From Acidobacteriota bacterium (GTDB lineage Bacteria; Acidobacteriota; Vicinamibacteria; Vicinamibacterales; UBA8438), in the NCBI GenBank assembly GCA_009861545.1, contig VXME01000092.1, positions 1 through 64,000 of the forward strand: a stretch of DNA of 64,000 nucleotides, given 5' to 3'. Shown here one piece after another: positions 1 to 64,000 of this stretch (the first letter of the stretch is position 1; each line of letters opens with the position of its first letter). Under the pieces are notes generated by a model. It had not been told where the DNA came from and did no database searches. It saw nothing but the letters and a program-made list of their open reading frames with translations. The position numbers were made by a program, and so were the translations under genes.

Positions 1-941
1 TGATGCTGGTCGAAGAGGGGAAGGTCCGCCTGTCGGATCCGGTGTCCCGCTTCATTCCGGAGTTCAAGGACACGCAGGTCGCCATGCCGCGCTCGAACGC
101 CCCGGGCGGGGAAGACGGCATCTATACCGTCCCGGCGGACCGCGAGATCACCGTGCACGATCTGATCACCCACACGTCGGGCCTGGTGAGCGGCGGCGCG
201 GGAAGCGAGGCGGCATCACGCATCGCGCCCCGCAAGCTGACCGGCACGGTCGCGGACTGGGCGGCGGCGCTGGGAGCGGCCCCCCTCGACTTCCAGCCGG
301 GAACGCGCTGGGCCTACAGCGGACTGGCCGGGATCGACACCCTGGGGCGCATCGTCGAGGTCGCCTCGGGACTGACGTTCGACGAGTTCCTGCGACTGCG
401 GATCTTCGAGCCGCTGGGGATGAAGGACACCGCCTTCAACGTGCCGGATGAGAGCATGCCGCGCGTCGTGACGCTCTACAGCCGCACCCCCGACGGACTC
501 GAGCACCGCCCCGTGCCGGAATGGGTGGCCACCAGGACATTGCACGGCGGCGGCGGCGGTCTCTGGTCGACGGCCGAGGACTACCTGCAGTTCGCCCAGA
601 TGCTCGTCAACCGGGGCGAGCTGAACGGCACGCGGCTGCTGGGGCCGCGGACCGTCGATCTGATGGCGGCGAATCACGTCGGCGACCTCTACGCGGAGGC
701 CGGACGCGTCGGCGGCCGTGCCGGGAAGGGCTTCGGGCTGACCGTCGACGTCGTGCTCGACGCCGCCGTCGCCCGCGAAGACCACCGCTCGACCGGCAGC
801 TTCGGGTGGAGCGGCGCCTTCGGCACCACCTTCTGGGTCGATCCCAGGGAGGAGATGACCGCCATTCTCATGGTGCAGACCCCGGGCGGTCCGCTCCGGG
901 CCGACTTCCAGAACGCCGTGCTGCAGGCCATCGTCGACTGA
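1..941 (+). CDS. Serine hydrolase, beta-lactamase class C-like (5' partial)
   Basis: The reading frame is open from the window edge, so the N-terminus is missing. The visible part has the features of the class C beta-lactamase/esterase/DD-peptidase fold: LITHTSGL near residue 55, WAYSGLAG where the family has its catalytic tyrosine (Y-S-G here, not the usual Y-x-N), and a GGGGGLWSTAEDYLQFAQ block typical of secreted homologues. The nucleophile motif SxxK must lie upstream of the window. The substrate cannot be read from the sequence; such proteins hydrolyse esters, amides or peptides in the periplasm. The next gene starts 66 bases downstream on the same strand, so the two may be cotranscribed. 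Confidence 0.85.
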   Translation, partial: MLVEEGKVRLSDPVSRFIPEFKDTQVAMPRSNAPGGEDGIYTVPADREITVHDLITHTSGLVSGGAGSEAASRIAPRKLTGTVADWAAALGAAPLDFQPGTRWAYSGLAGIDTLGRIVEVASGLTFDEFLRLRIFEPLGMKDTAFNVPDESMPRVVTLYSRTPDGLEHRPVPEWVATRTLHGGGGGLWSTAEDYLQFAQMLVNRGELNGTRLLGPRTVDLMAANHVGDLYAEAGRVGGRAGKGFGLTVDVVLDAAVAREDHRSTGSFGWSGAFGTTFWVDPREEMTAILMVQTPGGPLRADFQNAVLQAIVD

Positions 942-1007
942 TTCGCACACCCGCAGGTCGCCGATGATTTCCCGGACGCGACTCGCGTGCTTGACCGAGG
1001 TGCCCCC

Positions 1008-2777
1008 ATGAAAGTCCGGAACCACGTCACGACGCCGCTGTCGTTCCTGCTCGTCCTTGTCGCGGCCGCCGCGCTTCTCGGCGTGCCGCTGCAGGCGCAG
1101 CAGGACGACCGCGAGTTCATCCCGGTCACCGACGCCATGCTCCAGGACCCGGACCCGGACGACTGGCTGATGTGGCGCCGCACCCTGAACACCTGGGGCT
1201 TCAGCCCCCTCGACCAGATCGACCGCGGCAACGTGGCCGGCCTCCGGCTGGTCTGGACGCGCCCGCTCGGGCCCGGCCTGCAGCAAGGCACGCCGCTCGT
1301 CTACGACGGCGTCCTCTACATGCCGAATCCGCGCGACATCATCCAGGCCATCGACGCGGTGAGCGGCGACCTCGTCTGGGAGCACCGCCGCGAGCGGCCC
1401 GACGACCTGGCCGACTACATGATCGGCAGCCTGATCGACACCAATCGCAACATCGCCATCCACGGCAACTACCTCTTCGACAGCACGTCGGACGACTGGG
1501 TGATCGCCATCGACGCGCGGACCGGCGACGTCGCGTGGGAGACGATGGTGCTCGACTACACCGTCAACCCGGCCAACCAGACGTCCGGCCCGATCGTCGC
1601 CGACGGCAAGGTGATCTCCGGGCGGAGCTGCTCGCCGCGCGGCGGCCCGAACGCCTGCGTCATCGTCGCCCACGACGCCGCGACCGGCGACGAGCTGTGG
1701 CGCCGCCGGCTCATTCCCGGCCCGGGCGAGTTCGGCGACGAGACCTGGGGCGGCGTGCCGTTCGAGGAACGCAAGCACGTCGGCGCGTGGATGGTCCCGA
1801 GCTACGACCCCGAGCTGAACCTGGTCTACATCGGCACGTCGGTCACCTCACCCGCCCCGAAGTTCATGATCGGCGGCGTCGAGAACACGCACCTCTACCA
1901 CAACTCCACCCTCGCCCTGAACGCCGACACCGGCGAGATCGAGTGGTTCTACCAGCACCTGAACGACCATTGGGATCTCGACCATCCCTACGAGCGGCTG
2001 CTGGTCGACACCGCGATGACGCCCGACCCGGAGCACGTCTCCTGGATCAACCCGCGGCTGCGGCACGGCGAGGTGTACCAGGTGATGACCGGCATCCCCG
2101 GCAAGACCGGCGTGGTCTACACGCTCGACCGCGCCACCGGCGAGTTCCTCTGGGCGACGCCGACCACCGCGCAGAACGTCATCACCCACATCGACGGGGC
2201 GACCGGCGCCGTCACCGAGAACCCGGAGCTGATCTTCACGCGCGAGAACAACGAGATGCTGATCTGCCCGTCGTTCGTCACCGGCGGAAAGGACTGGGAA
2301 TCGGGCGCCTACAGCCCCATCACCAACATGATGTACTTCCCGCTGCGCAACGCCTGCGCCCGGATGCTGGCGATCGCCGACGGCAGCCTCTACAACCTCT
2401 CGCAGCGCATCGTGAACGCGCCCGGCACCGACCAGGTGGGCACCGTCCGCGCCATCGACGCCTCCACCGGCGAGACCACTTGGCTCTACGAGCAGCGCGC
2501 CGGCACCACGTCGCTCGTCGCCACCGCCGGCGGCCTCATCTTCGGCGGCGACAGCAACGGCCGCTTCCGCGCCCTCGACCACGAGACGGGAGAAGTGCTC
2601 TGGGAGGTCAACCTCGGGTCGCAGGTGACCGGCTTCCCGATCACCTACGCGGTGGACGGCACCCAGTACATCGCCATCAGCACCGGCTCGTCGCTCAGCA
2701 CGCGGGACAACCTGCGCCTGACGACCGAGCTGCAGCCGGGTACGGGGAACAACCTCTTCGTGTTCGCTCTGCCTTGA
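1008..2777 (+). CDS. Secreted PQQ-type beta-propeller oxidoreductase
   Basis: A 589-residue protein with a signal peptide ending near LGVPLQAQQ. The start at 1008 is chosen over the upstream GTG at 987 because it gives a clean signal peptide and has a purine-rich GAGG upstream. Repeated tryptophan-docking units such as IDAVSGDLVWE, IDARTGDVAWE, DRATGEFLW and DHETGEVLWEV mark the eight-bladed propeller of PQQ-dependent alcohol dehydrogenases and their non-catalytic relatives. The segment CSPRGGPNAC could form a disulphide, but the classical vicinal Cys-Cys pair is not evident and no haem motif is present. It probably oxidises an alcohol or sugar in the periplasm; the substrate is unknown. It converges on the restriction gene that follows. 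Confidence 0.85.
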   Translation: MKVRNHVTTPLSFLLVLVAAAALLGVPLQAQQDDREFIPVTDAMLQDPDPDDWLMWRRTLNTWGFSPLDQIDRGNVAGLRLVWTRPLGPGLQQGTPLVYDGVLYMPNPRDIIQAIDAVSGDLVWEHRRERPDDLADYMIGSLIDTNRNIAIHGNYLFDSTSDDWVIAIDARTGDVAWETMVLDYTVNPANQTSGPIVADGKVISGRSCSPRGGPNACVIVAHDAATGDELWRRRLIPGPGEFGDETWGGVPFEERKHVGAWMVPSYDPELNLVYIGTSVTSPAPKFMIGGVENTHLYHNSTLALNADTGEIEWFYQHLNDHWDLDHPYERLLVDTAMTPDPEHVSWINPRLRHGEVYQVMTGIPGKTGVVYTLDRATGEFLWATPTTAQNVITHIDGATGAVTENPELIFTRENNEMLICPSFVTGGKDWESGAYSPITNMMYFPLRNACARMLAIADGSLYNLSQRIVNAPGTDQVGTVRAIDASTGETTWLYEQRAGTTSLVATAGGLIFGGDSNGRFRALDHETGEVLWEVNLGSQVTGFPITYAVDGTQYIAISTGSSLSTRDNLRLTTELQPGTGNNLFVFALP

Positions 2778-2849
2778 CTGAGGTGGTCCCGCCTATCCGG
2801 AACTCCACATGGGCGGATTTGATTATGAAATGCGTGGCCGAGAACTCAA

Positions 2850-3641
2850 CTAGCGAGCCCGTGCGCTGGACGAAACAGTGGTGGACTTGACCAGACGCCA
2901 TTCCGCGTGGATGGTGCAGGCGGCAAGCTGGATCCGCCGGATGGTGATCTTGGCGTCCGACCGATCAATCGACACTTGAGCCGCTGAAGAAAGCCCTCCG
3001 TACGGACAGTCGATCACTGGACCGTCGGCCGCGAATGCCGACTCCGGTACGTCGTCCAGAGACTTGAACAGGTCGCTGGAAATCTCGACGAGCTGATAGC
3101 GGTTCGGAATCGTGCCCGGCTCGCGGAATGCCCTGAGCAGAACGATCGCATCTACCGCCGCACGATAGTCGCGGAACAGCTCTAGCGTGCGTAGTCGGCG
3201 TGCTCTGGCGCTCCTCACATCCTGAATCCATGCGGCTTCTGTCAGCTTCGAGACGTGCGCGGTACGCTCCCGGAGGTTCTTGGCAGCTGTCGACTTCAGC
3301 GACAGGCGCCGCGTCGTGCCGTCGGCCGGCGTGAGCGTCACGTCCACGAATCTTCGTGTCGCCGATCCGGGCGCGTCAATCGACCATTCCAGGGCTTCGC
3401 ACGCGTTGCGAAACACGGTCTCGAAGCTTGTCAGTCCGAGAGGTTCCGTCGTCGTGCCGTGGTGAGCCGAAACCGCGAGTCCGAAGTACTCGACCCACTC
3501 TGGATGCCGAGTCAGCCAGGTCGGCGTGATTGTGTTCGGCGCGGGCGCGTCTACCAGCGAGTCAACCAGCCGCGCAACGAACCGCACAGCCATCGGCGAC
3601 AGCGTGTCGATTCGCGCCTTGAGTCTGTCGCGATCGTTCAT
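2850..3641 (-). CDS. Putative type II restriction endonuclease
   Basis: A 263-residue protein whose ATG overlaps the stop of the upstream DNA methyltransferase in an ATGA arrangement, the classical spacing of a coupled modification-restriction pair. Its assignment rests mostly on this context. The internal sequence LSLKSTAAKN followed by SKLTEAAWIQD looks like the core of a restriction nuclease, with the lysine a candidate for the (D/E)xK position, and the C-terminus DRSDAKITIRRIQLAACT is compact and basic. The recognition site cannot be deduced. The MNDRDR start is preferred over longer forms because of the overlap with the methyltransferase stop. It ends tail to tail with the propeller oxidoreductase gene. 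Confidence 0.7.
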   Translation of the reverse strand: MNDRDRLKARIDTLSPMAVRFVARLVDSLVDAPAPNTITPTWLTRHPEWVEYFGLAVSAHHGTTTEPLGLTSFETVFRNACEALEWSIDAPGSATRRFVDVTLTPADGTTRRLSLKSTAAKNLRERTAHVSKLTEAAWIQDVRSARARRLRTLELFRDYRAAVDAIVLLRAFREPGTIPNRYQLVEISSDLFKSLDDVPESAFAADGPVIDCPYGGLSSAAQVSIDRSDAKITIRRIQLAACTIHAEWRLVKSTTVSSSARAR

Positions 3642-4642
3642 CGGCTCATGCGACGTTCGATCAGGTGCACGAACTCCGCCTTGAGCTCGATACCGACCCA
3701 CCGCCGTTGGAGTTGTGCCGCCGCGATCAGGGTCGTGCCCGAGCCGGCGTACGGATCCAGCACGGCATCCTCAGGTTCGCTCGTGAGCGTGACGCACCGC
3801 CGGGCTAGGCTGATTGGCATGGGTGCGGGGTGATCATCGTCCGGGATCTGCCCGCGCCGGCGCGGGCGGGTCGGAATGTCCCATACCGTCCTCAGCCGCC
3901 GCTCGTTGGCCCCACGGACTGCGGTGACGTCGTAGTAGTAATCCTGAGCCTTCGACAGCAGAAAGACCGTTTCGTGCGCCTTCGTCGGCCGGTCGCCGAC
4001 TGACTCAGGGTGCGCATTCGGCTTGTGCCAGATCACCTCGGACCGCAGCCACCAGCCGTCGTCCTGCAGCGCGAAGGCCACGCGCCATGGGAGCCCGATC
4101 AGATCCTTGGGTTTGAGTCCGTGCGGCGTCTGGGGCCGGACGGACATAGCCCGCGCCCGGTTCTTCCTGTCGGGCGCCCGGTAACGGCGATTCCCGGAGG
4201 TGTAGGCGTCGCCGATGTTCAGCCATACCGTTCCGTCGCCCCTGAGCACGCGCCGGAGCTTGCGGAAGTCGGCGACGATGCTCGTCACGTAGTCGTCTAG
4301 CGTGTCGTTCCGTCCGAACGGGTCTCCGATATCGTAGTCACGTAGCGACCAATACGGTGGCGACGTGACGACTGTCCGCACGCTTTCTGTGGGCAGCAAG
4401 CCGAGCGCGTCCGAGGCTTTCCCGCGAATCAGTGTGGCGGCCGGCAAGACAGGGACTTGACCGTCCGTTTCAGCATCGAGGCGGAGGTACTGTGGCGCGT
4501 GGTCGCCCCGCGCATCGCTCCGGGTAGCCGGCTCAGTGAACCCGATTGGAAACAGCGTAGTCACGGCACTCGGTGCCTCGGTCACCCGACGATCTCGCGC
4601 AGGTCCTGCGGGTGAGGCGCACCGCCGACGGGCCGGCGCCAC
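3638..4642 (-). CDS. Beta-class DNA methyltransferase (probably m4C)
   Basis: It carries both diagnostic motifs in permuted (beta-class) order: the catalytic TSPPYWSLRDY at about residue 92, and the AdoMet-binding DPYAGSGTT near the C-terminus. TSPPY rather than DPPY favours N4-cytosine over N6-adenine methylation. The region between them includes IGLPWRVAFALQDDGWWLRSEVIWHKPN, typical of this family. It would protect host DNA from the adjoining nuclease. The N-terminal 20 residues are low-complexity, and a GTG at 4585 giving VTEAPS is an alternative start. The nuclease start codon lies inside its stop, so the methyltransferase is made first. Confidence 0.88.
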   Translation of the reverse strand: MAPARRRCASPAGPARDRRVTEAPSAVTTLFPIGFTEPATRSDARGDHAPQYLRLDAETDGQVPVLPAATLIRGKASDALGLLPTESVRTVVTSPPYWSLRDYDIGDPFGRNDTLDDYVTSIVADFRKLRRVLRGDGTVWLNIGDAYTSGNRRYRAPDRKNRARAMSVRPQTPHGLKPKDLIGLPWRVAFALQDDGWWLRSEVIWHKPNAHPESVGDRPTKAHETVFLLSKAQDYYYDVTAVRGANERRLRTVWDIPTRPRRRGQIPDDDHPAPMPISLARRCVTLTSEPEDAVLDPYAGSGTTLIAAAQLQRRWVGIELKAEFVHLIERRMSR

Positions 4643-4762
4643 CCGGGGAGCCCGGGCAGGTCCGACGGTTCGCGTTCGGCGTCGTCTTCCGCGGCTAGCC
4701 GCGGGCCTGCGAATAGTCCCTCCACGACGTCTGTCTCCGGTGCAGGATGTTGCTACCCCTCA

Positions 4763-5044
4763 CTATACGGCATGCCGTCCGCCACCCCGGTCCGGAGCAC
4801 GCCCGGGCGCGGCGCGCAGTGGCCGGCGAACGCGCACGCGGGGCTCGTCCGTCGAGACCCTGGTCGCGATCTCGGCAGTCGTCAGTCCGACACCCAGGCG
4901 CGGCGACTGCTCCCCCCACGTCGACACGCTCAGCAGGAAATCTCGGCCATAATGGACCCTGTGCACTGCGCCGCCCCAGCCCCGCTCGAAGTCGTGCTGC
5001 GTACAGGCGACGAGTCCTTCCGCGGTGTGCTGGCGCAAGGTCAT
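4763..5044 (-). CDS. Small hypothetical ORF upstream of the restriction-modification pair
   Basis: A 93-codon frame starting MTLRQHTAEG lies in the otherwise empty 492-base stretch between the methyltransferase start and the esterase-like gene. Its codons are GC-rich at third positions over the first 60 residues, including HYGRDFLLSVSTWGEQSPRL, but the C-terminal third is arginine-rich low complexity. I do not recognise the family. It could be a small gene cotranscribed with the modification genes, a remnant, or chance. The rest of the 4643-5134 interval shows nothing else that I can support. Confidence 0.3.
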   Translation of the reverse strand: MTLRQHTAEGLVACTQHDFERGWGGAVHRVHYGRDFLLSVSTWGEQSPRLGVGLTTAEIATRVSTDEPRVRVRRPLRAAPGRAPDRGGGRHAV

Positions 5045-5134
5045 CGAGCGAGGGGCTGGCGCGGCTGACCGCGCGCGCCGTCCGACGGGGTGGTTCCGCT
5101 CCGCGGACCTTCGCGATCCTCGAGGGGGCGTGGC

Positions 5135-6520
5135 ATGAAAGTCGAAGTCTCGGTCGGGCAGTGGATGGCGGTAGCAACCGTCACGCTCGCACTCATGACT
5201 GCGCTGCTTGGTGGAGCGGTGTGGATTGTCGAGCGCATCGACTCGACGCGCAAGGGTCTTGAACGCGAGATTCGTTCCGTTTCGAATGCACTGACGGCAG
5301 CGAGAGACACGGCCGGCACGCAGCGCGGCGCCATGCGGGAGCAGATGGACGAGGCGCAGGGCCGGGGAATTCACGAGACTGTCGCCGCCTACTTGGAACG
5401 GAGCGCCCTCGAGGTCGCCCTGAATGCTGACGGGGGGCTCGAAGGGCCTGCGACGGAATGGTTTCGCACCGAGGCGGCCGAGGCCCAGTTTGTTTTCATC
5501 GGCGAAGAGCATGATGTCCGGGAGGTCCCGATTCTGGTGGGCGCTCTTTGGCGGGAGCTCGTCCCTCTCGGCTACAAGCACGTAGCGATCGAAGCTGGCC
5601 CCTGGCTCGGCGACAGGCTGGACAAGTTCGCAAGATTTGCCGATCAACAGGCCCTTGCTGATTTCCGGGGGGCGACCTTGCCTCGTCTGCCGAACAATAG
5701 CGTGCCGCCGATCTCGGAGGAGGACATTGCCTTCTACAGGAGGCTTGGCAGCGTCAGCGGCCCACACCGCAGGTCGGCAGCTCCTTTGATCTGGGGGCTG
5801 GATGCCGAGTATCGAGCCGCTCCATTGCTGAAGAGGCTGTTGGAGCTGTCGCCGCGGCTTGCGACGCTACAGGCGGCACAATCCCTGTTGGAGCAGGTAG
5901 GGGCCGCAGAGAGAAGCGGCGATTACAACACCCGCGCCTTCCGAGGCGCCATCGAGCAAGTCATCCAACAGGCGCGAGCCGAGCCGGAGACCGAGCTGCG
6001 CTACATACTCGATGCGCTGCGCTGGCGGATTGCCGACCCCCGGGAACACACGAGCCGCAACCTCAAGAAGGAGCTCTTCCTGCGCCAATACGACGCTGCG
6101 AAGGAAGAGGGCGAACCGAAGCCGCGCGTGATGTTCCGGCTCGGCGCTTACCATGCCGCCCGCGGATTGATGCATGACTTCGGCTCCTCTACACTCGCGA
6201 ATTTCGTCGCGGAATTGGCTATCGCCGAGCGCACAAGGATGCTGAACCTTGCGATTGTCAACTGCCAGGATACTTCTCCCGGGGACTTTCCCAGACCTTG
6301 CACCTGGGAGCAACAGAGAGCGCTGCGGCCGTTTCGCTCCGCCGCCGTGGCAGACTGGACATTGTTCGACCTTCGAGGGCTGCGCGCACCGCTGAGGCAG
6401 GCGCGACTGAACGCATTGCAGTCCTATCCGGCTGGGTGGGAGTACTGGAATCTCGTGATGTCGTTCGACGCCGTGCTCCTTCTGGGCCGTTCCGAGCCAA
6501 GCCGGTTTGCGGGCGAATAG
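5135..6520 (+). CDS. Membrane-anchored erythromycin esterase/ChaN-like protein
   Basis: A 461-residue protein with one N-terminal transmembrane segment (VATVTLALMTALLGGAVWIV), a short coiled region, and then a large soluble domain. The core motifs FVFIGEEHDVREV and HVAIEAGPWLGDRLDKF, with a later LGAYHAARGL, match the EreA/ChaN/TIKI-type fold, where Glu and His residues line the active or metal site. The start at 5135 follows a strong GAGGGGG ribosome site; the longer frame from 5090 adds only a basic tail. Whether it hydrolyses a macrolide-like lactone, binds haem, or cleaves a peptide is not evident. It stands alone between oppositely oriented neighbours. Confidence 0.65.
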   Translation: MKVEVSVGQWMAVATVTLALMTALLGGAVWIVERIDSTRKGLEREIRSVSNALTAARDTAGTQRGAMREQMDEAQGRGIHETVAAYLERSALEVALNADGGLEGPATEWFRTEAAEAQFVFIGEEHDVREVPILVGALWRELVPLGYKHVAIEAGPWLGDRLDKFARFADQQALADFRGATLPRLPNNSVPPISEEDIAFYRRLGSVSGPHRRSAAPLIWGLDAEYRAAPLLKRLLELSPRLATLQAAQSLLEQVGAAERSGDYNTRAFRGAIEQVIQQARAEPETELRYILDALRWRIADPREHTSRNLKKELFLRQYDAAKEEGEPKPRVMFRLGAYHAARGLMHDFGSSTLANFVAELAIAERTRMLNLAIVNCQDTSPGDFPRPCTWEQQRALRPFRSAAVADWTLFDLRGLRAPLRQARLNALQSYPAGWEYWNLVMSFDAVLLLGRSEPSRFAGE

Positions 6521-6640
6521 GGAGTCGAGACCCATTCTCGGGGTCACGGTGCCGGACAGCGGCAGCGCTGGCCCTCGAGCGCGGGAGGCGATAGCGGAGC
6601 GCAAGGGAGACTGCTCGTTGCCGGTCTGCTCCCGGCGCGC

Positions 6641-7558
6641 CTACTGCTCCGCCGCGCGGAGGTCGACGAAGAGGCGGATGTTGACGCCCGGGCGGGCGCC
6701 GGCCGAGATCTGCGCGCCGCGCGGATCCGGCGGCTCGTACAGCACGCGGTAACGCTTCGACACTTCTGCGTGGTGGGCGTTGAGACGTTCCGCGTACCGG
6801 CGCATCCACTCCGCCATGCCGGTCACGGCGGAGAACGTCTCGTACGCGCCGCCCGTGTTGCCGGCGATGTTGCGGGCGTAACCGCGCATGACGCTGCCGC
6901 TGACGCTGTCGCCCCGGCTGCCGCCCGACAGTTGCAGGACGTTCACCATGACGCCGTCGGCGATGAGCGACTCGACGAACGCCGCGTAGGCCGCGTCGCT
7001 GTAGTTCCTGCTGTTCTCGGGGCCGTCGGTCAGGATGAGCACCAGCACCGGGAGGGTCTCGTCACCGTCGTAGTGCCGCTCCCAGGTCTCCCGGATGCCG
7101 TCGAGCAGCGGGGTGCCCGCGCCCGAATCCAGGAAGATCTCATGGGCCGACGCCTTCAACGCCTCGCGGTCCATGGTGAAGTCGACGCGGCGCTGCAGGT
7201 TGCGGGCGATGGTGAACAGGGCGACCTCGTGCTCCGGCCCGAGCGTGTCGAGAAACATCTCGGTCGCGTCCCGCAGCGGGTAGAGCGCAGCCAGTTGCGA
7301 CATCCGGTCGCCGTTGTCGATGAGCAGCGCCACCTTCATCGGCCCGACCGGCTCGACCGAGACGATGTTCACCCGCGTGTCGTCCTCCAGCACGAGGAAG
7401 TCGGACGGGGTCAGGCCCGGCACGGCCCGCCCGTCGCCGTCCAGCGCCTCGATGTACAAGCGCCCGAGGGCCTGCGCCTCCGCCGCCGCGGGCGCGGCCA
7501 GCGCCAGCGCGACCAGCGCGCACAGTATCGGGCCGCCGCCGGTCGCCAATCGTTGCAT
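6641..7558 (-). CDS. Secreted VWFA-related protein of the acidobacterial type
   Basis: A 305-residue protein with a signal peptide (cleavage near AAAEAQA). A short beta domain follows, and then a von Willebrand factor A domain: KVALLIDNGDRM replaces the canonical DxSxS metal-ion site, so metal binding may be weak. LILTDGPENSRNYSD forms the later MIDAS-like Asp loop. The pattern of LYIEALDGDGRAVPGLTPSDFLVLEDD before the VWA domain is characteristic of the VWFA-related family abundant in Acidobacteria. Such proteins are thought to mediate protein-protein contact outside the membrane. It is followed 46 bases downstream by a cytochrome c gene that is transcribed in the same direction but lies upstream of it, so the pair may form an operon. 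Confidence 0.85.
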   Translation of the reverse strand: MQRLATGGGPILCALVALALAAPAAAEAQALGRLYIEALDGDGRAVPGLTPSDFLVLEDDTRVNIVSVEPVGPMKVALLIDNGDRMSQLAALYPLRDATEMFLDTLGPEHEVALFTIARNLQRRVDFTMDREALKASAHEIFLDSGAGTPLLDGIRETWERHYDGDETLPVLVLILTDGPENSRNYSDAAYAAFVESLIADGVMVNVLQLSGGSRGDSVSGSVMRGYARNIAGNTGGAYETFSAVTGMAEWMRRYAERLNAHHAEVSKRYRVLYEPPDPRGAQISAGARPGVNIRLFVDLRAAEQ

Positions 7559-7604
7559 CTGGTCTCCCCTTGCCTGCCCCGCCGGCCGGGCCGCCGGCGC
7601 ACCG

Positions 7605-8306
7605 TCAGTTCACCGGGAACGTCTCGATCCAGGCCACGATGTCGGCCGCGTCGCGCGGCGCCAGGCCCGCCACGCTCGCGCGCATGGAGGCGCCGGACCT
7701 GTCGTCGGGATGCGAGCCCCGGATGCCGTCGATGAACTTGTGAAGCTGGCGCACGGTGTACCAGCTCGCCTGCCCGGCGAGCCGCGGGGCCCCGAGAGCG
7801 TCGTTGCCTTCGCCGGACCGCCCGTGACAGACCGCGCAGGCCGCGTAGAGCGCCATCCCGCGCGCCGGGTCGCGCTCCGGCCCCGCTGCGCCGGTCACCG
7901 CCGCGTCGCCGGCCGCCGGCGGCGGCTGCGACGCCAGCCATGCCCCCACGGCCGCGAGGTCCGCGGCGGCGAAACCCTCCACCATCGGGCGCATCTCCAG
8001 GCCCTCGACATCCTCGGGGTGGCGGCCCCGGTAGCCGCGGCGGAAGCCGTCGAGCTGCCGTTCCAGATACGCGGCGCTCAGCCCCGCGAGCACCGGCGCG
8101 TCGATGCGCGGGTTGCCCCGTCCATCCGTGCCGTGGCAGGACGCGCAGGCGGCCCCGTACAGCGCTCTGGGCGCGGACGGGCCGCTGTCGGGCGCCTGGG
8201 CTGCCGCCGGCCGCGCCGAGGCAGCGAGAACCGCCGCGACGGCCAGCGCCGCCACGGCGGCCGGCCCCGACATCGGGAGAACGCGGCGGAAGCTCCGCTG
8301 CATCAT
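7605..8306 (-). CDS. Dihaem cytochrome c
   Basis: A signal peptide ending near ARPAAAQA is followed by two class I cytochrome c domains of about 90 residues each, with haem motifs CASCH and CAVCH. Each half also has a candidate distal methionine region (MRPMVEGF and MRASVAGL). This is the layout of the cytochrome c4/c553-like dihaem carriers that shuttle electrons between periplasmic dehydrogenases and terminal oxidases. It lies between a twin-arginine flavin oxidase upstream (40 bases) and the VWFA gene downstream, all on the minus strand. It is therefore a plausible electron acceptor for the flavoenzyme. Confidence 0.9.
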   Translation of the reverse strand: MMQRSFRRVLPMSGPAAVAALAVAAVLAASARPAAAQAPDSGPSAPRALYGAACASCHGTDGRGNPRIDAPVLAGLSAAYLERQLDGFRRGYRGRHPEDVEGLEMRPMVEGFAAADLAAVGAWLASQPPPAAGDAAVTGAAGPERDPARGMALYAACAVCHGRSGEGNDALGAPRLAGQASWYTVRQLHKFIDGIRGSHPDDRSGASMRASVAGLAPRDAADIVAWIETFPVN

Positions 8307-8346
8307 CGAAAACGCCCCATTGCCTTCCGGGCTCCCGCCCTCCTCC

Positions 8347-9921
8347 TCAACCGGCGGCGCCGGCCTCCTGCTCCCGCCGGTCGATGTCCCGCAGGGCGTG
8401 GTAGGCCGACTGGATGGCGCCTTCCTGCCAGCCCGGGTGGTGGCTGATCTGATCGCCGACCATGTAGTGCCGGCCGGCAGGGTTCTGCAGCGTCGCGAAA
8501 TGGTCCCGCATCGCCTCGTCGGTCCAGCGGGTCGAGCAGCCGAGCACGTGGTTCATCCGATACCAGGCCACGCTGACGCCGCGGCCGACGTGACGCCGGT
8601 AGTCGGGATGGATCTTCTCGCCCTGGGCCAGCGCCGCCTCGATGCGCTCGGCCGGCGACAGCCGCGTGAGCCGTGTGCCGGGCTCGTCGTCGAAGGCGTA
8701 GGCGCCGAGAATGACGCCCGTGCCGGCGTGGATGCCGTGCGGCGGATACCAGATCTGCGTGATGTCCTGGTTGGTCCAGGAAATGCCGCCGTAGATCTGC
8801 TCGTCCTCCCAGAACCGGCGCTGCGCCTGGAACGCCAGCTTGACGAGACTGCCCCGCCCCGGGGCGGACAGCGCGCGCACGTAACGCGGGGGCAGGTTGT
8901 GGCGCAGCCCCACGACCAGGTGCGCCGGCATGCTGTTGAGGCAGTAGTCGGCCCGCACCACCCGCACCTCGCCCCGGGCGCCGGCATACGCCACCTCCAC
9001 CCCGGTCTCGCCCAGCCGGATCTCGCGCACCGCCGCCCGCAGCTCGACCGCGTCGCCCACGCGGCGCATGAAGCCGTCGACGATGCGGTCCATGCCGCCG
9101 ACCGGCTGCAGCATGGGCGCCGCCTGATCCGCCAGCTCGCCCCAGTGCATGTACTCGCGCCAGAAGTTCGCGTCGAGCAGCGCGGAGAAATCGCGCACCG
9201 GCTTCTTCACGCCGGGCGAGGTCATGCCGCCGCTCGCGTAGCCGGCGCGGTCCGAGCCGCTGTAGGCGAGCGACGCGTCGAGATCGCCGTACGCGCGCAG
9301 GAACTCCCGCAGCCGCTCCCGATCGTCAGCGTCGAGACGGGCGTCGAGGGCGCCCGGGGCGACCGACTTCGCCAGCAACTCCGCGAGGAAGCCGCGGGCG
9401 TCCGTCATGAACTCGCGATTGCGGATCGGCCGGCCGCCGAACGCGGCGGCGTCGTGGACCCAGGCGTTGCGGTTCTCGTTGACGAAGATTTCGAGCGGGA
9501 CGTCGAGCTCGCGGCAGTAGTGCAGCAGGCTCGTATGCGTGCCGGGAATCCGCGCCGGGCCGGCGTTGAAGTACAGGTGCGGCTGATCGTCGAAGTCGCA
9601 GACCTGCCGGGCGCCCAGCTCGTCGACGACGTCGCCGCGCCGCAGCGTGAGGCAGCGCCCCCCCGGCCGGTGGGAGGCCTCCAGGACGGTGCAGCGATGG
9701 CCCGCCCTGCGAAGCTCGTACGCCGCGGTCAACCCCGCGATGCCGGCGCCGATGACGACGACATGCGGCGCCCGGCCGCCGGCCGGGCGGAGGTCGAGCT
9801 GACCGGCCCGGGCGACCGTCGGCAGCAACCCCAGGGCGGTGGCCGCGGCGTGCACGGCGGCCGACCCGCCGGCCGCGCCGACCGCGTTCAGCAACTGGCG
9901 ACGAGAGATGCGCCTGTCCAT
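8347..9921 (-). CDS. Tat-exported flavin monoamine oxidase-like amino-oxidase
   Basis: A 524-residue protein. The start at 9921 puts a twin-arginine signal (RRISRRQLLNAVG) at the N-terminus, which the longer open frame would bury. The FAD-binding motif VVVIGAGIAGLTAAYELRRAG is followed by the ADP-contacting glutamate in VLEASHRPGGR, and the C-terminal FAD motif is in GWQEGAIQSAYHA. This is the amine oxidase/phytoene desaturase superfamily, probably oxidising an amine or amino acid in the periplasm. The upstream region (9922-10277) contains a tandem repeat. The downstream cytochrome c could accept its electrons. Confidence 0.85.
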   Translation of the reverse strand: MDRRISRRQLLNAVGAAGGSAAVHAAATALGLLPTVARAGQLDLRPAGGRAPHVVVIGAGIAGLTAAYELRRAGHRCTVLEASHRPGGRCLTLRRGDVVDELGARQVCDFDDQPHLYFNAGPARIPGTHTSLLHYCRELDVPLEIFVNENRNAWVHDAAAFGGRPIRNREFMTDARGFLAELLAKSVAPGALDARLDADDRERLREFLRAYGDLDASLAYSGSDRAGYASGGMTSPGVKKPVRDFSALLDANFWREYMHWGELADQAAPMLQPVGGMDRIVDGFMRRVGDAVELRAAVREIRLGETGVEVAYAGARGEVRVVRADYCLNSMPAHLVVGLRHNLPPRYVRALSAPGRGSLVKLAFQAQRRFWEDEQIYGGISWTNQDITQIWYPPHGIHAGTGVILGAYAFDDEPGTRLTRLSPAERIEAALAQGEKIHPDYRRHVGRGVSVAWYRMNHVLGCSTRWTDEAMRDHFATLQNPAGRHYMVGDQISHHPGWQEGAIQSAYHALRDIDRREQEAGAAG

Positions 9922-9976
9922 CGGTGTCTCTTCCGACCAACCGTTCACTATAGCCCGGACGCCGCCGGTGGCGACG

Positions 9977-10160
9977 CCGGCCCAGCCGAGCTTACGTTGC
10001 GGCCATGCTGCCGACCAACTGCTTCGACGGCTCGGCCACCGTTCCAGCCGGCCCAGCCGAGCTGCCATCGCCGCCATGCCACCGGCCGGCTGCTTCGACG
10101 GCTCGGCCACCGTCTCCAGCCGGCCCGGCCGAGCTGCCGTCGCTGCTATCCTACCCAACA
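9977..10160. repeat. 71-72-base tandem repeat, about 2.6 copies
   Basis: Between divergent genes, the block CTGCTTCGACGGCTCGGCC recurs at 10019 and 10090. CCGGCCCAGCCGAGCT or a close variant recurs at 9977, 10048 and 10120, giving a period of 71-72 bases. This fills most of the 356-base non-coding stretch 9922-10277; the remainder holds only the leader of the downstream esterase gene. Confidence 0.8.
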
Positions 10161-10277
10161 GCCCGCCGGCACAGGAGGCTGCACGCCATGAAGCGCGTCC
10201 GGCCGGAGGCCACTTGCAGCGAACACGTCCAGTCCTGCTCGCTGCGGACTCCGTCGTCAACGAACGTGGAGGTAGGG

Positions 10278-11042
10278 ATGAGAATGCGTCCGACGCACCT
10301 GGTTCTGGCCGGCCTGCTCCTGATTCCCGGCGTCGCGGACGCGGCGGCGGAGGTCATGCGATGGCAGGTCGACGGCGTGACCCGCGAAGCCATCGTCCAC
10401 GCGCCGGCGTCACCGGCGGCGGAAGGCGCGCCCCTGGTCCTGTCCTTCCACGGGTTCGGCGACCACATGCACAACTTCCAGTACACGAACGTGCACGTCG
10501 CGTGGCCCGACGCTATCGTCGTCTACTTTCAGGGACTCGAGCGGCGCCGCGGCCTCCTCGGCTGGCAGGTGGAGCCCGGCGCGAACGGCGACCGCGACCT
10601 CGAGCTCGTCGACGCGGCCCTCCGGTCGCTGCGCGAGACGTACCGCATCGACGACGATCGCATCTACGCGACCGGCTACTCGAACGGCGGGATGTTCACC
10701 TACCTCCTGTGGGCGGAACGTCCCGGCGTGTTCGCCGCCTACGCCCCGGTGGCGGCCCGCCTCCGTCCCTCGGTGCGGCCCACCCAGGCCGCCCCGGTCT
10801 TCCATGTGGCCGGGGAACGCGATCGGGTGGTCCGCTTCGAAGACCAGGAAGCCGCGATCGCCGCCGCCGTCGAGGTGAACGGCGTCGACGAGACGGCGTC
10901 CTGCGGAGCCGGCTGCACGGTGTACGGCGCCGACACGGCCGCGCCGGTCATGACCTGGATCCATCCCGGCGCCCACATCTACCCGCGCGAGACCACCCGG
11001 CGGATCGTCTCCTTCTTCCGCCAGCATTCCCGCACGCGCTGA
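10278..11042 (+). CDS. Secreted polyhydroxybutyrate-depolymerase/LpqC-like esterase
   Basis: A 254-residue alpha/beta hydrolase with signal peptide MRMRPTHLVLAGLLLIPG. It starts at 10278 behind GGAGGTAGGG. SFHGFGDH provides the oxyanion region, GYSNGGM the nucleophile elbow, and the C-terminal WIHPGAHIYP the likely catalytic histidine (GAH). The arrangement resembles extracellular PHB depolymerases, feruloyl esterases and LpqC. A single CGAGC segment may form a disulphide. The true substrate is not visible. It converges on the carboxymuconolactone-decarboxylase-like gene. Confidence 0.8.
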   Translation: MRMRPTHLVLAGLLLIPGVADAAAEVMRWQVDGVTREAIVHAPASPAAEGAPLVLSFHGFGDHMHNFQYTNVHVAWPDAIVVYFQGLERRRGLLGWQVEPGANGDRDLELVDAALRSLRETYRIDDDRIYATGYSNGGMFTYLLWAERPGVFAAYAPVAARLRPSVRPTQAAPVFHVAGERDRVVRFEDQEAAIAAAVEVNGVDETASCGAGCTVYGADTAAPVMTWIHPGAHIYPRETTRRIVSFFRQHSRTR

Positions 11043-11124
11043 CCGGGATGATTCGCGAGCCGACTGCCTCGGCGAGCGCCGGCCGCAGCATCCATCGCGC
11101 GTGGAGACTGCGGCCGGCCGCGCC

Positions 11125-11751
11125 TCAGCGGTCGTTGTCGTCCGGCAGCCCGGGGAAGCCCGCGGGAAGCTGGGCGCCCAACGCGTTCTGGAACATCGCC
11201 AACTGCGTATAGTTGCCGACGACCAGCACGACCTGACGAAGCTCGTCGTCCGTGTAGCCCTCCGCGAGCACGTTCCACGTCGCGTCGGAGATGAACCGGC
11301 TGGCGTGAAGCTCGTCCGCCGCCGCGAGCAGCGCGCGTTCGAAGTCGTCCCAGCCCGGCGCGTCCGGACCGGCCGTCACCCGGGCGATCTCCTCGGCCGT
11401 CAGTCCGGCTTCCTTCCCGATGACGTCGTGCCGGCCCCAGATGTAGTCGCCGCGCGACAGCCAGGCCGTGCGCAGGATGAGCAGCTCGCGATGGCGCGTG
11501 GGAATCGTGGCGTTGCGGACGAAATAGCCCGTATAGGCCCAGTACCGCTGGCACATGTCGGTGACGTCGGGGCAGAGCTCCCGCATGGGAGCCTCCCCCG
11601 CCCCGTCGGGCAGCCCGATCCGGGGGGCGTCGAGGTGCTCGAACGGCGACACGCGGCTCGCGCCCGGCTCCTGCGCGCCAGCCATGCCCGCGCCGAACAC
11701 GAAAACTCCGCAGACGAGAATCGCGCCGGTCGTCGTGCCAATGTTCCGCAT
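11125..11751 (-). CDS. Secreted carboxymuconolactone decarboxylase/AhpD-like protein
   Basis: A signal peptide (cleavage near GAGMAGAQ) precedes a helical CMD-type domain with LRTAWLSRGDYIWGRHDVIG, the conserved segment that in AhpD contains the redox CxxC. Here the cysteines are absent and a WGRH motif takes their place, as in CMD proteins that are not peroxidases. Two other cysteines (ELCPDVTDMC) lie near the N-terminus. The start codon overlaps the stop of the carboxylesterase upstream by one base (TGATG), so the two are translationally coupled and probably act on related aromatic or ester substrates. Confidence 0.75.
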   Translation of the reverse strand: MRNIGTTTGAILVCGVFVFGAGMAGAQEPGASRVSPFEHLDAPRIGLPDGAGEAPMRELCPDVTDMCQRYWAYTGYFVRNATIPTRHRELLILRTAWLSRGDYIWGRHDVIGKEAGLTAEEIARVTAGPDAPGWDDFERALLAAADELHASRFISDATWNVLAEGYTDDELRQVVLVVGNYTQLAMFQNALGAQLPAGFPGLPDDNDR

Positions 11752-13376
11752 CAGTCCTTCCCTCCGCGTTGCGCCGCGTAGTACCGGTCGAAGAAGTCGA
11801 GGCGATCCTTGCGGATGCCCTGCTCCACGGTGATCGTGTCGCCAATGTGCAACGCCGCGTCGGCCTCCGGGTCATAGGCCGGCCATTGCGGCAGCCCGTC
11901 GGCGTTCGGGTTCCCGGTAGCGGCCAGATTGACCCAGTAGGAGGCCAGGATATCGGAGAGCTTCCGGTCCGTGTCGGTGTAGTCCCGGTTGGCGTACGGG
12001 TGGGGGCTGACCCCGAAGTTGTCGAACACGTAGGCGATCTCGGCCGTGTGGTAGGCGCCGTAGCGGTCGGCGTCCGGCGCGGGCGGAACGCGGCTGAAGA
12101 AGTAGAGGTACGCCGGCGACGAGACCGTCTCCATCAGGCGCGCCCAGGTCCGCATCTCCCAGCCGAACGTGGCGTCGGTGCCGCTCGCCGCCCGGGCCTG
12201 CCGCGCCTCCTCGTCGGTCCCGGCCGGGAAGGTCTCCAGGAACGCGCCGGCGTGCTCGCCGTACTCGTCGCGGATCGACTCGTGGTACGTGGCCAGCGTC
12301 TCGGCGCCCGCCGCACCGCCCAGGATCGACATCTCGTCGGCATTCGAGCCGACGATGACCGGCACGTCGTGCTGCGCTCCCGCCGCGAAGATGTTGTAGA
12401 CCGTGTCGGGGAACACCCAGCCGTCGACGTTGGCCGTCGACAGGACCAGATCCGCCGCCACCGCCTGCACGTCGTCCGCGCTCGCGGCCCGCATCGCCTC
12501 GACCGAGGGCCGCACGCCCTCGCCGAGCAATGCCTCGACGAAGCGCTCGCCGGCCGACTCGATTTCCGCCTTCGGGTCGGCCCCTCCCCGCGGCCCGAAC
12601 GCACCTCCGCTCTCGCCGATCGCGGCATGGAAGAGGCCGCGCGCCAGCGGCGTCGCCATCAAGTGGTTCACGCTCCACGAGCCGGCCGACTCGCCGAAGA
12701 TGGTGACGCGGGACGGATCGCCCCCGAACGCCGCGATGTTCCGCTGGATCCAGCCGAGCGCGGCGACCTGATCGAGCGTCCCGTAGTTGCCGGACGCGGC
12801 GTGCTCCGACTCGGCGCTCAGCAGCGGATGGGCGAGGTAGCCGAACGCCCCGAGCCGGTAGTTGATGGTCACCAGCACCACGCCCCGCTGCGCCAGCCGC
12901 GTGCCGTCGTAGGTGATGTCGGCGCCGTTGCCGATGCTCAGCCCGCCGCCGTGGATCCAGACCAGCACCGGCGCCCGGTCTTCCGGCCCCGCCGCGCTCC
13001 AGACGTTCAGATAGAGGCAGTCCTCGCGCATCCGGTCCACGCCCGGATTGTAGAAGCGGCCCACCTCCGCCGGAATCGCCCGCTGCATGCACGCCGCTCC
13101 CGCCGCGGTGGCGTCGCGCACGCCCTCCCACGCCGGCGCCGGCTGCGGGGGACGCCACCGCAGGTCGCCCACCGGCGGCGCCGCGAACGGCACGCCCCGA
13201 TAGACCATGACGTCGTCGCCGAGCGGCGACGGCGCCCCGGCGAGTTGCCCGCCTTCGACGCTGACGACCGCATCCGTGGACTGGCCCCGCACCGGCGAGC
13301 CGCCGGCGCCCGCCAGGAAGACGAAGGAGACCGCCAGACCGGTCGCGAGGACGCCGCGCAGCACGCTCCGCATCAT
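11751..13376 (-). CDS. Type B carboxylesterase
   Basis: A 541-residue secreted esterase. Hallmarks are YRGVPFAAPPVGDLRWRPPQ, EDCLYLNVWS, the oxyanion loop WIHGGGLSIGNG, the nucleophile elbow FGESAGSWSV, and a C-terminal HTAEIAYVFDNFG containing the catalytic histidine. A signal peptide ends near SPVRGQS. The start at 13376 is preferred because GAGGGG lies six bases upstream; an ATG two codons earlier has no usable spacing. It lies ten bases after the aminotransferase gene and overlaps the CMD gene, forming a three-gene unit. The natural ester substrate is unknown. Confidence 0.88.
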   Translation of the reverse strand: MMRSVLRGVLATGLAVSFVFLAGAGGSPVRGQSTDAVVSVEGGQLAGAPSPLGDDVMVYRGVPFAAPPVGDLRWRPPQPAPAWEGVRDATAAGAACMQRAIPAEVGRFYNPGVDRMREDCLYLNVWSAAGPEDRAPVLVWIHGGGLSIGNGADITYDGTRLAQRGVVLVTINYRLGAFGYLAHPLLSAESEHAASGNYGTLDQVAALGWIQRNIAAFGGDPSRVTIFGESAGSWSVNHLMATPLARGLFHAAIGESGGAFGPRGGADPKAEIESAGERFVEALLGEGVRPSVEAMRAASADDVQAVAADLVLSTANVDGWVFPDTVYNIFAAGAQHDVPVIVGSNADEMSILGGAAGAETLATYHESIRDEYGEHAGAFLETFPAGTDEEARQARAASGTDATFGWEMRTWARLMETVSSPAYLYFFSRVPPAPDADRYGAYHTAEIAYVFDNFGVSPHPYANRDYTDTDRKLSDILASYWVNLAATGNPNADGLPQWPAYDPEADAALHIGDTITVEQGIRKDRLDFFDRYYAAQRGGKD

Positions 13377-13386
13377 GACCATCCCC

Positions 13387-14745
13387 TCAGACGGCGGCCA
13401 GCGCCTGCGCCATGTTGCCGAGCGCCCGTTCCACCAGTTGGCGCGACGTGCCGATGTTCATCCGCATGCGGCCGTCGCTGCCGAGGCCGTAGCTGGACCC
13501 CGGGTTCAGGTGGATGTGCGCGTGCTCCACCAGCCAGCGCTGGAACGCCTGCTCCGGCGTGGTCGGCCGCGCCGCCGCCTCGGCCGCCTGCTTCATCCGG
13601 GTCCTGTCCATCGCCTCGGCGACGTCGAGCCACGCCAGGAAGGTGCCCTCCGGCTTGACCGTTTTCACCCCCGGCACGTTCGCGTTGACGGTCGACTCGA
13701 CGAGGTCCTGCGTGCCGTCGATGTACTCGAGAAGCTGGTCGAGCCAGTCCTCGCACTCGTTGTAGGCGGCCTCGGCCGCGACGATGCCGAGCGTGTTCAT
13801 CGCCTGCCGGTGCTGTCCGACCCCCTCGATCCGGTCCAGGTAGTCGGGGTTGGTCGAGAACTGGTAGGCGCACTTCATCATCGACAGGTTGAACGACTTG
13901 CTCACCGACTTGAAGGTGACGCTGTTGCGGACGATGGCCTCGTCGTCGAGGGTGGCGAAGGGCGTGTAGGTGTGGCCCTTCGTGACGAAGTCGCAGTGGA
14001 TCTCGTCGGCGAGCACGACGACGCGCCGGCGGTTGCAGATCTCGCCGAGGGTCATCAGGTCCGACCGCGACCACACGTTGCCGGTCGGGTTGTGCGGGTT
14101 GCACAGGATGAACGCGTGCGTGTCGTGGTCGATCCGGCGCTCCAGGTCCTCGAAGTCCATCTGGTAGCGCCCGTTCACGAGCTTCAGCGGGCTCTCCTCC
14201 GCCACGCACCCGACCACGCGGATGTCGGTGTAGAACCCGTTGTAGCCCGGCGTCTGCATGAGCACCTTGCTGCCCGGGGGGCAGAAGGCGCGCAGGGTGC
14301 TGATGACGCCGGCGTGGACGCCGGGCGCGTGCTGGATGGTGTCGGGATCGATCTCCAGCCCGTAGCGCCGGCGGTTCCAGTCGACGATCGACTCCTTGTA
14401 GGAGGCGGGAATCGACAGGTAGCCGTAGTTCTCGTGCGCGACGCGGTCGCGCAGGGCCCGGGTGATGGCCGGCGCAATCCGGAAGTCCTGGTCGGCGGTG
14501 CCCATCCCGACCTCGATCTTCTCGCGCCCGTAGCGGGCGATCTGGGCGTCCCACTTCGACGAATCCGTCCCGATGCGGCTGTAGATCGTGTCGAAGTCGT
14601 AGCGGCCGCCCTGCTGTTGAACCGCGCCGCCGGCCGCCGCCGCCGCCTGAGAAACCGGGACCGTGGCGCCGACGGCGCCCGCGACCGCGGTCATCCCGGT
14701 GCTGCGCAGGAACGCCCGCCGGCCGAGTCGACTGAGCTTGGACAT
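13387..14745 (-). CDS. Tat-signal PLP aminotransferase, MalY/PatB-like
   Basis: A 452-residue fold-type I PLP enzyme. FILCNPHNPTGNVWSRSDL, VVLADEIHCDFV and the Schiff-base lysine in SVSKSFNLS match the class I/II aminotransferases of the MalY/PatB group, many of which have C-S lyase activity. The N-terminus has a twin-arginine-like signal (RRAFLRSTG) followed by an alanine-rich stretch, which is unusual because most relatives are cytoplasmic. The start at 14745 has GGAG upstream and sits 97 bases after a good promoter. The carboxylesterase and CMD genes follow at once, suggesting a joint extracytoplasmic pathway. Confidence 0.8.
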   Translation of the reverse strand: MSKLSRLGRRAFLRSTGMTAVAGAVGATVPVSQAAAAAGGAVQQQGGRYDFDTIYSRIGTDSSKWDAQIARYGREKIEVGMGTADQDFRIAPAITRALRDRVAHENYGYLSIPASYKESIVDWNRRRYGLEIDPDTIQHAPGVHAGVISTLRAFCPPGSKVLMQTPGYNGFYTDIRVVGCVAEESPLKLVNGRYQMDFEDLERRIDHDTHAFILCNPHNPTGNVWSRSDLMTLGEICNRRRVVVLADEIHCDFVTKGHTYTPFATLDDEAIVRNSVTFKSVSKSFNLSMMKCAYQFSTNPDYLDRIEGVGQHRQAMNTLGIVAAEAAYNECEDWLDQLLEYIDGTQDLVESTVNANVPGVKTVKPEGTFLAWLDVAEAMDRTRMKQAAEAAARPTTPEQAFQRWLVEHAHIHLNPGSSYGLGSDGRMRMNIGTSRQLVERALGNMAQALAAV

Positions 14746-14800
14746 CTGTGGACTCCTCTCGTATTTCCTCGACGTCGACCACCGCCGACGCCACGCGTCG

Positions 14801-14829
14801 CCGCCACGGCCGCCGTCCTGCCGTGGCGG
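14801..14829 (-). promoter_or_regulatory. Perfect hairpin in the aminotransferase leader
   Basis: CCGCCACGG and CCGTGGCGG form a perfect nine-base stem around an 11-base loop. It sits 56 bases before the aminotransferase start and inside the predicted transcript leader. There is no T-run, so it is not an intrinsic terminator; it might stabilise the message or regulate translation. Confidence 0.5.
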
Positions 14830-14849
14830 TTTCCGTGCTCGCTCATGAG

Positions 14850-14877
14850 AGCATAGATCCACCGGCTGGGGAGTCAA
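14850..14877 (-). promoter_or_regulatory. Predicted sigma-70-type promoter for the aminotransferase operon
   Basis: On the minus strand TTGACT (14877-14872) and TATGCT (14855-14850) are separated by 16 bases, close to the consensus in a region that is otherwise very GC-rich. Transcription would begin near 14842 and enter the leader hairpin. Confidence 0.55.
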
Positions 14878-15023
14878 CTTTTCGGTCCGCGCGCGGGCGC
14901 CCTTTTTGACGGTGAGCCAGCGGCCATTCGATGGGAGGTCGTTCTCGACGGCGCGCTTCCGCGTCGACCGCGCCGGGGCGGCGTAGACATTGAAGGCGGA
15001 CTGGCCTCGGCGCCGGCGACCCG

Positions 15024-15617
15024 ATGAGAAGCCTACTGCGTGCCCCGATCGTCGTCGCTCTTCTCGTGCTGGCCTGCACGCCCGTCGTGGCCGGACAGGA
15101 ACCTGGACAGCAACCCCGGCTGGCGGAGGGCTATTGGACGCGGGGTCTGGCCGGCGGCTGGGGTCAAGCCTGGAAGCACGGCGTCCCCGGCTACGGCAAG
15201 ACCGAGAGCGACGTCCGTTTCGCGGCGTTCCACCCGCAACTCGGGCGCTTCGTGACCGACCATCTCGAGTTGTACGGCGAGGGCACCCTGCTGGTCTACG
15301 CGCGGCCGGCCCTCGCCGTCAGCGGCGGGCTGGCCGGGCTCGGCGGTCGATATCACGTCTGGCGTGACCGGTCCTGGACGCCGTACGCGGTCGGCATCGC
15401 CGGATTGCTGTGGACGTCGCTGGATGTACCGGAGATCGAGCGCGTCTTCAACTTCCAGGTCGTGTACGGCGTGGGCGTCCGGGTCGTCCCGCCCCGAGGG
15501 CCGGGGCTTCTCGTGGAACTCCGCAACCACCACATCTCGAACGCCGGGACCGCGGGCGAGAACCTGGGCCTGAATGCGGCGACCGTGATCGCTGGCCTGC
15601 AGTGGGTTCTGAGGTGA
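15024..15617 (+). CDS. PagL-like lipid A 3-O-deacylase (acyloxyacyl hydrolase family)
   Basis: A 197-residue protein with a signal peptide ending near CTPVVAGQ and the alternating amphipathic strands of a small outer-membrane barrel. The C-terminal ELRNHHISNAGTAGENLGLN contains the family His-x-Ser catalytic pair and the conserved N-A-G, and the protein ends in a hydrophobic-aromatic strand (GLQWVLR). PagL-type enzymes remove the 3-O-acyl chain from lipid A in the outer membrane. It is monocistronic between the divergent aminotransferase operon and the convergent ParA-like cassette. Confidence 0.72.
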   Translation: MRSLLRAPIVVALLVLACTPVVAGQEPGQQPRLAEGYWTRGLAGGWGQAWKHGVPGYGKTESDVRFAAFHPQLGRFVTDHLELYGEGTLLVYARPALAVSGGLAGLGGRYHVWRDRSWTPYAVGIAGLLWTSLDVPEIERVFNFQVVYGVGVRVVPPRGPGLLVELRNHHISNAGTAGENLGLNAATVIAGLQWVLR

Positions 15618-15791
15618 CGAAACGTGGTGGGCGAGGGCGCCGGGAACGACCGTAACCGTCACTGCTGACACCCTCCGCCCATGGTTGCCACGGGATGGTG
15701 TCCATCAGCGGCGACCGGCGACCGGCAACCCCGCGAGCCAAGACATCGCGCCCGTGCTTCCGACCTGCCCTCCCCTTCCCTCTGCCACCGG

Positions 15792-16973
15792 TCAGTCATC
15801 GTCCGCGGACCTTATCAGTGTCTCCACAGGCGCTTTCCGACGAACGTCAATACGCTCCAAGTCCTCCTCTAGTTGGTGAATGGTCTTGACGATACGCGCT
15901 TCGTCCATCTCATCCATCCCGACGTGCCTTCGCAACATCGGCAACACAAAAAAACTCGCCACCACGGCCACGAGGAGAATCAGAATCGAGTAGTTCGTCA
16001 CTTCGGACAATCCGAGCGTATCCCGGCCAGCATACGCGGCGCCAAGAACCACGCCCAGAGCCCCACCAGTGAACATCATGAAGTTGATCGAGGAATTCCA
16101 GCCGGCCCTACGCCTCCTCTCGTCCGCATGCTTGGCAATCTCTTCCAACGTCGTCGCGTATTTCCTCTCGTAGGGCTCACGGATCCGCGCCTCCCTTCCT
16201 TCGGTCCACGCTTCCATTTCCGCTACGACTTCGTCGTCCAGGAGCTGCTTCAGGGTCTGCATCAAATCCAGAGTGAACTCATTTCCGCGTTCCAGGTCCA
16301 GCGGCAACGACCGATGCGTATAGGCCCGAACTACGTCCGCATTCCACGGTATGGGGCTCAGGTACCTTGTAACTTTGAGAAAGTCTCTGTAACGACCTAT
16401 ATAGTCAGGCAACATTTTATTCATGAGAAGCCATGTCCTTGCATAACCCAAGTCCTGGCCGAGATTCACCCGCAGTCGGTCTACACCTGCCGAGGAAAGC
16501 GGATCATACTCCGACACAATAACTACTTCATCAGCTATATCTGTCTTCATTGCTATACGTGAGTATACGTCTCCGCCGGCCTGAGCATCAAGGAACACAT
16601 AGTCGTACTCCTTGGTCCTTGCCGCCCCGATGACCTGCTCCAACACGGACAGGAAAATGGCCGCATCCGAACCCGCATAGTCCGCTTTGAATGCAAAGGT
16701 CGCCGGCACGAGATCGGTCTTAGTCGGCAAGTGCACGACATCACGGTCGTAGGAAAACGAATCGCCATCGAACATGCCACGTGCCTTGCCGCCAGCCGAA
16801 CTCCTATGGCGGTTCACCTGGTTCAAATAGAGGAGACTCATCCCGTGCGTCGCGTGATCGAGGTCTACCAGAAGAGTCTTCTTGCCTATGTCGGCAAGAA
16901 ATGCGCCGATACTTGCACACAGGATTGTCTTGCCGGACCCGCCTTTTGCGCTGGCGATGCAGTAGGTGGTCAT
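15792..16973 (-). CDS. ParA/MinD-type ATPase with C-terminal membrane hairpin
   Basis: A 393-residue protein. The N-terminal deviant Walker A KGGSGKT (residues 10-16) and LVDLDHATHG identify the ParA/Mrp/MinD class, and the later VFLDAQAGGD carries Walker B. After about residue 290 come two hydrophobic segments (about 297-315 and 327-347), and then a charged helix with coiled-coil character (EARIVKTIHQLEEDLERI). Such a membrane tail is not usual for plasmid or chromosome partition ParA, and no ParB or parS-like gene is nearby. The start codon overlaps the upstream gene by four bases (ATGA). Base composition is lower in GC than the flanks. Function unknown; it may position or switch a membrane complex. 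Confidence 0.7.
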   Translation of the reverse strand: MTTYCIASAKGGSGKTILCASIGAFLADIGKKTLLVDLDHATHGMSLLYLNQVNRHRSSAGGKARGMFDGDSFSYDRDVVHLPTKTDLVPATFAFKADYAGSDAAIFLSVLEQVIGAARTKEYDYVFLDAQAGGDVYSRIAMKTDIADEVVIVSEYDPLSSAGVDRLRVNLGQDLGYARTWLLMNKMLPDYIGRYRDFLKVTRYLSPIPWNADVVRAYTHRSLPLDLERGNEFTLDLMQTLKQLLDDEVVAEMEAWTEGREARIREPYERKYATTLEEIAKHADERRRRAGWNSSINFMMFTGGALGVVLGAAYAGRDTLGLSEVTNYSILILLVAVVASFFVLPMLRRHVGMDEMDEARIVKTIHQLEEDLERIDVRRKAPVETLIRSADDD

Positions 16974-17503
16974 TTCTTCGTCTCACGAATGCTCTTGCCC
17001 ATTTCGGCTCGCGCCCTCGCAATCCGATACGACGCCAGTTCCGGAAGAGGGTCCCCACTGAGGCGTTCGACCTCCCTCATCTCGGAAGACTCGAAAAACG
17101 CCTCCGGCTCCAGACCGGTTCGAGCCAATCTCACGAGATTGACGATCGCACCCCTGAGGGCGAGGGAATCCTCGTGGCTGCCGACCACGACCTGCAGGGT
17201 GTGTCTGAAGTCGTCCTCGTTCTTGCACGGACTTCCTTGGAACAACAAATACGCTGCACGAAAGGCCAGATTGATTCTGGCACTCTCCCGATCCAGGTCT
17301 TCGGCCACGCGCTGAATGAGTGTAGAGTACTCAGCCGCTATGTTGGCGTCCAAATCCAGACGAACTTTGCCCTGCCACCCGCGGATATAGATGGGAAACG
17401 CCTTGTCTATGTCGTAGTACACTCGCATCGTGTGGTTATTGCACTTCTCCTCGTACCATTCGGCCGCGGAACGGCACGCAAGTAATTTCTCAATCCAGCC
17501 CAT
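16970..17503 (-). CDS. Hypothetical protein coupled to the ParA-like ATPase
   Basis: A protein of about 177 residues that I do not recognise. MGWIEKLLACRSAAEWYEEKCNN opens it, and the C-terminal half is helical and rich in Arg, Glu and Leu (RVAEDLDRESARINLAFRAA). No transmembrane segment or signal peptide is visible. The frame stays open up to 17692, so the start is uncertain; 17503 is the first ATG that avoids an arginine-rich low-complexity leader. Its stop overlaps the ATPase start by four bases, so a stoichiometric partner of the ATPase is likely. Confidence 0.6.
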   Translation of the reverse strand: MGWIEKLLACRSAAEWYEEKCNNHTMRVYYDIDKAFPIYIRGWQGKVRLDLDANIAAEYSTLIQRVAEDLDRESARINLAFRAAYLLFQGSPCKNEDDFRHTLQVVVGSHEDSLALRGAIVNLVRLARTGLEPEAFFESSEMREVERLSGDPLPELASYRIARARAEMGKSIRETKK

Positions 17504-17511
17504 GGCAGTTT

Positions 17512-17778
17512 CTATCTTCCGACAGCCGATGGTCGCCACCACAATGTGTACGAAGCGCATGCGCGCGGGCCGTATGCGAAACGGCGTCCCACGACCGCAA
17601 ACGTCGCGGAACCACATAGCTGGTCCTCGCGTCGAGCGTCCTGACCGCCGAGGTCGACGGCTAGTGCTACATCGGTCAGGAACGTGAGGCACACCTGAAG
17701 TTCCGGGACGCCTCGAACTGCCATCAGGCTGGCGCGCTTGGGCATTGGCTCGAACGCCCGACGACGCCTCTCTATCAT
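17512..17778 (-). CDS. Possible small ORF in the ParA-like cassette
   Basis: An 88-codon frame beginning MIERRRRAFEPMPKRASLMA fills most of the 301-base interval between the hydrolase and the hypothetical gene. It contains a modest hydrophobic stretch (LQVCLTFLTDVALAVDLGG). No family is recognised, and an alternative frame in the same strand is also open, so coding status is doubtful. Confidence 0.3.
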   Translation of the reverse strand: MIERRRRAFEPMPKRASLMAVRGVPELQVCLTFLTDVALAVDLGGQDARREDQLCGSATFAVVGRRFAYGPRACASYTLWWRPSAVGR

Positions 17779-17804
17779 TCCGGAAATCCTGCTGGTCGGG
17801 GCGC

Positions 17805-18542
17805 TCACCATTTCAGTGGCTTCCCAGCCATGATATTGTCCCAGTGATAAAGCAGCTTCGGATCCGACAGGATCTTTGAGTGCCCACCGGGGATTTCGCG
17901 GTTTGAACGAGCGTACTTGAACCGCCGCGGACCGAACCGCGAGCCGAGCCAGCGCCACCGCGTCGCCCACGGCCGTCTCCAGAGACGTTGACTGTAAAGA
18001 TGGTCCCACTTGCCATTCACGGCGTCTACTGCAGGTTCGTAGACATCGTCCATCCCGCGAGGGAAGATGCCCAGAAACCGCCCGGTCCGCACGGGCATGT
18101 CGACGGTAATCACCCGAAAGTTCTTCAGGGGGAGCAGGTCTTCCGGCACGAGGTCCAGCGCGAACGCTACAACCTGCCCCCCATGGGAATGCGCGATGAT
18201 GACAACCTCCTCGGCCTCGCTCAATTCGCTGAAGCGCCTGGAGATGAAGGTCTCGAGGTTCCTGCCTCCTTCCTGCCAAACACCGTCGTGAGAACGCCAC
18301 CGGCCGAGTTGTTGGACAAGCAGGCCACCGACGTCACCGCTCCAGAAACCGCTGTCCGGCCGGCTCACGTCACGATTCTGGTCAACGCGAGTGTAGCCTA
18401 GCGAGGCCAACTTATCGTCAAACAATGAACCTGTTCGATACCACGCATTTTTACGAAACTTCCGCCGCGCCCAAGTGCCAGCCACGGGGATGTACAACCG
18501 ATTGCGCTTGGGGCCACCATTACCTGCGGAGCCGCTGCTCAT
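17805..18542 (-). CDS. Lipase-like alpha/beta hydrolase of the cassette
   Basis: A 245-residue protein with an alpha/beta hydrolase outline. LYIPVAGTWARR forms the first strand and oxyanion loop, VVIIAHSHGGQVVAFALDL contains the nucleophile elbow with alanine at the first glycine of G-x-S-x-G, as in many lipases, and a late GGHSKILSD could supply the histidine. No signal peptide is visible, so it should act in the cytoplasm or at the inner membrane, for example on phospholipid. It is the first gene of a minus-strand set ending in the membrane ParA-like ATPase. A lipase beside an NTPase switch recalls effector/sensor pairs in defence systems, but that is an inference from layout alone. Confidence 0.65.
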   Translation of the reverse strand: MSSGSAGNGGPKRNRLYIPVAGTWARRKFRKNAWYRTGSLFDDKLASLGYTRVDQNRDVSRPDSGFWSGDVGGLLVQQLGRWRSHDGVWQEGGRNLETFISRRFSELSEAEEVVIIAHSHGGQVVAFALDLVPEDLLPLKNFRVITVDMPVRTGRFLGIFPRGMDDVYEPAVDAVNGKWDHLYSQRLWRRPWATRWRWLGSRFGPRRFKYARSNREIPGGHSKILSDPKLLYHWDNIMAGKPLKW

Positions 18543-18653
18543 TGTAGTCTTGCCCCTTGCCCTACGGCGATGCCGAGTTCACGCCTAACATTCGCTTTCC
18601 TCCACCGCCCACCAGCGTAGAACGGTAAGCGTGGCGACACAACGCAGAGCGCC

Positions 18654-19169
18654 TCAGCGGGGATAGGGAGTGCACCAGTACCCAGCCAAGCGGGGACTGC
18701 TTTCCGCGTCGTGGTCACCGGGTCGCGAAGCTCTCTTCGAGTGAAGTTCGCAGTACCGTTCGACATCTGCAGCGGCACGACGGGCCGCTTCCACATCGAT
18801 CGAATTCTGACTGGTCGCATGTCGCACCGCGCGCTCTGCAAGCATCCACCCGACTGCGGTCACGTTCTCCCGGTCTTGAAGCCACCGGTTTCCTTGACGA
18901 CGCATAGCTGCCAAGAACTTCGTCCGGAAGTGGTCGTGCCACCAGACCACCGCGTCGTAGTCGACGGTCATCCGCATTCCGATCGTCTGTCCGACGGCGA
19001 AGAAGCAATCGCCCAACACGTAATGCACCGCCTCCTGCAATGCCTGGTCCTCCTCCTGCAGTGCCTGGTCCTCAGCCCCGGACTGGGCGGAAGCCATGTC
19101 CGTACGGGATGGCAACGGTGTGGCGGCGGGGTCGCCTGCAGGCTGCGATCGTGGAATCCTCTCACTCAT
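18654..19169 (-). CDS. Hypothetical protein, tandem paralogue A
   Basis: A 171-residue protein. After a 45-residue polar N-terminus with a duplicated EDQALQEEDQALQE comes the block YVLGDCFFAVGQTIG, then YDAVVWWHDHFRTKFL, RENVTAVGWMLAERAV and AAADVERYCELHSKRA. The same blocks in the same order occur in the next gene upstream (19214-19585), so the two arose by tandem duplication. No known domain is recognised. The shared DCF-AVGQ and AV-WWH motifs with one cysteine and one histidine might bind a ligand or a metal. Both genes lie downstream of the sigma factor and membrane kinase genes on the same strand. Confidence 0.6.
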   Translation of the reverse strand: MSERIPRSQPAGDPAATPLPSRTDMASAQSGAEDQALQEEDQALQEAVHYVLGDCFFAVGQTIGMRMTVDYDAVVWWHDHFRTKFLAAMRRQGNRWLQDRENVTAVGWMLAERAVRHATSQNSIDVEAARRAAADVERYCELHSKRASRPGDHDAESSPRLAGYWCTPYPR

Positions 19170-19213
19170 TTCTTCACCTCTCCTGGCGCTACCGCAGCAC
19201 GGCGGTCACATCC

Positions 19214-19585
19214 CTAGATGGAGAACGCCGTCGTGGCCGAATCCGTACAGTCGGCTGTCAGAAGGGCTTCGCGGGTTGCGTGCATCTGACAGCCACGCTC
19301 GACCTCGGCCGACGCGAGGGCAGCCGCCGGCTGGTGGATCGTGGCTCCATGACCGGCGTACTCGACAGCCCGCTGGCCGAGGTACCGGCCGACCGCAGTC
19401 ACCCGGTTGCGGTCCGCGGCCCAAAGCGTTCCTCTGCCGGTCATCGCATGGTGAAAGGCGTGGCGATACCGACGGTGCCACCAAGTCACGGCGTCGAAAT
19501 CCAGTCCCTTGTCAGGGCCGACGGCCTGACCAACGGCCAGAAAACAGTCAGAGAGGATGTAGTCGAGCTCTGTGGCCGGAGCCAT
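19214..19585 (-). CDS. Hypothetical protein, tandem paralogue B
   Basis: A 123-residue protein starting MAPATELDY, chosen because GAGGAGG lies five bases upstream; an ATG ten codons earlier lacks this. It shares YILSDCFLAVGQAVG, FDAVTWWHRRYRHAF, RNRVTAVGRYLGQRAV and ASAEVERGCQMHA with paralogue A but lacks its polar N-terminal extension. The family is unknown to me. Its position directly downstream of the Ser/Thr kinase gene (79 bases) suggests that it is a substrate, adaptor or output of that kinase. Confidence 0.6.
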   Translation of the reverse strand: MAPATELDYILSDCFLAVGQAVGPDKGLDFDAVTWWHRRYRHAFHHAMTGRGTLWAADRNRVTAVGRYLGQRAVEYAGHGATIHQPAAALASAEVERGCQMHATREALLTADCTDSATTAFSI

Positions 19586-19663
19586 GGACGCCTCCTCGTG
19601 CAGGATGCCTCGCACTTAGAGGAGAACGCCGCTGCTCGTGATTCGGTACACTCCGGGCGCCGC

Positions 19664-22429
19664 TCAGTGAGCGTGCGCCTGAATGCTTGCGCGGAGCCGG
19701 TGCAGTTCGTTTCGCATGGCGCCAGCACTTTCCGGTCGCCGGGTGATGTTGGGTGACAACGCGGCACGCAGAAACGACGCCAAGCCGAGAGGGCACCTCG
19801 GCCGGTAGTCGCGGACATCGGGCACACTGGCTTGTTCAGCGGCGGCCAGCACGGTCCCTACGTCGTCGGCAGCGAACGGGTGACGCCCGGCGACCGCTTC
19901 ATAGAGCACCAGCGCGAGCCCCCACAGATCGAAGGAGGGTTGAGGCGTGCTGCCGGCGAGTGCTTCTGGCGCCAGATACAACGGCGTCCCGACCAGACGT
20001 TCGTCTACGGTCACCGTGGCCGCGGGATCATCCGACCGGAACAACGCTTCGGTCGCGCCCCCCGACAGCGGCTCCGCCGTCGGCCGAGAACCCTGGGGCC
20101 TGTCGAGCAAGGCCAACCCGAAGTCAAGCAACTTTGGTCGGCGATCGCTGGTGTAGCCGATGTTGCTCGGCTTCACATCGCGGTGTAGCACCCCCGACGC
20201 GTGCACACGCGCGAGCACATCCGCCAGTACGATTCCGAGATCGATTGCCTCCACGTACGGTACCGGACCGCGGCGGATGCAGTCGCGCAGCGTGCCGCCG
20301 TCGAGATACTCGACGATCAGCATCGGCGTGCCGCGCCACTGCTCGGCTCCGTAGATGAGCGCTAAGTTCGGATGCAGAACCCTCGCCATCGTGCGCGCCT
20401 CGCGGTGCAGTCGGTCGGCCGACCCGGACCAGAGGGACGGCAGTGTCTTGATCGCCACCTGACGGTCTAGCACCATGTCGACCGCCAAGTAAACGACGCC
20501 CATGCCTCCCGCGCCGACCAGACGCTCGAGACGGAACTTGCCCTGAACGAACAACGGAAGCGCGGCAACGCTCGTGGTGGCGCCGCACGAGCATTGGCGG
20601 GTCTCCGGGCTCCAGACCAGCGAGCACACCGGACAGTACGCCGCCGGCTCGTTCTGCCAAGCGAGCCCCTGCGCACCAGGATCGCTCCGCGGGGGGCATC
20701 TATCGGCTTCACGGTCCCGTAGCAGGCGATTCTCGATCTGCAAGGCCGCCTGGCCGCCGACGGCCGTCACCAGTGCGAAGTGAACGGCCGAGTACGGGAG
20801 TCCGGTCCGAGCCTCGCCGATCACCACCGCCCCCAGCAGTATCCCGGTAGACCCGACGACGGGACACAACAAGTGCGCGTCAGCGTCGTTCAACCACACT
20901 CGATCCGCAGGGGGCAGCAATCGCGCAATCGACGCCAACGCTTGAGTATCGAGCCGAACGTCGCCCCGGGTCGAAAGAAGAATGTCGAGTAGCGCCGAAT
21001 CTCGCTGGATCGCCGCCGCCGTGCCGTCGACCGGCACGAGTGCGGTCCCGTCGTCGTTTAGGAGCAGGACCGCCACTGACGTCGCATTCAACCCCCGGCG
21101 CAGTTCTTCGGCGAACGCCCCGGTAACGCTACGGAGACTGTCCGCTGTTCGAAAACGCTGATCGAGGCGGGCGAGTGTCTGTGTCTGGTCGGCTGGCTCG
21201 AGACGAAACCATCGGTCGACCGCACGGAGCAGATGTTGGCGAGATGCGAGGGCGACCAGGCCCACCGTGGAGACCGCAAGAGGGCCGGCGGGCCGAGAGC
21301 GTTCTAGGTACTCGCCGATGGTCAATTGCTGGTTCGCGTGGATGTCGAACGCTACATAGATGAGCGGCCCGAGGCTGATGCCCCAGACGGCGTACCGTGC
21401 CAAGGCGTATTGCAGCGTGATACGGACGAGCAACTGCATCTCCATCACGCGATTCACCACCACGGAGTAGGCGGTAGCGGGCACGATCAACGCAAGCCCC
21501 ACGTAGACAACGACGCCGACACCCTGCTGCACCGACGAGTCCCGAAGTGCCGACACGAACGGCGTAGCAACTACGGCGAGCGCGAATGGCGCCAGCCCGA
21601 CCGCCAGCGCTCCCACGAAGAACATCACGCGGCGGCGGTCTTCGTACGCCTCAAGCCGCGTCTTCCACAGAAGAAACGGAATAGCGGGAGCCGCGACGAC
21701 AGAGAGCACGGGCCAGTAAGCCCCTTCCGGATGGTCGCGGTCGAGCAACTCGAACAGCGCCATCGACCACGCCGGCACTATCGAATCGCCGAAGCCGCCA
21801 ATGGCGTTGGGCACGAACAGCACCGCGCCTACGCCAAAAGAGACTCTCACGAAGACGCTGGCGACTCCGCGCAGCCCCGGTCGTTGGGCGTCGGAGGGGA
21901 ACTCGCGGACGAAACGCCACAGCATCAGCGTCACGAACGCATCCGCTTGGAGCGCGCCGAGCGCATCGGTCAGCGTGCCGCTGAGCACGGTCCCAGCCGA
22001 AGGCATCAACCAGATCACGAAAGCGGAACTGATTGTGAGAAACAGGGCGCCCAACAACGGGAGCCGGCGGTCACGCCCACCGCCCGCCAACAACACCACC
22101 CCTCCCACGCCAAAGACGAAGCCGTTGACGATGTAGGGCCACCCCACCCGGCCAAGTGCGCCGGGAGCTCCTACGATCGCCAGCGCGAGTTGCGCGACAG
22201 CGATGCCGAGCACGACGGCCACACCGGCCTCCACCGTGCGGTCCCACCAGTTCGGGCCGGATGGCGCTTGGGTCCGGCGGGTCGCACCGATGGCGGAAAC
22301 AATCTTGAGCTGGCGGATCAGGTCAGCGTCGCGGGTCTTCGTCGTGCCCCACTCCACGTCGTGCCAGTCCACGGCCTCGCCGGCCGCGACGGCATCAGCA
22401 ATGGAGTCGAGGTGCTGGCGCCCACTCAT
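19664..22429 (-). CDS. Membrane Ser/Thr protein kinase with GAF-like and zinc-ribbon regions
   Basis: A 921-residue protein. The order is a short cytoplasmic N-terminus, about eight to ten hydrophobic segments between residues 65 and 400, a GAF-like sensor (around 410-590), a candidate zinc ribbon (CPVCSLVWSPETRQCSCG, about 599-616), and a C-terminal kinase (631-915). Kinase motifs are intact: VGAGGMGVVY, VAIKTL, HRDVKPSN (749), DFG (769) and APEAL. Unusually, the membrane and sensor parts precede the kinase, the reverse of PknB-type proteins. The start codon overlaps the sigma factor stop (ATGA). Together they form a sigma-kinase signalling unit, a pairing known in Acidobacteria and Planctomycetes. 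The signal is unknown. Confidence 0.88.
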   Translation of the reverse strand: MSGRQHLDSIADAVAAGEAVDWHDVEWGTTKTRDADLIRQLKIVSAIGATRRTQAPSGPNWWDRTVEAGVAVVLGIAVAQLALAIVGAPGALGRVGWPYIVNGFVFGVGGVVLLAGGGRDRRLPLLGALFLTISSAFVIWLMPSAGTVLSGTLTDALGALQADAFVTLMLWRFVREFPSDAQRPGLRGVASVFVRVSFGVGAVLFVPNAIGGFGDSIVPAWSMALFELLDRDHPEGAYWPVLSVVAAPAIPFLLWKTRLEAYEDRRRVMFFVGALAVGLAPFALAVVATPFVSALRDSSVQQGVGVVVYVGLALIVPATAYSVVVNRVMEMQLLVRITLQYALARYAVWGISLGPLIYVAFDIHANQQLTIGEYLERSRPAGPLAVSTVGLVALASRQHLLRAVDRWFRLEPADQTQTLARLDQRFRTADSLRSVTGAFAEELRRGLNATSVAVLLLNDDGTALVPVDGTAAAIQRDSALLDILLSTRGDVRLDTQALASIARLLPPADRVWLNDADAHLLCPVVGSTGILLGAVVIGEARTGLPYSAVHFALVTAVGGQAALQIENRLLRDREADRCPPRSDPGAQGLAWQNEPAAYCPVCSLVWSPETRQCSCGATTSVAALPLFVQGKFRLERLVGAGGMGVVYLAVDMVLDRQVAIKTLPSLWSGSADRLHREARTMARVLHPNLALIYGAEQWRGTPMLIVEYLDGGTLRDCIRRGPVPYVEAIDLGIVLADVLARVHASGVLHRDVKPSNIGYTSDRRPKLLDFGLALLDRPQGSRPTAEPLSGGATEALFRSDDPAATVTVDERLVGTPLYLAPEALAGSTPQPSFDLWGLALVLYEAVAGRHPFAADDVGTVLAAAEQASVPDVRDYRPRCPLGLASFLRAALSPNITRRPESAGAMRNELHRLRASIQAHAH

Positions 22430-23034
22430 TCACGACCCATCTCATCGCCGAGACGAAGCAGCGCGCGTCGGACGGCGAGTCGGGCCGCCGGACCGGAGGG
22501 CTTGTTCAGCACGAGCGCGAGCTGCTCGTAGTTGTACCCGAGCTCGATGCTCGCTACGATCGCCCGCCGATCGATCGGTCGCAAGCGCTTCAACGCCGCT
22601 TCGTAACGTCGCCGGTCATCGTGGCCGATCACCACGTCGAGCGGTGATTCCTCGTCGTTCGAGACGCGCTCGTCGAGCCCGTCCACCAGGGGCTCGACCT
22701 GGGGTCGGCGCGAGGCGCGCCGGAACTGGTCGTGGACCCGATTCACGAGCGAGCGCCGGAGACAGCCCAGCAGTGCGCCATCGCGTTGCGGCTTGAAGGA
22801 ATCGAGGCGGCGCAAGGTGTGAAACACGGTCTCCTGGACGAAATCGGCGGTGTCGGCCGCATCGCGCGCCCAGGTCGGAACGCGTCTGTGCGCCCACCGA
22901 TGGAGGCGCGGGAGATAGCGCTCGAACAACCGGTTCAGCGCTCCGGCATCCCCTTCGCGCGCCCGCTCCAACAGCTCCTGAGAAGAGGACGCCGACGCCT
23001 CCGGCCGCGACGGCTCCACTCGTTCCGTGCGCAT
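22426..23034 (-). CDS. ECF-like RNA polymerase sigma factor
   Basis: A 202-residue protein with region 2 (LFERYLPRLHRWAHRRVPTW, then DTADFVQETVFHTLRRLDSF) and region 4 (ALKRLRPIDRRAIVASIELGYNYEQLALVL, a helix-turn-helix). This is an extracytoplasmic-function-type sigma factor. It is cotranscribed and translationally coupled (ATGA) with the membrane kinase, which may phosphorylate it or an anti-sigma partner; no separate anti-sigma gene is visible. The start at 23034 avoids a basic low-complexity leader present in the longer frame. The 188-base region upstream (23035-23222) should hold its promoter, but no clear consensus was found. Confidence 0.85.
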   Translation of the reverse strand: MRTERVEPSRPEASASSSQELLERAREGDAGALNRLFERYLPRLHRWAHRRVPTWARDAADTADFVQETVFHTLRRLDSFKPQRDGALLGCLRRSLVNRVHDQFRRASRRPQVEPLVDGLDERVSNDEESPLDVVIGHDDRRRYEAALKRLRPIDRRAIVASIELGYNYEQLALVLNKPSGPAARLAVRRALLRLGDEMGRE

Positions 23035-23222
23035 ATCTCGCCGTCCAGCGCGTAGCCGCGCTGCTCCTGAAAACCACCGGGGTTCGGGGCGATCCCCTAT
23101 CCCCCCCAAGACTGTCGCCAGAATATCACGGACGCGACGGGCTCGCTGTCGCCAACGTGTACACACGGTGCCGCGACGACGGGGAGTGCATCCTTGGACG
23201 GTGGGAACATCTACCAGGACAC

Positions 23223-24467
23223 TCAGACGGCCTTGGCCGCCTTCGCCGCCTCGATCTCCTCGTCGCTCATGCCGAGCACGGACCCGAGAATCTCCTCGGT
23301 GTGCTCGCCGAGCAGCGGCGACCGCACGACGTCGGCCGGCGAGTCCGACAGCTTGATGGGATTGCCGACGGTGAGGTACTTGCCGCGGGTGGGGTGGTCG
23401 ACCTCGACGACGGTGCCGGTGCCGCGCAGCGACGGCTCACGGGAGAGCTCCTGCATCGACAGCACCGGGCCGCACGGGACGTTGAGCGGGTTGAGGATCT
23501 CCATCACCTCGAACTTGGTCTTGGTCTTGGTCCACTGCTCGATGGCGTCGAAGACCTGCTCCAGCTTCGGGAGGCGCGCCTCCGGGGTGTTCCATTCCGG
23601 GTCGTCGAGCCAGTCGGCGCGGCCGATGGCGCGGGCGAGGCCGGCGAACGCGGCCGCCTGGGTGATGACGTAGATGTAGGCGTTGGGGTCGTCCTCCCAG
23701 CCCTTGCACTTGACGATCCAGCCGGGCTGGCCGCCGCCCGAGGCGTTGCCCGAGCGCGGGGTGGCCTCGCCGAAGGTGCCGTTGGGATACTGGGGATACT
23801 CCTTGAGCGGGCCGTGGGTCAGCCGCTGCTGGTCGCGCAGCTTGACCCGGCAGAGGTTGAGGACGCCGTCCTGCATGGCGCAGACGACGCGCTGGCCGCG
23901 GCCGGACTTCTCGCGCTGGAAGAGCGCGGTGACGATGCCGAGGGCCAGGTGCAGGCCGGTGCCGGAATCGCCGATCTGGGCACCGGTGACGGTCGGCGGC
24001 CCGTCGTCGAAGCCGGTGGTGCTGGCGCCGCCGCCGGTGCACTGCGCCACGTTCTCGTAGACCTTGCAGTCTTCGTAGGGGCCGGGGCCGAAGCCCTTGA
24101 CCGAGGCGTAGATAATGCGCGGGTTGATCTCCTGGATGCGCTCCCAGGTGAAGCCCATGCGGTCGAGGGCGCCCGGCGCGAAGTTCTCGGCCAGCACGTC
24201 GCACGACTCGATGAGGCGCGTGAAGATCGCGCGGCCGGTCTCGGACTTCGTGTTGATCGTGATGCTGCGCTTGTTGTGGTTCAGCATCGTGAAGTAGAGG
24301 CTGTCCACGTCGGGGATGTCGCGCAACTGCCCGCGCGTGGCGTCGCCCACCCCCGGGCGTTCCACCTTGATCACGTCGGCGCCGAACCAGGCGAGCAACT
24401 GCGTGCAGGTGGGGCCGGACTGCACGTGGGTCATGTCGAGAATGCGAACTCCGTCCAGCGCTTTCAT
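23223..24467 (-). CDS. frc: Formyl-CoA:oxalate CoA-transferase
   Basis: A 414-residue class III (CaiB/BaiF) CoA-transferase. [62 protein letters not shown], the catalytic aspartate in MQDGVLNL and the glycine loop in GGGQPGW follow Frc of Oxalobacter and E. coli closely along the whole length. It would transfer CoA from formyl-CoA to oxalate in the cytoplasm. The partner oxalyl-CoA decarboxylase is not in this window; the coupled neighbour is a ketopantoate-reductase-like gene 12 bases upstream. A related acyl-CoA transferase with another acid as substrate cannot be excluded. Confidence 0.85.
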
Positions 24468-24479
24468 GTCGGTCTCCGT

Positions 24480-25484
24480 CTACTTCGGCGAACCCTTGAT
24501 CCTGATCTGCTCGTCCACGATGGTCTTGCTGAGCAGGCTGACGCAGGCGTAGAGCGCGCGCAGGGTCGGCACCTCGACGCCGGTCACCTCCGCCAGCTCG
24601 ACGACGGCGCCGAGCATCCCGTCGATCTCCAGCGGCTTGCCCACCTCGACATCCTGCAGCATCGAGGTCTTGTGCTTGCCGACGCTCTCGGCGCCCGCGA
24701 TGCGCCGTTCCATCGTCACGCGGAAGCCGGCCCCGAGGCGCTCGCCGATCGTCTGCGCCTCGGTCATCATCGCCGCGGCCAGCGCGCGGGTCAGCGGGAA
24801 CTGGCAGATGTCGACCAGCGTCGCGTGGGTCAGCGCGCTGATGGGGTTGAAGGTCAGGTTGCCCCAGAGCTTGAGCCAGATCTCGGAGCGGATGTCGGTC
24901 AGCACGCGCGCCTTGAAGCCGGACTCGGTGAGCAGCCCGGCGACGCGCTGCACGCGCGCCGACTCGCTGCCGTCGAGCTCGCCCACCGGAAACCGGATGC
25001 CCTCGATGTGCTTGATCACCCCCGGCTCGGTGATCGCGGCGGCCGGGTAGGCGATGCAGCCGATGATGCGCTCGGGATCGATGGCGTTGAACAACACGCC
25101 GCCCGGATCGACGGTCTCGACGACGCGGTCCGCGTACGGTCCGCCCAGTTTCTGGAAGTACCACCACGGGATGCCGTTCTGCAGCGTCACGAGGCAGGTA
25201 TCGGGCCCGAGCAGCGCCGGCAGGTCGTCGACGACGGCGGCGATCTGATGCGCCTTGAGGGCCAGCAGCACGACGTCGTGCGGCCCGAGGTCGCGGATCC
25301 GGTCGGTTGCGGTCAGGTTGTCGGCGACCGACTCTGCACCGTCCTCGATCAGCTTCATGCCGTTGGCGCGGATGGCGGCCAGGTGCGGGCCGCGGGCGAT
25401 GACCGAGACGTCGTGCCCCGCGCGGGACATGCGCACCGCCATGTAGCCGCCGATGGCCCCGGCGCCGACAACGCAGACTTTCAT
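24480..25484 (-). CDS. Ketopantoate reductase family (PanE/ApbA-like)
   Basis: A 334-residue NADPH-dependent reductase. The Rossmann motif is VVGAGAIGGYMAVRMSRAG. Other signatures are LALKAHQI, LVTLQNGIPWW, the catalytic lysine region EIWLKLWGNLTFNPISALT, and a C-terminal helix KTSMLQDVEVGKPLEIDGM. The start at 25484 has AGGA at the right distance; the longer frame lacks one. Because it is the first gene of a pair with the formyl-CoA transferase, it may reduce a 2-oxo acid in that pathway rather than make pantoate. Confidence 0.85.
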   Translation of the reverse strand: MKVCVVGAGAIGGYMAVRMSRAGHDVSVIARGPHLAAIRANGMKLIEDGAESVADNLTATDRIRDLGPHDVVLLALKAHQIAAVVDDLPALLGPDTCLVTLQNGIPWWYFQKLGGPYADRVVETVDPGGVLFNAIDPERIIGCIAYPAAAITEPGVIKHIEGIRFPVGELDGSESARVQRVAGLLTESGFKARVLTDIRSEIWLKLWGNLTFNPISALTHATLVDICQFPLTRALAAAMMTEAQTIGERLGAGFRVTMERRIAGAESVGKHKTSMLQDVEVGKPLEIDGMLGAVVELAEVTGVEVPTLRALYACVSLLSKTIVDEQIRIKGSPK

Positions 25485-25572
25485 GAAGGGTCCTCCGGAC
25501 GGATCGGCCGGCGACCACCCGGCCACCGGCGCAGGCAACGCCTCGCCGCAATCGCGGCGGGAGCACGAACCG

Positions 25573-26583
25573 CTACTTCGCGCCGCCGGCCACCTCGCGC
25601 TCCTCGGCGCGGTGCCCCGCGAGAATGCCGTCCATGCCGATGTTGCCCTCGTGGCAGGCGTACTCGTAGATGGCGTCGGTCGTGCCCATCAGCGGAATCA
25701 GCACGGTCCAGGGCCGCGTGTAGGTGGTCGGATCGTCGATGGTGACCTCGTAGTTCAGCGTCCGCGGCCCGACCCGCGTGAAGCGCTCGGTGACCCGCAG
25801 ATGCTGCGACGAGAGGCCCCGGAACGTCGCCTGGGACGAGTAGTTGGCGGTCTCGACCACCAGCGTATCGCCCTCCCAGTAGCCGCGCGAGTCGCCGTGC
25901 CACAGCCGGACGTCGTCGTCGAGCGGCGGCGTCCCGTCGATCGGGATGACGCGCGCGTCGTGGTTCATCTCGTGGTAGACGACGACGTGGTCGGGGCTCT
26001 GGAAGATCTGGTAGTAGCTGTTGTAGCCGGCGCCGAGGCGCGGCACCCCGTAGGTGACGCAGCGCTCCGAGAGCGGCCGGTCGGTGTAGGAGTCGGCCGG
26101 ATGGTCGCGCCGGTGCGCCCGCAGCATCGCCTGCCGGTCGCGCGCCGAGGCGGTCAGGGCGGGAATGCGGCCGTCGGGCGGATCGATCACCAGCGACGTC
26201 CGGTCGTTGAAGTCGCGCTCGACGATCCAGAACTGGTTGTAGTTGCCGGTCGTCGGATCGTAGGACGAGGCCTTCGTCCGCTCGATAGCGGCCAGGACGA
26301 GCTGATCGCCGAACAGGGCGTCCCCGTCGTCCACGGCCAGCGCGGCGGCAGCCCTGAGTTCCGCGAGCTCTTCGTCGGTCAGCCGCTCCTTGCCCGCCCA
26401 CTCCGGCGGGCGTTCCAGCGGCGTCGCGTTGTTGTTGGCCCACACGCCCTGCAGGTCGGGCTGGCCGTCGGGGGTGCGCGGCAGTGTCCAGTCGCCGTCC
26501 TGGGCGGCGGCCGGCGCGGCGAATGCGACCACGGCAACCACGGCGGCCAGCAGACCCGTCGAGATCGGGCATCGTCTACGCAT
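25573..26583 (-). CDS. Secreted hypothetical protein of an acidobacterial family
   Basis: A 336-residue protein with a signal peptide ending AAPAAAQ. PDLQGVWANNNATPLERP at the mature N-terminus, then a beta-rich body with LSERCVTYGVPRLG and WEGDTLVVETANYSSQATFRG, and a C-terminal CHEGNIGMDGILAGHR are the pattern of a secreted family seen in many paralogues in Acidobacteria and marine MAGs. No enzymatic motif can be pointed to. It is separated by 88 bases from the reductase gene downstream and may have its own promoter. Confidence 0.75.
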   Translation of the reverse strand: MRRRCPISTGLLAAVVAVVAFAAPAAAQDGDWTLPRTPDGQPDLQGVWANNNATPLERPPEWAGKERLTDEELAELRAAAALAVDDGDALFGDQLVLAAIERTKASSYDPTTGNYNQFWIVERDFNDRTSLVIDPPDGRIPALTASARDRQAMLRAHRRDHPADSYTDRPLSERCVTYGVPRLGAGYNSYYQIFQSPDHVVVYHEMNHDARVIPIDGTPPLDDDVRLWHGDSRGYWEGDTLVVETANYSSQATFRGLSSQHLRVTERFTRVGPRTLNYEVTIDDPTTYTRPWTVLIPLMGTTDAIYEYACHEGNIGMDGILAGHRAEEREVAGGAK

Positions 26584-26728
26584 CTGGGATCTCCTCGTGC
26601 GCGCCATTCGGACCGGCGCGGCGCGCAACCCGTGATTGTAGCCGGTCGGAGCGCCGCGACGCCACCGCGTCAGGACTCCTCCTCCGGTCCGGAAATCGTC
26701 CGCGTGCCCGGCCCCGGCGGCTTCGGGA

Positions 26729-27688
26729 TCACCGACCCTGCCCCCGACGACCACCGTCTCCGCCACGCGGCGGCGTGACGCGATGCAGACGCGGATCGAC
26801 GGGCACGGACCTGTCGCCGTCGAGGTGCTCCAGAGTCGCCATGACGCGGCCGAGGACATAGGCCGCCGCGGCGGTGAGCATGAACAGCAGGGAGACGGCG
26901 ACCTCGTCGGCCGGACGAAGCTCGACGTAACGGTGCACGAGGAGTGCGGGCGCCACCATGACGGTGCAGGTAAGGCCCCGGACGCCGGACCGGCTTCGGT
27001 TGTCCGTGGCGTCGAACCAGCCGCCGGCCAGGTCACCGCCGATGGAGAGCGCCAGGGCCAGCCCGCCGGCGGCCAGCCCGTTCAGGATGGCCAGGCCCCA
27101 GGCCAGGTCGAGGAACTGCCGGAGCGCGATTGCGACGAGTACGCCGGTTGCCATCGCAATTGCGTATGGCTGCGCCCTGAGAGCCCGCCGGGGCTTCCCC
27201 GGTCCATGGCCACCGTACGGCGGGACCACGCGATGCAGGCGCGGACCGGCCGCGCCGACGTTGCCGTCGGAAGGCGCCCAGGTCGCCGTGATGCCGCTCA
27301 GCGTGCAGGCAGCAGACCCGGTGCACGCGAACAGCAGGCTGAGCGCGGACCCGTCCCCCCGGTCGAGCAGCTCGATCCCGAGGGCGTCCTCGATGAAGAC
27401 CGCGGGCGCCGCGACAGCGCAGGCGAGAACGATGCCGACGTCGAGCCGACGGTGGCGCCCTGTCTCCATCAGGCCGGCGAATCTGCCGTCGCGCAGGCAG
27501 ATGGAAGTCGCCAGCGCGAGCGCGCCCGCGGCGAGGCCGTCCAGGACAGCCAGTCCCCAGGCCACGCCGTAGAACTGTCCGTATCCCACGGCGACGAGAA
27601 CACCGCTGCCGACGCCGATGCCGATCGAACGCGGCGTCAACAACCGCACCGCGGGCACGAGGCCGCCCTGGTGCTCGAGAAGGCTCAT
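26729..27688 (-). CDS. Integral membrane protein with internal duplication
   Basis: A 319-residue protein made of two homologous halves. GVLVAVGYGQFYGVAWGLAV is echoed by GVLVAIALRQFLDLAWGLAI, each followed by a glycine-alanine helix and ending with GPRLHRVVPP and DPRLHRVTPP. Each half has about four hydrophobic segments. I do not recognise the family; inverted or direct halves of this kind are common in small transporters. It starts behind GGAGGAG, and its ATG overlaps the stop of a 51-residue frame upstream (ATGA). The C-terminus is Arg/Gly-rich. Confidence 0.6.
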   Translation of the reverse strand: MSLLEHQGGLVPAVRLLTPRSIGIGVGSGVLVAVGYGQFYGVAWGLAVLDGLAAGALALATSICLRDGRFAGLMETGRHRRLDVGIVLACAVAAPAVFIEDALGIELLDRGDGSALSLLFACTGSAACTLSGITATWAPSDGNVGAAGPRLHRVVPPYGGHGPGKPRRALRAQPYAIAMATGVLVAIALRQFLDLAWGLAILNGLAAGGLALALSIGGDLAGGWFDATDNRSRSGVRGLTCTVMVAPALLVHRYVELRPADEVAVSLLFMLTAAAAYVLGRVMATLEHLDGDRSVPVDPRLHRVTPPRGGDGGRRGQGR

Positions 27689-27840
27689 GTCTCCTCCTCC
27701 GGGCGCGCGGCGGCGAAGAGGTCTCTCCGCAGGTCCAGCTTGACGCTGACCATGCGCACCGCAGGATGATCGAGCTCGATGGGCTGCGCCTCGCCGAAAC
27801 GCTGGAAGTTGCGTACTGCAAGGTAGTGCAGCAGCCTCAT
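27685..27840 (-). CDS. 51-residue ORF resembling the N-terminus of an OLD/AAA-type ATPase
   Basis: The frame begins MRLLHYLAVRNFQRFGEAQP followed by IELDHPAV, which matches the first strand region of OLD-family/RecF-like ATPases just before their Walker A. The sequence then diverges (RMVSVKLDLRRDLF) and stops, with no P-loop. Its stop overlaps the ATG of the duplicated membrane protein. It may be the stump of a deleted ATPase gene that survives because it couples translation to the next gene, or a short leader peptide. Confidence 0.4.
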   Translation of the reverse strand: MRLLHYLAVRNFQRFGEAQPIELDHPAVRMVSVKLDLRRDLFAAARPEEET

Positions 27841-27898
27841 GCGGCAGGCCCTCCGCCGCGGGCGACCAGGAGATCCCCGGCGTCATCCACCGTGCCGC

Positions 27899-29899
27899 TC
27901 ACTTGTCGAACAGGCTGCGGTTGGCCTCCGCCCGTGCCGCGACTCCCGCGAGGTGCTCGTCGAGCAGGTAGCCTTCGGCCACCAGCGCCTCGGCGGCGCG
28001 CATGATCCGCGCGCGGTACTCCGCGAAGCTGCCGTAGCGCTCCTCGACCGACAGGCGCGGATCGCCGGACGCCTCGCGGTCGGCCTTCGTCCGGGGAAAC
28101 GCGATGTAGCCGCCGGCGAGTCCGAGCGGCGCGTCGGGGACGCCGATTGCCGGATTCCGCAGGTTCCAGCCGGTGTAGGTGGCGACGGGGACCACGACGG
28201 CCGGCATGCGCAGCGCGCCGATCTCGTTGTTGTCGTCGTCGAGGACCGGCACGCCGACGCCGTAGCGCTTGCCTGTCCTGACCGGCGGGTGGTTGTCGAT
28301 ACGCCGTTCCGTCGCGAAATCCTCGCCGTAGTCGAGGAAGTCGGGCTGCTGAATCGCCGTCGGGTACCGGACGCCGGGGAGCGCCTTCCAGCCCGCCTCT
28401 TCCGCCCTCCAGCCAACGAGGGTGCCGTCCGCAATGCGCGGGTGCATGCTCGGCGGCGGAGGCACGCCGTCCGTGACCCAGCGGTCCATCGCCAGGAACA
28501 GCGCCTCGAGAAACGGCTGGTAGACGTTCGGATTCGGCGGCAACTGCCCGCGGTTGGACGGTTCGGTGGCCCGGCCGTGCTGGGAACCGCCGAAGACGTA
28601 GACACGCACGTCATCCGGGATCGCGCTGTCGCGCCGCCCGGTCGGATCCGTCACCACCAGCGAGGCGCTCCGGTGCCAGTACTCGGAGCTGGTATCGAGA
28701 TGCATCACCCTCGGCGCGGTGCCGCTCGCGCGGGCCCGGCGCAGCAGGCTGTCGGTCCGACCGGTGAACGGGTCGGTCTCGTCGCCGTAGGTGAAGGGAA
28801 AGACGTCGACCGGGTAGAGGTGGCCGCTGTGCTCGGTGGCGGTCCGCGTCGGCGACGCGAAGCGATGGTTGAAGAAGCCCTGGCCCCCGCCGGCGACCAG
28901 CGGCATCACGCCGTCGAATACGATACGTCCCTGCTCGTCCGCGTTGAACTCTTCGTACAGGAACGTCCGTAGCGCCCGCCCGCTCTGCGAGCGACCCTCG
29001 CCGATGACGCGCTGCGCCAGGGGCCGGCCGCGGACGTCGCGCAGCGGGTTCATCGACGAATCGTCGTGGCGCAGGAACGACACGAAGTCGCGGATCGCCG
29101 CAAACCCGGCGCCCTGTACGACGGAGCCGAACGCTTCGTAGGTCAGCTCGTAGATCACGCCGGGCTCGAAGCCGCCATCGAGCCGGATGTCTCCCTCGAT
29201 GAGACCGCTGCTTTCCTCGCGCGCTCGCCTGGTGAGGAAGAACTCCCACCGGTCGCGAGGGATGAGCTCGGGTGCGTCACGCTCGCGAAGCCGCCTGGTC
29301 AGGGTCGCCCGCGGGAGCGCGCTGGCAACCGGCTCGAAAGCGAGCTGCCGCCGGTCCGACACCGCGAGGCGATCCGTGGCCACGTCGCTGATCATCTCCG
29401 CGCGGACGGTCCCGGTGACCGGCACGTAGTCCTCGTCCAGCGCAACGGGGGCCGCAAGACGCAGCAGCGACGGGTCGGGCGGGACCTGGGCGATCCAGCC
29501 GCTCCAGACCGTCACGTAGCCGTGCCGCAGGAAGAACGGCTGCATGCCCCACCGCCGGCGCCCCCGGTTGTTGACGTCGTAGAGCACGGTGGGCTGCGCC
29601 AGCGAGCGGTCCAAAGGTGCGATGATCTCGAAGTCCCCGTAGAATTCCACCCGTCCCTCGCCGTTGTCCGCGGCGAGGCCCAGATCGACGACCGCCCGGT
29701 TCGCCTCGTGCTCCGGGTCGAGCGCGTACACGACACGCCCGCGGATCCGCTCGTAGCGCCCCACCTTGTCCGGCACGTCGTCCGCGAACGGCTCGCGGGA
29801 GGTGATCGTCACCTGAATCACCTCCGCGCCGGCGGGCGCCGACGGCGTGAGGATGCACAGAACCAGCGACACTGCGGAGAATCCTGTCCTGACTCCCAT
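27899..29899 (-). CDS. Secreted alpha/beta-hydrolase domain protein
   Basis: A 666-residue protein with signal peptide ending near SAPAGAEV. The start at 29899 follows GAGGGG; the frame extends 14 codons further upstream. The long beta-rich N-terminal half (VTITSREPFADD, LYDVNNRGRRRWGM) and the later GEGRSQSGRALRTFLYEEFN with a G-x-S-x-S-G nucleophile loop fit the large alpha/beta-hydrolase-domain family found next to acidobacterial secreted proteins. A serine hydrolase activity is inferred; the substrate is unknown. Confidence 0.75.
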   Translation of the reverse strand: MGVRTGFSAVSLVLCILTPSAPAGAEVIQVTITSREPFADDVPDKVGRYERIRGRVVYALDPEHEANRAVVDLGLAADNGEGRVEFYGDFEIIAPLDRSLAQPTVLYDVNNRGRRRWGMQPFFLRHGYVTVWSGWIAQVPPDPSLLRLAAPVALDEDYVPVTGTVRAEMISDVATDRLAVSDRRQLAFEPVASALPRATLTRRLRERDAPELIPRDRWEFFLTRRAREESSGLIEGDIRLDGGFEPGVIYELTYEAFGSVVQGAGFAAIRDFVSFLRHDDSSMNPLRDVRGRPLAQRVIGEGRSQSGRALRTFLYEEFNADEQGRIVFDGVMPLVAGGGQGFFNHRFASPTRTATEHSGHLYPVDVFPFTYGDETDPFTGRTDSLLRRARASGTAPRVMHLDTSSEYWHRSASLVVTDPTGRRDSAIPDDVRVYVFGGSQHGRATEPSNRGQLPPNPNVYQPFLEALFLAMDRWVTDGVPPPPSMHPRIADGTLVGWRAEEAGWKALPGVRYPTAIQQPDFLDYGEDFATERRIDNHPPVRTGKRYGVGVPVLDDDNNEIGALRMPAVVVPVATYTGWNLRNPAIGVPDAPLGLAGGYIAFPRTKADREASGDPRLSVEERYGSFAEYRARIMRAAEALVAEGYLLDEHLAGVAARAEANRSLFDK

Positions 29900-30106
29900 C
29901 ACTTCATTCCCCTCGGACCGCGCTTCGGACACCACCGTCACCGCCCGCGTCGGAGTCTTCCGAATCCTCCCCCGCGGTGGTCACCGCTCCCTGCCGTCCG
30001 CCTGCTCCCTCGCCGCCTGCTCTCCGACAAACGAACGGCGCGACGCGCCCGTCCGGAAACGTCCGAACGGCGCGCCGCGCCGGTAGTTGCAATCCGCGCC
30101 GGTAAT

Positions 30107-32269
30107 CTACCTGGCCAGCGGATCCGGCCGGAGCTGGAACTGCACCACCTTGCTGGGCGTCCCCTTGCCGGTCTCGGTGTGGAACGGCGCCCGCGTGCCG
30201 TAGGTCGCCCACAGTCCGCGGCCCTTCCAGCCGGCGTCCGGGTCGTCGATCCGGCCGTCGAGCCACTTCGTGTAGAAGCCGAGCGGATACGGCACCCGGA
30301 TGATCACCCACTCGCCGTCCTTCAGGGCGAGAAGCCCCTCGGAGGCGTTGCCGGTGTTGATCGGGATGTTGTCGCCGAGGCCGAACGTGTCGAACTGGTC
30401 GACCCAGGTGTAGTAGCTGCCCTCGGCACTGCCGGAATCGTCGACGCCCTTGAACTTCGGCAGCGGCTCCTCGTAGAGCGTCCAGCCCTCGGGGCAGTGC
30501 TGGCCGGTCGCGTCGGGCCCGTTCAGCGGCCCGGTGCACTTGCTGCGGTCGAAGCTGGCCATGTGCCCGCTGGCCAGCGGGGTCCAGACCACGCCGTTGC
30601 GGTCGATGTCCATGCCGCGCGGCGAGTAGCCCTGCACCTCGGCGCCGGGGTTCTCCCACGGCACCTCGAACACCTCGGTCAGCGCCGTGTTGGACGGATC
30701 GTCGCCCGGATCGAGACGCAGCACCGAGCCCGGGAAGCCGAGCGACGAGCCCCAGATGGTTCCGTCGACCGGGTTGTAGGCCACGCCGTAGAAGCCGGTG
30801 GTCACCCGGCGATCCTTCGTGGGATCGATGGGCTCGTTCGGCTCGGTGAACTCGTCGCGCTGGCCGTTGCCGTTGGTGTCGAGCACCAGGGCGGTCCAGC
30901 CCTGCGAGGCCTCCTCGTCACCGGTCTCGAGGAACATCTTCGTGTCCAGCCAGCCGATGACCGGCCCGCCGCCGCTGGTCCAGAGGGTGTCGTTCTCGTC
31001 CTCGGCGAAGATCAGGTGGTGCGTGCTGTAGCAGGTGCCGACCAGGGTCATCTCCTCGGTCGCCGGATCCCAGACGGCCAGGTGCCGGTTGGCCCGGGCG
31101 TTGGGGAAGGCCTGCGCCGACGGGTGATCGGAGCCTTCGAGGCACATGTCCGGGTTCTGCGGCCCGCGCACGCGCGAGGTCAGCCAGACGCGGCCGTCCG
31201 CGTCGAGCATCGGGTTGTGAACGTTGGTCTGGCTGTTCCAGATCGCCTCGTCCCCCCAATAGGGCGACGACGCCATCGGCGGTCCGGCCGCCAACGGGGT
31301 GTCCGGATCGCGCACCGGCACCGGAATCTCGCTCGAGGCGTTGGCCACCGGGTCGAGCACCGGCACGTAGTCCGCGCTCGCCTCCAGGGCGCCGTAGATC
31401 GGGCCGTAGGCGTTGACGGTGGGATCGCGCTTGTCGGTCGAGATCTCGTCGTGGAGGTAGGCCTTCTCGTCGGCCCAGTCCCACTGCGACACGACGATGT
31501 TGCGCTCGACGCCCTGCGGCCGGCGCGGCGCCTCGGGCAGCTCGCCGGCCATGATCCGGTCGGTCCAGTCGGCGAACATCTCCAGCGCCGCCTGCCGCCC
31601 CATCCGGTTCAGCCCGTTCGACATCGAGCCGCCGGCCTGCCCGGACTGGATGCGCCGGTCCCAGGCCGCGACCATCGAGTCGAACTCGCCGAGTTCCGGC
31701 GGCACCTCGCGGGTCGCCAGGTTGCCGAGCGAGTGGCAGGCGGTGCAGCCGCCGGACTTGACGGTGCGCATCCACTCCGCCTGGCTGCGCATGTTCGGCG
31801 AGATGCCGTTGCCGTCCGGACCCGTGCCGGGGAACTGATCGCGGTCGGGAACCTCGATCAGCGACAGCCAGTGGCCTGCCGGGTAGTACTGCGCCGCGGC
31901 CGCTTCGTCCGGCGCGACGACGGCGGTCAGATTCAGGGTCGAGCCGGGAGGCGTCCGGACCTTCTCCGAGTCGACCAGGCCGTAGCCGCGGACCCACACG
32001 TCGTAAGTCGCATCCGGCAGGTCGGGAATCAGGTAGCGGCCGTCGTCGTCGGTGACGACGATCCGATTGAACCGCGTCGGCAGATCGGTGGTCTCGGCAA
32101 TCACCCAGACGCCCGCCTCGGGGCCGTCGGGGCCGGTCACCACGCCGCCGATGTCGTCGCCGTCCACCGCCACCGCCTGCCATGCGCCGGCGCTGCCGGC
32201 CGACAGGGCCACGACGACGGCGCCGATCACCGCCGCGATACCGGCTCGATAGAGCATGTCACTACGCAT
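30107..32269 (-). CDS. Carboxypeptidase-regulatory-like/cytochrome c propeller protein
   Basis: A 720-residue secreted protein. After the signal peptide comes a carboxypeptidase regulatory-like beta-sandwich (VVTGPDGPEAGVWVIAETTD to GRYLIPDLPDATYDVWVRGY), and then one haem site CTACH with surrounding helices. A long C-terminal propeller-like region follows with repeated strands (HLAVWDPATEEM, GVAYNPVDGTIWGSS, GMDIDRNGVVWTPLASGHMASF). This combination resembles virginiamycin-B-lyase-type propellers fused to a haem domain. It is likely periplasmic; the reaction is unknown. The ATG at 32269 has GGCGACGAG just upstream. Confidence 0.75.
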   Translation of the reverse strand: MRSDMLYRAGIAAVIGAVVVALSAGSAGAWQAVAVDGDDIGGVVTGPDGPEAGVWVIAETTDLPTRFNRIVVTDDDGRYLIPDLPDATYDVWVRGYGLVDSEKVRTPPGSTLNLTAVVAPDEAAAAQYYPAGHWLSLIEVPDRDQFPGTGPDGNGISPNMRSQAEWMRTVKSGGCTACHSLGNLATREVPPELGEFDSMVAAWDRRIQSGQAGGSMSNGLNRMGRQAALEMFADWTDRIMAGELPEAPRRPQGVERNIVVSQWDWADEKAYLHDEISTDKRDPTVNAYGPIYGALEASADYVPVLDPVANASSEIPVPVRDPDTPLAAGPPMASSPYWGDEAIWNSQTNVHNPMLDADGRVWLTSRVRGPQNPDMCLEGSDHPSAQAFPNARANRHLAVWDPATEEMTLVGTCYSTHHLIFAEDENDTLWTSGGGPVIGWLDTKMFLETGDEEASQGWTALVLDTNGNGQRDEFTEPNEPIDPTKDRRVTTGFYGVAYNPVDGTIWGSSLGFPGSVLRLDPGDDPSNTALTEVFEVPWENPGAEVQGYSPRGMDIDRNGVVWTPLASGHMASFDRSKCTGPLNGPDATGQHCPEGWTLYEEPLPKFKGVDDSGSAEGSYYTWVDQFDTFGLGDNIPINTGNASEGLLALKDGEWVIIRVPYPLGFYTKWLDGRIDDPDAGWKGRGLWATYGTRAPFHTETGKGTPSKVVQFQLRPDPLAR

Positions 32270-32398
32270 CTCGTCGCCTCCAGTCAGCGCTCTTGCACAC
32301 CCGTGTCCACCGGGCCGGCCGGTGTCCGACCAGGCCCGGCTGGATCGCCCTCGAACAGCCGACAGTAGCATCTTTTGCGATGCGGTGCGCCTTGCGCG

Positions 32399-33064
32399 CT
32401 ATCGCCGCGGCGCGGCGCCTCCCAACTGATCCACGTGCACGCGCGCCACCATGTGCATGTATCCACCGGCCGGTGCGTACCGCTCGTCGGCGGCCGCCTC
32501 CAGGTGCACGCGCGCGTCGGCGTCGTTGCCGAGCGCTTCGTGATACAGCCCCACGTACAGATGCGCGAAGAACAGTCCCGACGCGCGCCCGCGTGCCGCG
32601 GCGCGTTCACCCGCGGCTATCACCTCCTCCGGCGTCAGCTCCCGCCGGAACATCTCGTAGATCTCGCGCATCGGGGCGCGAGAGTCGGGCCCGACCGGCA
32701 GCAGCGCCTCGAACGCCGCGGCGGGCGAATCGGCGCGCGCCACGCACAGGAAGTGCCAGGCCGCGTTTTCGACGTCGTTCGGATTGACCAGGCGGTGCGA
32801 CTCGAACTGCTCCCGGCAGTCCTGGTAGCGGCCGACGTAGTAGAGGGCGATCCCGCGCTGCCAGAGCTGCGGGGCGGCGCGCGGCACCAGCGCGGCCACC
32901 TCGTCGAACCCGGTCGCCGCCGCGGCCAGGCGCCCGGCGGCGAAGTCGCCGACGGCGCGGTCGAGCACCGCGCGCGGGTTCTGCGCCGCCGCCCCGGCGC
33001 AGGCCAGCCCAATCAGCACCACGGCGGTGCACGCTCCCCGGACCCCGAATCTTCTTGTCTTCAC
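32399..33064 (-). CDS. Secreted TPR-like protein
   Basis: A 221-residue, alanine-rich helical protein with signal peptide MKTRRFGVRGACTAVVLIGL. Helix pairs such as LDRAVGDFAAGRLAAAATGF, LWQRGIALYYVGRYQDCREQ and FFAHLYVGLYHEALGNDADA fit tetratricopeptide repeats, in an arrangement like NlpI. It probably scaffolds periplasmic or envelope proteins. It stands 129 bases upstream of the carboxypeptidase-regulatory-like gene on the same strand and is divergent from the lectin-like gene. Confidence 0.75.
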   Translation of the reverse strand: MKTRRFGVRGACTAVVLIGLACAGAAAQNPRAVLDRAVGDFAAGRLAAAATGFDEVAALVPRAAPQLWQRGIALYYVGRYQDCREQFESHRLVNPNDVENAAWHFLCVARADSPAAAFEALLPVGPDSRAPMREIYEMFRRELTPEEVIAAGERAAARGRASGLFFAHLYVGLYHEALGNDADARVHLEAAADERYAPAGGYMHMVARVHVDQLGGAAPRR

Positions 33065-33187
33065 GAGTCCTATACTACGCCGTCGTCGTGATCCCTACGC
33101 AACCTTGCTATACACTCGCGTTGCCATTGTGAAGTCCCGCGTCGAAGAGATGCACGAGGCATCCGGTGACGGGACGAGGAGGGAAAG

Positions 33188-33829
33188 ATGACACGCACAC
33201 GTTCGTTCGGAATCGCCCTGCTGCTGGCGATGGTCATGGCCGCGCCGGCCGCGACGCAGTCCAACAGCATGAGCTTCTTCATCACGAGCGCCGGGCCCGG
33301 CGACGGCGCCAACCTGGGCGGGCTCGAAGGCGCCGACGCGCACTGCTCCATGCTGGCCGAGACGGCCGGGGTCGGCGGCAAGACCTGGCGCGCCTACCTC
33401 AGCACCACCGGCACGACCGGCGTCAACGCCAGCGACCGCATCGGCAGCGGCCCCTGGTACAACGCCGATGGCGTCGAGATCGCCTCGAGCGTCGCCAACC
33501 TGCTGGGCGACAACAACCTGACCAAGCAGACCCAGTTGAACGAGAAGGGCGAGATCGTCAACGGCCGCGGCGACGATCCCAACATGCACGACATCCTGAC
33601 CGGGACGCAGCTCGACGGCACGGCGTGGGAGGGTGAGGGCGACACCACCTGCAGCAACTGGACGAGCAACGCCGCGGACGGCAGCGCGCTCGTCGGCCAC
33701 CACGACCGGACCGGCGGCGGCGCCAACCCGAGCCACTGGAGCACCGCGCACGGCTCGCGCGGCTGCGGGCAGGCCAACCTGCAGGCGACCGGCGGCAACG
33801 GCTTCTACTACTGCTTCGCCATCGACTAG
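33188..33829 (+). CDS. Secreted C-type-lectin-fold protein
   Basis: A 213-residue protein with a signal peptide ending AAPAATQ. SFFITSAGPGDGANLGGLEGADAHCSMLAE, TWRAYLSTTG, DRIGSGPWYN and the C-terminal CSNWTSN to FYYCFAID match a bacterial family with an endostatin/C-type-lectin fold. The four cysteines are placed to form disulphides. It is likely an extracellular binding protein. It starts at 33188 behind a GGAGGGAAAG ribosome site. Confidence 0.7.
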   Translation: MTRTRSFGIALLLAMVMAAPAATQSNSMSFFITSAGPGDGANLGGLEGADAHCSMLAETAGVGGKTWRAYLSTTGTTGVNASDRIGSGPWYNADGVEIASSVANLLGDNNLTKQTQLNEKGEIVNGRGDDPNMHDILTGTQLDGTAWEGEGDTTCSNWTSNAADGSALVGHHDRTGGGANPSHWSTAHGSRGCGQANLQATGGNGFYYCFAID

Positions 33830-33870
33830 GCGCGACCCTGCCGGTCGCGGCCCGACCTGCGGGTTGGGGT

Positions 33871-33894
33871 GGAGTTTCGCTGGCGCGAAACTCC
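33871..33894 (+). terminator. Ten-base-stem hairpin after the lectin-like gene
   Basis: GGAGTTTCGC and GCGAAACTCC form a perfect stem around TGGC, 41 bases after the stop codon. No T-run follows, so termination without Rho would be weak; a role in mRNA 3' protection is also possible. Confidence 0.5.
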
Positions 33895-33918
33895 TGCGAT
33901 GCGGGATTCGAGGACGTG

Positions 33919-34036
33919 GGCTCGCCGTCCCGGCAATTCCGGGGCGGCGGGCCCTTTTCGCGTACCGTCCTGTGTGCGGAGGAGCAGACCTGGCTCGCGC
34001 ACCCGGCAAGTCCGGGGCGGCGGGCCCTCTTCGTGT
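33919..34036. repeat. Two imperfect 45-base direct repeats
   Basis: Copies at 33919-33963 and 33992-34036 share GGCTCGC, CCCGGCAA and TCCGGGGCGGCGGGCCCT with a handful of substitutions. They lie between the lectin-like and octahaem genes. No coding function is apparent. Confidence 0.65.
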
Positions 34037-34064
34037 GCGGACGAGGGTCCCCTCGCCACGCCGA

Positions 34065-34070
34065 TATAAT
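34065..34070 (+). promoter_or_regulatory. Predicted -10 element upstream of the octahaem cytochrome
   Basis: A perfect TATAAT stands out in GC-rich sequence 15 bases before the start codon at 34085. No good -35 is seen. If used, the leader would be very short. Confidence 0.35.
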
Positions 34071-34084
34071 CAGAAGGCACCTGC

Positions 34085-36040
34085 ATGATGCAGCTTTCTA
34101 CGTCCTCCCGCTCCCGGCACGGGACGTTCGTTCCGGCCGCCGCACTGATCGCCGGTGCGGCCGTCCTCGGCATGGCCGCGGCGGTCTCGCTCGAACCCAT
34201 CGTTCCGGAAGCCGCGGTGGAGAATCGCCCCATCGCGGTCACCGAGGACCGCTACGTCTCGTCCGAGACCTGCCGGGCCTGCCACCCCTCGCAGTACCAG
34301 ACGTGGCATGGATCGTTCCACCGGACGATGACGCAGGTCGCCACCCCCGAATCCGTGCGCGCCGACTTCGACGGCGTCGCGGTGGACGCGGGACCCGGCC
34401 GCCCCATGCGGCTCGAGCGCCGCGGCGACGAGTTCTGGGCCGAGTTCGACGACCCCGGCTGGGAGGGCGACCCGCGCGACCGACCGCGCATCACCCGGCA
34501 GGTGGTGATGATCACCGGCTCGCACCACCAGAACATCTACTGGTACTCGACCGGGCACGAGCGGGCGCTCAACGTCCTGCCCGCCGTCTACCTGCTCGAC
34601 GACGAGCGCTGGACTCCCCGCAACGCGGTGGTCCTGGCGCCGCCCGGACAGGGCGTGGCGATGCTCGACGGGCACTGGAACGCCGTCTGCATCGACTGCC
34701 ACACGACGCACGGCAAGACCCGCTTCGATACCCCGTTCCGCTCCGAGCCGATCCGCAATCAGTCGGTCGACACCACCGTCGCCGAGCTCGGCATCGCCTG
34801 CGAAGCGTGTCACGGACCGGCCGCCGCGCACGTCGCCGCCAACCGGAACCCGTTGCGCCGCTACGCGCTCCACGCCGGCGGCGCGTCCGATCCGACCATC
34901 GTCGAACCGACGCGCCTCGACCCGCGGCGCTCGTCGCAGGTCTGCGGCCAGTGCCACAGCATCTGGGAGTTTCCCGACCCGACGGCCGAGCGCGCGGCCA
35001 GCGCCGCCGGCCTGCCGTTCCGGCCCGGCGACGAGCTGCGGGAGACCCGCTTCGTCGCCCAGCCGCGGGTGAACGGCCGTTCACCGGCCATGCGGAACCT
35101 GATCGCCGCGGACCCCGACTTCGTGCGCGGATCGTTCTGGGCCGACGGACTCGTCCGCGTCTCGGGCCGGGAGTACAACGGCCTCATCGACTCGCCCTGC
35201 TTCACCGATGCCGCCGCGCCGGAACGCACGCTCTCCTGCTTCTCGTGCCACACCATGCACAAGACGCCGGAGGACCCGCGGACGATCGCCGAGTGGGCGG
35301 ACACCCACCAGGTCTCCGCCGGCATGGGCGGCGACGCGGCGTGCACGCAGTGCCACGACGGGATCGCCGCGGACGTGGCCGCCCATACGCACCACGCGCC
35401 GGAATCGGCCGGCAGCCGCTGCTACAACTGTCACATGCCGTACACCTCGTACGGCCTGCTGCGCGCCATCCGGAGCCACACGGTCACCAGCCCGACGGTG
35501 CGCGAGAGCGTCGAGATCGGCAGGCCGAACGCCTGCAACCTGTGCCACCTGGATCGCACCCTCGCGTGGTCGGCCGACCAACTGCGCGACTGGTACGGTC
35601 AGTCGCCCCCCGACCTTCGTGGCGAGGAACGTTCGGTGGCCGCGTCCGTCCTCTGGCTGCTCGCCGGCGATGCCGGCCAGCGCGCCCTCACCGCCTGGAG
35701 CTACGGCCGGGAGCCGGCGCAGGAAGCCTCGGGGACGAGCTGGATGGTGCCCTACCTCGGCGAGCTTCTCGGAGACCCCTACGACGCGGTCCGCTTCATC
35801 GCCGCCCGGTCGCTGCGCACGATTTCCGGCTTCGAGACGCTGCAGTACGATTTCACCGGCAGTCGGGACGCACGGATCGAGGCGGCCGTCGGCGCACTCC
35901 GGGCGTGGCGCAACAGCCCGCGCGCACGGACGCGACGCGATCCCGAGCTGCTCTTCGGCGTCGACGGCACGCTCGACACCGCGGCGATGCGGCGCCTCTT
36001 CGACCGGCGCGACACGCGGCCGCTCTTCCTGCGGGAGTAG
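34085..36040 (+). CDS. Octahaem c-type cytochrome with C-terminal helical repeats
   Basis: A 651-residue protein with an N-terminal membrane anchor or signal segment and eight haem-binding motifs in order: CRACH, CIDCH, CEACH, CGQCH, CFSCH, CTQCH, CYNCH and CNLCH. The first, CRACHPSQYQTWHGS, is the usual opening of multihaem proteins of the c554/octahaem-reductase type. The last 150 residues carry alpha-helical pairs (VAASVLWLLAGDAGQRALTA, YDAVRFIAARSLRTISG) resembling HEAT repeats. It should carry or use electrons in the periplasm, for example on a nitrogen or sulphur oxide. The four-helix membrane gene follows 6 bases downstream and could be a partner. Confidence 0.85.
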   Translation: MMQLSTSSRSRHGTFVPAAALIAGAAVLGMAAAVSLEPIVPEAAVENRPIAVTEDRYVSSETCRACHPSQYQTWHGSFHRTMTQVATPESVRADFDGVAVDAGPGRPMRLERRGDEFWAEFDDPGWEGDPRDRPRITRQVVMITGSHHQNIYWYSTGHERALNVLPAVYLLDDERWTPRNAVVLAPPGQGVAMLDGHWNAVCIDCHTTHGKTRFDTPFRSEPIRNQSVDTTVAELGIACEACHGPAAAHVAANRNPLRRYALHAGGASDPTIVEPTRLDPRRSSQVCGQCHSIWEFPDPTAERAASAAGLPFRPGDELRETRFVAQPRVNGRSPAMRNLIAADPDFVRGSFWADGLVRVSGREYNGLIDSPCFTDAAAPERTLSCFSCHTMHKTPEDPRTIAEWADTHQVSAGMGGDAACTQCHDGIAADVAAHTHHAPESAGSRCYNCHMPYTSYGLLRAIRSHTVTSPTVRESVEIGRPNACNLCHLDRTLAWSADQLRDWYGQSPPDLRGEERSVAASVLWLLAGDAGQRALTAWSYGREPAQEASGTSWMVPYLGELLGDPYDAVRFIAARSLRTISGFETLQYDFTGSRDARIEAAVGALRAWRNSPRARTRRDPELLFGVDGTLDTAAMRRLFDRRDTRPLFLRE

Positions 36041-36046
36041 CGGTCC

Positions 36047-36535
36047 GTGGCCCCCAGCCCTTCCCCGCCGCGACCCGACTACGTCCGCCGCCACCTGCGC
36101 TTCGGCTGGTGGTCGCTCTTCGTCTTCCTGCTGCTCGGGGCGACGCTCGAGACCCTGCACGGCTTCAAGGCCGGCTTCTACCTGGACGTGTCCAACGAGA
36201 CGCGCCGGCTGATGTGGACGCTCGCCCACGCCCACGGCGCGCTGCTCGGAATCGTGAACGTCGCGGCGGGCGTGACGCTGCGTACCCTGCCGGAGCTGCC
36301 GGGTGACCCACGCATCCCCCTGATTTCTGCGACACTCCGCGCGGCAACCGTGCTGCTGCCGGCCGGGTTCTTCGCGGGCGGCGCCACGTTCTACAGCGGC
36401 GATCCCGGCGTCGGCATCGCCCTCGTGCCGGTCGGCGCGGCCTGCCTGGCGATCGCCGTGTTTCTGCTGGCGCGCGCCGTCTCTACCCCGTCCGGCCCGC
36501 CGGCGGCAACGGAAAGGCGCCGGCGGAACGGCTGA
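36047..36535 (+). CDS. Four-helix membrane protein downstream of the octahaem cytochrome
   Basis: A 162-residue protein with a GTG start six bases after the cytochrome stop. Four hydrophobic segments are visible (WWSLFVFLLLGATLETLHG, ALLGIVNVAAGVTL, ATVLLPAGFFAGGATFY, GIALVPVGAACLAIAVFLLA). Histidines in HGFKAGFYLD and LAHAHGALLG near the membrane surface could bind haem or quinone. Given the spacing it is probably a quinol-side or membrane partner of the octahaem protein. The family is not recognised. Confidence 0.65.
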   Translation: MAPSPSPPRPDYVRRHLRFGWWSLFVFLLLGATLETLHGFKAGFYLDVSNETRRLMWTLAHAHGALLGIVNVAAGVTLRTLPELPGDPRIPLISATLRAATVLLPAGFFAGGATFYSGDPGVGIALVPVGAACLAIAVFLLARAVSTPSGPPAATERRRRNG

Positions 36536-36621
36536 TCGCTCTCCGCGCCGTTCTGGATGGGCGTGGAGTCGTGGCGAGGCGACAGAAAGCGCCGCCGGAA
36601 CGGCTGATCGCTCTCCGCGCC
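36517..36621. repeat. Pair of 33-base direct repeats
   Basis: Copies at 36517-36549 and 36589-36621 differ at one base and share GGAACGGCTGATCGCTCTCC. The first overlaps the end of the membrane protein gene, encoding its Arg-rich C-terminus. This suggests that the repeat was pasted into the gene end. Confidence 0.65.
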
Positions 36622-36670
36622 TCGCATACGTGGATGAACGTGCTATGCTCCGGTAGGTGGTACACGGCTT

Positions 36671-37696
36671 ATGGAGCAAACGACGAAACCAGTTCACCGG
36701 CGCACCCCGTCGCGGCTGACCGACCGGCGCCCCGGCGCCCGGCCCGCCGGCGCCTCGCCATCGGCGACGGCGACAACCCCCGAGTTTCCCGGCTGCCGTC
36801 CGATTCACGTTTCCCGGAGCGCGATAGCGGACTACGAGGGGCGCCTGGAGTACTGGGAGGCGGATACCGAGACCGCGTGGGTGGTCCGCGCACCGGTCAG
36901 CGTCTGGCACGAGCTTCCCGGACAACGCCTGGCGCGACTCGTCGAGCGGATCGCGGCCGTTCGGGGAGCCGCCATCGAGACGGTCGGCAACGCGGACCTT
37001 CTGCTTCGCAATCCGGCCGGCGAACGCCAGCGCATCCTCCAGGCCGACCAGGTGGTGTATCTGCGCCAGCAGGCGGTCCGCCGGATCGGGCCCGCCATCG
37101 AAATGGGTCGGGACGAACTGCCGGACGTGATCCTGGAGGTCGATCTGACAACCGACGTCCGCCGCGGCAAGCTGGCGCTGTACGAGTCGTGGGGGTTCCC
37201 GGAGGTATGGGTCGACGTTCCGGATCGCCGTACGCCGAGCAGCCCGGCCTCGCGCAAGCCCGGATTGACGATTCACCTGCTGGGGCCAGATGGGTACGGC
37301 TCGGCGGCGACCAGCCGGGCGTTCTCCGGCTGGTCGGCGGCGGAGATCCATCGAGCCCTGAACGAGGACGCGCTGTCCGGCGAGACCGTGGACGTTCTCC
37401 GGCGCGTGGGCCGTACTCTGGGCCGGCGGTCGGGCACCGGACCGGACGACGATCCGTTCCTCGCCGCCGAGCGGCGCGAGAGTCGTGTGGCAGGCCGGGC
37501 GGAAGGCGCGTGGGATGGCGCACGCCAGGCCGTCCTCGAGGTCCTCGACGTGCGGGACGTCCGCCGGTCGGCGACGTTCGCCGCGCGGCTGGATGCGTTC
37601 ACCGGGCTGCCGGTCGCGGCCCTCATCCGCGCCGCCGTCGAGTGCCGGAACGAGGAAGACTTCCTGCAACGCCTCGACGCGCTCGCTCACCGCTGA
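36671..37696 (+). CDS. Uma2-family PD-(D/E)XK endonuclease
   Basis: A 341-residue protein. The core LPDVILEVDLTTDVRRGKLA followed by LYESWGFPEVWVDV matches the Uma2 (DUF820) nuclease, with D and E of PDVILEVD as metal ligands and the lysine of RRGKLALYE nearby. The N-terminal 45 residues are low-complexity, and the C-terminal part (EGAWDGARQAVLEVLDVRDV) is helical, as in many Uma2 proteins. Uma2 genes are common in mobile and cyanobacterial-type accessory DNA, and their biological role is unsettled. A TATGCT 22 bases before the start is a candidate -10. Confidence 0.8.
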   Translation: MEQTTKPVHRRTPSRLTDRRPGARPAGASPSATATTPEFPGCRPIHVSRSAIADYEGRLEYWEADTETAWVVRAPVSVWHELPGQRLARLVERIAAVRGAAIETVGNADLLLRNPAGERQRILQADQVVYLRQQAVRRIGPAIEMGRDELPDVILEVDLTTDVRRGKLALYESWGFPEVWVDVPDRRTPSSPASRKPGLTIHLLGPDGYGSAATSRAFSGWSAAEIHRALNEDALSGETVDVLRRVGRTLGRRSGTGPDDDPFLAAERRESRVAGRAEGAWDGARQAVLEVLDVRDVRRSATFAARLDAFTGLPVAALIRAAVECRNEEDFLQRLDALAHR

Positions 37697-37834
37697 GCCC
37701 GAGCGGGTTCATCGCACCGTCGGATGCCGGAGAACAACGGCCCGTACACGACGAAGGGAGCCCCCACGTGAGGCTCCCTCGCCGGTATCCGCGCCGACGG
37801 TATCGCCCGCCGGCCGCCGCGGCAGTGGGGCTTC

Positions 37835-38857
37835 CTACCGCACGGTAACCGTCAGGTCGGCGGGCGTCAGGAACATCGCGTCGGACGCCCAGGCCCGCAG
37901 CGTGTAGGTGCCGGGCGAGTCGAACGTGACGGTCGTCTCGAAGGTCGCCGAGGTCCAGCCGTCGCCGTCGATGTGCGTCGCCGGATTGCCAGACGAGGTC
38001 GGCGCGGTCAACACGCCGTCGACCTCCCGCTCGAGCTCCCGCTCCTCGACGGAGCGCTGGAAGCCGTCCGGCTCGAAGTCGCCGTCCTCCGGACCGCGGT
38101 AGACGATCCAGTGCAGCGACAGGCCGTTGCGCGGCGGGCGCGGCTTCTCGTACCAGCGGATGTTGTCCGGAACGCGCGGCTGCCCATCCGGCGGGATCAG
38201 CGTGGGAAGACGCGTGCGCGGCGCACGCGGCGCCAGTTCCAACGGCAACTCGTCGTCGCGAATCACCGCGGTCAGCGTGAGCGCCTCACCGACGCCGACC
38301 CGCTCTGCGCTCGCCGACACCTCCACCTCCGGCGGCCGATTGGCGAACAACTGCTCCACCGGACGCCCGAATCCGGTGCGCGAGTTCGAGGTGATGGTGT
38401 TCTCGTCGATCTCCCATTCCGGTTGCAGCCAGCCGTAGGCCCGCTGCTCGCTGCCGTGCGCGGTCACGGACCAGATGACGCCGTCCTCGGGATTGGGGCC
38501 GGTATCGGCCGGCATCGGCATCGTGAACTGGTAGCGCTGCGTGCGCGGATAGAAGTGGGTCGGCTGCCCCCGATCCTCGTCGCCGGGCGAGAAGAAGTTG
38601 TCCGGACCGACCGGAACGTTCGGCTGCTCCCGGTAGTTGCGGTTCAGATACCCGAAGTGGAACAGGTAGCCGCCGTCGTCGCGGCGCGTCCAGCCCTCGA
38701 AGATCGGCTGGATGTCCTGGCCGCCGTCGAACCGCTGCTGCGGCTGCGAGGCGATCGGCACGTCGCGTGGATTCACCTGCGCGTGGGTCACGCCCACCGC
38801 GCCGACGGCCAGAACCGCCACGACCGCGGCGCAGATCCAACGGAAATACGTCTTCAT
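37835..38857 (-). CDS. Secreted hypothetical beta-sandwich protein
   Basis: A 340-residue protein with signal peptide MKTYFRWICAAVVAVLAVGA ending near THAQ. The body is beta-rich: IFEGWTRRDDGGYLFHFGYL, then an immunoglobulin-like stretch (VSASAERVGVGEALTLTAVI) and a C-terminal FDSPGTYTLRAWASDAMFLTP. The pattern is common in secreted proteins next to cytochrome/copper-monooxygenase genes in Acidobacteria. It lies 92 bases after such a gene and is probably cotranscribed. Function unknown. Confidence 0.7.
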   Translation of the reverse strand: MKTYFRWICAAVVAVLAVGAVGVTHAQVNPRDVPIASQPQQRFDGGQDIQPIFEGWTRRDDGGYLFHFGYLNRNYREQPNVPVGPDNFFSPGDEDRGQPTHFYPRTQRYQFTMPMPADTGPNPEDGVIWSVTAHGSEQRAYGWLQPEWEIDENTITSNSRTGFGRPVEQLFANRPPEVEVSASAERVGVGEALTLTAVIRDDELPLELAPRAPRTRLPTLIPPDGQPRVPDNIRWYEKPRPPRNGLSLHWIVYRGPEDGDFEPDGFQRSVEERELEREVDGVLTAPTSSGNPATHIDGDGWTSATFETTVTFDSPGTYTLRAWASDAMFLTPADLTVTVR

Positions 38858-38949
38858 GATGCCCTCTGTCGTATCGAAAAAGAAAAGCACTCTGCGGAGG
38901 ACGCCCCCGCAGAGTGCTCGGTCCAAACCCTGACTCCGTCACCGTAACG

Positions 38950-40212
38950 CTAGTCGTTGTTGTTGGCGCGGGCGTCCAGCTCCTCCTGGTACTCCTCTTC
39001 GGTGAGGTCGTACCAACTGATCCAGCCGAACGCCATCTCGTCGATCGTGCGGCTGCCGCCGCCGGTCCAGTTCAGCGCGTCCACGTTGCCCCGGTGCGAC
39101 TCGGTGTTGTCGTGGTAGCTGATGACGTGCAACTTCGTGCCGGCCGGGTAGACCGGCTGGGCGTCGTCCTCGTAGTTGTAGACGATGTGCCAGTTGAAGT
39201 CGAAGTTGACGCAGCTAACCATCTCGGTCGTCGAATTCGGGTAGATGAGCTCCAGGCACTGCCGCTTGCCGAGGAAGTGCATGTGCGGCTGGAAGCCGGT
39301 CAGCTTGCCCGGCAGATACATCGTCGCGTAGCCGTCGTGCCGTGTGACCTGCCCGGCCGGAATGTCGAGCTCGCCGGCCTGCCCGAGCTGCCGCGAGTAC
39401 AGAATCTTGTCGGGAACCTCGCCCTCCGGATAGAGGACCAGGCCGAGATCCGTCCGGTCCACCACTTCCTCGCCGATCGAGTGATAGTGGAAGCTGAAGC
39501 GGACGCGCGAGCCGCCCTCGAAGATCTTTCCGGTTCCGTCCGGGTACTTGTCGGCGTTCTTGCCGACCGCGTACTCGTTCAGGAAGAAGTCGTTCGAGCT
39601 GTCGTTGAGCGGCGCATCCGGATCCGTGACCGCGTAGGTCAGCGCGTGGTGCACGACGCGCAGATCGCCCGCCCTGGTCTGGATGGCCTGGATGTAGCGG
39701 TCGCTCGGGATGCCGGAGTCGACGATGTAGTCGCCCCACCAGTCGCCCGCCTCGGCCGGCACGGTGTGCGGCGGCGAGGTCACGATGACGTCCGGCTCGA
39801 TCTCCCAGGCGCCGAAGTCGGGCAACTCGACCTGCGGCGGCGCATCGGCCGGGTTGCCGCGCGGCGCGCCGGCGTCGGCCCAGGCGGCCACGAGGTCGAT
39901 CTCGGCCTGCGACAGGGAGCGGTCCTGCTTGAACTCCTGGATGCCGACGTTCGGATCGACGTGCCAGGGCGGCATCTCGCGGGCGACGACCTTGTTCCTG
40001 ATCGAGCGGGCCCAGGGCCGCGTCTCCTGGTAGTTCATCAGCGACATCGGCGCCATGTTGTTCGGCCGATGGCAGACCTGACACGAGCGCTGCAGGATCG
40101 GCTCGATATCCTTGTGGAAGGTCACGTCGTCGGTCTGCGCGGCGGCGACGCCGGGCAGCAGCACCACAAGAGCGGCCGCGGTAGCGACCAGCGCCAATGT
40201 GGCTTTCTTCAT
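38950..40212 (-). CDS. Cytochrome c fused to a copper-monooxygenase-like domain
   Basis: A 420-residue protein. The signal peptide ends VAAAQ. A short haem domain has CQVCH and PMSLMNYQETRPW, and a large C-terminal beta domain has VVHHALTY, FHYHSIGEE and FQPHMHFLGK. Those histidine clusters correspond to the two copper sites of the type II ascorbate-dependent monooxygenases (peptidylglycine/dopamine hydroxylase fold). Acidobacteria carry many such fusions; their substrate is unknown, and the haem domain may supply electrons in place of ascorbate. The start at 40212 gives the signal peptide directly. Confidence 0.8.
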   Translation of the reverse strand: MKKATLALVATAAALVVLLPGVAAAQTDDVTFHKDIEPILQRSCQVCHRPNNMAPMSLMNYQETRPWARSIRNKVVAREMPPWHVDPNVGIQEFKQDRSLSQAEIDLVAAWADAGAPRGNPADAPPQVELPDFGAWEIEPDVIVTSPPHTVPAEAGDWWGDYIVDSGIPSDRYIQAIQTRAGDLRVVHHALTYAVTDPDAPLNDSSNDFFLNEYAVGKNADKYPDGTGKIFEGGSRVRFSFHYHSIGEEVVDRTDLGLVLYPEGEVPDKILYSRQLGQAGELDIPAGQVTRHDGYATMYLPGKLTGFQPHMHFLGKRQCLELIYPNSTTEMVSCVNFDFNWHIVYNYEDDAQPVYPAGTKLHVISYHDNTESHRGNVDALNWTGGGSRTIDEMAFGWISWYDLTEEEYQEELDARANNND

Positions 40213-40300
40213 CTGAGCACCTCCAGGAGCGGCACGCACAAAACCGCCCGACAGATTTCGTGTCGATAGTCTATCGCCATCGCAGGGCGGGATCAACCGC

Positions 40301-41584
40301 TCACCGGTCCTCGAGGTACCGCCAGACCAGGTGGGCCATCGCCCGCACGCCGACCGGCAGCGCGGCGTCGTCGGCGCGGAACGTCGGGGAGTGGTGGCCG
40401 CCCGACGTCGTGCCGGGCTTCTGCGTCCCCAGGAAGTAGAAGAATCCCGGCACCTCGTTGGCGAAATAGGAGAAGTCCTCGCCCGCCATCCACGGATCGG
40501 CCAGCGACACGCGGTCGGCGCCGACGACGCCGCCGAGCGTCCGCGCCGCCCAGGCGGTCAGCTCCCGGTCGTTGAGCACCACCGGGGTGATGCGGTCGTA
40601 CTCGAGCTCGAAGGTGCCGCCCGCGGCCCGTGCGATGCCGTCCACGATCTCCCGCATGCGCCGCTCGACCGTGTCCTGCACCTCCGGATCGTAGGTGCGC
40701 ACCGTCCCTTCCAGGTGCACCTCGCCGGGGATGATGTTGAACCGGGTCCCGCCACGCACGATGCCGACGGTGACGACGCTCGGAGCCAGGGGCGACAGGT
40801 TGCGCGAGCGGATCGTCTGCAGCGCGGTGATCGTCTGCGCCGCCATCACCACCGGGTCGACGCTCAGGTGCGGCGCGGCGCCGTGCGCCTGCTCCCCGCG
40901 CAGGGTGATGCGGAAGTGGTCGACCGCGGCCAGCGCGCCGCCCGGCGTGTATTCGATGCCGCCGACGTCGAGGCCGGCTCGGGCGTGCAGGCCGAACACC
41001 GCTTCCGGCTGCAGCTCTTCGAAGACACCCTCGTCGAGCATCAGCGCGGCGCCGCCCTCCTCGCCCGGCGGCGGCCCTTCCTCGGCCGGCTGGAAGAGAA
41101 AGACGACCGTGCCGGGCAGCTCCGCCTGCAGCGCCTTGAACACCGACGCCACGCCGAGCTGCACGGCCACGTGCACGTCGTGCCCGCAGGCGTGCATGAC
41201 GCCGACCTCCTGGCCGAGGTAGGTCGTTCGGACCGTGGACGCGAACGGCAGGTCGGTGTCCTCGGTGACCGGCAGCGCGTCCATGTCGGCGCGCACCGCC
41301 ACCACCGGCCCGGGGCGCCCGCCCTGCAGCACCGCCACGACACCGGTGTGCGCGACGCCGGTCCGGACGTCGTCGAACCCGAGGCCGCGCAGATGATCCG
41401 CCACGAGCCGCGCGGTCTCGAACTCCCGGTTGCCGAGCTCCGGGTACTCGTGGATCCGGTGGCGCAGCTCGGTGATGCGCGCGATCACGCGTTCCACCTC
41501 GGCATCGATGCGCGCCGACTGCGCGGCGGCCGGCGCGACGCCCGCGCCCAGGGCCACGAAGGCGATGAGGATTCGTTGCAGCAT
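40301..41584 (-). CDS. M20D amidohydrolase (hippurate/IAA-amino-acid hydrolase type)
   Basis: A 427-residue secreted peptidase-family enzyme. ITELRHRIHEYPELGNREFE, the metal ligands in ACGHDVHVAV, FLFQPAEEGPPPGEEGG with the catalytic Glu pair, HARAGLDVG and the C-terminal MAGEDFSYFANEVPGFFYFL match M20D amidohydrolases, which split N-acyl amino acids. The N-terminus MLQRILIAFVALGAGVAPAAA is a signal peptide, so it acts outside the cytoplasm. It is divergent from the cupredoxin gene, sharing the 106-base interval 41585-41690. Confidence 0.9.
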   Translation of the reverse strand: MLQRILIAFVALGAGVAPAAAQSARIDAEVERVIARITELRHRIHEYPELGNREFETARLVADHLRGLGFDDVRTGVAHTGVVAVLQGGRPGPVVAVRADMDALPVTEDTDLPFASTVRTTYLGQEVGVMHACGHDVHVAVQLGVASVFKALQAELPGTVVFLFQPAEEGPPPGEEGGAALMLDEGVFEELQPEAVFGLHARAGLDVGGIEYTPGGALAAVDHFRITLRGEQAHGAAPHLSVDPVVMAAQTITALQTIRSRNLSPLAPSVVTVGIVRGGTRFNIIPGEVHLEGTVRTYDPEVQDTVERRMREIVDGIARAAGGTFELEYDRITPVVLNDRELTAWAARTLGGVVGADRVSLADPWMAGEDFSYFANEVPGFFYFLGTQKPGTTSGGHHSPTFRADDAALPVGVRAMAHLVWRYLEDR

Positions 41585-41665
41585 GCCTTCATTGTACCGG
41601 CAGCACCCGCGCCGACGCGCGTGCCGGCGCCCCCCGCGCGGGCACGGAACCGCCTCTCGTGTCCG

Positions 41666-41671
41666 TATAAT
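41666..41671 (+). promoter_or_regulatory. Predicted -10 element of the cupredoxin gene
   Basis: A perfect TATAAT lies 19 bases before the start codon. The upstream -35 is not clear, so activator dependence is possible. Confidence 0.35.
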
Positions 41672-41690
41672 TGGGTGCAGGAGTGTCTGC

Positions 41691-42380
41691 ATGAGCCGTG
41701 GCAAGAGCGCCGTCCGGACCGTGCGCCGCGTTGCGCGTCGATGCGCCGCGACGGCGTTCCTCGCCGGCATCGCGGCCTGCGCCGCCTGTGCCGGCGATTC
41801 GCCCGCCCCGCCGCCGGCGGCGGAGCCGGCCGCCGAGGCTGTGCCCGAGCCGGCCGGCGAGGGCCTGCAGGTCACCGGCACGGCGCCGACGTCGCTCGAC
41901 GGCTCGCTCACCGTCGTCGTCCTCGAGCCGCTGTCGGGAAGCCCGTTCGAGGTGCCCGAAGAACCGGTGCAGATGGACCAGCTCGGCATGGAGTTCCTGC
42001 CGCCGGTTCTGCTCGCCAGCGTCGGCCAGCCGGTGCACTTCCACAACAGCGAGGACGTGCTGCACAACGTCCGCGTCTACGACATCGACACGCTGGAAAC
42101 CGCCTTCAACATCTCGACGCCGATCGGCGGCACGTACGAGCACCGCTTCGACACCGCGGGCACCTACCGCGTCGCCTGCGACATCCATCCCGCCATGGGG
42201 GCCAGCGTCGTGGTGACCGCATCGCCGCACGCCGCGGTGGCGGCCCGCGACGGCAGCTTCGCGCTCGAGGACGTCGCCGCCGGGTCGTACACGGCCGTCG
42301 TGCAGGCCGGCGCCGAGCGCAGCCGCCACGCGGTCACGATTGCGCCGGGCGCCACGGAGCTCGCCCTCGGCGGAAGCTGA
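41691..42380 (+). CDS. Cupredoxin-like lipoprotein or secreted blue-copper protein
   Basis: A 229-residue protein. A hydrophobic signal with a lipobox-like CAACAG precedes an Ala/Pro/Glu linker, and then a cupredoxin domain. The copper ligands can be placed: His in VHFHNSEDVLHNV and the Cys-x-x-His-x-x-Met set in VACDIHPAMGASV. The C-terminus (FALEDVAAGSYTAVVQAGAE) is a carboxypeptidase-regulatory-like strand set. It probably carries electrons between periplasmic or outer-membrane partners. lpxD follows 45 bases downstream on the same strand. Confidence 0.8.
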   Translation: MSRGKSAVRTVRRVARRCAATAFLAGIAACAACAGDSPAPPPAAEPAAEAVPEPAGEGLQVTGTAPTSLDGSLTVVVLEPLSGSPFEVPEEPVQMDQLGMEFLPPVLLASVGQPVHFHNSEDVLHNVRVYDIDTLETAFNISTPIGGTYEHRFDTAGTYRVACDIHPAMGASVVVTASPHAAVAARDGSFALEDVAAGSYTAVVQAGAERSRHAVTIAPGATELALGGS

Positions 42381-42425
42381 CGGCCGGGCCGTCGTCCCGA
42401 ACCCCTGAGCCTCGCGGGAGAACCG

Positions 42426-43454
42426 ATGAAGACGGTGCAGCAAATCGCGGACCGGGTGGGCGGCCGGGTGCACGGCGACGGCACGCTGGAGATCCGGACC
42501 ATCGGCAGCCTGGATCGAGCTGCCCAGGGGGCGCTGGCATATGCCGAGGGGAAGCACCTCGCCAAGGTGGATGCCACCGCGGCGACGTGCGTCCTCATAC
42601 CGGACGTCGAGATCCCCGACCGCACGGTGATCGTCGTCGACAGGCCCCGCGTCGCGTTCGCGCGCGCCGCGCAGTGGCTGTTGCCGCCGCGGCTCCCGGC
42701 TCCCGGCGTGCACGAGACGGCGCTGGTGGCGCCCGACGCGACCCTCGGTCCGGACGTCTCGGTCGGCGCCTGGACGCTCGTCGAAGCGGGTGCGGCGGTC
42801 GGCGCGGGCACCGTGATCTACCCTGGCGGCTACATCGGCGCCGGCAGCTCGATCGGCGCCAACTGCATCCTGTACCCGCGCGTGACGCTGTACCCGGGGA
42901 ACTCGATCGGAGACCGCGTCATCCTGCATGCTGGGGTCGTCATCGGCTCCGACGGGTTCGGCTTCGTCTTCGACGGCGAGCGGCAGATCAAGGTGCCCCA
43001 GGTGGGCGGCGCGCAGATCGGCGACGACGTCGAGATCGGCGCCAACGCCTGCATCGACCGGGGCGCCCTCGACGAGACGATCGTCGCCGCCGGCGTGAAG
43101 ATCGACAATCTCTGCCACCTCGGTCACAACGTGCGGATCGGCGACCATGCGGTCATCTCGGCCCAGACCGGCATCGCCGGCAGCTCCACCGTCGGGCGCG
43201 AGGCGATCATCGGCGGGCAGGTGGGCATCGCCGACTACTGCCGCATCGACGACCACGGCATCGTCGGCGCGCAGTGCGGCATCCCGTCGCGCAAGCGCGT
43301 CCCGGCCGGCCAGCCCTTCTGGGGGACCCCGGCGCGACCGCTCAAGGACATCAAGAAGCAACAGGGCTACCTGCACCGCCTCCCCCGCATGGCGGCCGAG
43401 GTCGCGAGCCTGCGCGCCGAGCTCGACGCCCTCAAGGCGAAGCTCGACGAGTGA
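42426..43454 (+). CDS. lpxD: UDP-3-O-acylglucosamine N-acyltransferase
   Basis: A 342-residue enzyme of lipid A synthesis. The N-terminal uridine-binding domain has GSLDRAAQGALAYAEGK. The left-handed beta-helix hexapeptide repeats (VGAWTLVEAGAAVGAGTVIY, IGAGSSIGANCILYPRVTLY) follow, then the catalytic histidine in KIDNLCHLGHNVRIG and a C-terminal coiled helix (RMAAEVASLRAELDALKAKL). The length is typical. It adds the second acyl chain to the glucosamine precursor in the cytoplasm. Its 3' end overlaps the convergent heptosyltransferase gene by 23 bases. Confidence 0.95.
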   Translation: MKTVQQIADRVGGRVHGDGTLEIRTIGSLDRAAQGALAYAEGKHLAKVDATAATCVLIPDVEIPDRTVIVVDRPRVAFARAAQWLLPPRLPAPGVHETALVAPDATLGPDVSVGAWTLVEAGAAVGAGTVIYPGGYIGAGSSIGANCILYPRVTLYPGNSIGDRVILHAGVVIGSDGFGFVFDGERQIKVPQVGGAQIGDDVEIGANACIDRGALDETIVAAGVKIDNLCHLGHNVRIGDHAVISAQTGIAGSSTVGREAIIGGQVGIADYCRIDDHGIVGAQCGIPSRKRVPAGQPFWGTPARPLKDIKKQQGYLHRLPRMAAEVASLRAELDALKAKLDE

Positions 43455-44493
43455 CGCTGCGCTCCAGGACCTGCCGCGCCGCGGCGGCGACCTCCTCCAC
43501 CGTGACGGCGGCGAGACAGGGCGGACGTCCGTCCGGCGACGGCGGCGAGGGACACTCGTCGAAGAAGCGCTCGCGGCACGGCGAGCAGTCGAATCCGGCG
43601 GAGACCGCGACGTGCGGTTCCCCGGCGCCGGCGCGCGGCGCGGTGCGGGCCGGCGACGAGGGCCCGTGGATGGTGACGGTCGGAATCCCGGCGGACGCCG
43701 CGAGGTGCGCCGGCCCGCTGTCGTTTCCGACGTAGAGGGCGCAGCGCTCGAGCAGCGCCGCCAACTCGGGCAGGGTCGCGTCGCGAACCAGCGCCACCCC
43801 GTGGACCGCGGCCCAGCCCGGAGGCGCCTCGAAGGGTGGACGATCGTGCACGACGACCCGCCGGCCGGCGGCGGCAAGCCGCTCCGCCAGTGCCCGGAAC
43901 CGGACCGCCGACCACGCGCGCGGCGTCTTGGCGGCGGCGGGATTGACGAACAGCGGCCGCGAGTCGTCCCCCCATCCCATGGCGGCGAACAACCTTGCCG
44001 CGCAAACGCGGTCGGCGGCGATCAGCGACAGCCGCGGCGCCCCGGCCGGCGGATCGCCGGCGTCGAGAACCCGCGCCAGGTCGAGGTACTCGTCCGCGCG
44101 GTGCACGCCGGGCCGCGGCGCCACGGGGTCGGTCAGCAGCAGGCCGCGACGATCGGTGTCGTGACCGATCCGCCGCCGTGCCCCGGCCAGCCATGCGCTG
44201 AGCGCAGCCTCGAACGACGGCGCCAGAACGACCGCCGTGTCCACCCGCAGCGAGCGCAGCGCGCGGGCGGCGGCCCGGACCGCCGACACGCGCGCCAGGC
44301 CGGATCCGCCCGGCGCCGCGACGATCCGATCGAAGACTCCGAGGCGTTCGGCGAGCGCCGCGTGCCGCCCGTGCGCCACCCCGACGAGCCGCACGTGCGG
44401 CCAGCGCGCGCGGAGCGCGCAGACCGCCGGGTGCGCCATCAGGATGTCGCCCACCCAGTTCGGAAGCCGGACGAGCAGGTTCCCGGGATCCAC
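43432..44493 (-). CDS. GT9 glycosyltransferase, ADP-heptose:LPS heptosyltransferase-like
   Basis: A 353-residue protein with the family-9 opening LLVRLPNWVGDILMAHPAVC, a middle VVLAPSFEAALSAWLAGARR, and the C-terminal nucleotide-sugar site LYVGNDSGPAHLAASAGIPT followed by IHGPSSPARTAP. It resembles WaaF (heptosyltransferase II). It would extend the inner core of lipopolysaccharide at the inner membrane. The C-terminus FDCSPCRERFFDECP contains cysteines seen in many family members. It is divergent from the ABC ATPase gene, with an 18-base gap. Confidence 0.85.
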   Translation of the reverse strand: MDPGNLLVRLPNWVGDILMAHPAVCALRARWPHVRLVGVAHGRHAALAERLGVFDRIVAAPGGSGLARVSAVRAAARALRSLRVDTAVVLAPSFEAALSAWLAGARRRIGHDTDRRGLLLTDPVAPRPGVHRADEYLDLARVLDAGDPPAGAPRLSLIAADRVCAARLFAAMGWGDDSRPLFVNPAAAKTPRAWSAVRFRALAERLAAAGRRVVVHDRPPFEAPPGWAAVHGVALVRDATLPELAALLERCALYVGNDSGPAHLAASAGIPTVTIHGPSSPARTAPRAGAGEPHVAVSAGFDCSPCRERFFDECPSPPSPDGRPPCLAAVTVEEVAAAARQVLERSVTRRASP

Positions 44494-44511
44494 GGCCTAT
44501 ATTCTCTCCGC

Positions 44512-45300
44512 ATGCCGACCGCACCCGTACTGGCTCTGACCGGGGTGTCGCTCGTCCGCGACGCGCGCACCATTCTCGACCGCATCGACTGGCGGGTGGC
44601 GCCGGGCGACCGCTGGATCGTCCTCGGACCGAACGGCTCCGGCAAGACGTCGCTCTGCCGCCTGGCCGGGCTCTACCTGCACCCGTCGAAGGGCGACGTC
44701 GACGTGCTCGGCGAGCGCCTCGGACGCACCGACGTGCGGGAGCTGCGCACGAAACTGGGCATGACGAGCCAAGCCCTCGCCGACATGCTCCGCCCGGGAC
44801 TGCAGGCGGTCGACCTCGTGATGACCGGCCGCAACGCCGCCCTGGCCCCGTACTGGCACCGGTACGACGACGCGGACCGCGAGCGGGCCGCGGGGCTGCT
44901 GGCGCGGTTCGGCTGCGCCCGGCTCGCGACGGCGCGCTATGCCACCCTCTCGGCCGGCGAGCGCCAACGGGTGCTGCTGGCGCGCGCCCTCATGAGCGAC
45001 CCGCCGCTGCTGCTGCTCGACGAGCCGGCTGCGGGTCTCGACCTCGCCGGCCGGGAGCAGCTCGTGGCCATGCTGGCGGACGTGGCGGCCGACCCCGCCA
45101 CCGCGGCCATCGTGCTCGTAACCCACCACGTCGACGAGATTCCGCCCGGCTTCACGCACGTGCTGATGCTGGCCGACGGACGGGTCGCGGCCCAGGGGCC
45201 GATTGCCGACACGCTGACGGCGGCGAACCTCTCCCGCTGCTTCGGTCTGCGGCTGGCCCTGGCGCGGCAGGGCGGACGCTGGATGGCCTGGGGTGAATGA
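44512..45300 (+). CDS. ABC transporter ATP-binding protein
   Basis: A 262-residue ATPase. Walker A is GPNGSGKTS, the signature is LSAGERQRV, and Walker B is LLLLDEPAAGLD, with the H-loop in LVTHHVDEI. No permease gene is nearby, so it either pairs with a membrane protein elsewhere or acts alone, as the ModF/PhoC-like single ABC proteins do. The start is set just after the divergent glycosyltransferase promoter region. Confidence 0.9.
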   Translation: MPTAPVLALTGVSLVRDARTILDRIDWRVAPGDRWIVLGPNGSGKTSLCRLAGLYLHPSKGDVDVLGERLGRTDVRELRTKLGMTSQALADMLRPGLQAVDLVMTGRNAALAPYWHRYDDADRERAAGLLARFGCARLATARYATLSAGERQRVLLARALMSDPPLLLLDEPAAGLDLAGREQLVAMLADVAADPATAAIVLVTHHVDEIPPGFTHVLMLADGRVAAQGPIADTLTAANLSRCFGLRLALARQGGRWMAWGE

Positions 45301-45314
45301 AGTCCCGGCCGGGA

Positions 45315-46439
45315 TCAGGCCAGGATCGGCGCGTTCTCGCGGAACTCCCGGACGAGCGCCTTCATCACCGCCGCGTAGTCGCCGGTCTCGTCGTAGATGC
45401 GCCGCTGCCGCCGGTAGCTCAGGCCGGTCCCGAGCATGGCGCCGACGCCCTGCAGCTCGGCGTCGCCGCCGAGACGCTTCGCCACCGGCGTCACCTCTTC
45501 CACGAGTCCGACCAGGCTCTCGTCCAGGCGCTCCAGGTTGCCGTCCTCGTCGACGATGATCTCCGCCTCGGTGGACCAGCGCGCCGCCCGCCACTTGTTC
45601 TCGCGGACGATCCAGTGCCGGTGGAGCGGCATGTACATCCCCTCGTCGTACTTCTCTCCCAGCCAGACCACCAGCGCCTGGATCAGCGCGGTGACGGCCA
45701 TCACCTCGTCCAGCGTCGGCAGGCCGTCGCAGATGCGCACCTCGATGGTGCCGAAGGTGGGATGCGGGCGAACGTCCCACCAGATCTCCCGAATCGACTC
45801 GATCGCCTTGGCGCTGACCAGGGTGATCATCAGCCGCTGGAACTCGGCCCAGTTGAGCAGACGGTAGGGCAGGCCGGCGGTCGGCAGGCTCTCGAATATC
45901 TTGCTCCGGCAGGACGCCAGTCCGGTGTCGGCGCCGTTGAAGAAGGGCGAGCTGGCGGAGAGCGCCAGCAGGTGCGGCAGATAGGTGGTCAACCCGTTAC
46001 TGACCGCGATCGCCTTCTCGCCGCTCTCGATGCCTACATGGACATGAACGCCGAAGATCATGAGGCGGCGCGCCGGCCACTGGCACTGATCGACCAGCCG
46101 CCGATAACGCTCCGAGTCGGTGATCCGCTGCTCCGCCCACCTCGAGAAGGGGTGCGTGCCGACGCATGCCACCTGGTAGCCGAGCTCGTCGGTGACGTCC
46201 AGGAGCTGGGAGATACGCTCCTGCAGGTCCCGGCGCACGGCGGCGACATCCTCGCAGACGTCCGTGTTCAGCTCGATGGTCGACTCGATGAGCTCCGCCT
46301 TGACGTGCGCGACGTCGGCGGTCTTCTGCAGAATCGCCGGCGCGCCGGCGACCAGGTTCATGGTCTCGGGATCGAGGAGCTGCAGCTCGAGCTCCACCCC
46401 GACCGTCGGACGCGGCGATCCACGGAACGCAATCCTCAT
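45315..46439 (-). CDS. Glutamate-cysteine ligase-like carboxylate-amine ligase (YbdK type)
   Basis: A 374-residue protein. PTVGVELELQLLDPETM, KAELIESTIELNTDVCED, the long RLMIFGVHVHVGI motif, and HPTFGTIEVRICDGLPTLDE are the hallmarks of the GCS2/YbdK family, which ligates glutamate to an amine. The C-terminus RRQRRIYDETGDYAAVMKAL is also typical. The start at 46439 puts MRIAFRGSPRPTVGVELE at the N-terminus; a longer frame exists. It may make a glutathione-like thiol or a different glutamyl compound. Confidence 0.88.
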   Translation of the reverse strand: MRIAFRGSPRPTVGVELELQLLDPETMNLVAGAPAILQKTADVAHVKAELIESTIELNTDVCEDVAAVRRDLQERISQLLDVTDELGYQVACVGTHPFSRWAEQRITDSERYRRLVDQCQWPARRLMIFGVHVHVGIESGEKAIAVSNGLTTYLPHLLALSASSPFFNGADTGLASCRSKIFESLPTAGLPYRLLNWAEFQRLMITLVSAKAIESIREIWWDVRPHPTFGTIEVRICDGLPTLDEVMAVTALIQALVVWLGEKYDEGMYMPLHRHWIVRENKWRAARWSTEAEIIVDEDGNLERLDESLVGLVEEVTPVAKRLGGDAELQGVGAMLGTGLSYRRQRRIYDETGDYAAVMKALVREFRENAPILA

Positions 46440-46488
46440 CAATGCCCCTTCCCGAACGCTCTTGCCGGCGCGCAAGCCAACTGATTAT

Positions 46489-46938
46489 ATGGGGGTCGTG
46501 CCGCCGCGCCGCTCGCCCTTCTGGCGTTACACCGCGCTGCAGGTGCCGGGCTGGGTGCTGGCCCTGGCCCTCGGCTGGTGGATCCACACGTCGTTCGACG
46601 CACCGGGATGGGTGGCGCCCGCGATCCCGCTGGTCTGGGTCGTCAAGGACATGGCGCTCTACCCGCTGCTGCGCAGCGCCTACGACGTGAACGAGGCGCC
46701 CCCGGTGGAACGCCTCGTCGGGCGCCGCGGGGTGGCCATCGAGCCGCTGGCCCCGTCCGGTTACGTGCGCATCGGCGGCGAGCTCTGGCGGGCGCGGGCG
46801 GGGGACGCGGCGCCCATCCGCACGGGGCTGGCGGTGGAAGTCGTCGGCGCCGAGGGGCTCGTCCTGTCTGTTCGGCACGCCGGCGCGGAAACGAGCGCCG
46901 ACGGGCAGGCCGACTCCGCTCGCCACCCGTCCGGTTGA
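46489..46938 (+). CDS. NfeD-like membrane protein
   Basis: A 149-residue protein with two N-terminal hydrophobic segments (LQVPGWVLALALGWWI, GWVAPAIPLVWVVKDMALYP) and a C-terminal OB-fold of the NfeD type (VGRRGVAIEPLAPSGYVRIG, GTGLAVEVVGAEGLVLSVR-like). Full NfeD proteins work with stomatin-like partners in membrane quality control; no such gene is nearby. A GTG nine bases downstream is an alternative start. Confidence 0.75.
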   Translation: MGVVPPRRSPFWRYTALQVPGWVLALALGWWIHTSFDAPGWVAPAIPLVWVVKDMALYPLLRSAYDVNEAPPVERLVGRRGVAIEPLAPSGYVRIGGELWRARAGDAAPIRTGLAVEVVGAEGLVLSVRHAGAETSADGQADSARHPSG

Positions 46939-46975
46939 GAACGGCCGGACGGAGGCGCCGGACGCCGGCCGGCTC

Positions 46976-47953
46976 TCACGCGCCGGCGCCTGCCGCCCCC
47001 GCATCCCGGACGGGCACGCCGCCCGCCTGCGCGCGCTGCCAGTCGACGGTGCGCCGGAGCCCCTCCTCGACCGCCACGGCCGGCGCGAGGCCCAGGAGCT
47101 CGCGGGCCAGCGACACGTCCGCCTGCGAGTGCCGGACGTCGCCGGGTCGCGAGTCGGCGCGGCGCGGCTCGACGAAGCTCCCGGTGGCCCGCTGCAACGC
47201 CGCGCACAGCGCGTTGACCGACAGTCGGCCGCCGCGGGCGACGTTGACGGCCCGTCCCGAGATCCCCGGCGCGGCGCAGGCCTGCAGGACGCCGCGGGCG
47301 ATGTCGGTGACGTAGGTGAAATCACGCGTCTGCTCGCCGTCCCCGTAGATCGTCGGTGCGCGTCCCTCGAGCAGCGCCGCCGTGAACAGCGAGATGACGC
47401 CCGAGTAGGGCGACAGCGGCGATTGCCGCGGTCCGAACACGTTGAAGAACCGCAGCGCGACCGTCTCCAGCCCGTACAGCCGGCTGAACAGCGCCGCGTA
47501 CTGCTCGCCGATCAGCTTGTGCAACGCGTACGGCGACAGGGGCGCGGGGCGCAGCCCCTCGTGCTTCGGCAGGGTCTCCGACTCGCCGTAGACGGACGAC
47601 GAGCTGGCCAGCACCACCCGCCGCACGCCGGCCTCGCGGGCGGCGAGCAGCAGCTCGTGCGTCGCCTCGACGTTGGCGCGGTGGGCACGGCGCGGCTCCC
47701 GCACGGATCGCGGCACGGAAGGGATCGCCGCCAGGTGGATGGCGCAGTCGACCCCGGCCACCGCCGCCTCGGCTACCTGCCGCTCGGCGAGGTCGGCCTC
47801 GACCAGCTCGATCTCCGGATGCGCCGCCAGATTGTCGCGGCAGCCGGTCGACAGGTCGTCCACCACGCGGACCGCGTCGCCGCGCGCGGCGAGCGCGTCC
47901 ACGACGTGGGACCCGATGAACCCGGCGCCGCCGGTGACGAGATAACGCGTCAT
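46976..47953 (-). CDS. NAD-dependent nucleotide-sugar epimerase (GalE-like)
   Basis: A 325-residue short-chain dehydrogenase/reductase. The Rossmann motif VTGGAGFIGSHVVDALAARG, the acidic ADP-ribose contact VVDDLST, the catalytic triad in LASSSSVYGE and SPYALHKL (Tyr-x3-Lys), and NVFGPRQSPLSPYSGVI place it among the UDP-sugar 4-epimerases of the GalE/WbpP type. It supplies sugars for surface polysaccharide, in keeping with the nearby envelope genes. The start at 47953 gives MTRYLVTGG. Confidence 0.88.
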   Translation of the reverse strand: MTRYLVTGGAGFIGSHVVDALAARGDAVRVVDDLSTGCRDNLAAHPEIELVEADLAERQVAEAAVAGVDCAIHLAAIPSVPRSVREPRRAHRANVEATHELLLAAREAGVRRVVLASSSSVYGESETLPKHEGLRPAPLSPYALHKLIGEQYAALFSRLYGLETVALRFFNVFGPRQSPLSPYSGVISLFTAALLEGRAPTIYGDGEQTRDFTYVTDIARGVLQACAAPGISGRAVNVARGGRLSVNALCAALQRATGSFVEPRRADSRPGDVRHSQADVSLARELLGLAPAVAVEEGLRRTVDWQRAQAGGVPVRDAGAAGAGA

Positions 47954-48015
47954 GCCTGGAGGCTCGCGGCAAGCCCCGGACCGCCCGACGCCGCTCGGTG
48001 GATACGCCGCCAAGG

Positions 48016-48443
48016 ATTCCGCCGCAGCCGGCGCGTAAGCCGAATTCTGTACCGCGTTCGGTCACGCCATGAGCGCGTCGTCACGCGGCGGCGACCATTC
48101 CTCTGGCCCCGCCGTCGCCGGCGGGATCGAGCAACCTACCCGGAGGCCTCGGACGGGCCGCCCTGTAGCGCCTCCCTATTTGGTCTTGCTCCGTGCGGGG
48201 TTTAGCCTGCCATCCCCCTTGCGGGGGACGCGGTGCGCTCTTACCGCACCTTTTCACCCTTACCGCGCGCCGAGCGAGCGTGCGCGGCGCGCGGCGGTAT
48301 GTTTTCTGTGCCACTTTCCTTCAGGTCGCCCTGACCGGGCGTTACCCGGCGCACTGCCCTGCGGAGTTCGGACTTTCCTCCCCGTCCGATCGCGGCCGAG
48401 GCCGCGCCGGACGCAGCGGCCGCCCGGCCGACTGCGGCGGAAT
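48016..48443 (-). ncRNA. rnpB: RNase P RNA
   Basis: On the minus strand the core elements occur in order: GAGGAAAGTCCGAACTCC, CAGGGCAGTGCGCCGGG, GAAAGTGGCACAGAAAACA, AGGGTGAAAAGGTGCGGTAA, the conserved AACCCCGCACGGAGCAA, and the 3' GAATTCGGCTTA. The ends pair exactly: 48432-48443 is complementary over 12 bases to 48016-48027, giving helix P1. It is the catalytic RNA of tRNA 5' maturation. The coding ORFs here are shadows. Confidence 0.93.
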
Positions 48444-48460
48444 GTCAAAGAACGCTGTCG

Positions 48461-49828
48461 TCAGCCGTCGCTCTCCTGGCTGATGCGGTACTGCTCCAGC
48501 TTCTTGTAGAGATTACTACGGGGCGTGTCGATCTCCTCGGCCGTGCGGGAGATGTTCCAGTCGAGCTCCCGCAGTCGGGCGACGAGGAAGCTGCGCTCGC
48601 TGACCTCCTTGAACTCGCGCAGGGTGCGCGCCCCCGCCGCCGAGCCGGCCGCGGCGGGCCGCTCGTCGAGCCGCAGCACCGAACGCACGTCGCCGAGCGT
48701 GATCGACTGCCCCGAAACCATCACCAGCAGGCGCTCGACCGAGTTGCGCAGCTCGCGGACGTTTCCCCGCCAGTGGTGCCGCGCGAGCGCGCCGACCGCC
48801 TCCTCGCTGAACGGCTTCGGCCGAAAGTTGTTCTCCCGCGCGAACATCGTCGCGAAGTGCCGTACGAGCAGGGGAATGTCCTCCGCCCGCTCGCGCAGCG
48901 GCGGCACCTGAATCGGCAGCACGCTCAGGCGAAAGTACAGGTCCTCCCGGAACTCGCCCGCGTCGATGGCCTGCTCCAGGTTCCGGTGGGTCGCGGCCAG
49001 GACGCGGACGTCCACGCGAATGGTGCGGGCCGACCCCAGCCGCTCCACCTCGCCCTCCTGGAGGACCCGCAGCACCTTGGCCTGCGTCTTCAGCGACATG
49101 TCGCCGATCTCGTCCAGGAAGATGGTGCCACGGTCCGCCTGCTCGAACTTCCCCACCTGCTTCTCGGTGGCGCCGGTGAACGACCCGCGCTCGTGACCGA
49201 ACAGCTCCGACTCGATCAGGTCGTCGGGGATCGCGGCGCAGTTGACCTGCACGAACCGCTCGCGGACCCGCGGCCCGTTGCGATGAATGGCGCGCGCGAC
49301 CAGCTCCTTGCCGACGCCGCTCTCGCCCTGAATCAGCACCGCGCTCCGTACGGGCGCGGCACGCCGGATCTCCTCGGTCATCGCGTGCAGCGCGCGGCTG
49401 TCCCCCACCATCTCGTGGCGCGCCTCGGCGGCCCGCCGCCAGCTCCGGTTCTCCGTGCGGAGCCGGCGCTGGTTCAGGGCGTTGCGGATCGTGACGGTCA
49501 CGCGGTCGGTCGACAGCGGCTTCTCGAGGAAGTCGAACGCCCCGAGCCGGGTCGCCTCCACCGCCGTGCTCACCGTCCCGTGCCCGGAGATGATGACCAC
49601 CGGCAGCAGCTCGTCCAGCGCCCGGATCTTGCGCAGCACCTCGATGCCGTCCATCCCCGGCATCTTGACGTCGAGGAACACCAGATCCGGATCGTCGCGC
49701 TCGACGCACGCCAGCCCCGCCTGCCCGCTGGGGGCGAGCAGGCACTCGTAGCCGTCGTACTCCAGGATCATCTTCAGCGAGTCGCGGATGGCGATCTCGT
49801 CGTCGATGACCACGATGCGGTGCTTCAT
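48461..49828 (-). CDS. NtrC-type sigma-54-dependent response regulator
   Basis: A 455-residue protein. The receiver domain VVIDDEIAIRDSLKMILEYD has phospho-acceptor Asp in FLDVKMPGMDG. The AAA+ domain has Walker A GESGVGKELVARAIH, the sigma-54 contact loop ERGSFTGAT (GSFTGA rather than the commoner GAFTGA), Walker B GTIFLDEIGDM, and the R-finger region. The Fis-type HTH is at the C-terminus (WNISRTAEEIDTPRSNLYKK). No histidine kinase gene is adjacent. It activates sigma-54 promoters; none was identified in the window. The start is at 49828, after an Arg/Pro-rich leader in the longer frame. Confidence 0.92.
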   Translation of the reverse strand: MKHRIVVIDDEIAIRDSLKMILEYDGYECLLAPSGQAGLACVERDDPDLVFLDVKMPGMDGIEVLRKIRALDELLPVVIISGHGTVSTAVEATRLGAFDFLEKPLSTDRVTVTIRNALNQRRLRTENRSWRRAAEARHEMVGDSRALHAMTEEIRRAAPVRSAVLIQGESGVGKELVARAIHRNGPRVRERFVQVNCAAIPDDLIESELFGHERGSFTGATEKQVGKFEQADRGTIFLDEIGDMSLKTQAKVLRVLQEGEVERLGSARTIRVDVRVLAATHRNLEQAIDAGEFREDLYFRLSVLPIQVPPLRERAEDIPLLVRHFATMFARENNFRPKPFSEEAVGALARHHWRGNVRELRNSVERLLVMVSGQSITLGDVRSVLRLDERPAAAGSAAGARTLREFKEVSERSFLVARLRELDWNISRTAEEIDTPRSNLYKKLEQYRISQESDG

Positions 49829-49951
49829 GGCGGCCCTGCGTCCAATCCCGCCGCGCGCGCGACGATCCGGCGGCGGTCGATTGTCCGCCGGGCGCGGCGG
49901 CGCAGGCAAGGCGAGCGGTGTGGCGGTCGGCGCGAACGCGGGCGCGCCGCT

Positions 49952-50926
49952 TCACTCGCGAGGCGGATCGGCGGTCGCCGCCGCCGCAGCCGGATCGGTT
50001 GAAGGCTCCGGTTGCGGATCGGGATCCACCGCCGGCGCGACGGCGTCCGGCTCGGCTTCGTCAGGCGCCGCCACCGACTCCGTGTCCGCCTCCTCAGCCG
50101 CCGGCGCGACCCCGGGGAGGCGAGCCGCGATGCCGTTCAACTCGCCGCGCAGAACGGCGATCTGGTCCTCGAGTGCGTCGCGCACGTCGTCGACGCGGGT
50201 GTTCGCGCCGGCGATCTCCGCCATGACATCGGTGCGCAGCTCCTCGATCCGCTCGTTCACGTCGTCGATGCGCGTGCTCAGGCTGCCGCTGACGCTGGCG
50301 ATCTGCGCCGAGAGCAGTCCGGTCGCCAGCAGGACGACCGGCACGAGGGTTCCGATGATCCACTTCGCGTCGCCGCCCATCGCGATGATCTCGATGTCCG
50401 ACGTGTCGTGGACGGCCGAGCCGGTCTGCGGCGCCTCGTAGGCGGGCGCACCGGTCTCCTGCGCCTCCTCGTGGACGGGCCCTCCTGCCTGCGGCGCCTC
50501 GTGGGCGGGCGCACTGGTCTCCTGCGCCTCCTGGATGACCACGCCGGCCGCCGCGGCCTCGTCGACGGGCGCGCCGGCCTGCGGCGCCTCGTGGATGGCC
50601 ACGCCGGCCTCCGCGGCCTCGTCGACGGCCACGGCGTCCGCCGCCGCGGGCGCGGCCGACGCCGCGGCATGCCGCTCCAGGCAGCTCCGGAGCTCGTCGC
50701 CCGAGCGAATGACGTGCGTGCCGGGAAGGCGCGGGTCCACCTGATCCGGCGTGTAGCCGGTGGGCTCGCCCGTGCTGCCGTTGACGATCCACGAAGCCTC
50801 CGGCCGGCGGGCGCCGAGCAGACGGGAGACCGCCTGCGGCCGAACACCCAGAACCTCGCCAACGGCCCCGAACGTCGCCCGCACCGGCACGGCGTTTAGG
50901 TAATCCAGAATCGTCTCGATGGTCAT
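49952..50926 (-). CDS. HTH domain protein with seven decapeptide repeats, membrane helix and coiled coil
   Basis: A 324-residue protein. The N-terminal 80 residues contain a DNA-binding-like helix-turn-helix with GAVGEVLGVRPQAVSRLLGA, followed by the family block NGSTGEPTGYTPDQVDPRLP. Residues 103-173 are seven ten-residue repeats of the type EAPQAGAPVD, EAQETSAPAH, EAPQTGSAVH; one copy is eleven long. A single transmembrane helix follows (about 189-209, IIGTLVPVVLLATGLLSAQI), then a coiled coil, then an acidic Pro/Ala tail. A DNA-binding head and membrane anchor in one protein is unusual and could tether DNA or sense membrane state. The function is not known. Confidence 0.65.
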   Translation of the reverse strand: MTIETILDYLNAVPVRATFGAVGEVLGVRPQAVSRLLGARRPEASWIVNGSTGEPTGYTPDQVDPRLPGTHVIRSGDELRSCLERHAAASAAPAAADAVAVDEAAEAGVAIHEAPQAGAPVDEAAAAGVVIQEAQETSAPAHEAPQAGGPVHEEAQETGAPAYEAPQTGSAVHDTSDIEIIAMGGDAKWIIGTLVPVVLLATGLLSAQIASVSGSLSTRIDDVNERIEELRTDVMAEIAGANTRVDDVRDALEDQIAVLRGELNGIAARLPGVAPAAEEADTESVAAPDEAEPDAVAPAVDPDPQPEPSTDPAAAAATADPPRE

Positions 50927-51049
50927 GCGCGGCAGAGTAGCACACGCCCGGCCGGGTGACCGCAACAGATTGGTGTGTCGTGCCATCCTCCGAGGCGGCG
51001 GATGCGGGGCAGTCGTCGTCGCAGCTCCTGTTGGGGCAGCAGCTTCCTG

Positions 51050-52560
51050 TCCCCGTCTTCAAATTGACGCGGCGCGCCCGGCATCGAGCCCCGAATCGTA
51101 CCCGGTAGCGGACCGTGGACGAACAGCAATGCGAGCCCCGCCCGCGAGGCGGGTGTCATACCGGGTGCGCAGTCCCGCTTCCGTCGCCCAAGGAGGGACA
51201 AGCGATGAACGGCAACACCCAAGACACCCACCGCCTCCGCACGGACGACATGCACGTGGTCTGCCCGCGTGCGGCCGGCGTGGACGTCCACAAGACGCGC
51301 ATCACCGCCGCGCTACGGGTCTGCGAGGCGGGCGGTGGACCGGCGCGCGTAGTGACGCAGGAGTTCAGCGCGCTGCCGGATGGACTCCAGGCGATGACCG
51401 ACTGGCTCCTTGACCACGACGTCACCGCGGCGGCGCTGGAGAGCACCGGCGTGTACTGGAAGGCCCCGTTCGAGGCCCTCGAAGACGCCGGCATCCGCGC
51501 CGACCTGCACCATGCCGAGCATGTCAGACAGATCCGCGGCAGAAAGACCGACGGCAGCGACAGCCTGTGGCTCGCTCGCGTGTGCCAGTTCGGTCTCGTC
51601 ACGCCGAGCTTCGTCCCGCCGCGTCGCTTCCGCCAGTTACGGCAGTTGACCCGCTACCGCCGGACGCTCGTCGCCGAGCGCAGCCGCGCACGCAATCGGA
51701 TCCACAAGATCCTCGACCACGACGGCCTCCGCCTCGGCGGCGTCCTGTCGGACATCTTCGGCATGAACGGGCGGCGCATACTCGACGGCCTCGCCGCCGG
51801 CCGCCCTGCGCGACGCATCCTGGCCGATGTCACCGGCCACATCCGGGGCAAGCTGGAATTGCTGACCAGGACCCTGGCCGCCACGCTCGACCCGGTCGCG
51901 CTGGTCACGCTGCAGATGCAACTGGAGGCGGTGGACAGAACCGAGGCCGCCATCGCCGCACTCGACGGGCGCATCCAGGCCGCCCTGGCGAACTACAGGC
52001 GTCCCTTGCTGCTGCTACAGACGATTCCGGGCATCGATCTTCGCAGCGCCACCGCGATCCTGGTCGAGATCGGACCGGACGTCGTAGCGTTCCGCAGCGC
52101 GCGCCATCTCGCCGCTTGGGCCGGAGTGGCCCCCGGCAACCATGTCAGCGCCGGCAAACGCCGCTCCGGGCGGGTACGTCCCGGGAACCGCACACTACGG
52201 GCCACGCTGGCCGAATGCGCCCACGGCGCTGCCCGCAGCACCAGCTCGCAGTTCCACCGCTACCACCAGGAGCTTGCGAAGCGCCTCGGCTACCAGCGAG
52301 CCATCCTCGCCACCGCTCACAAGCTGTTGCGTGTGATCCATGCCGTGCTGAGCAATGACCGGCCGTACTCCGACCCGCGCATCGACTACGAGCGTCTCGT
52401 GATCGAATCCGGTGCGCCCCGCTGGATCCGCATGCTCAAGCAGAACGACCTGATCGAGGAGGTGCGATCCATGCGCACCTGATTCAACGGGTATCCGGAA
52501 TCAAGCTGCATCGTGCCGGGCCAAAGACGGGGCTGCCCGGCCCGCCGAGATGATCCGGGT
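51050..52560 (+). mobile_element. IS110-family insertion sequence (ends approximate)
   Basis: The transposase gene at 51205-52482 is flanked by non-coding stretches: 50927-51204 on the left and 52483-52643 on the right. IS110 elements lack terminal inverted repeats and carry a structured bridge RNA in one end, so exact boundaries cannot be read here. The right flank has a hairpin of GCCGGGC (52515-52521) with GCCCGGC (52535-52541); the left has a GC-rich stem around 51137-51152. It borders the leader-distal end of the CRISPR array. Confidence 0.6.
51205..52482 (+). CDS. IS110-family transposase
   Basis: A 425-residue transposase that starts at 51205 behind AAGGAGGGACAAG. The N-terminal RuvC-like DEDD domain begins VDVHKTRITAALRV and includes ESTGVYWKAPFEALED, HAEHVRQIRGRKTDGSDSLW and a basic helical region. 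The C-terminal transposase_20 domain has LLQTIPGIDLRSATAILVEI and FRSARHLAAWAGVAPGNHVS, with the conserved serine in GVAPGNHVSAGKRRSGR. It is full length. The enzyme uses a guide RNA from the element to choose target and donor. Confidence 0.92.
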   Translation: MNGNTQDTHRLRTDDMHVVCPRAAGVDVHKTRITAALRVCEAGGGPARVVTQEFSALPDGLQAMTDWLLDHDVTAAALESTGVYWKAPFEALEDAGIRADLHHAEHVRQIRGRKTDGSDSLWLARVCQFGLVTPSFVPPRRFRQLRQLTRYRRTLVAERSRARNRIHKILDHDGLRLGGVLSDIFGMNGRRILDGLAAGRPARRILADVTGHIRGKLELLTRTLAATLDPVALVTLQMQLEAVDRTEAAIAALDGRIQAALANYRRPLLLLQTIPGIDLRSATAILVEIGPDVVAFRSARHLAAWAGVAPGNHVSAGKRRSGRVRPGNRTLRATLAECAHGAARSTSSQFHRYHQELAKRLGYQRAILATAHKLLRVIHAVLSNDRPYSDPRIDYERLVIESGAPRWIRMLKQNDLIEEVRSMRT

Positions 52561-52643
52561 CCTTCCGTTCGCTCTCCAATCGCCTGCGCGATCCTGCCGA
52601 TCCGCGGTTACGCCCTTGGTGTGTCTGCATGGGGTGTCGTTTC

Positions 52644-55600
52644 ATAGCAATGAGGCCGCGGGTATTCCCCGCGGAAGACGTTCCAGATCCTCACGAAACG
52701 GCCGCGGCGGGCGCTGCTTCAATGAGGCCGCGGGTATTCCCCGCGGAAGACGCGGCCGAGCGCCCGACGGCCGAGCTGGCGGTAGCGGCTTCAATGAGGC
52801 CGCGGGTATTCCCCGCGGAAGACTGGTGCGGCGCCGCCCGTGCGGACCCCACCGCCGGCGCTTCAATGAGGCCGCGGGTATTCCCCGCGGAAGACGCACA
52901 GAACGTCGAAGTCGACAACAACGAGCTGACGCTTCAATGAGGCCGCGGGTATTCCCCGCGGAAGACTCGGTCTTGCACAGGCCGCCGCCGTGCATCTGCA
53001 GGCTTCAATGAGGCCGCGGGTATTCCCCGCGGAAGACGCCTCGTCGAGAGCAACCCCGGCACCGTCACCAACGCTTCAATGAGGCCGCGGGTATTCCCCG
53101 CGGAAGACTTGTTCATGCGTAAACTCCCCTCGTCAGCAGCTGGGCTTCAATGAGGCCGCGGGTATTCCCCGCGGAAGACGCGGGCCTGGGTGCACGACAT
53201 GGCATGGGAGGCGATGCTTCAATGAGGCCGCGGGTATTCCCCGCGGAAGACGTAGAGGCGGAGGATCTGATCGGCGCGCTCGACGTCGCTTCAATGAGGC
53301 CGCGGGTATTCCCCGCGGAAGACAGCGCCCTCGAAGACGCGCGGGCTTGGGTGGGGATGCTTCAATGAGGCCGCGGGTATTCCCCGCGGAAGACCCAACC
53401 GTCACCGTATCCATGTAACGGTCGCCAGTCGCTTCAATGAGGCCGCGGGTATTCCCCGCGGAAGACAAGATGAACGAACCGCGGCCCCGACTCCCGCAGC
53501 ACGCTTTCAATGAGGCCGCGGGTATTCCCCGCGGAAGACGTCTTCGCTGACATCACAGACGATGGCGAAGCAGAGATGCTTCAATGAGGCCGCGGGTATT
53601 CCCCGCGGAAGACGCATCCTCGCGTTTCTGCTCGCACGACAGGCAGTCAGCTTCAATGAGGCCGCGGGTATTCCCCGCGGAAGACCGCCGCCTCCCACTG
53701 CTGCCAGGATTGGTCTCCCCAGCTTCAATGAGGCCGCGGGTATTCCCCGCGGAAGACTCAGGCTCCTCGACAGCGTCGCCGTCACCGTCACATCCGCTTC
53801 AATGAGGCCGCGGGTATTCCCCGCGGAAGACTGCCCTGTTGCCGGGCGTAAGTGCGCCCGGCAATGGCGCTTCAATGAGGCCGCGGGTATTCCCCGCGGA
53901 AGACGGCGAGGAGGATGCGGAGCCTGCTCTCATACCGTCGCTTCAATGAGGCCGCGGGTATTCCCCGCGGAAGACCTGCACTACCTGTCGCTGGTCCGGC
54001 AGCTCGTCGAGCTTCAATGAGGCCGCGGGTATTCCCCGCGGAAGACGTGGCTGGTTGACCGCACCGTCGTGCTGGTCGAGCTGCTTCAATGAGGCCGCGG
54101 GTATTCCCCGCGGAAGACCCTCGCTCGGGTCGTAGGCGGCGTCCATCTCGGCCCAGCTTCAATGAGGCCGCGGGTATTCCCCGCGGAAGACTTCATGGGC
54201 GCGCTGTCGTCGGGCATGTCGCCTACGCTCGCTTCAATGAGGCCGCGGGTATTCCCCGCGGAAGACCTTGTCCGCGGGCAGACCTCATACAACTGGTATG
54301 GGGCTTCAATGAGGCCGCGGGTATTCCCCGCGGAAGACCCGTGCAGACGTTCACGACGGAGCCGGAGCCTACCCCGCTTCAATGAGGCCGCGGGTATTCC
54401 CCGCGGAAGACACGCTGCCGCAACGCCTGCCGAACCGAGTAGCTTAAGGCTTCAATGAGGCCGCGGGTATTCCCCGCGGAAGACAAGTGGGGGCCGTCCG
54501 GAGCGCTCGGCCGAGTGCAGCTTCAATGAGGCCGCGGGTATTCCCCGCGGAAGACTCTCGATGTCATCCACCGAGACGGCACCGGTGATGTTGCTTCAAT
54601 GAGGCCGCGGGTATTCCCCGCGGAAGACTCGTAACGCGCTTCAGCAGCTCCTGCGAGAGACGGGGCTTCAATGAGGCCGCGGGTATTCCCCGCGGAAGAC
54701 CATCATCCAGCACGAGGATTTGACGCTCAATCATCCGCTTCAATGAGGCCGCGGGTATTCCCCGCGGAAGACTCGGAGCGGCATATGGGTGTAGTCAGCG
54801 CGGTTCTAGCTTCAATGAGGCCGCGGGTATTCCCCGCGGAAGACTTGCGTCAATCTCTGCCGGCGCGCCGGTTATCCAACGCTTCAATGAGGCCGCGGGT
54901 ATTCCCCGCGGAAGACGTGACGATTGCGGGCGACGCCTACTCCGTGTGGATCTGCTTCAATGAGGCCGCGGGTATTCCCCGCGGAAGACCCGGCTCCGGC
55001 GTCGCCGCCGCAGGGTTGCCGTTGATGCTTCAATGAGGCCGCGGGTATTCCCCGCGGAAGACACCCATCGTAAGCTCGCGGATGGTGTCCTGCCCGTCGC
55101 TTCAATGAGGCCGCGGGTATTCCCCGCGGAAGACTCATCGACTCGGACTCTTGCGCACCACGACGGCCTGCTTCAATGAGGCCGCGGGTATTCCCCGCGG
55201 AAGACACTCACGCGCGATGCGAGACCGGCCGATGCCCGTCTCGCTTCAATGAGGCCGCGGGTATTCCCCGCGGAAGACTACATGTTCGCGCAAATTGCCC
55301 AACTTGGGCAATTTGCTTCAATGAGGCCGCGGGTATTCCCCGCGGAAGACGACGGCGAACATGGACCGCGTGTTCCCCGTGTTCAGCGCTTCAATGAGGC
55401 CGCGGGTATTCCCCGCGGAAGACACGCCTCCGGAGGGCGCAACGTACGAGTTGGTGGGTCCGCTTCAATGAGGCCGCGGGTATTCCCCGCGGAAGACGGC
55501 CAGCTTCTGGCGACCTTCCTGCTCGACCGCCAGCTTCAATGAGGCCGCGGGTATTCCCCGCGGAAGACGCCGCCCAGGCAGACGCAACACCCGGACGCCA

Positions 55601-56356
55601 GTTCGCTTCAATGAGGCCGCGGGTATTCCCCGCGGAAGACCACCGGATTGTCATCCAGCGCGAACGACGGCCGGTCGCTTCAATGAGGCCGCGGGTATTC
55701 CCCGCGGAAGACTCGTGGCCCTTGCCCGCCACCGTGACGCGATGATCGCTTCAATGAGGCCGCGGGTATTCCCCGCGGAAGACGAACACCCTGGAGCCGG
55801 CACGAACACGCACAGCCAGCTTCAATGAGGCCGCGGGTATTCCCCGCGGAAGACAGGCCGGCCAGATGCTGGACGTCAGCAGGCTCTTCGCTTCAATGAG
55901 GCCGCGGGTATTCCCCGCGGAAGACGTCGAGGAGCGGGAGAAGATCCGCGCCATCTCGACGCTTCAATGAGGCCGCGGGTATTCCCCGCGGAAGACGAGC
56001 GCCGCGCCGTCTCCAGGTTCCCGGTCGAGATGCTTCAATGAGGCCGCGGGTATTCCCCGCGGAAGACCCACATGGCGAGCATCGAGCCGCGCGAGTACCA
56101 GCGCTTCAATGAGGCCGCGGGTATTCCCCGCGGAAGACTCCTCGGGGCCTGGCGCACCCGCGAGCGCACCAGGCAGGCTTCAATGAGGCCGCGGGTACTC
56201 CCCGCGGAAGACCCAGATCGACTACCAGGAGATCGCGAAGTGGGGACCGCTTCAATGAGGCCGCGGGTATTCCCCGCGGAAGACCCTGAAGCGCCATGCG
56301 TCAAACAACCGGACTACACCGCTTCAATGAGGCCGCGGGTATTCCCCGCGGAAGAC
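52644..56356 (-). CRISPR. CRISPR array with 52 repeats of 36 bases and 51 spacers (type I-G/I-U style)
   Basis: I counted 52 copies of a 36-base repeat (plus-strand 5' end GCTTCAATGAGG, 3' end GCGGAAGAC), with spacers of 35-39 bases. The repeat has an internal inverted repeat of CCGCGGG with CCCGCGG. On the minus strand each ends CATTGAAGC, so the transcript should carry an AUUGAAGC crRNA handle like other type I repeats. The leader is therefore on the right, next to cas2. The leftmost repeat (52644) is degenerate in its first four bases, as expected at the leader-distal end. The copies starting at 53504 and 56177 (TACT in place of TATT in the core) have variant bases. ORFs across the array are artefacts. 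Confidence 0.97.
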
Positions 56357-56566
56357 GGACCGCTCGCAACCCCTTCTGATGAAACGATGTTCACCCCCCC
56401 ATCGCGAGAGGTCCGGCGGCCGTGGCGTACGAGCGCTGTCGACGACGACGTGGCTGATCACTGGGTGCATTGTAACTGTTCAGTTTTCAAGGATCTACCG
56501 GCTTTTCGAGCACTCCCCCGGAATCCCGACGCCACCGGAGCGCTCGCTCCGGGACGGCGGGAGGCG
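56357..56566 (-). promoter_or_regulatory. CRISPR leader region
   Basis: These 210 bases separate the newest repeat from the cas2 stop. The array-proximal and middle part includes an AT-richer stretch (TGTAACTGTTCAGTTTTCAA around 56470-56490) unlike the surrounding GC-rich DNA. At 56535-56552 CCGGAGCG and CGCTCCGG form an eight-base hairpin that could end the cas2 transcript. The array promoter should lie between the two. Confidence 0.6.
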
Positions 56567-56854
56567 TCAGACGATCACCGGCTCGCGGCGCACCGCACGG
56601 AACTTCTTCCCCAGACTCACGAAGCGCGGCTCCACCCCATCGGCGGCGCCGATGTCGACCAGCACGACGTGGTCCTCTGCATGATCGATCATCCCGTCGA
56701 GCCGCGCAACCAGATCGGCTTGCCGGCGGCGGCTCAGGCGGCACTGAAAGACGGAGAGCTGGACCCACTCGCCATATCCCTTCATGAGCTTGAACACCCG
56801 CCGCCACCGCTTGGGGTCGCTGATGTCGTAGACGACGATGTAGAGATGCTCCAC
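56567..56854 (-). CDS. cas2: CRISPR-associated endoribonuclease/adaptation protein Cas2
   Basis: A 95-residue protein starting at a GTG (56854) that lies four bases past the cas4-cas1 stop. YIVVYDISDPKRWRRVFKLM has the metal-site Asp of strand 1, and WVQLSVFQCRLSRRRQADLV and DHVVLVDIGAADGVEP complete the ferredoxin fold. It pairs with Cas1 to integrate spacers. The length and motifs are normal, and the gene appears functional. Confidence 0.95.
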   Translation of the reverse strand: MEHLYIVVYDISDPKRWRRVFKLMKGYGEWVQLSVFQCRLSRRRQADLVARLDGMIDHAEDHVVLVDIGAADGVEPRFVSLGKKFRAVRREPVIV

Positions 56855-56858
56855 GGGA

Positions 56859-58568
56859 TCACCGCGTCGTGAAGTTGGGGTACTCGGCAAGCTCGCCCAG
56901 AAGAAAGCGCCCGAACAGGCGGGCCTGCATCTCCATCAGGCGCCGGTAGCTGACGCGGTAGCCGAAGAGCGGGTGGACGACCTCGTGGCCGAGGCGGCGC
57001 TCGTAGGTCGAAATGAAGCGGCGGCGACCGTCGGCGGTCAGGTTGACGCTGCCGGCGACCGTCTTGAGGTCGTTCGGTCGGACCTCGCCGTTGTTGATCG
57101 CCTGCACCACCACCGAATCGGCTACCAGGGGGCGGAACGGCTCCATCAGGTCGAGGGCCAGCGCCGGACGGCCGTAGCGGGGTTGATGGTAGAGGCCCCG
57201 GTAGGCGTCGAAACCGACGGCGGCCAGCGTCACGGTCCAGGATCGGACGAGCAGCGAGTAGGCGAACGAGAGCAGGGCGTTGACCGGATCCCGCGGGGGA
57301 CGGCGGTTGCGCGTCTCGAAGTCGAAGGCGAACTCCGCGTCCGACGCCGACTCGTTCAACATGGCGCCGAAGGACCGGAAGTAGCGGGCCGCGGCGGTCC
57401 CCTCCACGCCGAGCAGCTCGGGCAGCGATTCGGTTCGGGCCGCGCGAAGGCCGTCGCCCCTCAGGTCGACCAGGACCGGGTTGCTGCTCTCGGCCTGCTT
57501 CCAGTTGCGGCGGAGCAACGTGCGGCAGTTCTGGATCTTCGCGGTCACGAGCCCCCGGGCGAATCGCAGGCAGGTCGTCTCGTCGAAGCTCGCCCGGTAC
57601 TGGGCCGTCCGCAGCTCGACGTTCTTGTGCCCGTTGCCCATGGTGTGGCCGAAGAACCAGCCGCCGTAGCTGTGCCAGGTGACGGGAATCCCGCGCCACA
57701 TCAGCTCGTGCAGGGTGGGCGTGGTCAGGTAGACGTTGCCCATGACGACGACCTGCGAGGTCTCCGCCAGCCGGGCGGTCGCCAGCTCGTCGTCGTCCAC
57801 CGTCACGACCAGGGTCTCGCCCGACTTGGACACCTTCGCCCGGCGGGCCTGGACGTAGAGCGGCAGCGCATCGGTACAGGGCACGGCGATCGGGCGCGGC
57901 GCGACGTCGGCCCCCTTGAGATGGTGGACCTCGTCGGGCAGGCAGACCTCGACCAGCGAGCAGCGCGGGCACTTGGGGCTGTCCTCCAGCGGCGGCGGGA
58001 TGACGCCCTCGGTGGCGACGCGCCGCAACCCCTCGACCGCCTGCTGCGTGGCGGAGACGAGCTCTTCGTCGAACGGCACCCGCACGCGTTCGCGGCTCCC
58101 GACGAAATAGAGCACGCCCTCGTCGCACGCGTAGCCGTGCTCGCGCAGCAGGAGTCCCTGCACGCAGAGTTGCACCCGCTCGGGGTCGTAGGCGCCGCGC
58201 TCGACGTGCGGGCGCTTGCCGCGCTTGTAGTCGACCGGCGTCACGCTGCCGCCGTCCGACTCGATCAGGTCCATGCGGGCAATCAGGCCCAGGCGCTCGG
58301 AGGACAGCGTGATCGACCGCGCGTGCAGCTTCTCGACCTTGTCGACGTCGGCCGGCGGCGGCAGCTTGCCGCCGTCGCGGTTGACGCGCCGGTGCGCGTG
58401 GCGTCCTTCGACGGTATCGGAGGACTCGACCCACTCGCCCTGCACCCACTCCAGGTAGGCCAGGCGCGGACAGTAGACGAACTCGTTGACCATGCGCGCC
58501 GGCACGAGTGGCGGCGCATCGGCGGAGACGGGCTGGACCGGCGGCTCGCGAAGTTCCGGAGCTGACAC
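56859..58568 (-). CDS. cas4-cas1: Cas4-Cas1 fusion protein
   Basis: A 569-residue fusion with GTG start behind GGAGGAGG. The N-terminal Cas4 part (to about residue 225) has the first Fe-S cysteine in NEFVYCPRLAYLEW, the nuclease core VDYKRGKRPH, and the C-terminal cysteines of CPRCSLVEVCLPDE. The Cas1 part begins around PLYVQARRAKVSKSGETLVV and has the catalytic Glu in LLGVEGTAAARYF and the His in YHQPRYGRPALALDLMEPFRP. This fusion is characteristic of type I-G (formerly I-U) systems and of some other I/V loci. It selects PAM-bearing prespacers and integrates them at the leader end. Confidence 0.95.
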   Translation of the reverse strand: MSAPELREPPVQPVSADAPPLVPARMVNEFVYCPRLAYLEWVQGEWVESSDTVEGRHAHRRVNRDGGKLPPPADVDKVEKLHARSITLSSERLGLIARMDLIESDGGSVTPVDYKRGKRPHVERGAYDPERVQLCVQGLLLREHGYACDEGVLYFVGSRERVRVPFDEELVSATQQAVEGLRRVATEGVIPPPLEDSPKCPRCSLVEVCLPDEVHHLKGADVAPRPIAVPCTDALPLYVQARRAKVSKSGETLVVTVDDDELATARLAETSQVVVMGNVYLTTPTLHELMWRGIPVTWHSYGGWFFGHTMGNGHKNVELRTAQYRASFDETTCLRFARGLVTAKIQNCRTLLRRNWKQAESSNPVLVDLRGDGLRAARTESLPELLGVEGTAAARYFRSFGAMLNESASDAEFAFDFETRNRRPPRDPVNALLSFAYSLLVRSWTVTLAAVGFDAYRGLYHQPRYGRPALALDLMEPFRPLVADSVVVQAINNGEVRPNDLKTVAGSVNLTADGRRRFISTYERRLGHEVVHPLFGYRVSYRRLMEMQARLFGRFLLGELAEYPNFTTR

Positions 58569-58721
58569 GGCGACCTCCTCCCGTATGGCGGCAGGGGATC
58601 GTTTCGGACGATCCGCCGCGCGGCGGTAGGTACGTCGGCGGAGGGGCGTAGATCGGCGCGCAGGTCTTCGTCGAGAACGCGAGGAGTCTGCTCAAGGATG
58701 CCAGCGGAACATCGCGGATTG

Positions 58722-58737
58722 TGTATCATGCTACATA
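58722..58737. promoter_or_regulatory. Inverted-repeat candidate operator of hicAB
   Basis: In the 178-base divergent gap between cas4-cas1 and hicA, TGTA and TACA flank an eight-base centre (58722-58735) that contains TATCAT, a likely -10. It lies 10 bases before the hicA GTG. HicB proteins usually autorepress at palindromes of this kind. Confidence 0.4.
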
Positions 58738-58746
58738 CTGATTCGA

Positions 58747-58947
58747 GTGGAGCGCGACAGCCGCAAGCTGATTCAACTATTGGAACGCGACGGCTGGGTT
58801 CGCGTGGCCGTCCGGGGCAGCCACTGGCAGTTCAAGCACCCCGATCATGCAGGTCGTATCACGGTCCCGCATCCGAATCGGGACGTCAAGCGCGGCACCG
58901 TCGCTTCGATCTACCGACAGGCGGGCTGGAAACCGCGGAGAGACTGA
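58747..58947 (+). CDS. hicA: HicA-type mRNA interferase toxin
   Basis: A 66-residue protein with the YcfA/HicA double-stranded-RNA-binding fold. KLIQLLERDGWVRVAVRGSH contains the catalytic His in the GSH motif, and FKHPDHAGRITVPHPNRDVK and GTVASIYRQAGW finish the fold. It begins with GTG. Intact in length. It is followed by hicB one base after its stop, so toxin precedes antitoxin, as is usual for this class. The pair lies between the adaptation and interference genes of the CRISPR system. Confidence 0.9.
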   Translation: MERDSRKLIQLLERDGWVRVAVRGSHWQFKHPDHAGRITVPHPNRDVKRGTVASIYRQAGWKPRRD

Positions 58948-58948
58948 G

Positions 58949-59353
58949 ATGCGGTACGTGGCATTTCTTCACGATGACGAGGAACCCGGTTACGGCATCA
59001 GCTTTCCGGATTTTCCGGGCTGCGTGTCGGACGGCGAGACCGTGGACGACGCGCTGCGCCGCGGTGCAGAGGCGCTCTCGTTCCACGTCGAAGGCATGAT
59101 GGCTGACGGGGAACCCATCCCCCGGCCGCGCTCCCTCCACGACATCAAGACGGACGAGGGCCTGGCCGGGTGGCGGGACGGCGCCACCATCGCCTTCGTC
59201 CCGCTCATTCTCGACAAGGGGTCGCCGCGCCGCATCAACGTCTCCCTGGATTTCGGTCTTCTACGCGCCATCGACGAGGAGGCGAAGCAGCGCGGCATGA
59301 CCCGCTCGGCTTTCCTCTCCAGCGCCGCGCGCAACGAGATCGAGGGACGGTGA
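58949..59353 (+). CDS. hicB: HicB-type antitoxin
   Basis: A 134-residue protein. The N-terminal RNase-H-like HicB domain is visible in EEPGYGISFPDFPGCVSDGE followed by TVDDALRRGAEALSFHVEGM, and the C-terminal part INVSLDFGLLRAIDEEAKQR and GMTRSAFLSSAARNEI is a ribbon-helix-helix DNA-binding domain. It neutralises HicA and should repress the hicAB promoter. It is complete. The decayed cas3 begins 58 bases downstream. Confidence 0.9.
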   Translation: MRYVAFLHDDEEPGYGISFPDFPGCVSDGETVDDALRRGAEALSFHVEGMMADGEPIPRPRSLHDIKTDEGLAGWRDGATIAFVPLILDKGSPRRINVSLDFGLLRAIDEEAKQRGMTRSAFLSSAARNEIEGR

Positions 59354-59411
59354 GCGATACGTCCGGCTCGGAAAACGGACCGCGCGCGCCGCCTCCCCCG
59401 GCCGGAGGAAC

Positions 59412-60048
59412 ATGCACCAGCTCATGGGCGGCGTGGACGCCGATGGCTGGCTGGAGAAGAGCCCGACACGGGCGGCTTGCCCGGCGAGTTGGCACGGTAC
59501 CCGCACCGTATCGGAACCGGGGATCGCGTGGGCCATCTATGGGACGACGTAGCCAAGCCCCTGGCAGTCATTCCGTTCGCAAATCCGAATACGCTCGCTC
59601 GGGACATATCTCGACGCCACCGGGACGGTGGTTCCGGAAAGTCGGGGCCGACACTGGTCGTGTTGAACACGGTGAAGCGAGCCGTCGAGGTCTGGACGGT
59701 ACTACAGCGAGACAAGACCCTGCGGAGCGCGGGTACAGACGTTCGTCTGATACACAGCCGGTTCCGGCCCGCCGAACGACGCGCCTGGCGCGAAGGCTTC
59801 CTCAGTGGACAGGCGTGTGCCCCTGACACGAACCGCATCACACTACCGGCCACGGCGCTCGACCTCTCGCCCTCGGAAGCGGGGTTGAGTCCTCGAACCG
59901 GCAGGAGCTGGACAGAGCGTGTGCTGGATCTGGTCGAGCGCCTCGGCCCGTTCACGCTGGCCTGGTTGGAAGCCCTGCTGCGCGCCGCCGACCAACGCGC
60001 CTCGAGCCTGACGATTGCGGATAAGCTGTTACAAGGACCGGAGAACGA
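59412..60048 (+). pseudogene. cas3: Decayed cas3 of the type I-G kind
   Basis: Fragments in two frames match the intact cas3 at 62025. MHQLMGGVDADGWLE corresponds to VHVLMGGVDANGWLE there. After a frameshift and a deletion, LVVLNTVKRAVEVWTVLQRD and VRLIHSRFRPAERRAWREGF represent the second RecA domain. Another deletion removes motifs V and VI, and the segment GRSWTERVLDLVERLGPFTL and AWLEALLRAADQRAS looks like the C-terminal end of type I-G Cas3, which carries its HD domain last. Walker A, the DEVQ box and the HD residues are gone, so it cannot act. It is followed by the fic module. Confidence 0.75.
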
Positions 60049-60050
60049 CG

Positions 60051-60260
60051 ATGCCGGACACCCGATGGATGGAAGCCGTCGACCGCTGGCGCAGCCTGTC
60101 GCGGGAGGAACGCCGACGCCGCCACCTGGAGGCGATTCCCCGCCACGTCGCCAACTCGATGGCGATGGAGGGCGAGCCGGTGAGCGAGGCGTGGATTCGG
60201 GAACGACTCGCCCGCCGCATTCAGCCACCCGCTACATCGAAACCTCGGTCGGCATCCTGA
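60051..60260 (+). CDS. Small Fic antitoxin-like protein with inhibitory SxxxEG motif
   Basis: A 69-residue helical protein beginning MPDTRWMEAVDRWRS behind GGAG. The stretch NSMAMEGEPVSEAWIRERLA holds S-M-A-M-E-G (residues 36-41), which fits the [S/T]xxxE[G/N] inhibitory motif whose glutamate blocks the ATP-binding arginine of Fic enzymes. In class I Fic systems (VbhA/VbhT, FicA/Fic) the antitoxin is a separate small gene upstream, as here. The fic frame follows immediately and overlaps its end. It is intact, although the toxin is broken. It could also be the detached N-terminus of a once-fused class II protein. Confidence 0.65.
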   Translation: MPDTRWMEAVDRWRSLSREERRRRHLEAIPRHVANSMAMEGEPVSEAWIRERLARRIQPPATSKPRSAS

Positions 60261-60798
60261 GCTATCAGGAGCTCGCGCCGCTGCTCGCGGAGCGCGTGGC
60301 CGACGCTGAACTGGCCATTTCCGACCGGCGGTTCGCGGATCTACCGCTTCACAACCTTGTGCTTGAGCTCCACCGCCGCGTCTGCGTGGACTTGACACCC
60401 GAAATGGTGGGACGCTGGCGTCTTCGAGACGTTCGGGTTGGCGACCATCAAGCGCCGCCGTATTGGCAAGTCCCATGCTCATGCGCAGCTACGCCGCCGA
60501 TCTCGATGCGCGACTGGCCGGGCTGGACGACCAGTCCGGCGAACGGCTCATCGATGACCTGACGTTTGCCGAAGGTCGCCTGCTGCACGGCCATCCTTCG
60601 AGGACTTCAACGGCCGTGTTTCCCGCCTGTTCCTGATCGAGCTGCTGTACCCGTCTGGAACTGCCGGTGATAGACTCCGCCGCTTCATCACCGGAGGAGA
60701 CGAAGCGCTACTTCGCAGCCTTGCAGGCGTATGACCGGCACGATCCGCGGCCGCTGTCCGCAATCTGGCGACACCGGTTCGCACAGGGAACTCCCTAA
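60228..60798 (+). pseudogene. Frameshifted Fic-family AMPylase
   Basis: Joined over three frames the sequence reads as a Fic protein: LELHRRVCVDLTPEMVGRWR then LRDVRVGDHQAPPYWQVP; MLMRSYAADLDARLAGLDD; the motif HP + FEDFNGR, i.e. HPFxDFNGR with the catalytic His; and a C-terminal YFAALQAYDRHDPRPLSAIW. Single-base shifts occur near 60473, 60596 and 60651. The last frame ends TAATG, so its stop overlaps the csx17 start. Three separate one-base shifts argue for real decay, although assembly error in the raw read is possible. No start codon is certain. Confidence 0.75.
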
Positions 60799-60932
60799 TG
60801 ATCCACGTCCATCGACTCGACGGCTGTGCACCCACGCCTCTGGCGCACTACCTCAAGGCGCTTGGCATCCTGCGGCTCGTCGCCCAGCAGACTTGGCCGA
60901 CCAGTGGGCCAGGGACCGGCGTGCCGAACTAG
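60798..60932 (+). pseudogene. csx17: csx17 (cas8u2) truncated after codon 31
   Basis: The first 31 codons, IHVHRLDGCAPTPLAHYLKA and LGILRLVAQQ, match the opening of Csx17, the large subunit (Cas8-like) of type I-G effector complexes. The match stops at 60890, where transposase sequence begins; the frame then runs to a TAG at 60932. Full Csx17 has several hundred residues. Its ATG overlaps the fic stop, showing that fic and csx17 were once one translational unit. Confidence 0.75.
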
Positions 60933-61243
60933 ACGCCGGCCGGCTGCGCGCCGTCGTCGCCGCGCTGCGCATCCATGTCGAGACCACGCCCGAGGCGCGA
61001 AAGTGCATTCACTATGTGTTCGGGAACCGCCACCGCATGCGCTATCCGCAGTTCCGCGCCAAGGGCCTGTGCGTCTCGTCGGGCGTCGTCGAGGCCGGCT
61101 GCAAGCAGCTCGGCGACCGGCTCAAGCGCGCCGGCACGCGCTGGACCGTCGCCGGGGCCAACGCCATCATCGCCCTGCGCTGCTGCATCCTCAGTGGCCG
61201 CTTCGAGGACTTCTGGGAGCGACGTGCCGCAAATGCCGCCTGA
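60890..61243 (+). mobile_element. 3' remnant of an ISKra4-type transposase gene
   Basis: The frame reads ADQWARDRRAELDAGRLRAV, HRMRYPQFRAKGLCVSSGVV, EAGCKQLGDRLKRAGTRWTV and ANAIIALRCCILSGRFEDFW before its stop at 61243. This is the C-terminal end of ISKra4-family transposases. The N-terminal two thirds are missing. The junction with csx17 is clean at 60890, so insertion followed by deletion explains the loss of the rest of csx17. Confidence 0.8.
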
Positions 61244-61353
61244 CCCTCATCTCACAATGATGTCGTGCACCCGCCCTGTGCCCGTGGCTAAGACTCCATC
61301 CGGGGATTCTGTACACTTCATGTGTGCGTCTCGATCCAATGGTGGGGTAGCAA

Positions 61354-61596
61354 GTGGCGAAGACTCTCGGGGCGGCCGAGGTCAAGGCGACGTGTCTCCG
61401 CGTCATCCCGCAAATGGAAAGGGACGAGAAACAGGTGACGATTACCAACCGCGGTCGGCCGGTCGCCGTGTCGTCACCTGTCCCGGCGCCCGTCACGCGT
61501 CCATCAATCATCGGCGCGATGCAAGGCTCGGTCCTGGGCTACGACAGCCCCTGCTCGCCGGCAAACGATCCGTCGGACTGGACCGCGACGCGGTGA
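61354..61596 (+). CDS. Phd/YefM-type antitoxin
   Basis: An 80-residue protein with GTG start. KTLGAAEVKATCLRVIPQME, KQVTITNRGRPVAVSSPVPA and the C-terminal SIIGAMQGSVLGYDSPCSPA are typical of Phd/YefM antitoxins that pair with PIN-domain VapC toxins. The stop overlaps the vapC GTG start by three of four bases. The antitoxin is intact while the toxin is truncated. Confidence 0.85.
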   Translation: MAKTLGAAEVKATCLRVIPQMERDEKQVTITNRGRPVAVSSPVPAPVTRPSIIGAMQGSVLGYDSPCSPANDPSDWTATR

Positions 61597-61778
61597 TCGT
61601 CCTCGATACGCACGTCCTGATCTGGGCGGTCGACGGCGACGCCCGCCTTGGACGCACGGCCCGCGCCGCCGGCGTCGCTACTGCACGCCACTGCCGCGCG
61701 CCGATCCTCACGGCCGACGGCGCCATCCGCGACTACGCGGCGGGAGGCCACGTCCGGGCCATCGACGCGAGTCGGTGA
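61593..61778 (+). pseudogene. VapC-type PIN toxin with internal deletion
   Basis: The frame begins VIVLDTHVLIWAVDGDARLG, the normal PIN-domain start with its first acidic residue, and ends VATARHCRAPILTADGAIRD followed by RAIDASR, the usual C-terminus with the last acidic site. Only about 61 residues remain against about 125-130 expected, so the middle, including the second conserved acid, is missing without loss of frame. It should be inactive. Confidence 0.75.
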
Positions 61779-61850
61779 GACCCACAGGTCCGGGCAGCAC
61801 GGGACTGTTCGCCGCTTCGTAGGTTCTCGCCGGGCTGTCAACGCACTCAC

Positions 61851-61877
61851 GCCGACTGACAGGATCTGACAGTCGGC
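61851..61877. terminator. Hairpin between the TA remnant and cas3
   Basis: GCCGACTG and CAGTCGGC form an eight-base stem around 11 bases, in the 246-base non-coding stretch 61779-62024. It could end the antitoxin transcript. A TATGAT at 61982-61987 lies 38 bases before cas3 and may be part of its promoter. Confidence 0.45.
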
Positions 61878-62024
61878 GCGGGTACGCTCGCTGCCTCGTG
61901 GGGCACGAGTCGGACATGGTCCAGGCAGCAGGATCGCGCGTCCACCCGCGGGCCGAACGTGGGAAACCGAATCGCGTCCGGTATGATCTGACCGCCTTCG
62001 GGTAGTCCCGTCGAGAATCTTCAC

Positions 62025-64000
62025 GTGAACGCCGCGACCCTCTATCGACTGGCGCTCGGCGCCGATCGGAAGCCCGACGCGTGGCAGGCCGCGCTGGCGA
62101 CCGACGCGTGGCCGCGGGTCCTGATTGCGCCGACCGGATCGGGCAAGACCGCCGCGGTGACGCTGGGGTGGACGGCCCGTCTTCTGCACAGCCCCGACGC
62201 TACGCCCCGCCGGCTCGTCTGGTGCCTGCCGATGCGCACGCTGGTCGAGCAGACCGCGCGGGCGGTCGAGGAATGGCTTCGCAAGCTGGCCACCGACGAA
62301 GTGGACAGCGAGGGTCGGCTGCCGCGACCGGAAGACGTGCACGTGCTCATGGGTGGTGTGGACGCGAACGGCTGGCTGGAGAGACCGGAACGCCCGGCGG
62401 TTCTCGTGGGCACCCAGGACATGCTGTTGAGCCGCGCCCTGATGCGTGGCTATGCGTCGTCCCGGGCGCTCTGGCCGATGGAGTTCGCCCTTCTGCACGA
62501 GGACGCGCAGTGGGTGTTCGACGAGGTGCAGCTCATGGGCGCGGGCCGCGCGACGTCCGCCCAGCTCGACGCCTTCCGGCAGTCGGAAGCCGAGCGCGCC
62601 CGACCCGACGGCCGCGCAGCGGGCGCCTGGTCCCGCAGCCTCTGGATCTCGGCCACGCTCGACCCGGACTGGCTCGCCACCGTCGATCACCCTGCACCGG
62701 CCGCCGCGGCCGTAGTCCGGGTGGATGCGGACGCGGCCCCGGGCGGCCGGCTCGCGAAGCTGACGCGCGCGCCGAAGAGACTGACCCGGTCGCCAGCGGT
62801 GCCGGCGTCTGCGAAGAAGGCCGACATCGCCGACTACGTCGGGCGGCTAGCGGATGAGATCGTGAGCGCCCACCGCGACGGCCGGATGACTCTGGCCATC
62901 GTCAATCGCGTCGACCGCGCGCAGACGCTACGCGACGCGATCGAGAAGAGGCTGCCCGGCCGGCCGGCCGCGGCGCCGGCGCTGGCGCTGGTCCACTCCC
63001 GCTTCCGCGCCGCCGACCGCGCGCGGGAGATGGCGACGGCCCTCGACGCGGACGGAGCGAATCCGCACGGCCGCATCGTCGTGGCCACGCAGGCGATCGA
63101 GGCGGGCGTGGACATCTCGGCCGCCGTCCTGTTCACCGAGCTGGCCCCCTGGTCCTCGCTGGTGCAGCGCTTCGGCCGCGCCAACCGCTACGCGGAGTTC
63201 CCCGACGGCGCGGACGTGCGCTGGATCGACTTGCTCCAACCGGCGGCGGACGCCACGGCTTCGGACAAGGACACCGAGGAGCTGGCGAGGCCCTACGAGA
63301 CCGCGGAGCTGCAGGCCGCGCGGGATAGATTGACCGGGTTGACCGATGTCGCGCCGGTGCACCTTCCCCCGCCCGGCGACATCGACCCACCGCGCCGCGT
63401 GATCCGCCGCAAGGACCTCGATGACCTGTTCGACACCGATCCGGACCTGACCGGCTTCGACGTCGACGTGTCGCCGTACGTCCGCGACGCCGACGACACC
63501 GACATCCGCGTCTTCTGGAGGGATCCCTCGGAGGCGAACGACGATCCGCCGCGTCCCGGAAGGGACGAGCTGTGCGCGGTGTCGATCGGCACGGCCGGGA
63601 AGTGGATGGACAAGCTCCCCCACAAGGGGCGAAGCCTGCTGTTCCAGCGCGACCCGCAGTGGCGGCGCCGGGACGGTCGGACCGGGACGGCCCCACCCGG
63701 ATGGATGCGCCTGGAGGGCAGACCCTGGCCGGGCCTCGTGCTCTTGGCGTATCCGGCGGCCGGCGGCTACCGCGAGACAGCAGGATTCACAGGCGATCCG
63801 AAGGACGTGCCCGAGCCGATCTCGGGCCTGGCAACGCTCGGCGCCGGCGCGGTGCCGCACAGCTCCGCCGCTCCAGCGCAGCCAGAGGCCAAGGTCGAGC
63901 AGTTCGAACGCCATCCTCGCAAGCAGGAAAACAGTGCCGCTGCTCCGGTGCAGCAGGAGGCCGAGGGACACGACGAAGATCCGCTCAGCGGGATCGACGC
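62025..64000 (+). CDS. cas3: CRISPR helicase-nuclease Cas3, type I-G (3' partial)
   Basis: The frame is open from a GTG at 62025 to the window edge (658 codons). Helicase motifs are complete: Walker A in IAPTGSGKTAA, TLVEQTARAVEEWL, DEVQLMGAG for the DEAD box, SATLDPDW, the second RecA domain with LALVHSRFRAADRAREM, motif V ATQAIEAGVDIS, and QRFGRANRY. The helicase comes first, and the HD domain is expected beyond 64000, the order of type I-G Cas3. It unwinds and degrades target DNA recruited by Cascade. It is a second copy of the decayed gene at 59412. Confidence 0.93.
   Translation, partial: MNAATLYRLALGADRKPDAWQAALATDAWPRVLIAPTGSGKTAAVTLGWTARLLHSPDATPRRLVWCLPMRTLVEQTARAVEEWLRKLATDEVDSEGRLPRPEDVHVLMGGVDANGWLERPERPAVLVGTQDMLLSRALMRGYASSRALWPMEFALLHEDAQWVFDEVQLMGAGRATSAQLDAFRQSEAERARPDGRAAGAWSRSLWISATLDPDWLATVDHPAPAAAAVVRVDADAAPGGRLAKLTRAPKRLTRSPAVPASAKKADIADYVGRLADEIVSAHRDGRMTLAIVNRVDRAQTLRDAIEKRLPGRPAAAPALALVHSRFRAADRAREMATALDADGANPHGRIVVATQAIEAGVDISAAVLFTELAPWSSLVQRFGRANRYAEFPDGADVRWIDLLQPAADATASDKDTEELARPYETAELQAARDRLTGLTDVAPVHLPPPGDIDPPRRVIRRKDLDDLFDTDPDLTGFDVDVSPYVRDADDTDIRVFWRDPSEANDDPPRPGRDELCAVSIGTAGKWMDKLPHKGRSLLFQRDPQWRRRDGRTGTAPPGWMRLEGRPWPGLVLLAYPAAGGYRETAGFTGDPKDVPEPISGLATLGAGAVPHSSAAPAQPEAKVEQFERHPRKQENSAAAPVQQEAEGHDEDPLSGID

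Follow-up and report, generated by a model that had tools for sequence, protein, structure and literature searches.

Two spacers with long perfect hairpins in a type I-G CRISPR array of an Acidobacteriota bacterium

The type I-G locus and its array

The window analysed here is the whole stretch of 64,000 nucleotides of contig VXME01000092.1, from an Acidobacteriota bacterium (assembly GCA_009861545.1). It contains a CRISPR array to which a cas2g gene and a cas4g/cas1g fusion adjoin, with a cas3g gene further to the right, and on this basis we assigned the locus to type I-G (Table 1). The Cas4-Cas1 fusion is of the I-G kind (family cas4g_cas1g), and Cas3g matches its family above the cut-off, the gene being cut by the window edge, where its frame is still open.

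Table 1. Positions in the window of the array, the two hairpin spacers and the neighbouring genes.
Feature	Position	Strand	Description
Type I-G CRISPR array	52644..56356	-	52 repeats of 36 bp, 51 spacers of 35-39 bp; crRNA strand minus
Spacer 17	53832..53868	-	35th counted from the leader; 53839-53864 form a perfect inverted repeat of 10 bp with a loop of 6
Spacer 37	55279..55314	-	15th counted from the leader; its dyad occupies the seed (repeat-handle) end of the guide
Perfect dyad of spacer 37	55290..55316	.	27 bp; 13 bases on each side of C55303
Presumed leader	56357..56566	-	between cas2 and the first repeat
cas2g	56567..56890	-	PADLOC Cas2g 3e-29; NCBIfam cas2
cas4g/cas1g fusion	56859..58568	-	NCBIfam NF049935, 825 bits (cut-off 560); PADLOC Cas1g 6.7e-194
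cas3g	62025..63998	+	NCBIfam TIGR02621, 523 bits (cut-off 400)

The high-coordinate end was taken as the leader side because the cas2 gene lies there and because the repeat at the low-coordinate end, at 52644, is degenerate (4 mismatches); with the leader at the high end, the crRNA strand is the minus strand. On that strand the repeat reads GTCTTCCGCGGGGAATACCCGCGGCCTCATTGAAGC and is matched by Rfam CRISPR-DR16. It consists of a CCGCGGG-GAATA-CCCGCGG stem-loop (7-bp stem), then CCTC, then ATTGAAGC, and this layout of a 7-bp stem, 4 nt and an 8-nt handle agrees with that of type I-G. A very similar repeat, GTCTTCCGCGGCATTCAGCCGCGGCCTCATTGAAGC, is found in the I-G array of Thioalkalivibrio sulfidiphilus (strain ALJ17, here L078), which is also 36 nt long and has the same succession of 7-bp stem, CCTC and ATTGAAGC. 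According to a passage of PMC9638904, the T. sulfidiphilus repeat is cut 4 nt beyond the 3' side of its 7-bp stem, so that an 8-nt handle remains. No sigma-70-like promoter was found in a scan of 52600-56700, and no second array with the same repeat was found in the 6.35-Mb assembly, where the 52 matches to the repeat with E 0.001 or better lie, without exception, in this array.

An IS110-family RNA-guided transposase gene (51115-52482, plus strand, NCBIfam 249 bits) ends about 160 bases before the trailer end, and an ISKra4-family transposase fragment (60731-61243, plus strand, 103 bits, below the 205 cut-off) sits between cas4-1 and cas3. The same interval holds a 168-aa frame (58847-59353, plus strand) that matches no PADLOC or NCBIfam family and that we take to resemble a HicB-type antitoxin. 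Toxin-antitoxin genes near Cas4-1 are mentioned for T. sulfidiphilus in a passage of PMC9638904. Left of the array, a bacterial class A RNase P RNA lies at 48020-48435 (minus strand, 277 bits).

Two hairpin spacers and the rarity of such stems

Two spacers, 17 and 37, contain long perfect hairpins, whose coordinates and sequences are exactly those given in the sequence-only reading of this DNA. Spacer 17 has the form TTGCCGGGCG / TAAGTG / CGCCCGGCAA, with 10 bp perfectly paired, and three outer pairs added to these ten make it pair nearly end to end. For spacer 37, the 9-bp stem with loop AACTT that had been described is real, but it is only part of a longer perfect dyad of 13+1+13 bases, GCAAATTGCCCAA-C-TTGGGCAATTTGC. 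The dyad begins right at the repeat junction, the final two bases of one arm (55315-55316) belonging to the repeat, and the spacer runs on for 11 further bases past it; as RNA it would form 12 pairs with a 3-nt loop. Neither spacer is duplicated within the array, and in the remaining 49 of the 51 spacers the longest perfect stem does not exceed 6 bp (loops of 3-15).

The same reading had called such palindromes rare in random spacers, which was borne out by the rest of the array and by three kinds of comparison. In dinucleotide shuffles of the 51 spacers (400 array copies, 20,400 spacers, loops of 3-10), stems of at least 10 bp arose once and stems of at least 9 bp 20 times. As natural relatives we used 1,807 distinct spacers of 68 type I-G arrays, drawn from 90 DNA stretches found by repeat pattern, leaving out stretches with fewer than 3 pattern matches and spacers outside 28-50 nt. 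Stems of at least 10 bp occur in two of these (Fisher p = 0.004 against 2/51 in the array) and stems of at least 9 bp in five (0.28%; p = 0.014), all p values given here being post hoc, as spacers 17 and 37 were chosen because they stood out. Shuffles of the related spacers gave 12/18,070 and 4/18,070 for stems of at least 9 and 10 bp, respectively.

The five related spacers supply a base rate for strongly self-folding spacers in this group of arrays. They come from L068, L058, L103, L116 and L120, which resemble the present array in having perfect 9-10 bp stems within a spacer but differ from it in having one hairpin spacer per array instead of two; the L116 entry opens with bases of the repeat and was probably cut out wrongly. 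The T. sulfidiphilus array differs further, since none of its 58 extracted spacers has a stem of at least 8 bp, whereas here 2/51 have 10-bp stems.

The third comparison was with phage DNA. Across 178 kb of high-GC phage DNA (four stretches), stems of at least 9 bp are present in 0.30% of 36-mers and stems of at least 10 bp in 0.16%, the latter rate varying from 0/49,092 36-mers in D29 to 178/49,965 (0.36%) in part of phiCbK. At the pooled phage rate, 0.08 stems of at least 10 bp would be expected in 51 spacers (Poisson P of two or more = 0.003, likewise post hoc), and 0.18 at the rate of the phiCbK part; the observed 2/51 is about 25 times the pooled rate. Within the window, the left part has such stems in 0.16% (at least 9 bp) and 0.07% (at least 10 bp) of its 36-mers. 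The excess of hairpin spacers is thus smaller against natural sequence than against shuffles. Indeed, the rate in related I-G arrays (0.28% at 9 bp or more) is close to that in phage 36-mers, so that sampling from natural DNA is enough to account for the group as a whole, without any bias in acquisition.

Predicted folding of repeats and guides

It had been proposed that the two palindromes compete with the repeat fold during crRNA processing. A folding prediction for all 51 units does not support this, the probabilities of the repeat hairpins beside spacers 17 and 37 being near the median. For the 7-bp hairpins upstream and downstream, the predicted values are 0.96 and 0.91 at spacer 17, 0.91 and 0.94 at spacer 37, and 0.95 and 0.89 as medians of the other 49 units. 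In a wider context they are 0.98 and 0.98 at spacer 37 and 0.96 and 0.89 at spacer 17 (medians 0.91 and 0.93), the downstream value at spacer 17 being the 13th lowest of 51. The repeat hairpins beside both spacers are therefore predicted to fold normally. The most disturbed repeat hairpins in the wider context are predicted in units 23, 49 and 43. Unit 23 (54267-54302), with 0.45 and 0.05, is the most affected, and its longest perfect stem has just 5 bp; spacer 49 (56139-56176) folds strongly when G-U pairs are included (-22.9 kcal/mol), and its leader-side neighbouring repeat hairpin is predicted to be weak (0.22).

As for the guides themselves, spacer 17 has the lowest minimum free energy (MFE) of the 51 spacers, -25.6 kcal/mol, a stability matched or surpassed by only 2/1,807 related spacers. 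Spacer 37 ranks 13th with -12.3 kcal/mol, a stability reached or exceeded by 341/1,807 related spacers; its MFE z is -2.25, and 14/500 of its own shuffles fold equally well. Its seed (the first eight bases) is predicted to be unpaired with a probability of 0.001, the lowest of all 51. A general structural excess of the array was considered but not supported: two of the 51 spacers (17 and 11) have an MFE z below -3, against 2.0% of the 1,807 related spacers, a comparison made by this fraction alone, as the mean z is undefined (at least one related spacer has variance-free shuffles).

An intact repeat hairpin does not by itself assure normal processing of units 17 and 37, to judge from a case in Cas12a arrays. 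In the CRATES study of Cas12a arrays, the abundance and activity of crRNAs varied with the predicted structure of the array, and the authors expected inhibited processing of a native spacer that has a correct repeat hairpin together with a 10-bp hairpin running through its 3' end (PMC6610086). Of the cases compared here, this native spacer comes closest to units 17 and 37. Cas12a arrays differ in being type V, with another nuclease, and in the synthetic array of that study the poor units often had a disrupted repeat hairpin, whereas here the hairpins are predicted to be intact. Spacers 17 and 37 offer two natural guides with which to test the tolerance of type I-G Cascade for guides that are folded or have a buried seed.

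The palindrome of spacer 37 starts at the first base, and for this reason the guide has a further match, of 24/25 bases, on the opposite strand of its own unit, where the site lies next to CGC instead of the repeat. The next best opposite-strand self-match among the 51 spacers is of 11 bases with one mismatch allowed. A TTN PAM is stated for type I-G in a passage of PMC9638904, and given such a PAM the off-strand site of guide 37 should be harmless, in what is a single case. We would not put much weight on the broader proposal that a spacer with a palindrome at its PAM-proximal end gives its own array a further self-target on the other strand, guarded by the missing TTN PAM and not by the repeat. 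If it were general, an array could tolerate spacers of this kind only with an inner flank other than a PAM, which would amount to a hidden constraint on the palindromes that can be remembered.

Likely sources of the hairpins

Protospacers of spacers 17 and 37 were found neither in the genome of the bacterium itself nor in IMG/VR (exact patterns), INPHARED, PLSDB or the genomes of the phylum or order. In the viral contigs, the exact cores of both spacers gave no hit, and neither did a pattern of the two spacer 17 arms that left the loop open. The 16-base seed of spacer 17 hit 49 contigs and the 17-base seed of spacer 37 hit two; the best ungapped full-length matches, 27/37 for spacer 17 and, in its two contigs, 22/36 for spacer 37, were taken as chance. 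INPHARED gave no match for spacer 17 and just three weak records for spacer 37 (E 5), and PLSDB gave 12 records for spacer 17 (best E 0.4) and five for spacer 37 (E 4), none of them a protospacer. Among whole genomes, at up to 3 mismatches, the array itself was the only match, in 396 genomes of the phylum for spacer 37 and in 60 of the order for spacer 17.

Five of the 51 spacers were searched in the phage collection, all 51 being compared only with the collected loci. The three controls fared no better: spacer 51 had no match, spacer 36 had four records (E 6) and spacer 16 had ninety-four, with E 6 among the matches listed (best 5 of 94); a 20-base seed of spacer 51 was also absent from the viral contigs. 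As these three spacers of the array are likewise without a convincing match in the phage collection, the collections probably cover the invaders of this host poorly. Among the papers listed by searches of one literature library, none deals, by its title or the start of its abstract, with naturally palindromic spacers or their protospacers.

A self-targeting or host REP-like source was rejected, as neither stem has another copy in the bacterium's own genome at up to 2 mismatches. At 3 mismatches, the spacer 17 stem has five other sites, against four for a reversed-pattern control, and the spacer 37 stem has none.

The position of comparable stems in phage DNA points to a class of source. The four phage stretches contain 40 stems of at least 9 bp, of which two, in D3112, overlap. 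Annotated genes leave just 9.6% of the bases uncovered, yet 26 of the 40 stems are found there, about 7 times the number that this share predicts. By this yardstick, spacers 17 and 37 most likely come from non-coding dyads.

Our preferred explanation, to which we give a probability of about 0.58, is that both spacers derive from inverted-repeat (dyad) sites of not-yet-sequenced mobile elements and are otherwise ordinary for type I-G, with flanking repeats predicted to fold normally and a possible self-folding penalty. The dyads would most probably be non-coding, for instance an operator, some other regulatory stem or a terminator whose T tail is poor. The minus strand would be transcribed and the pre-crRNA processed in the usual way, by a cut 4 nt beyond the 3' side of the 7-bp stem that yields the 8-nt handle AUUGAAGC. 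The guide would then fold on itself and have to be melted by the Cas7 backbone, and crRNAs 17 and 37 may load or search less well than others, 37 above all owing to its buried seed. No new system is revealed here; these are ordinary type I-G spacers of unusual shape.

The main competitor, clearly less probable yet a serious one, is that both hairpins are accidental inverted repeats in ordinary coding protospacers, with nothing regulatory sampled. Since 14 of the 40 phage stems lie within annotated genes, a coding source for either spacer is quite possible, and the sole viral contig with the outer arms of the spacer 37 dyad around an open loop carries them inside a 315-aa reading frame (24/36 bases match, so it is not the protospacer). 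Against a coding accident stand the preponderance of stems outside genes and the length of the spacer 37 dyad, which exceeds that of most listed phage stems.

A narrower form of the non-coding explanation, in which the hairpins are intrinsic (rho-independent) phage terminators, had been suggested at the outset and appears rather unlikely. The stem of spacer 17 is followed by TGGC on the plus strand or CAGGGCA on the minus strand, so that neither strand carries a T run, and a strict terminator scan (5 T in 8 needed) listed neither hairpin; a terminator with a T run is thus an unlikely source of spacer 17. It is doubtful for spacer 37, which has as its only T run a TTT within the dyad; if the PAM is TTN, the plus strand past the stem would be NAA and the T run could not be long. 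On the other side, the annotated predicted terminators of phiCbK have similar GC-rich stems with short T tails only, and by eye some of them would also fail the scan, which covered 52600-56700 of the window.

Very improbable, in our estimation, is the capture by Cas4-Cas1-Cas2 of folded or snap-back single-stranded DNA, whereby the inverted repeat would be made during acquisition and be absent from the invader as such. The near end-to-end pairing of spacer 17 and the start of the spacer 37 dyad exactly at the repeat junction would fit such an event, but hairpin spacers are no commoner in related I-G arrays than such stems are in phage DNA (5/1,807 against 0.30%), and spacer 37 runs on beyond its full dyad in the way expected of an ordinary fragment. 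Weakest of all is the idea that the spacers were kept for the function of their fold, as dead or regulatory guides or by blocking the processing of a neighbour: it would suit the almost fully paired seed of spacer 37, but the flanking repeat hairpins are predicted to be intact, neither spacer has a second copy in the array, and at up to 3 mismatches both match only themselves in the genomes searched.

Apart from the origin of the two hairpin spacers, spacer 9 (53252-53287) matches, with 28/36 bases and 21/22 in one run, a cas4/cas1 gene beside related I-G arrays, the gene being named by eye from its translation. The matches are in L055 (2434 onwards) and L056, from a Rhodocyclaceae genome and Thauera phenylacetica, and are the best outside the pattern-fetched loci; the window's own cas region, beyond 56400, reaches 24/36 at best. 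The match may be due to chance, or spacer 9 is possibly directed against a rival or mobile I-G locus.
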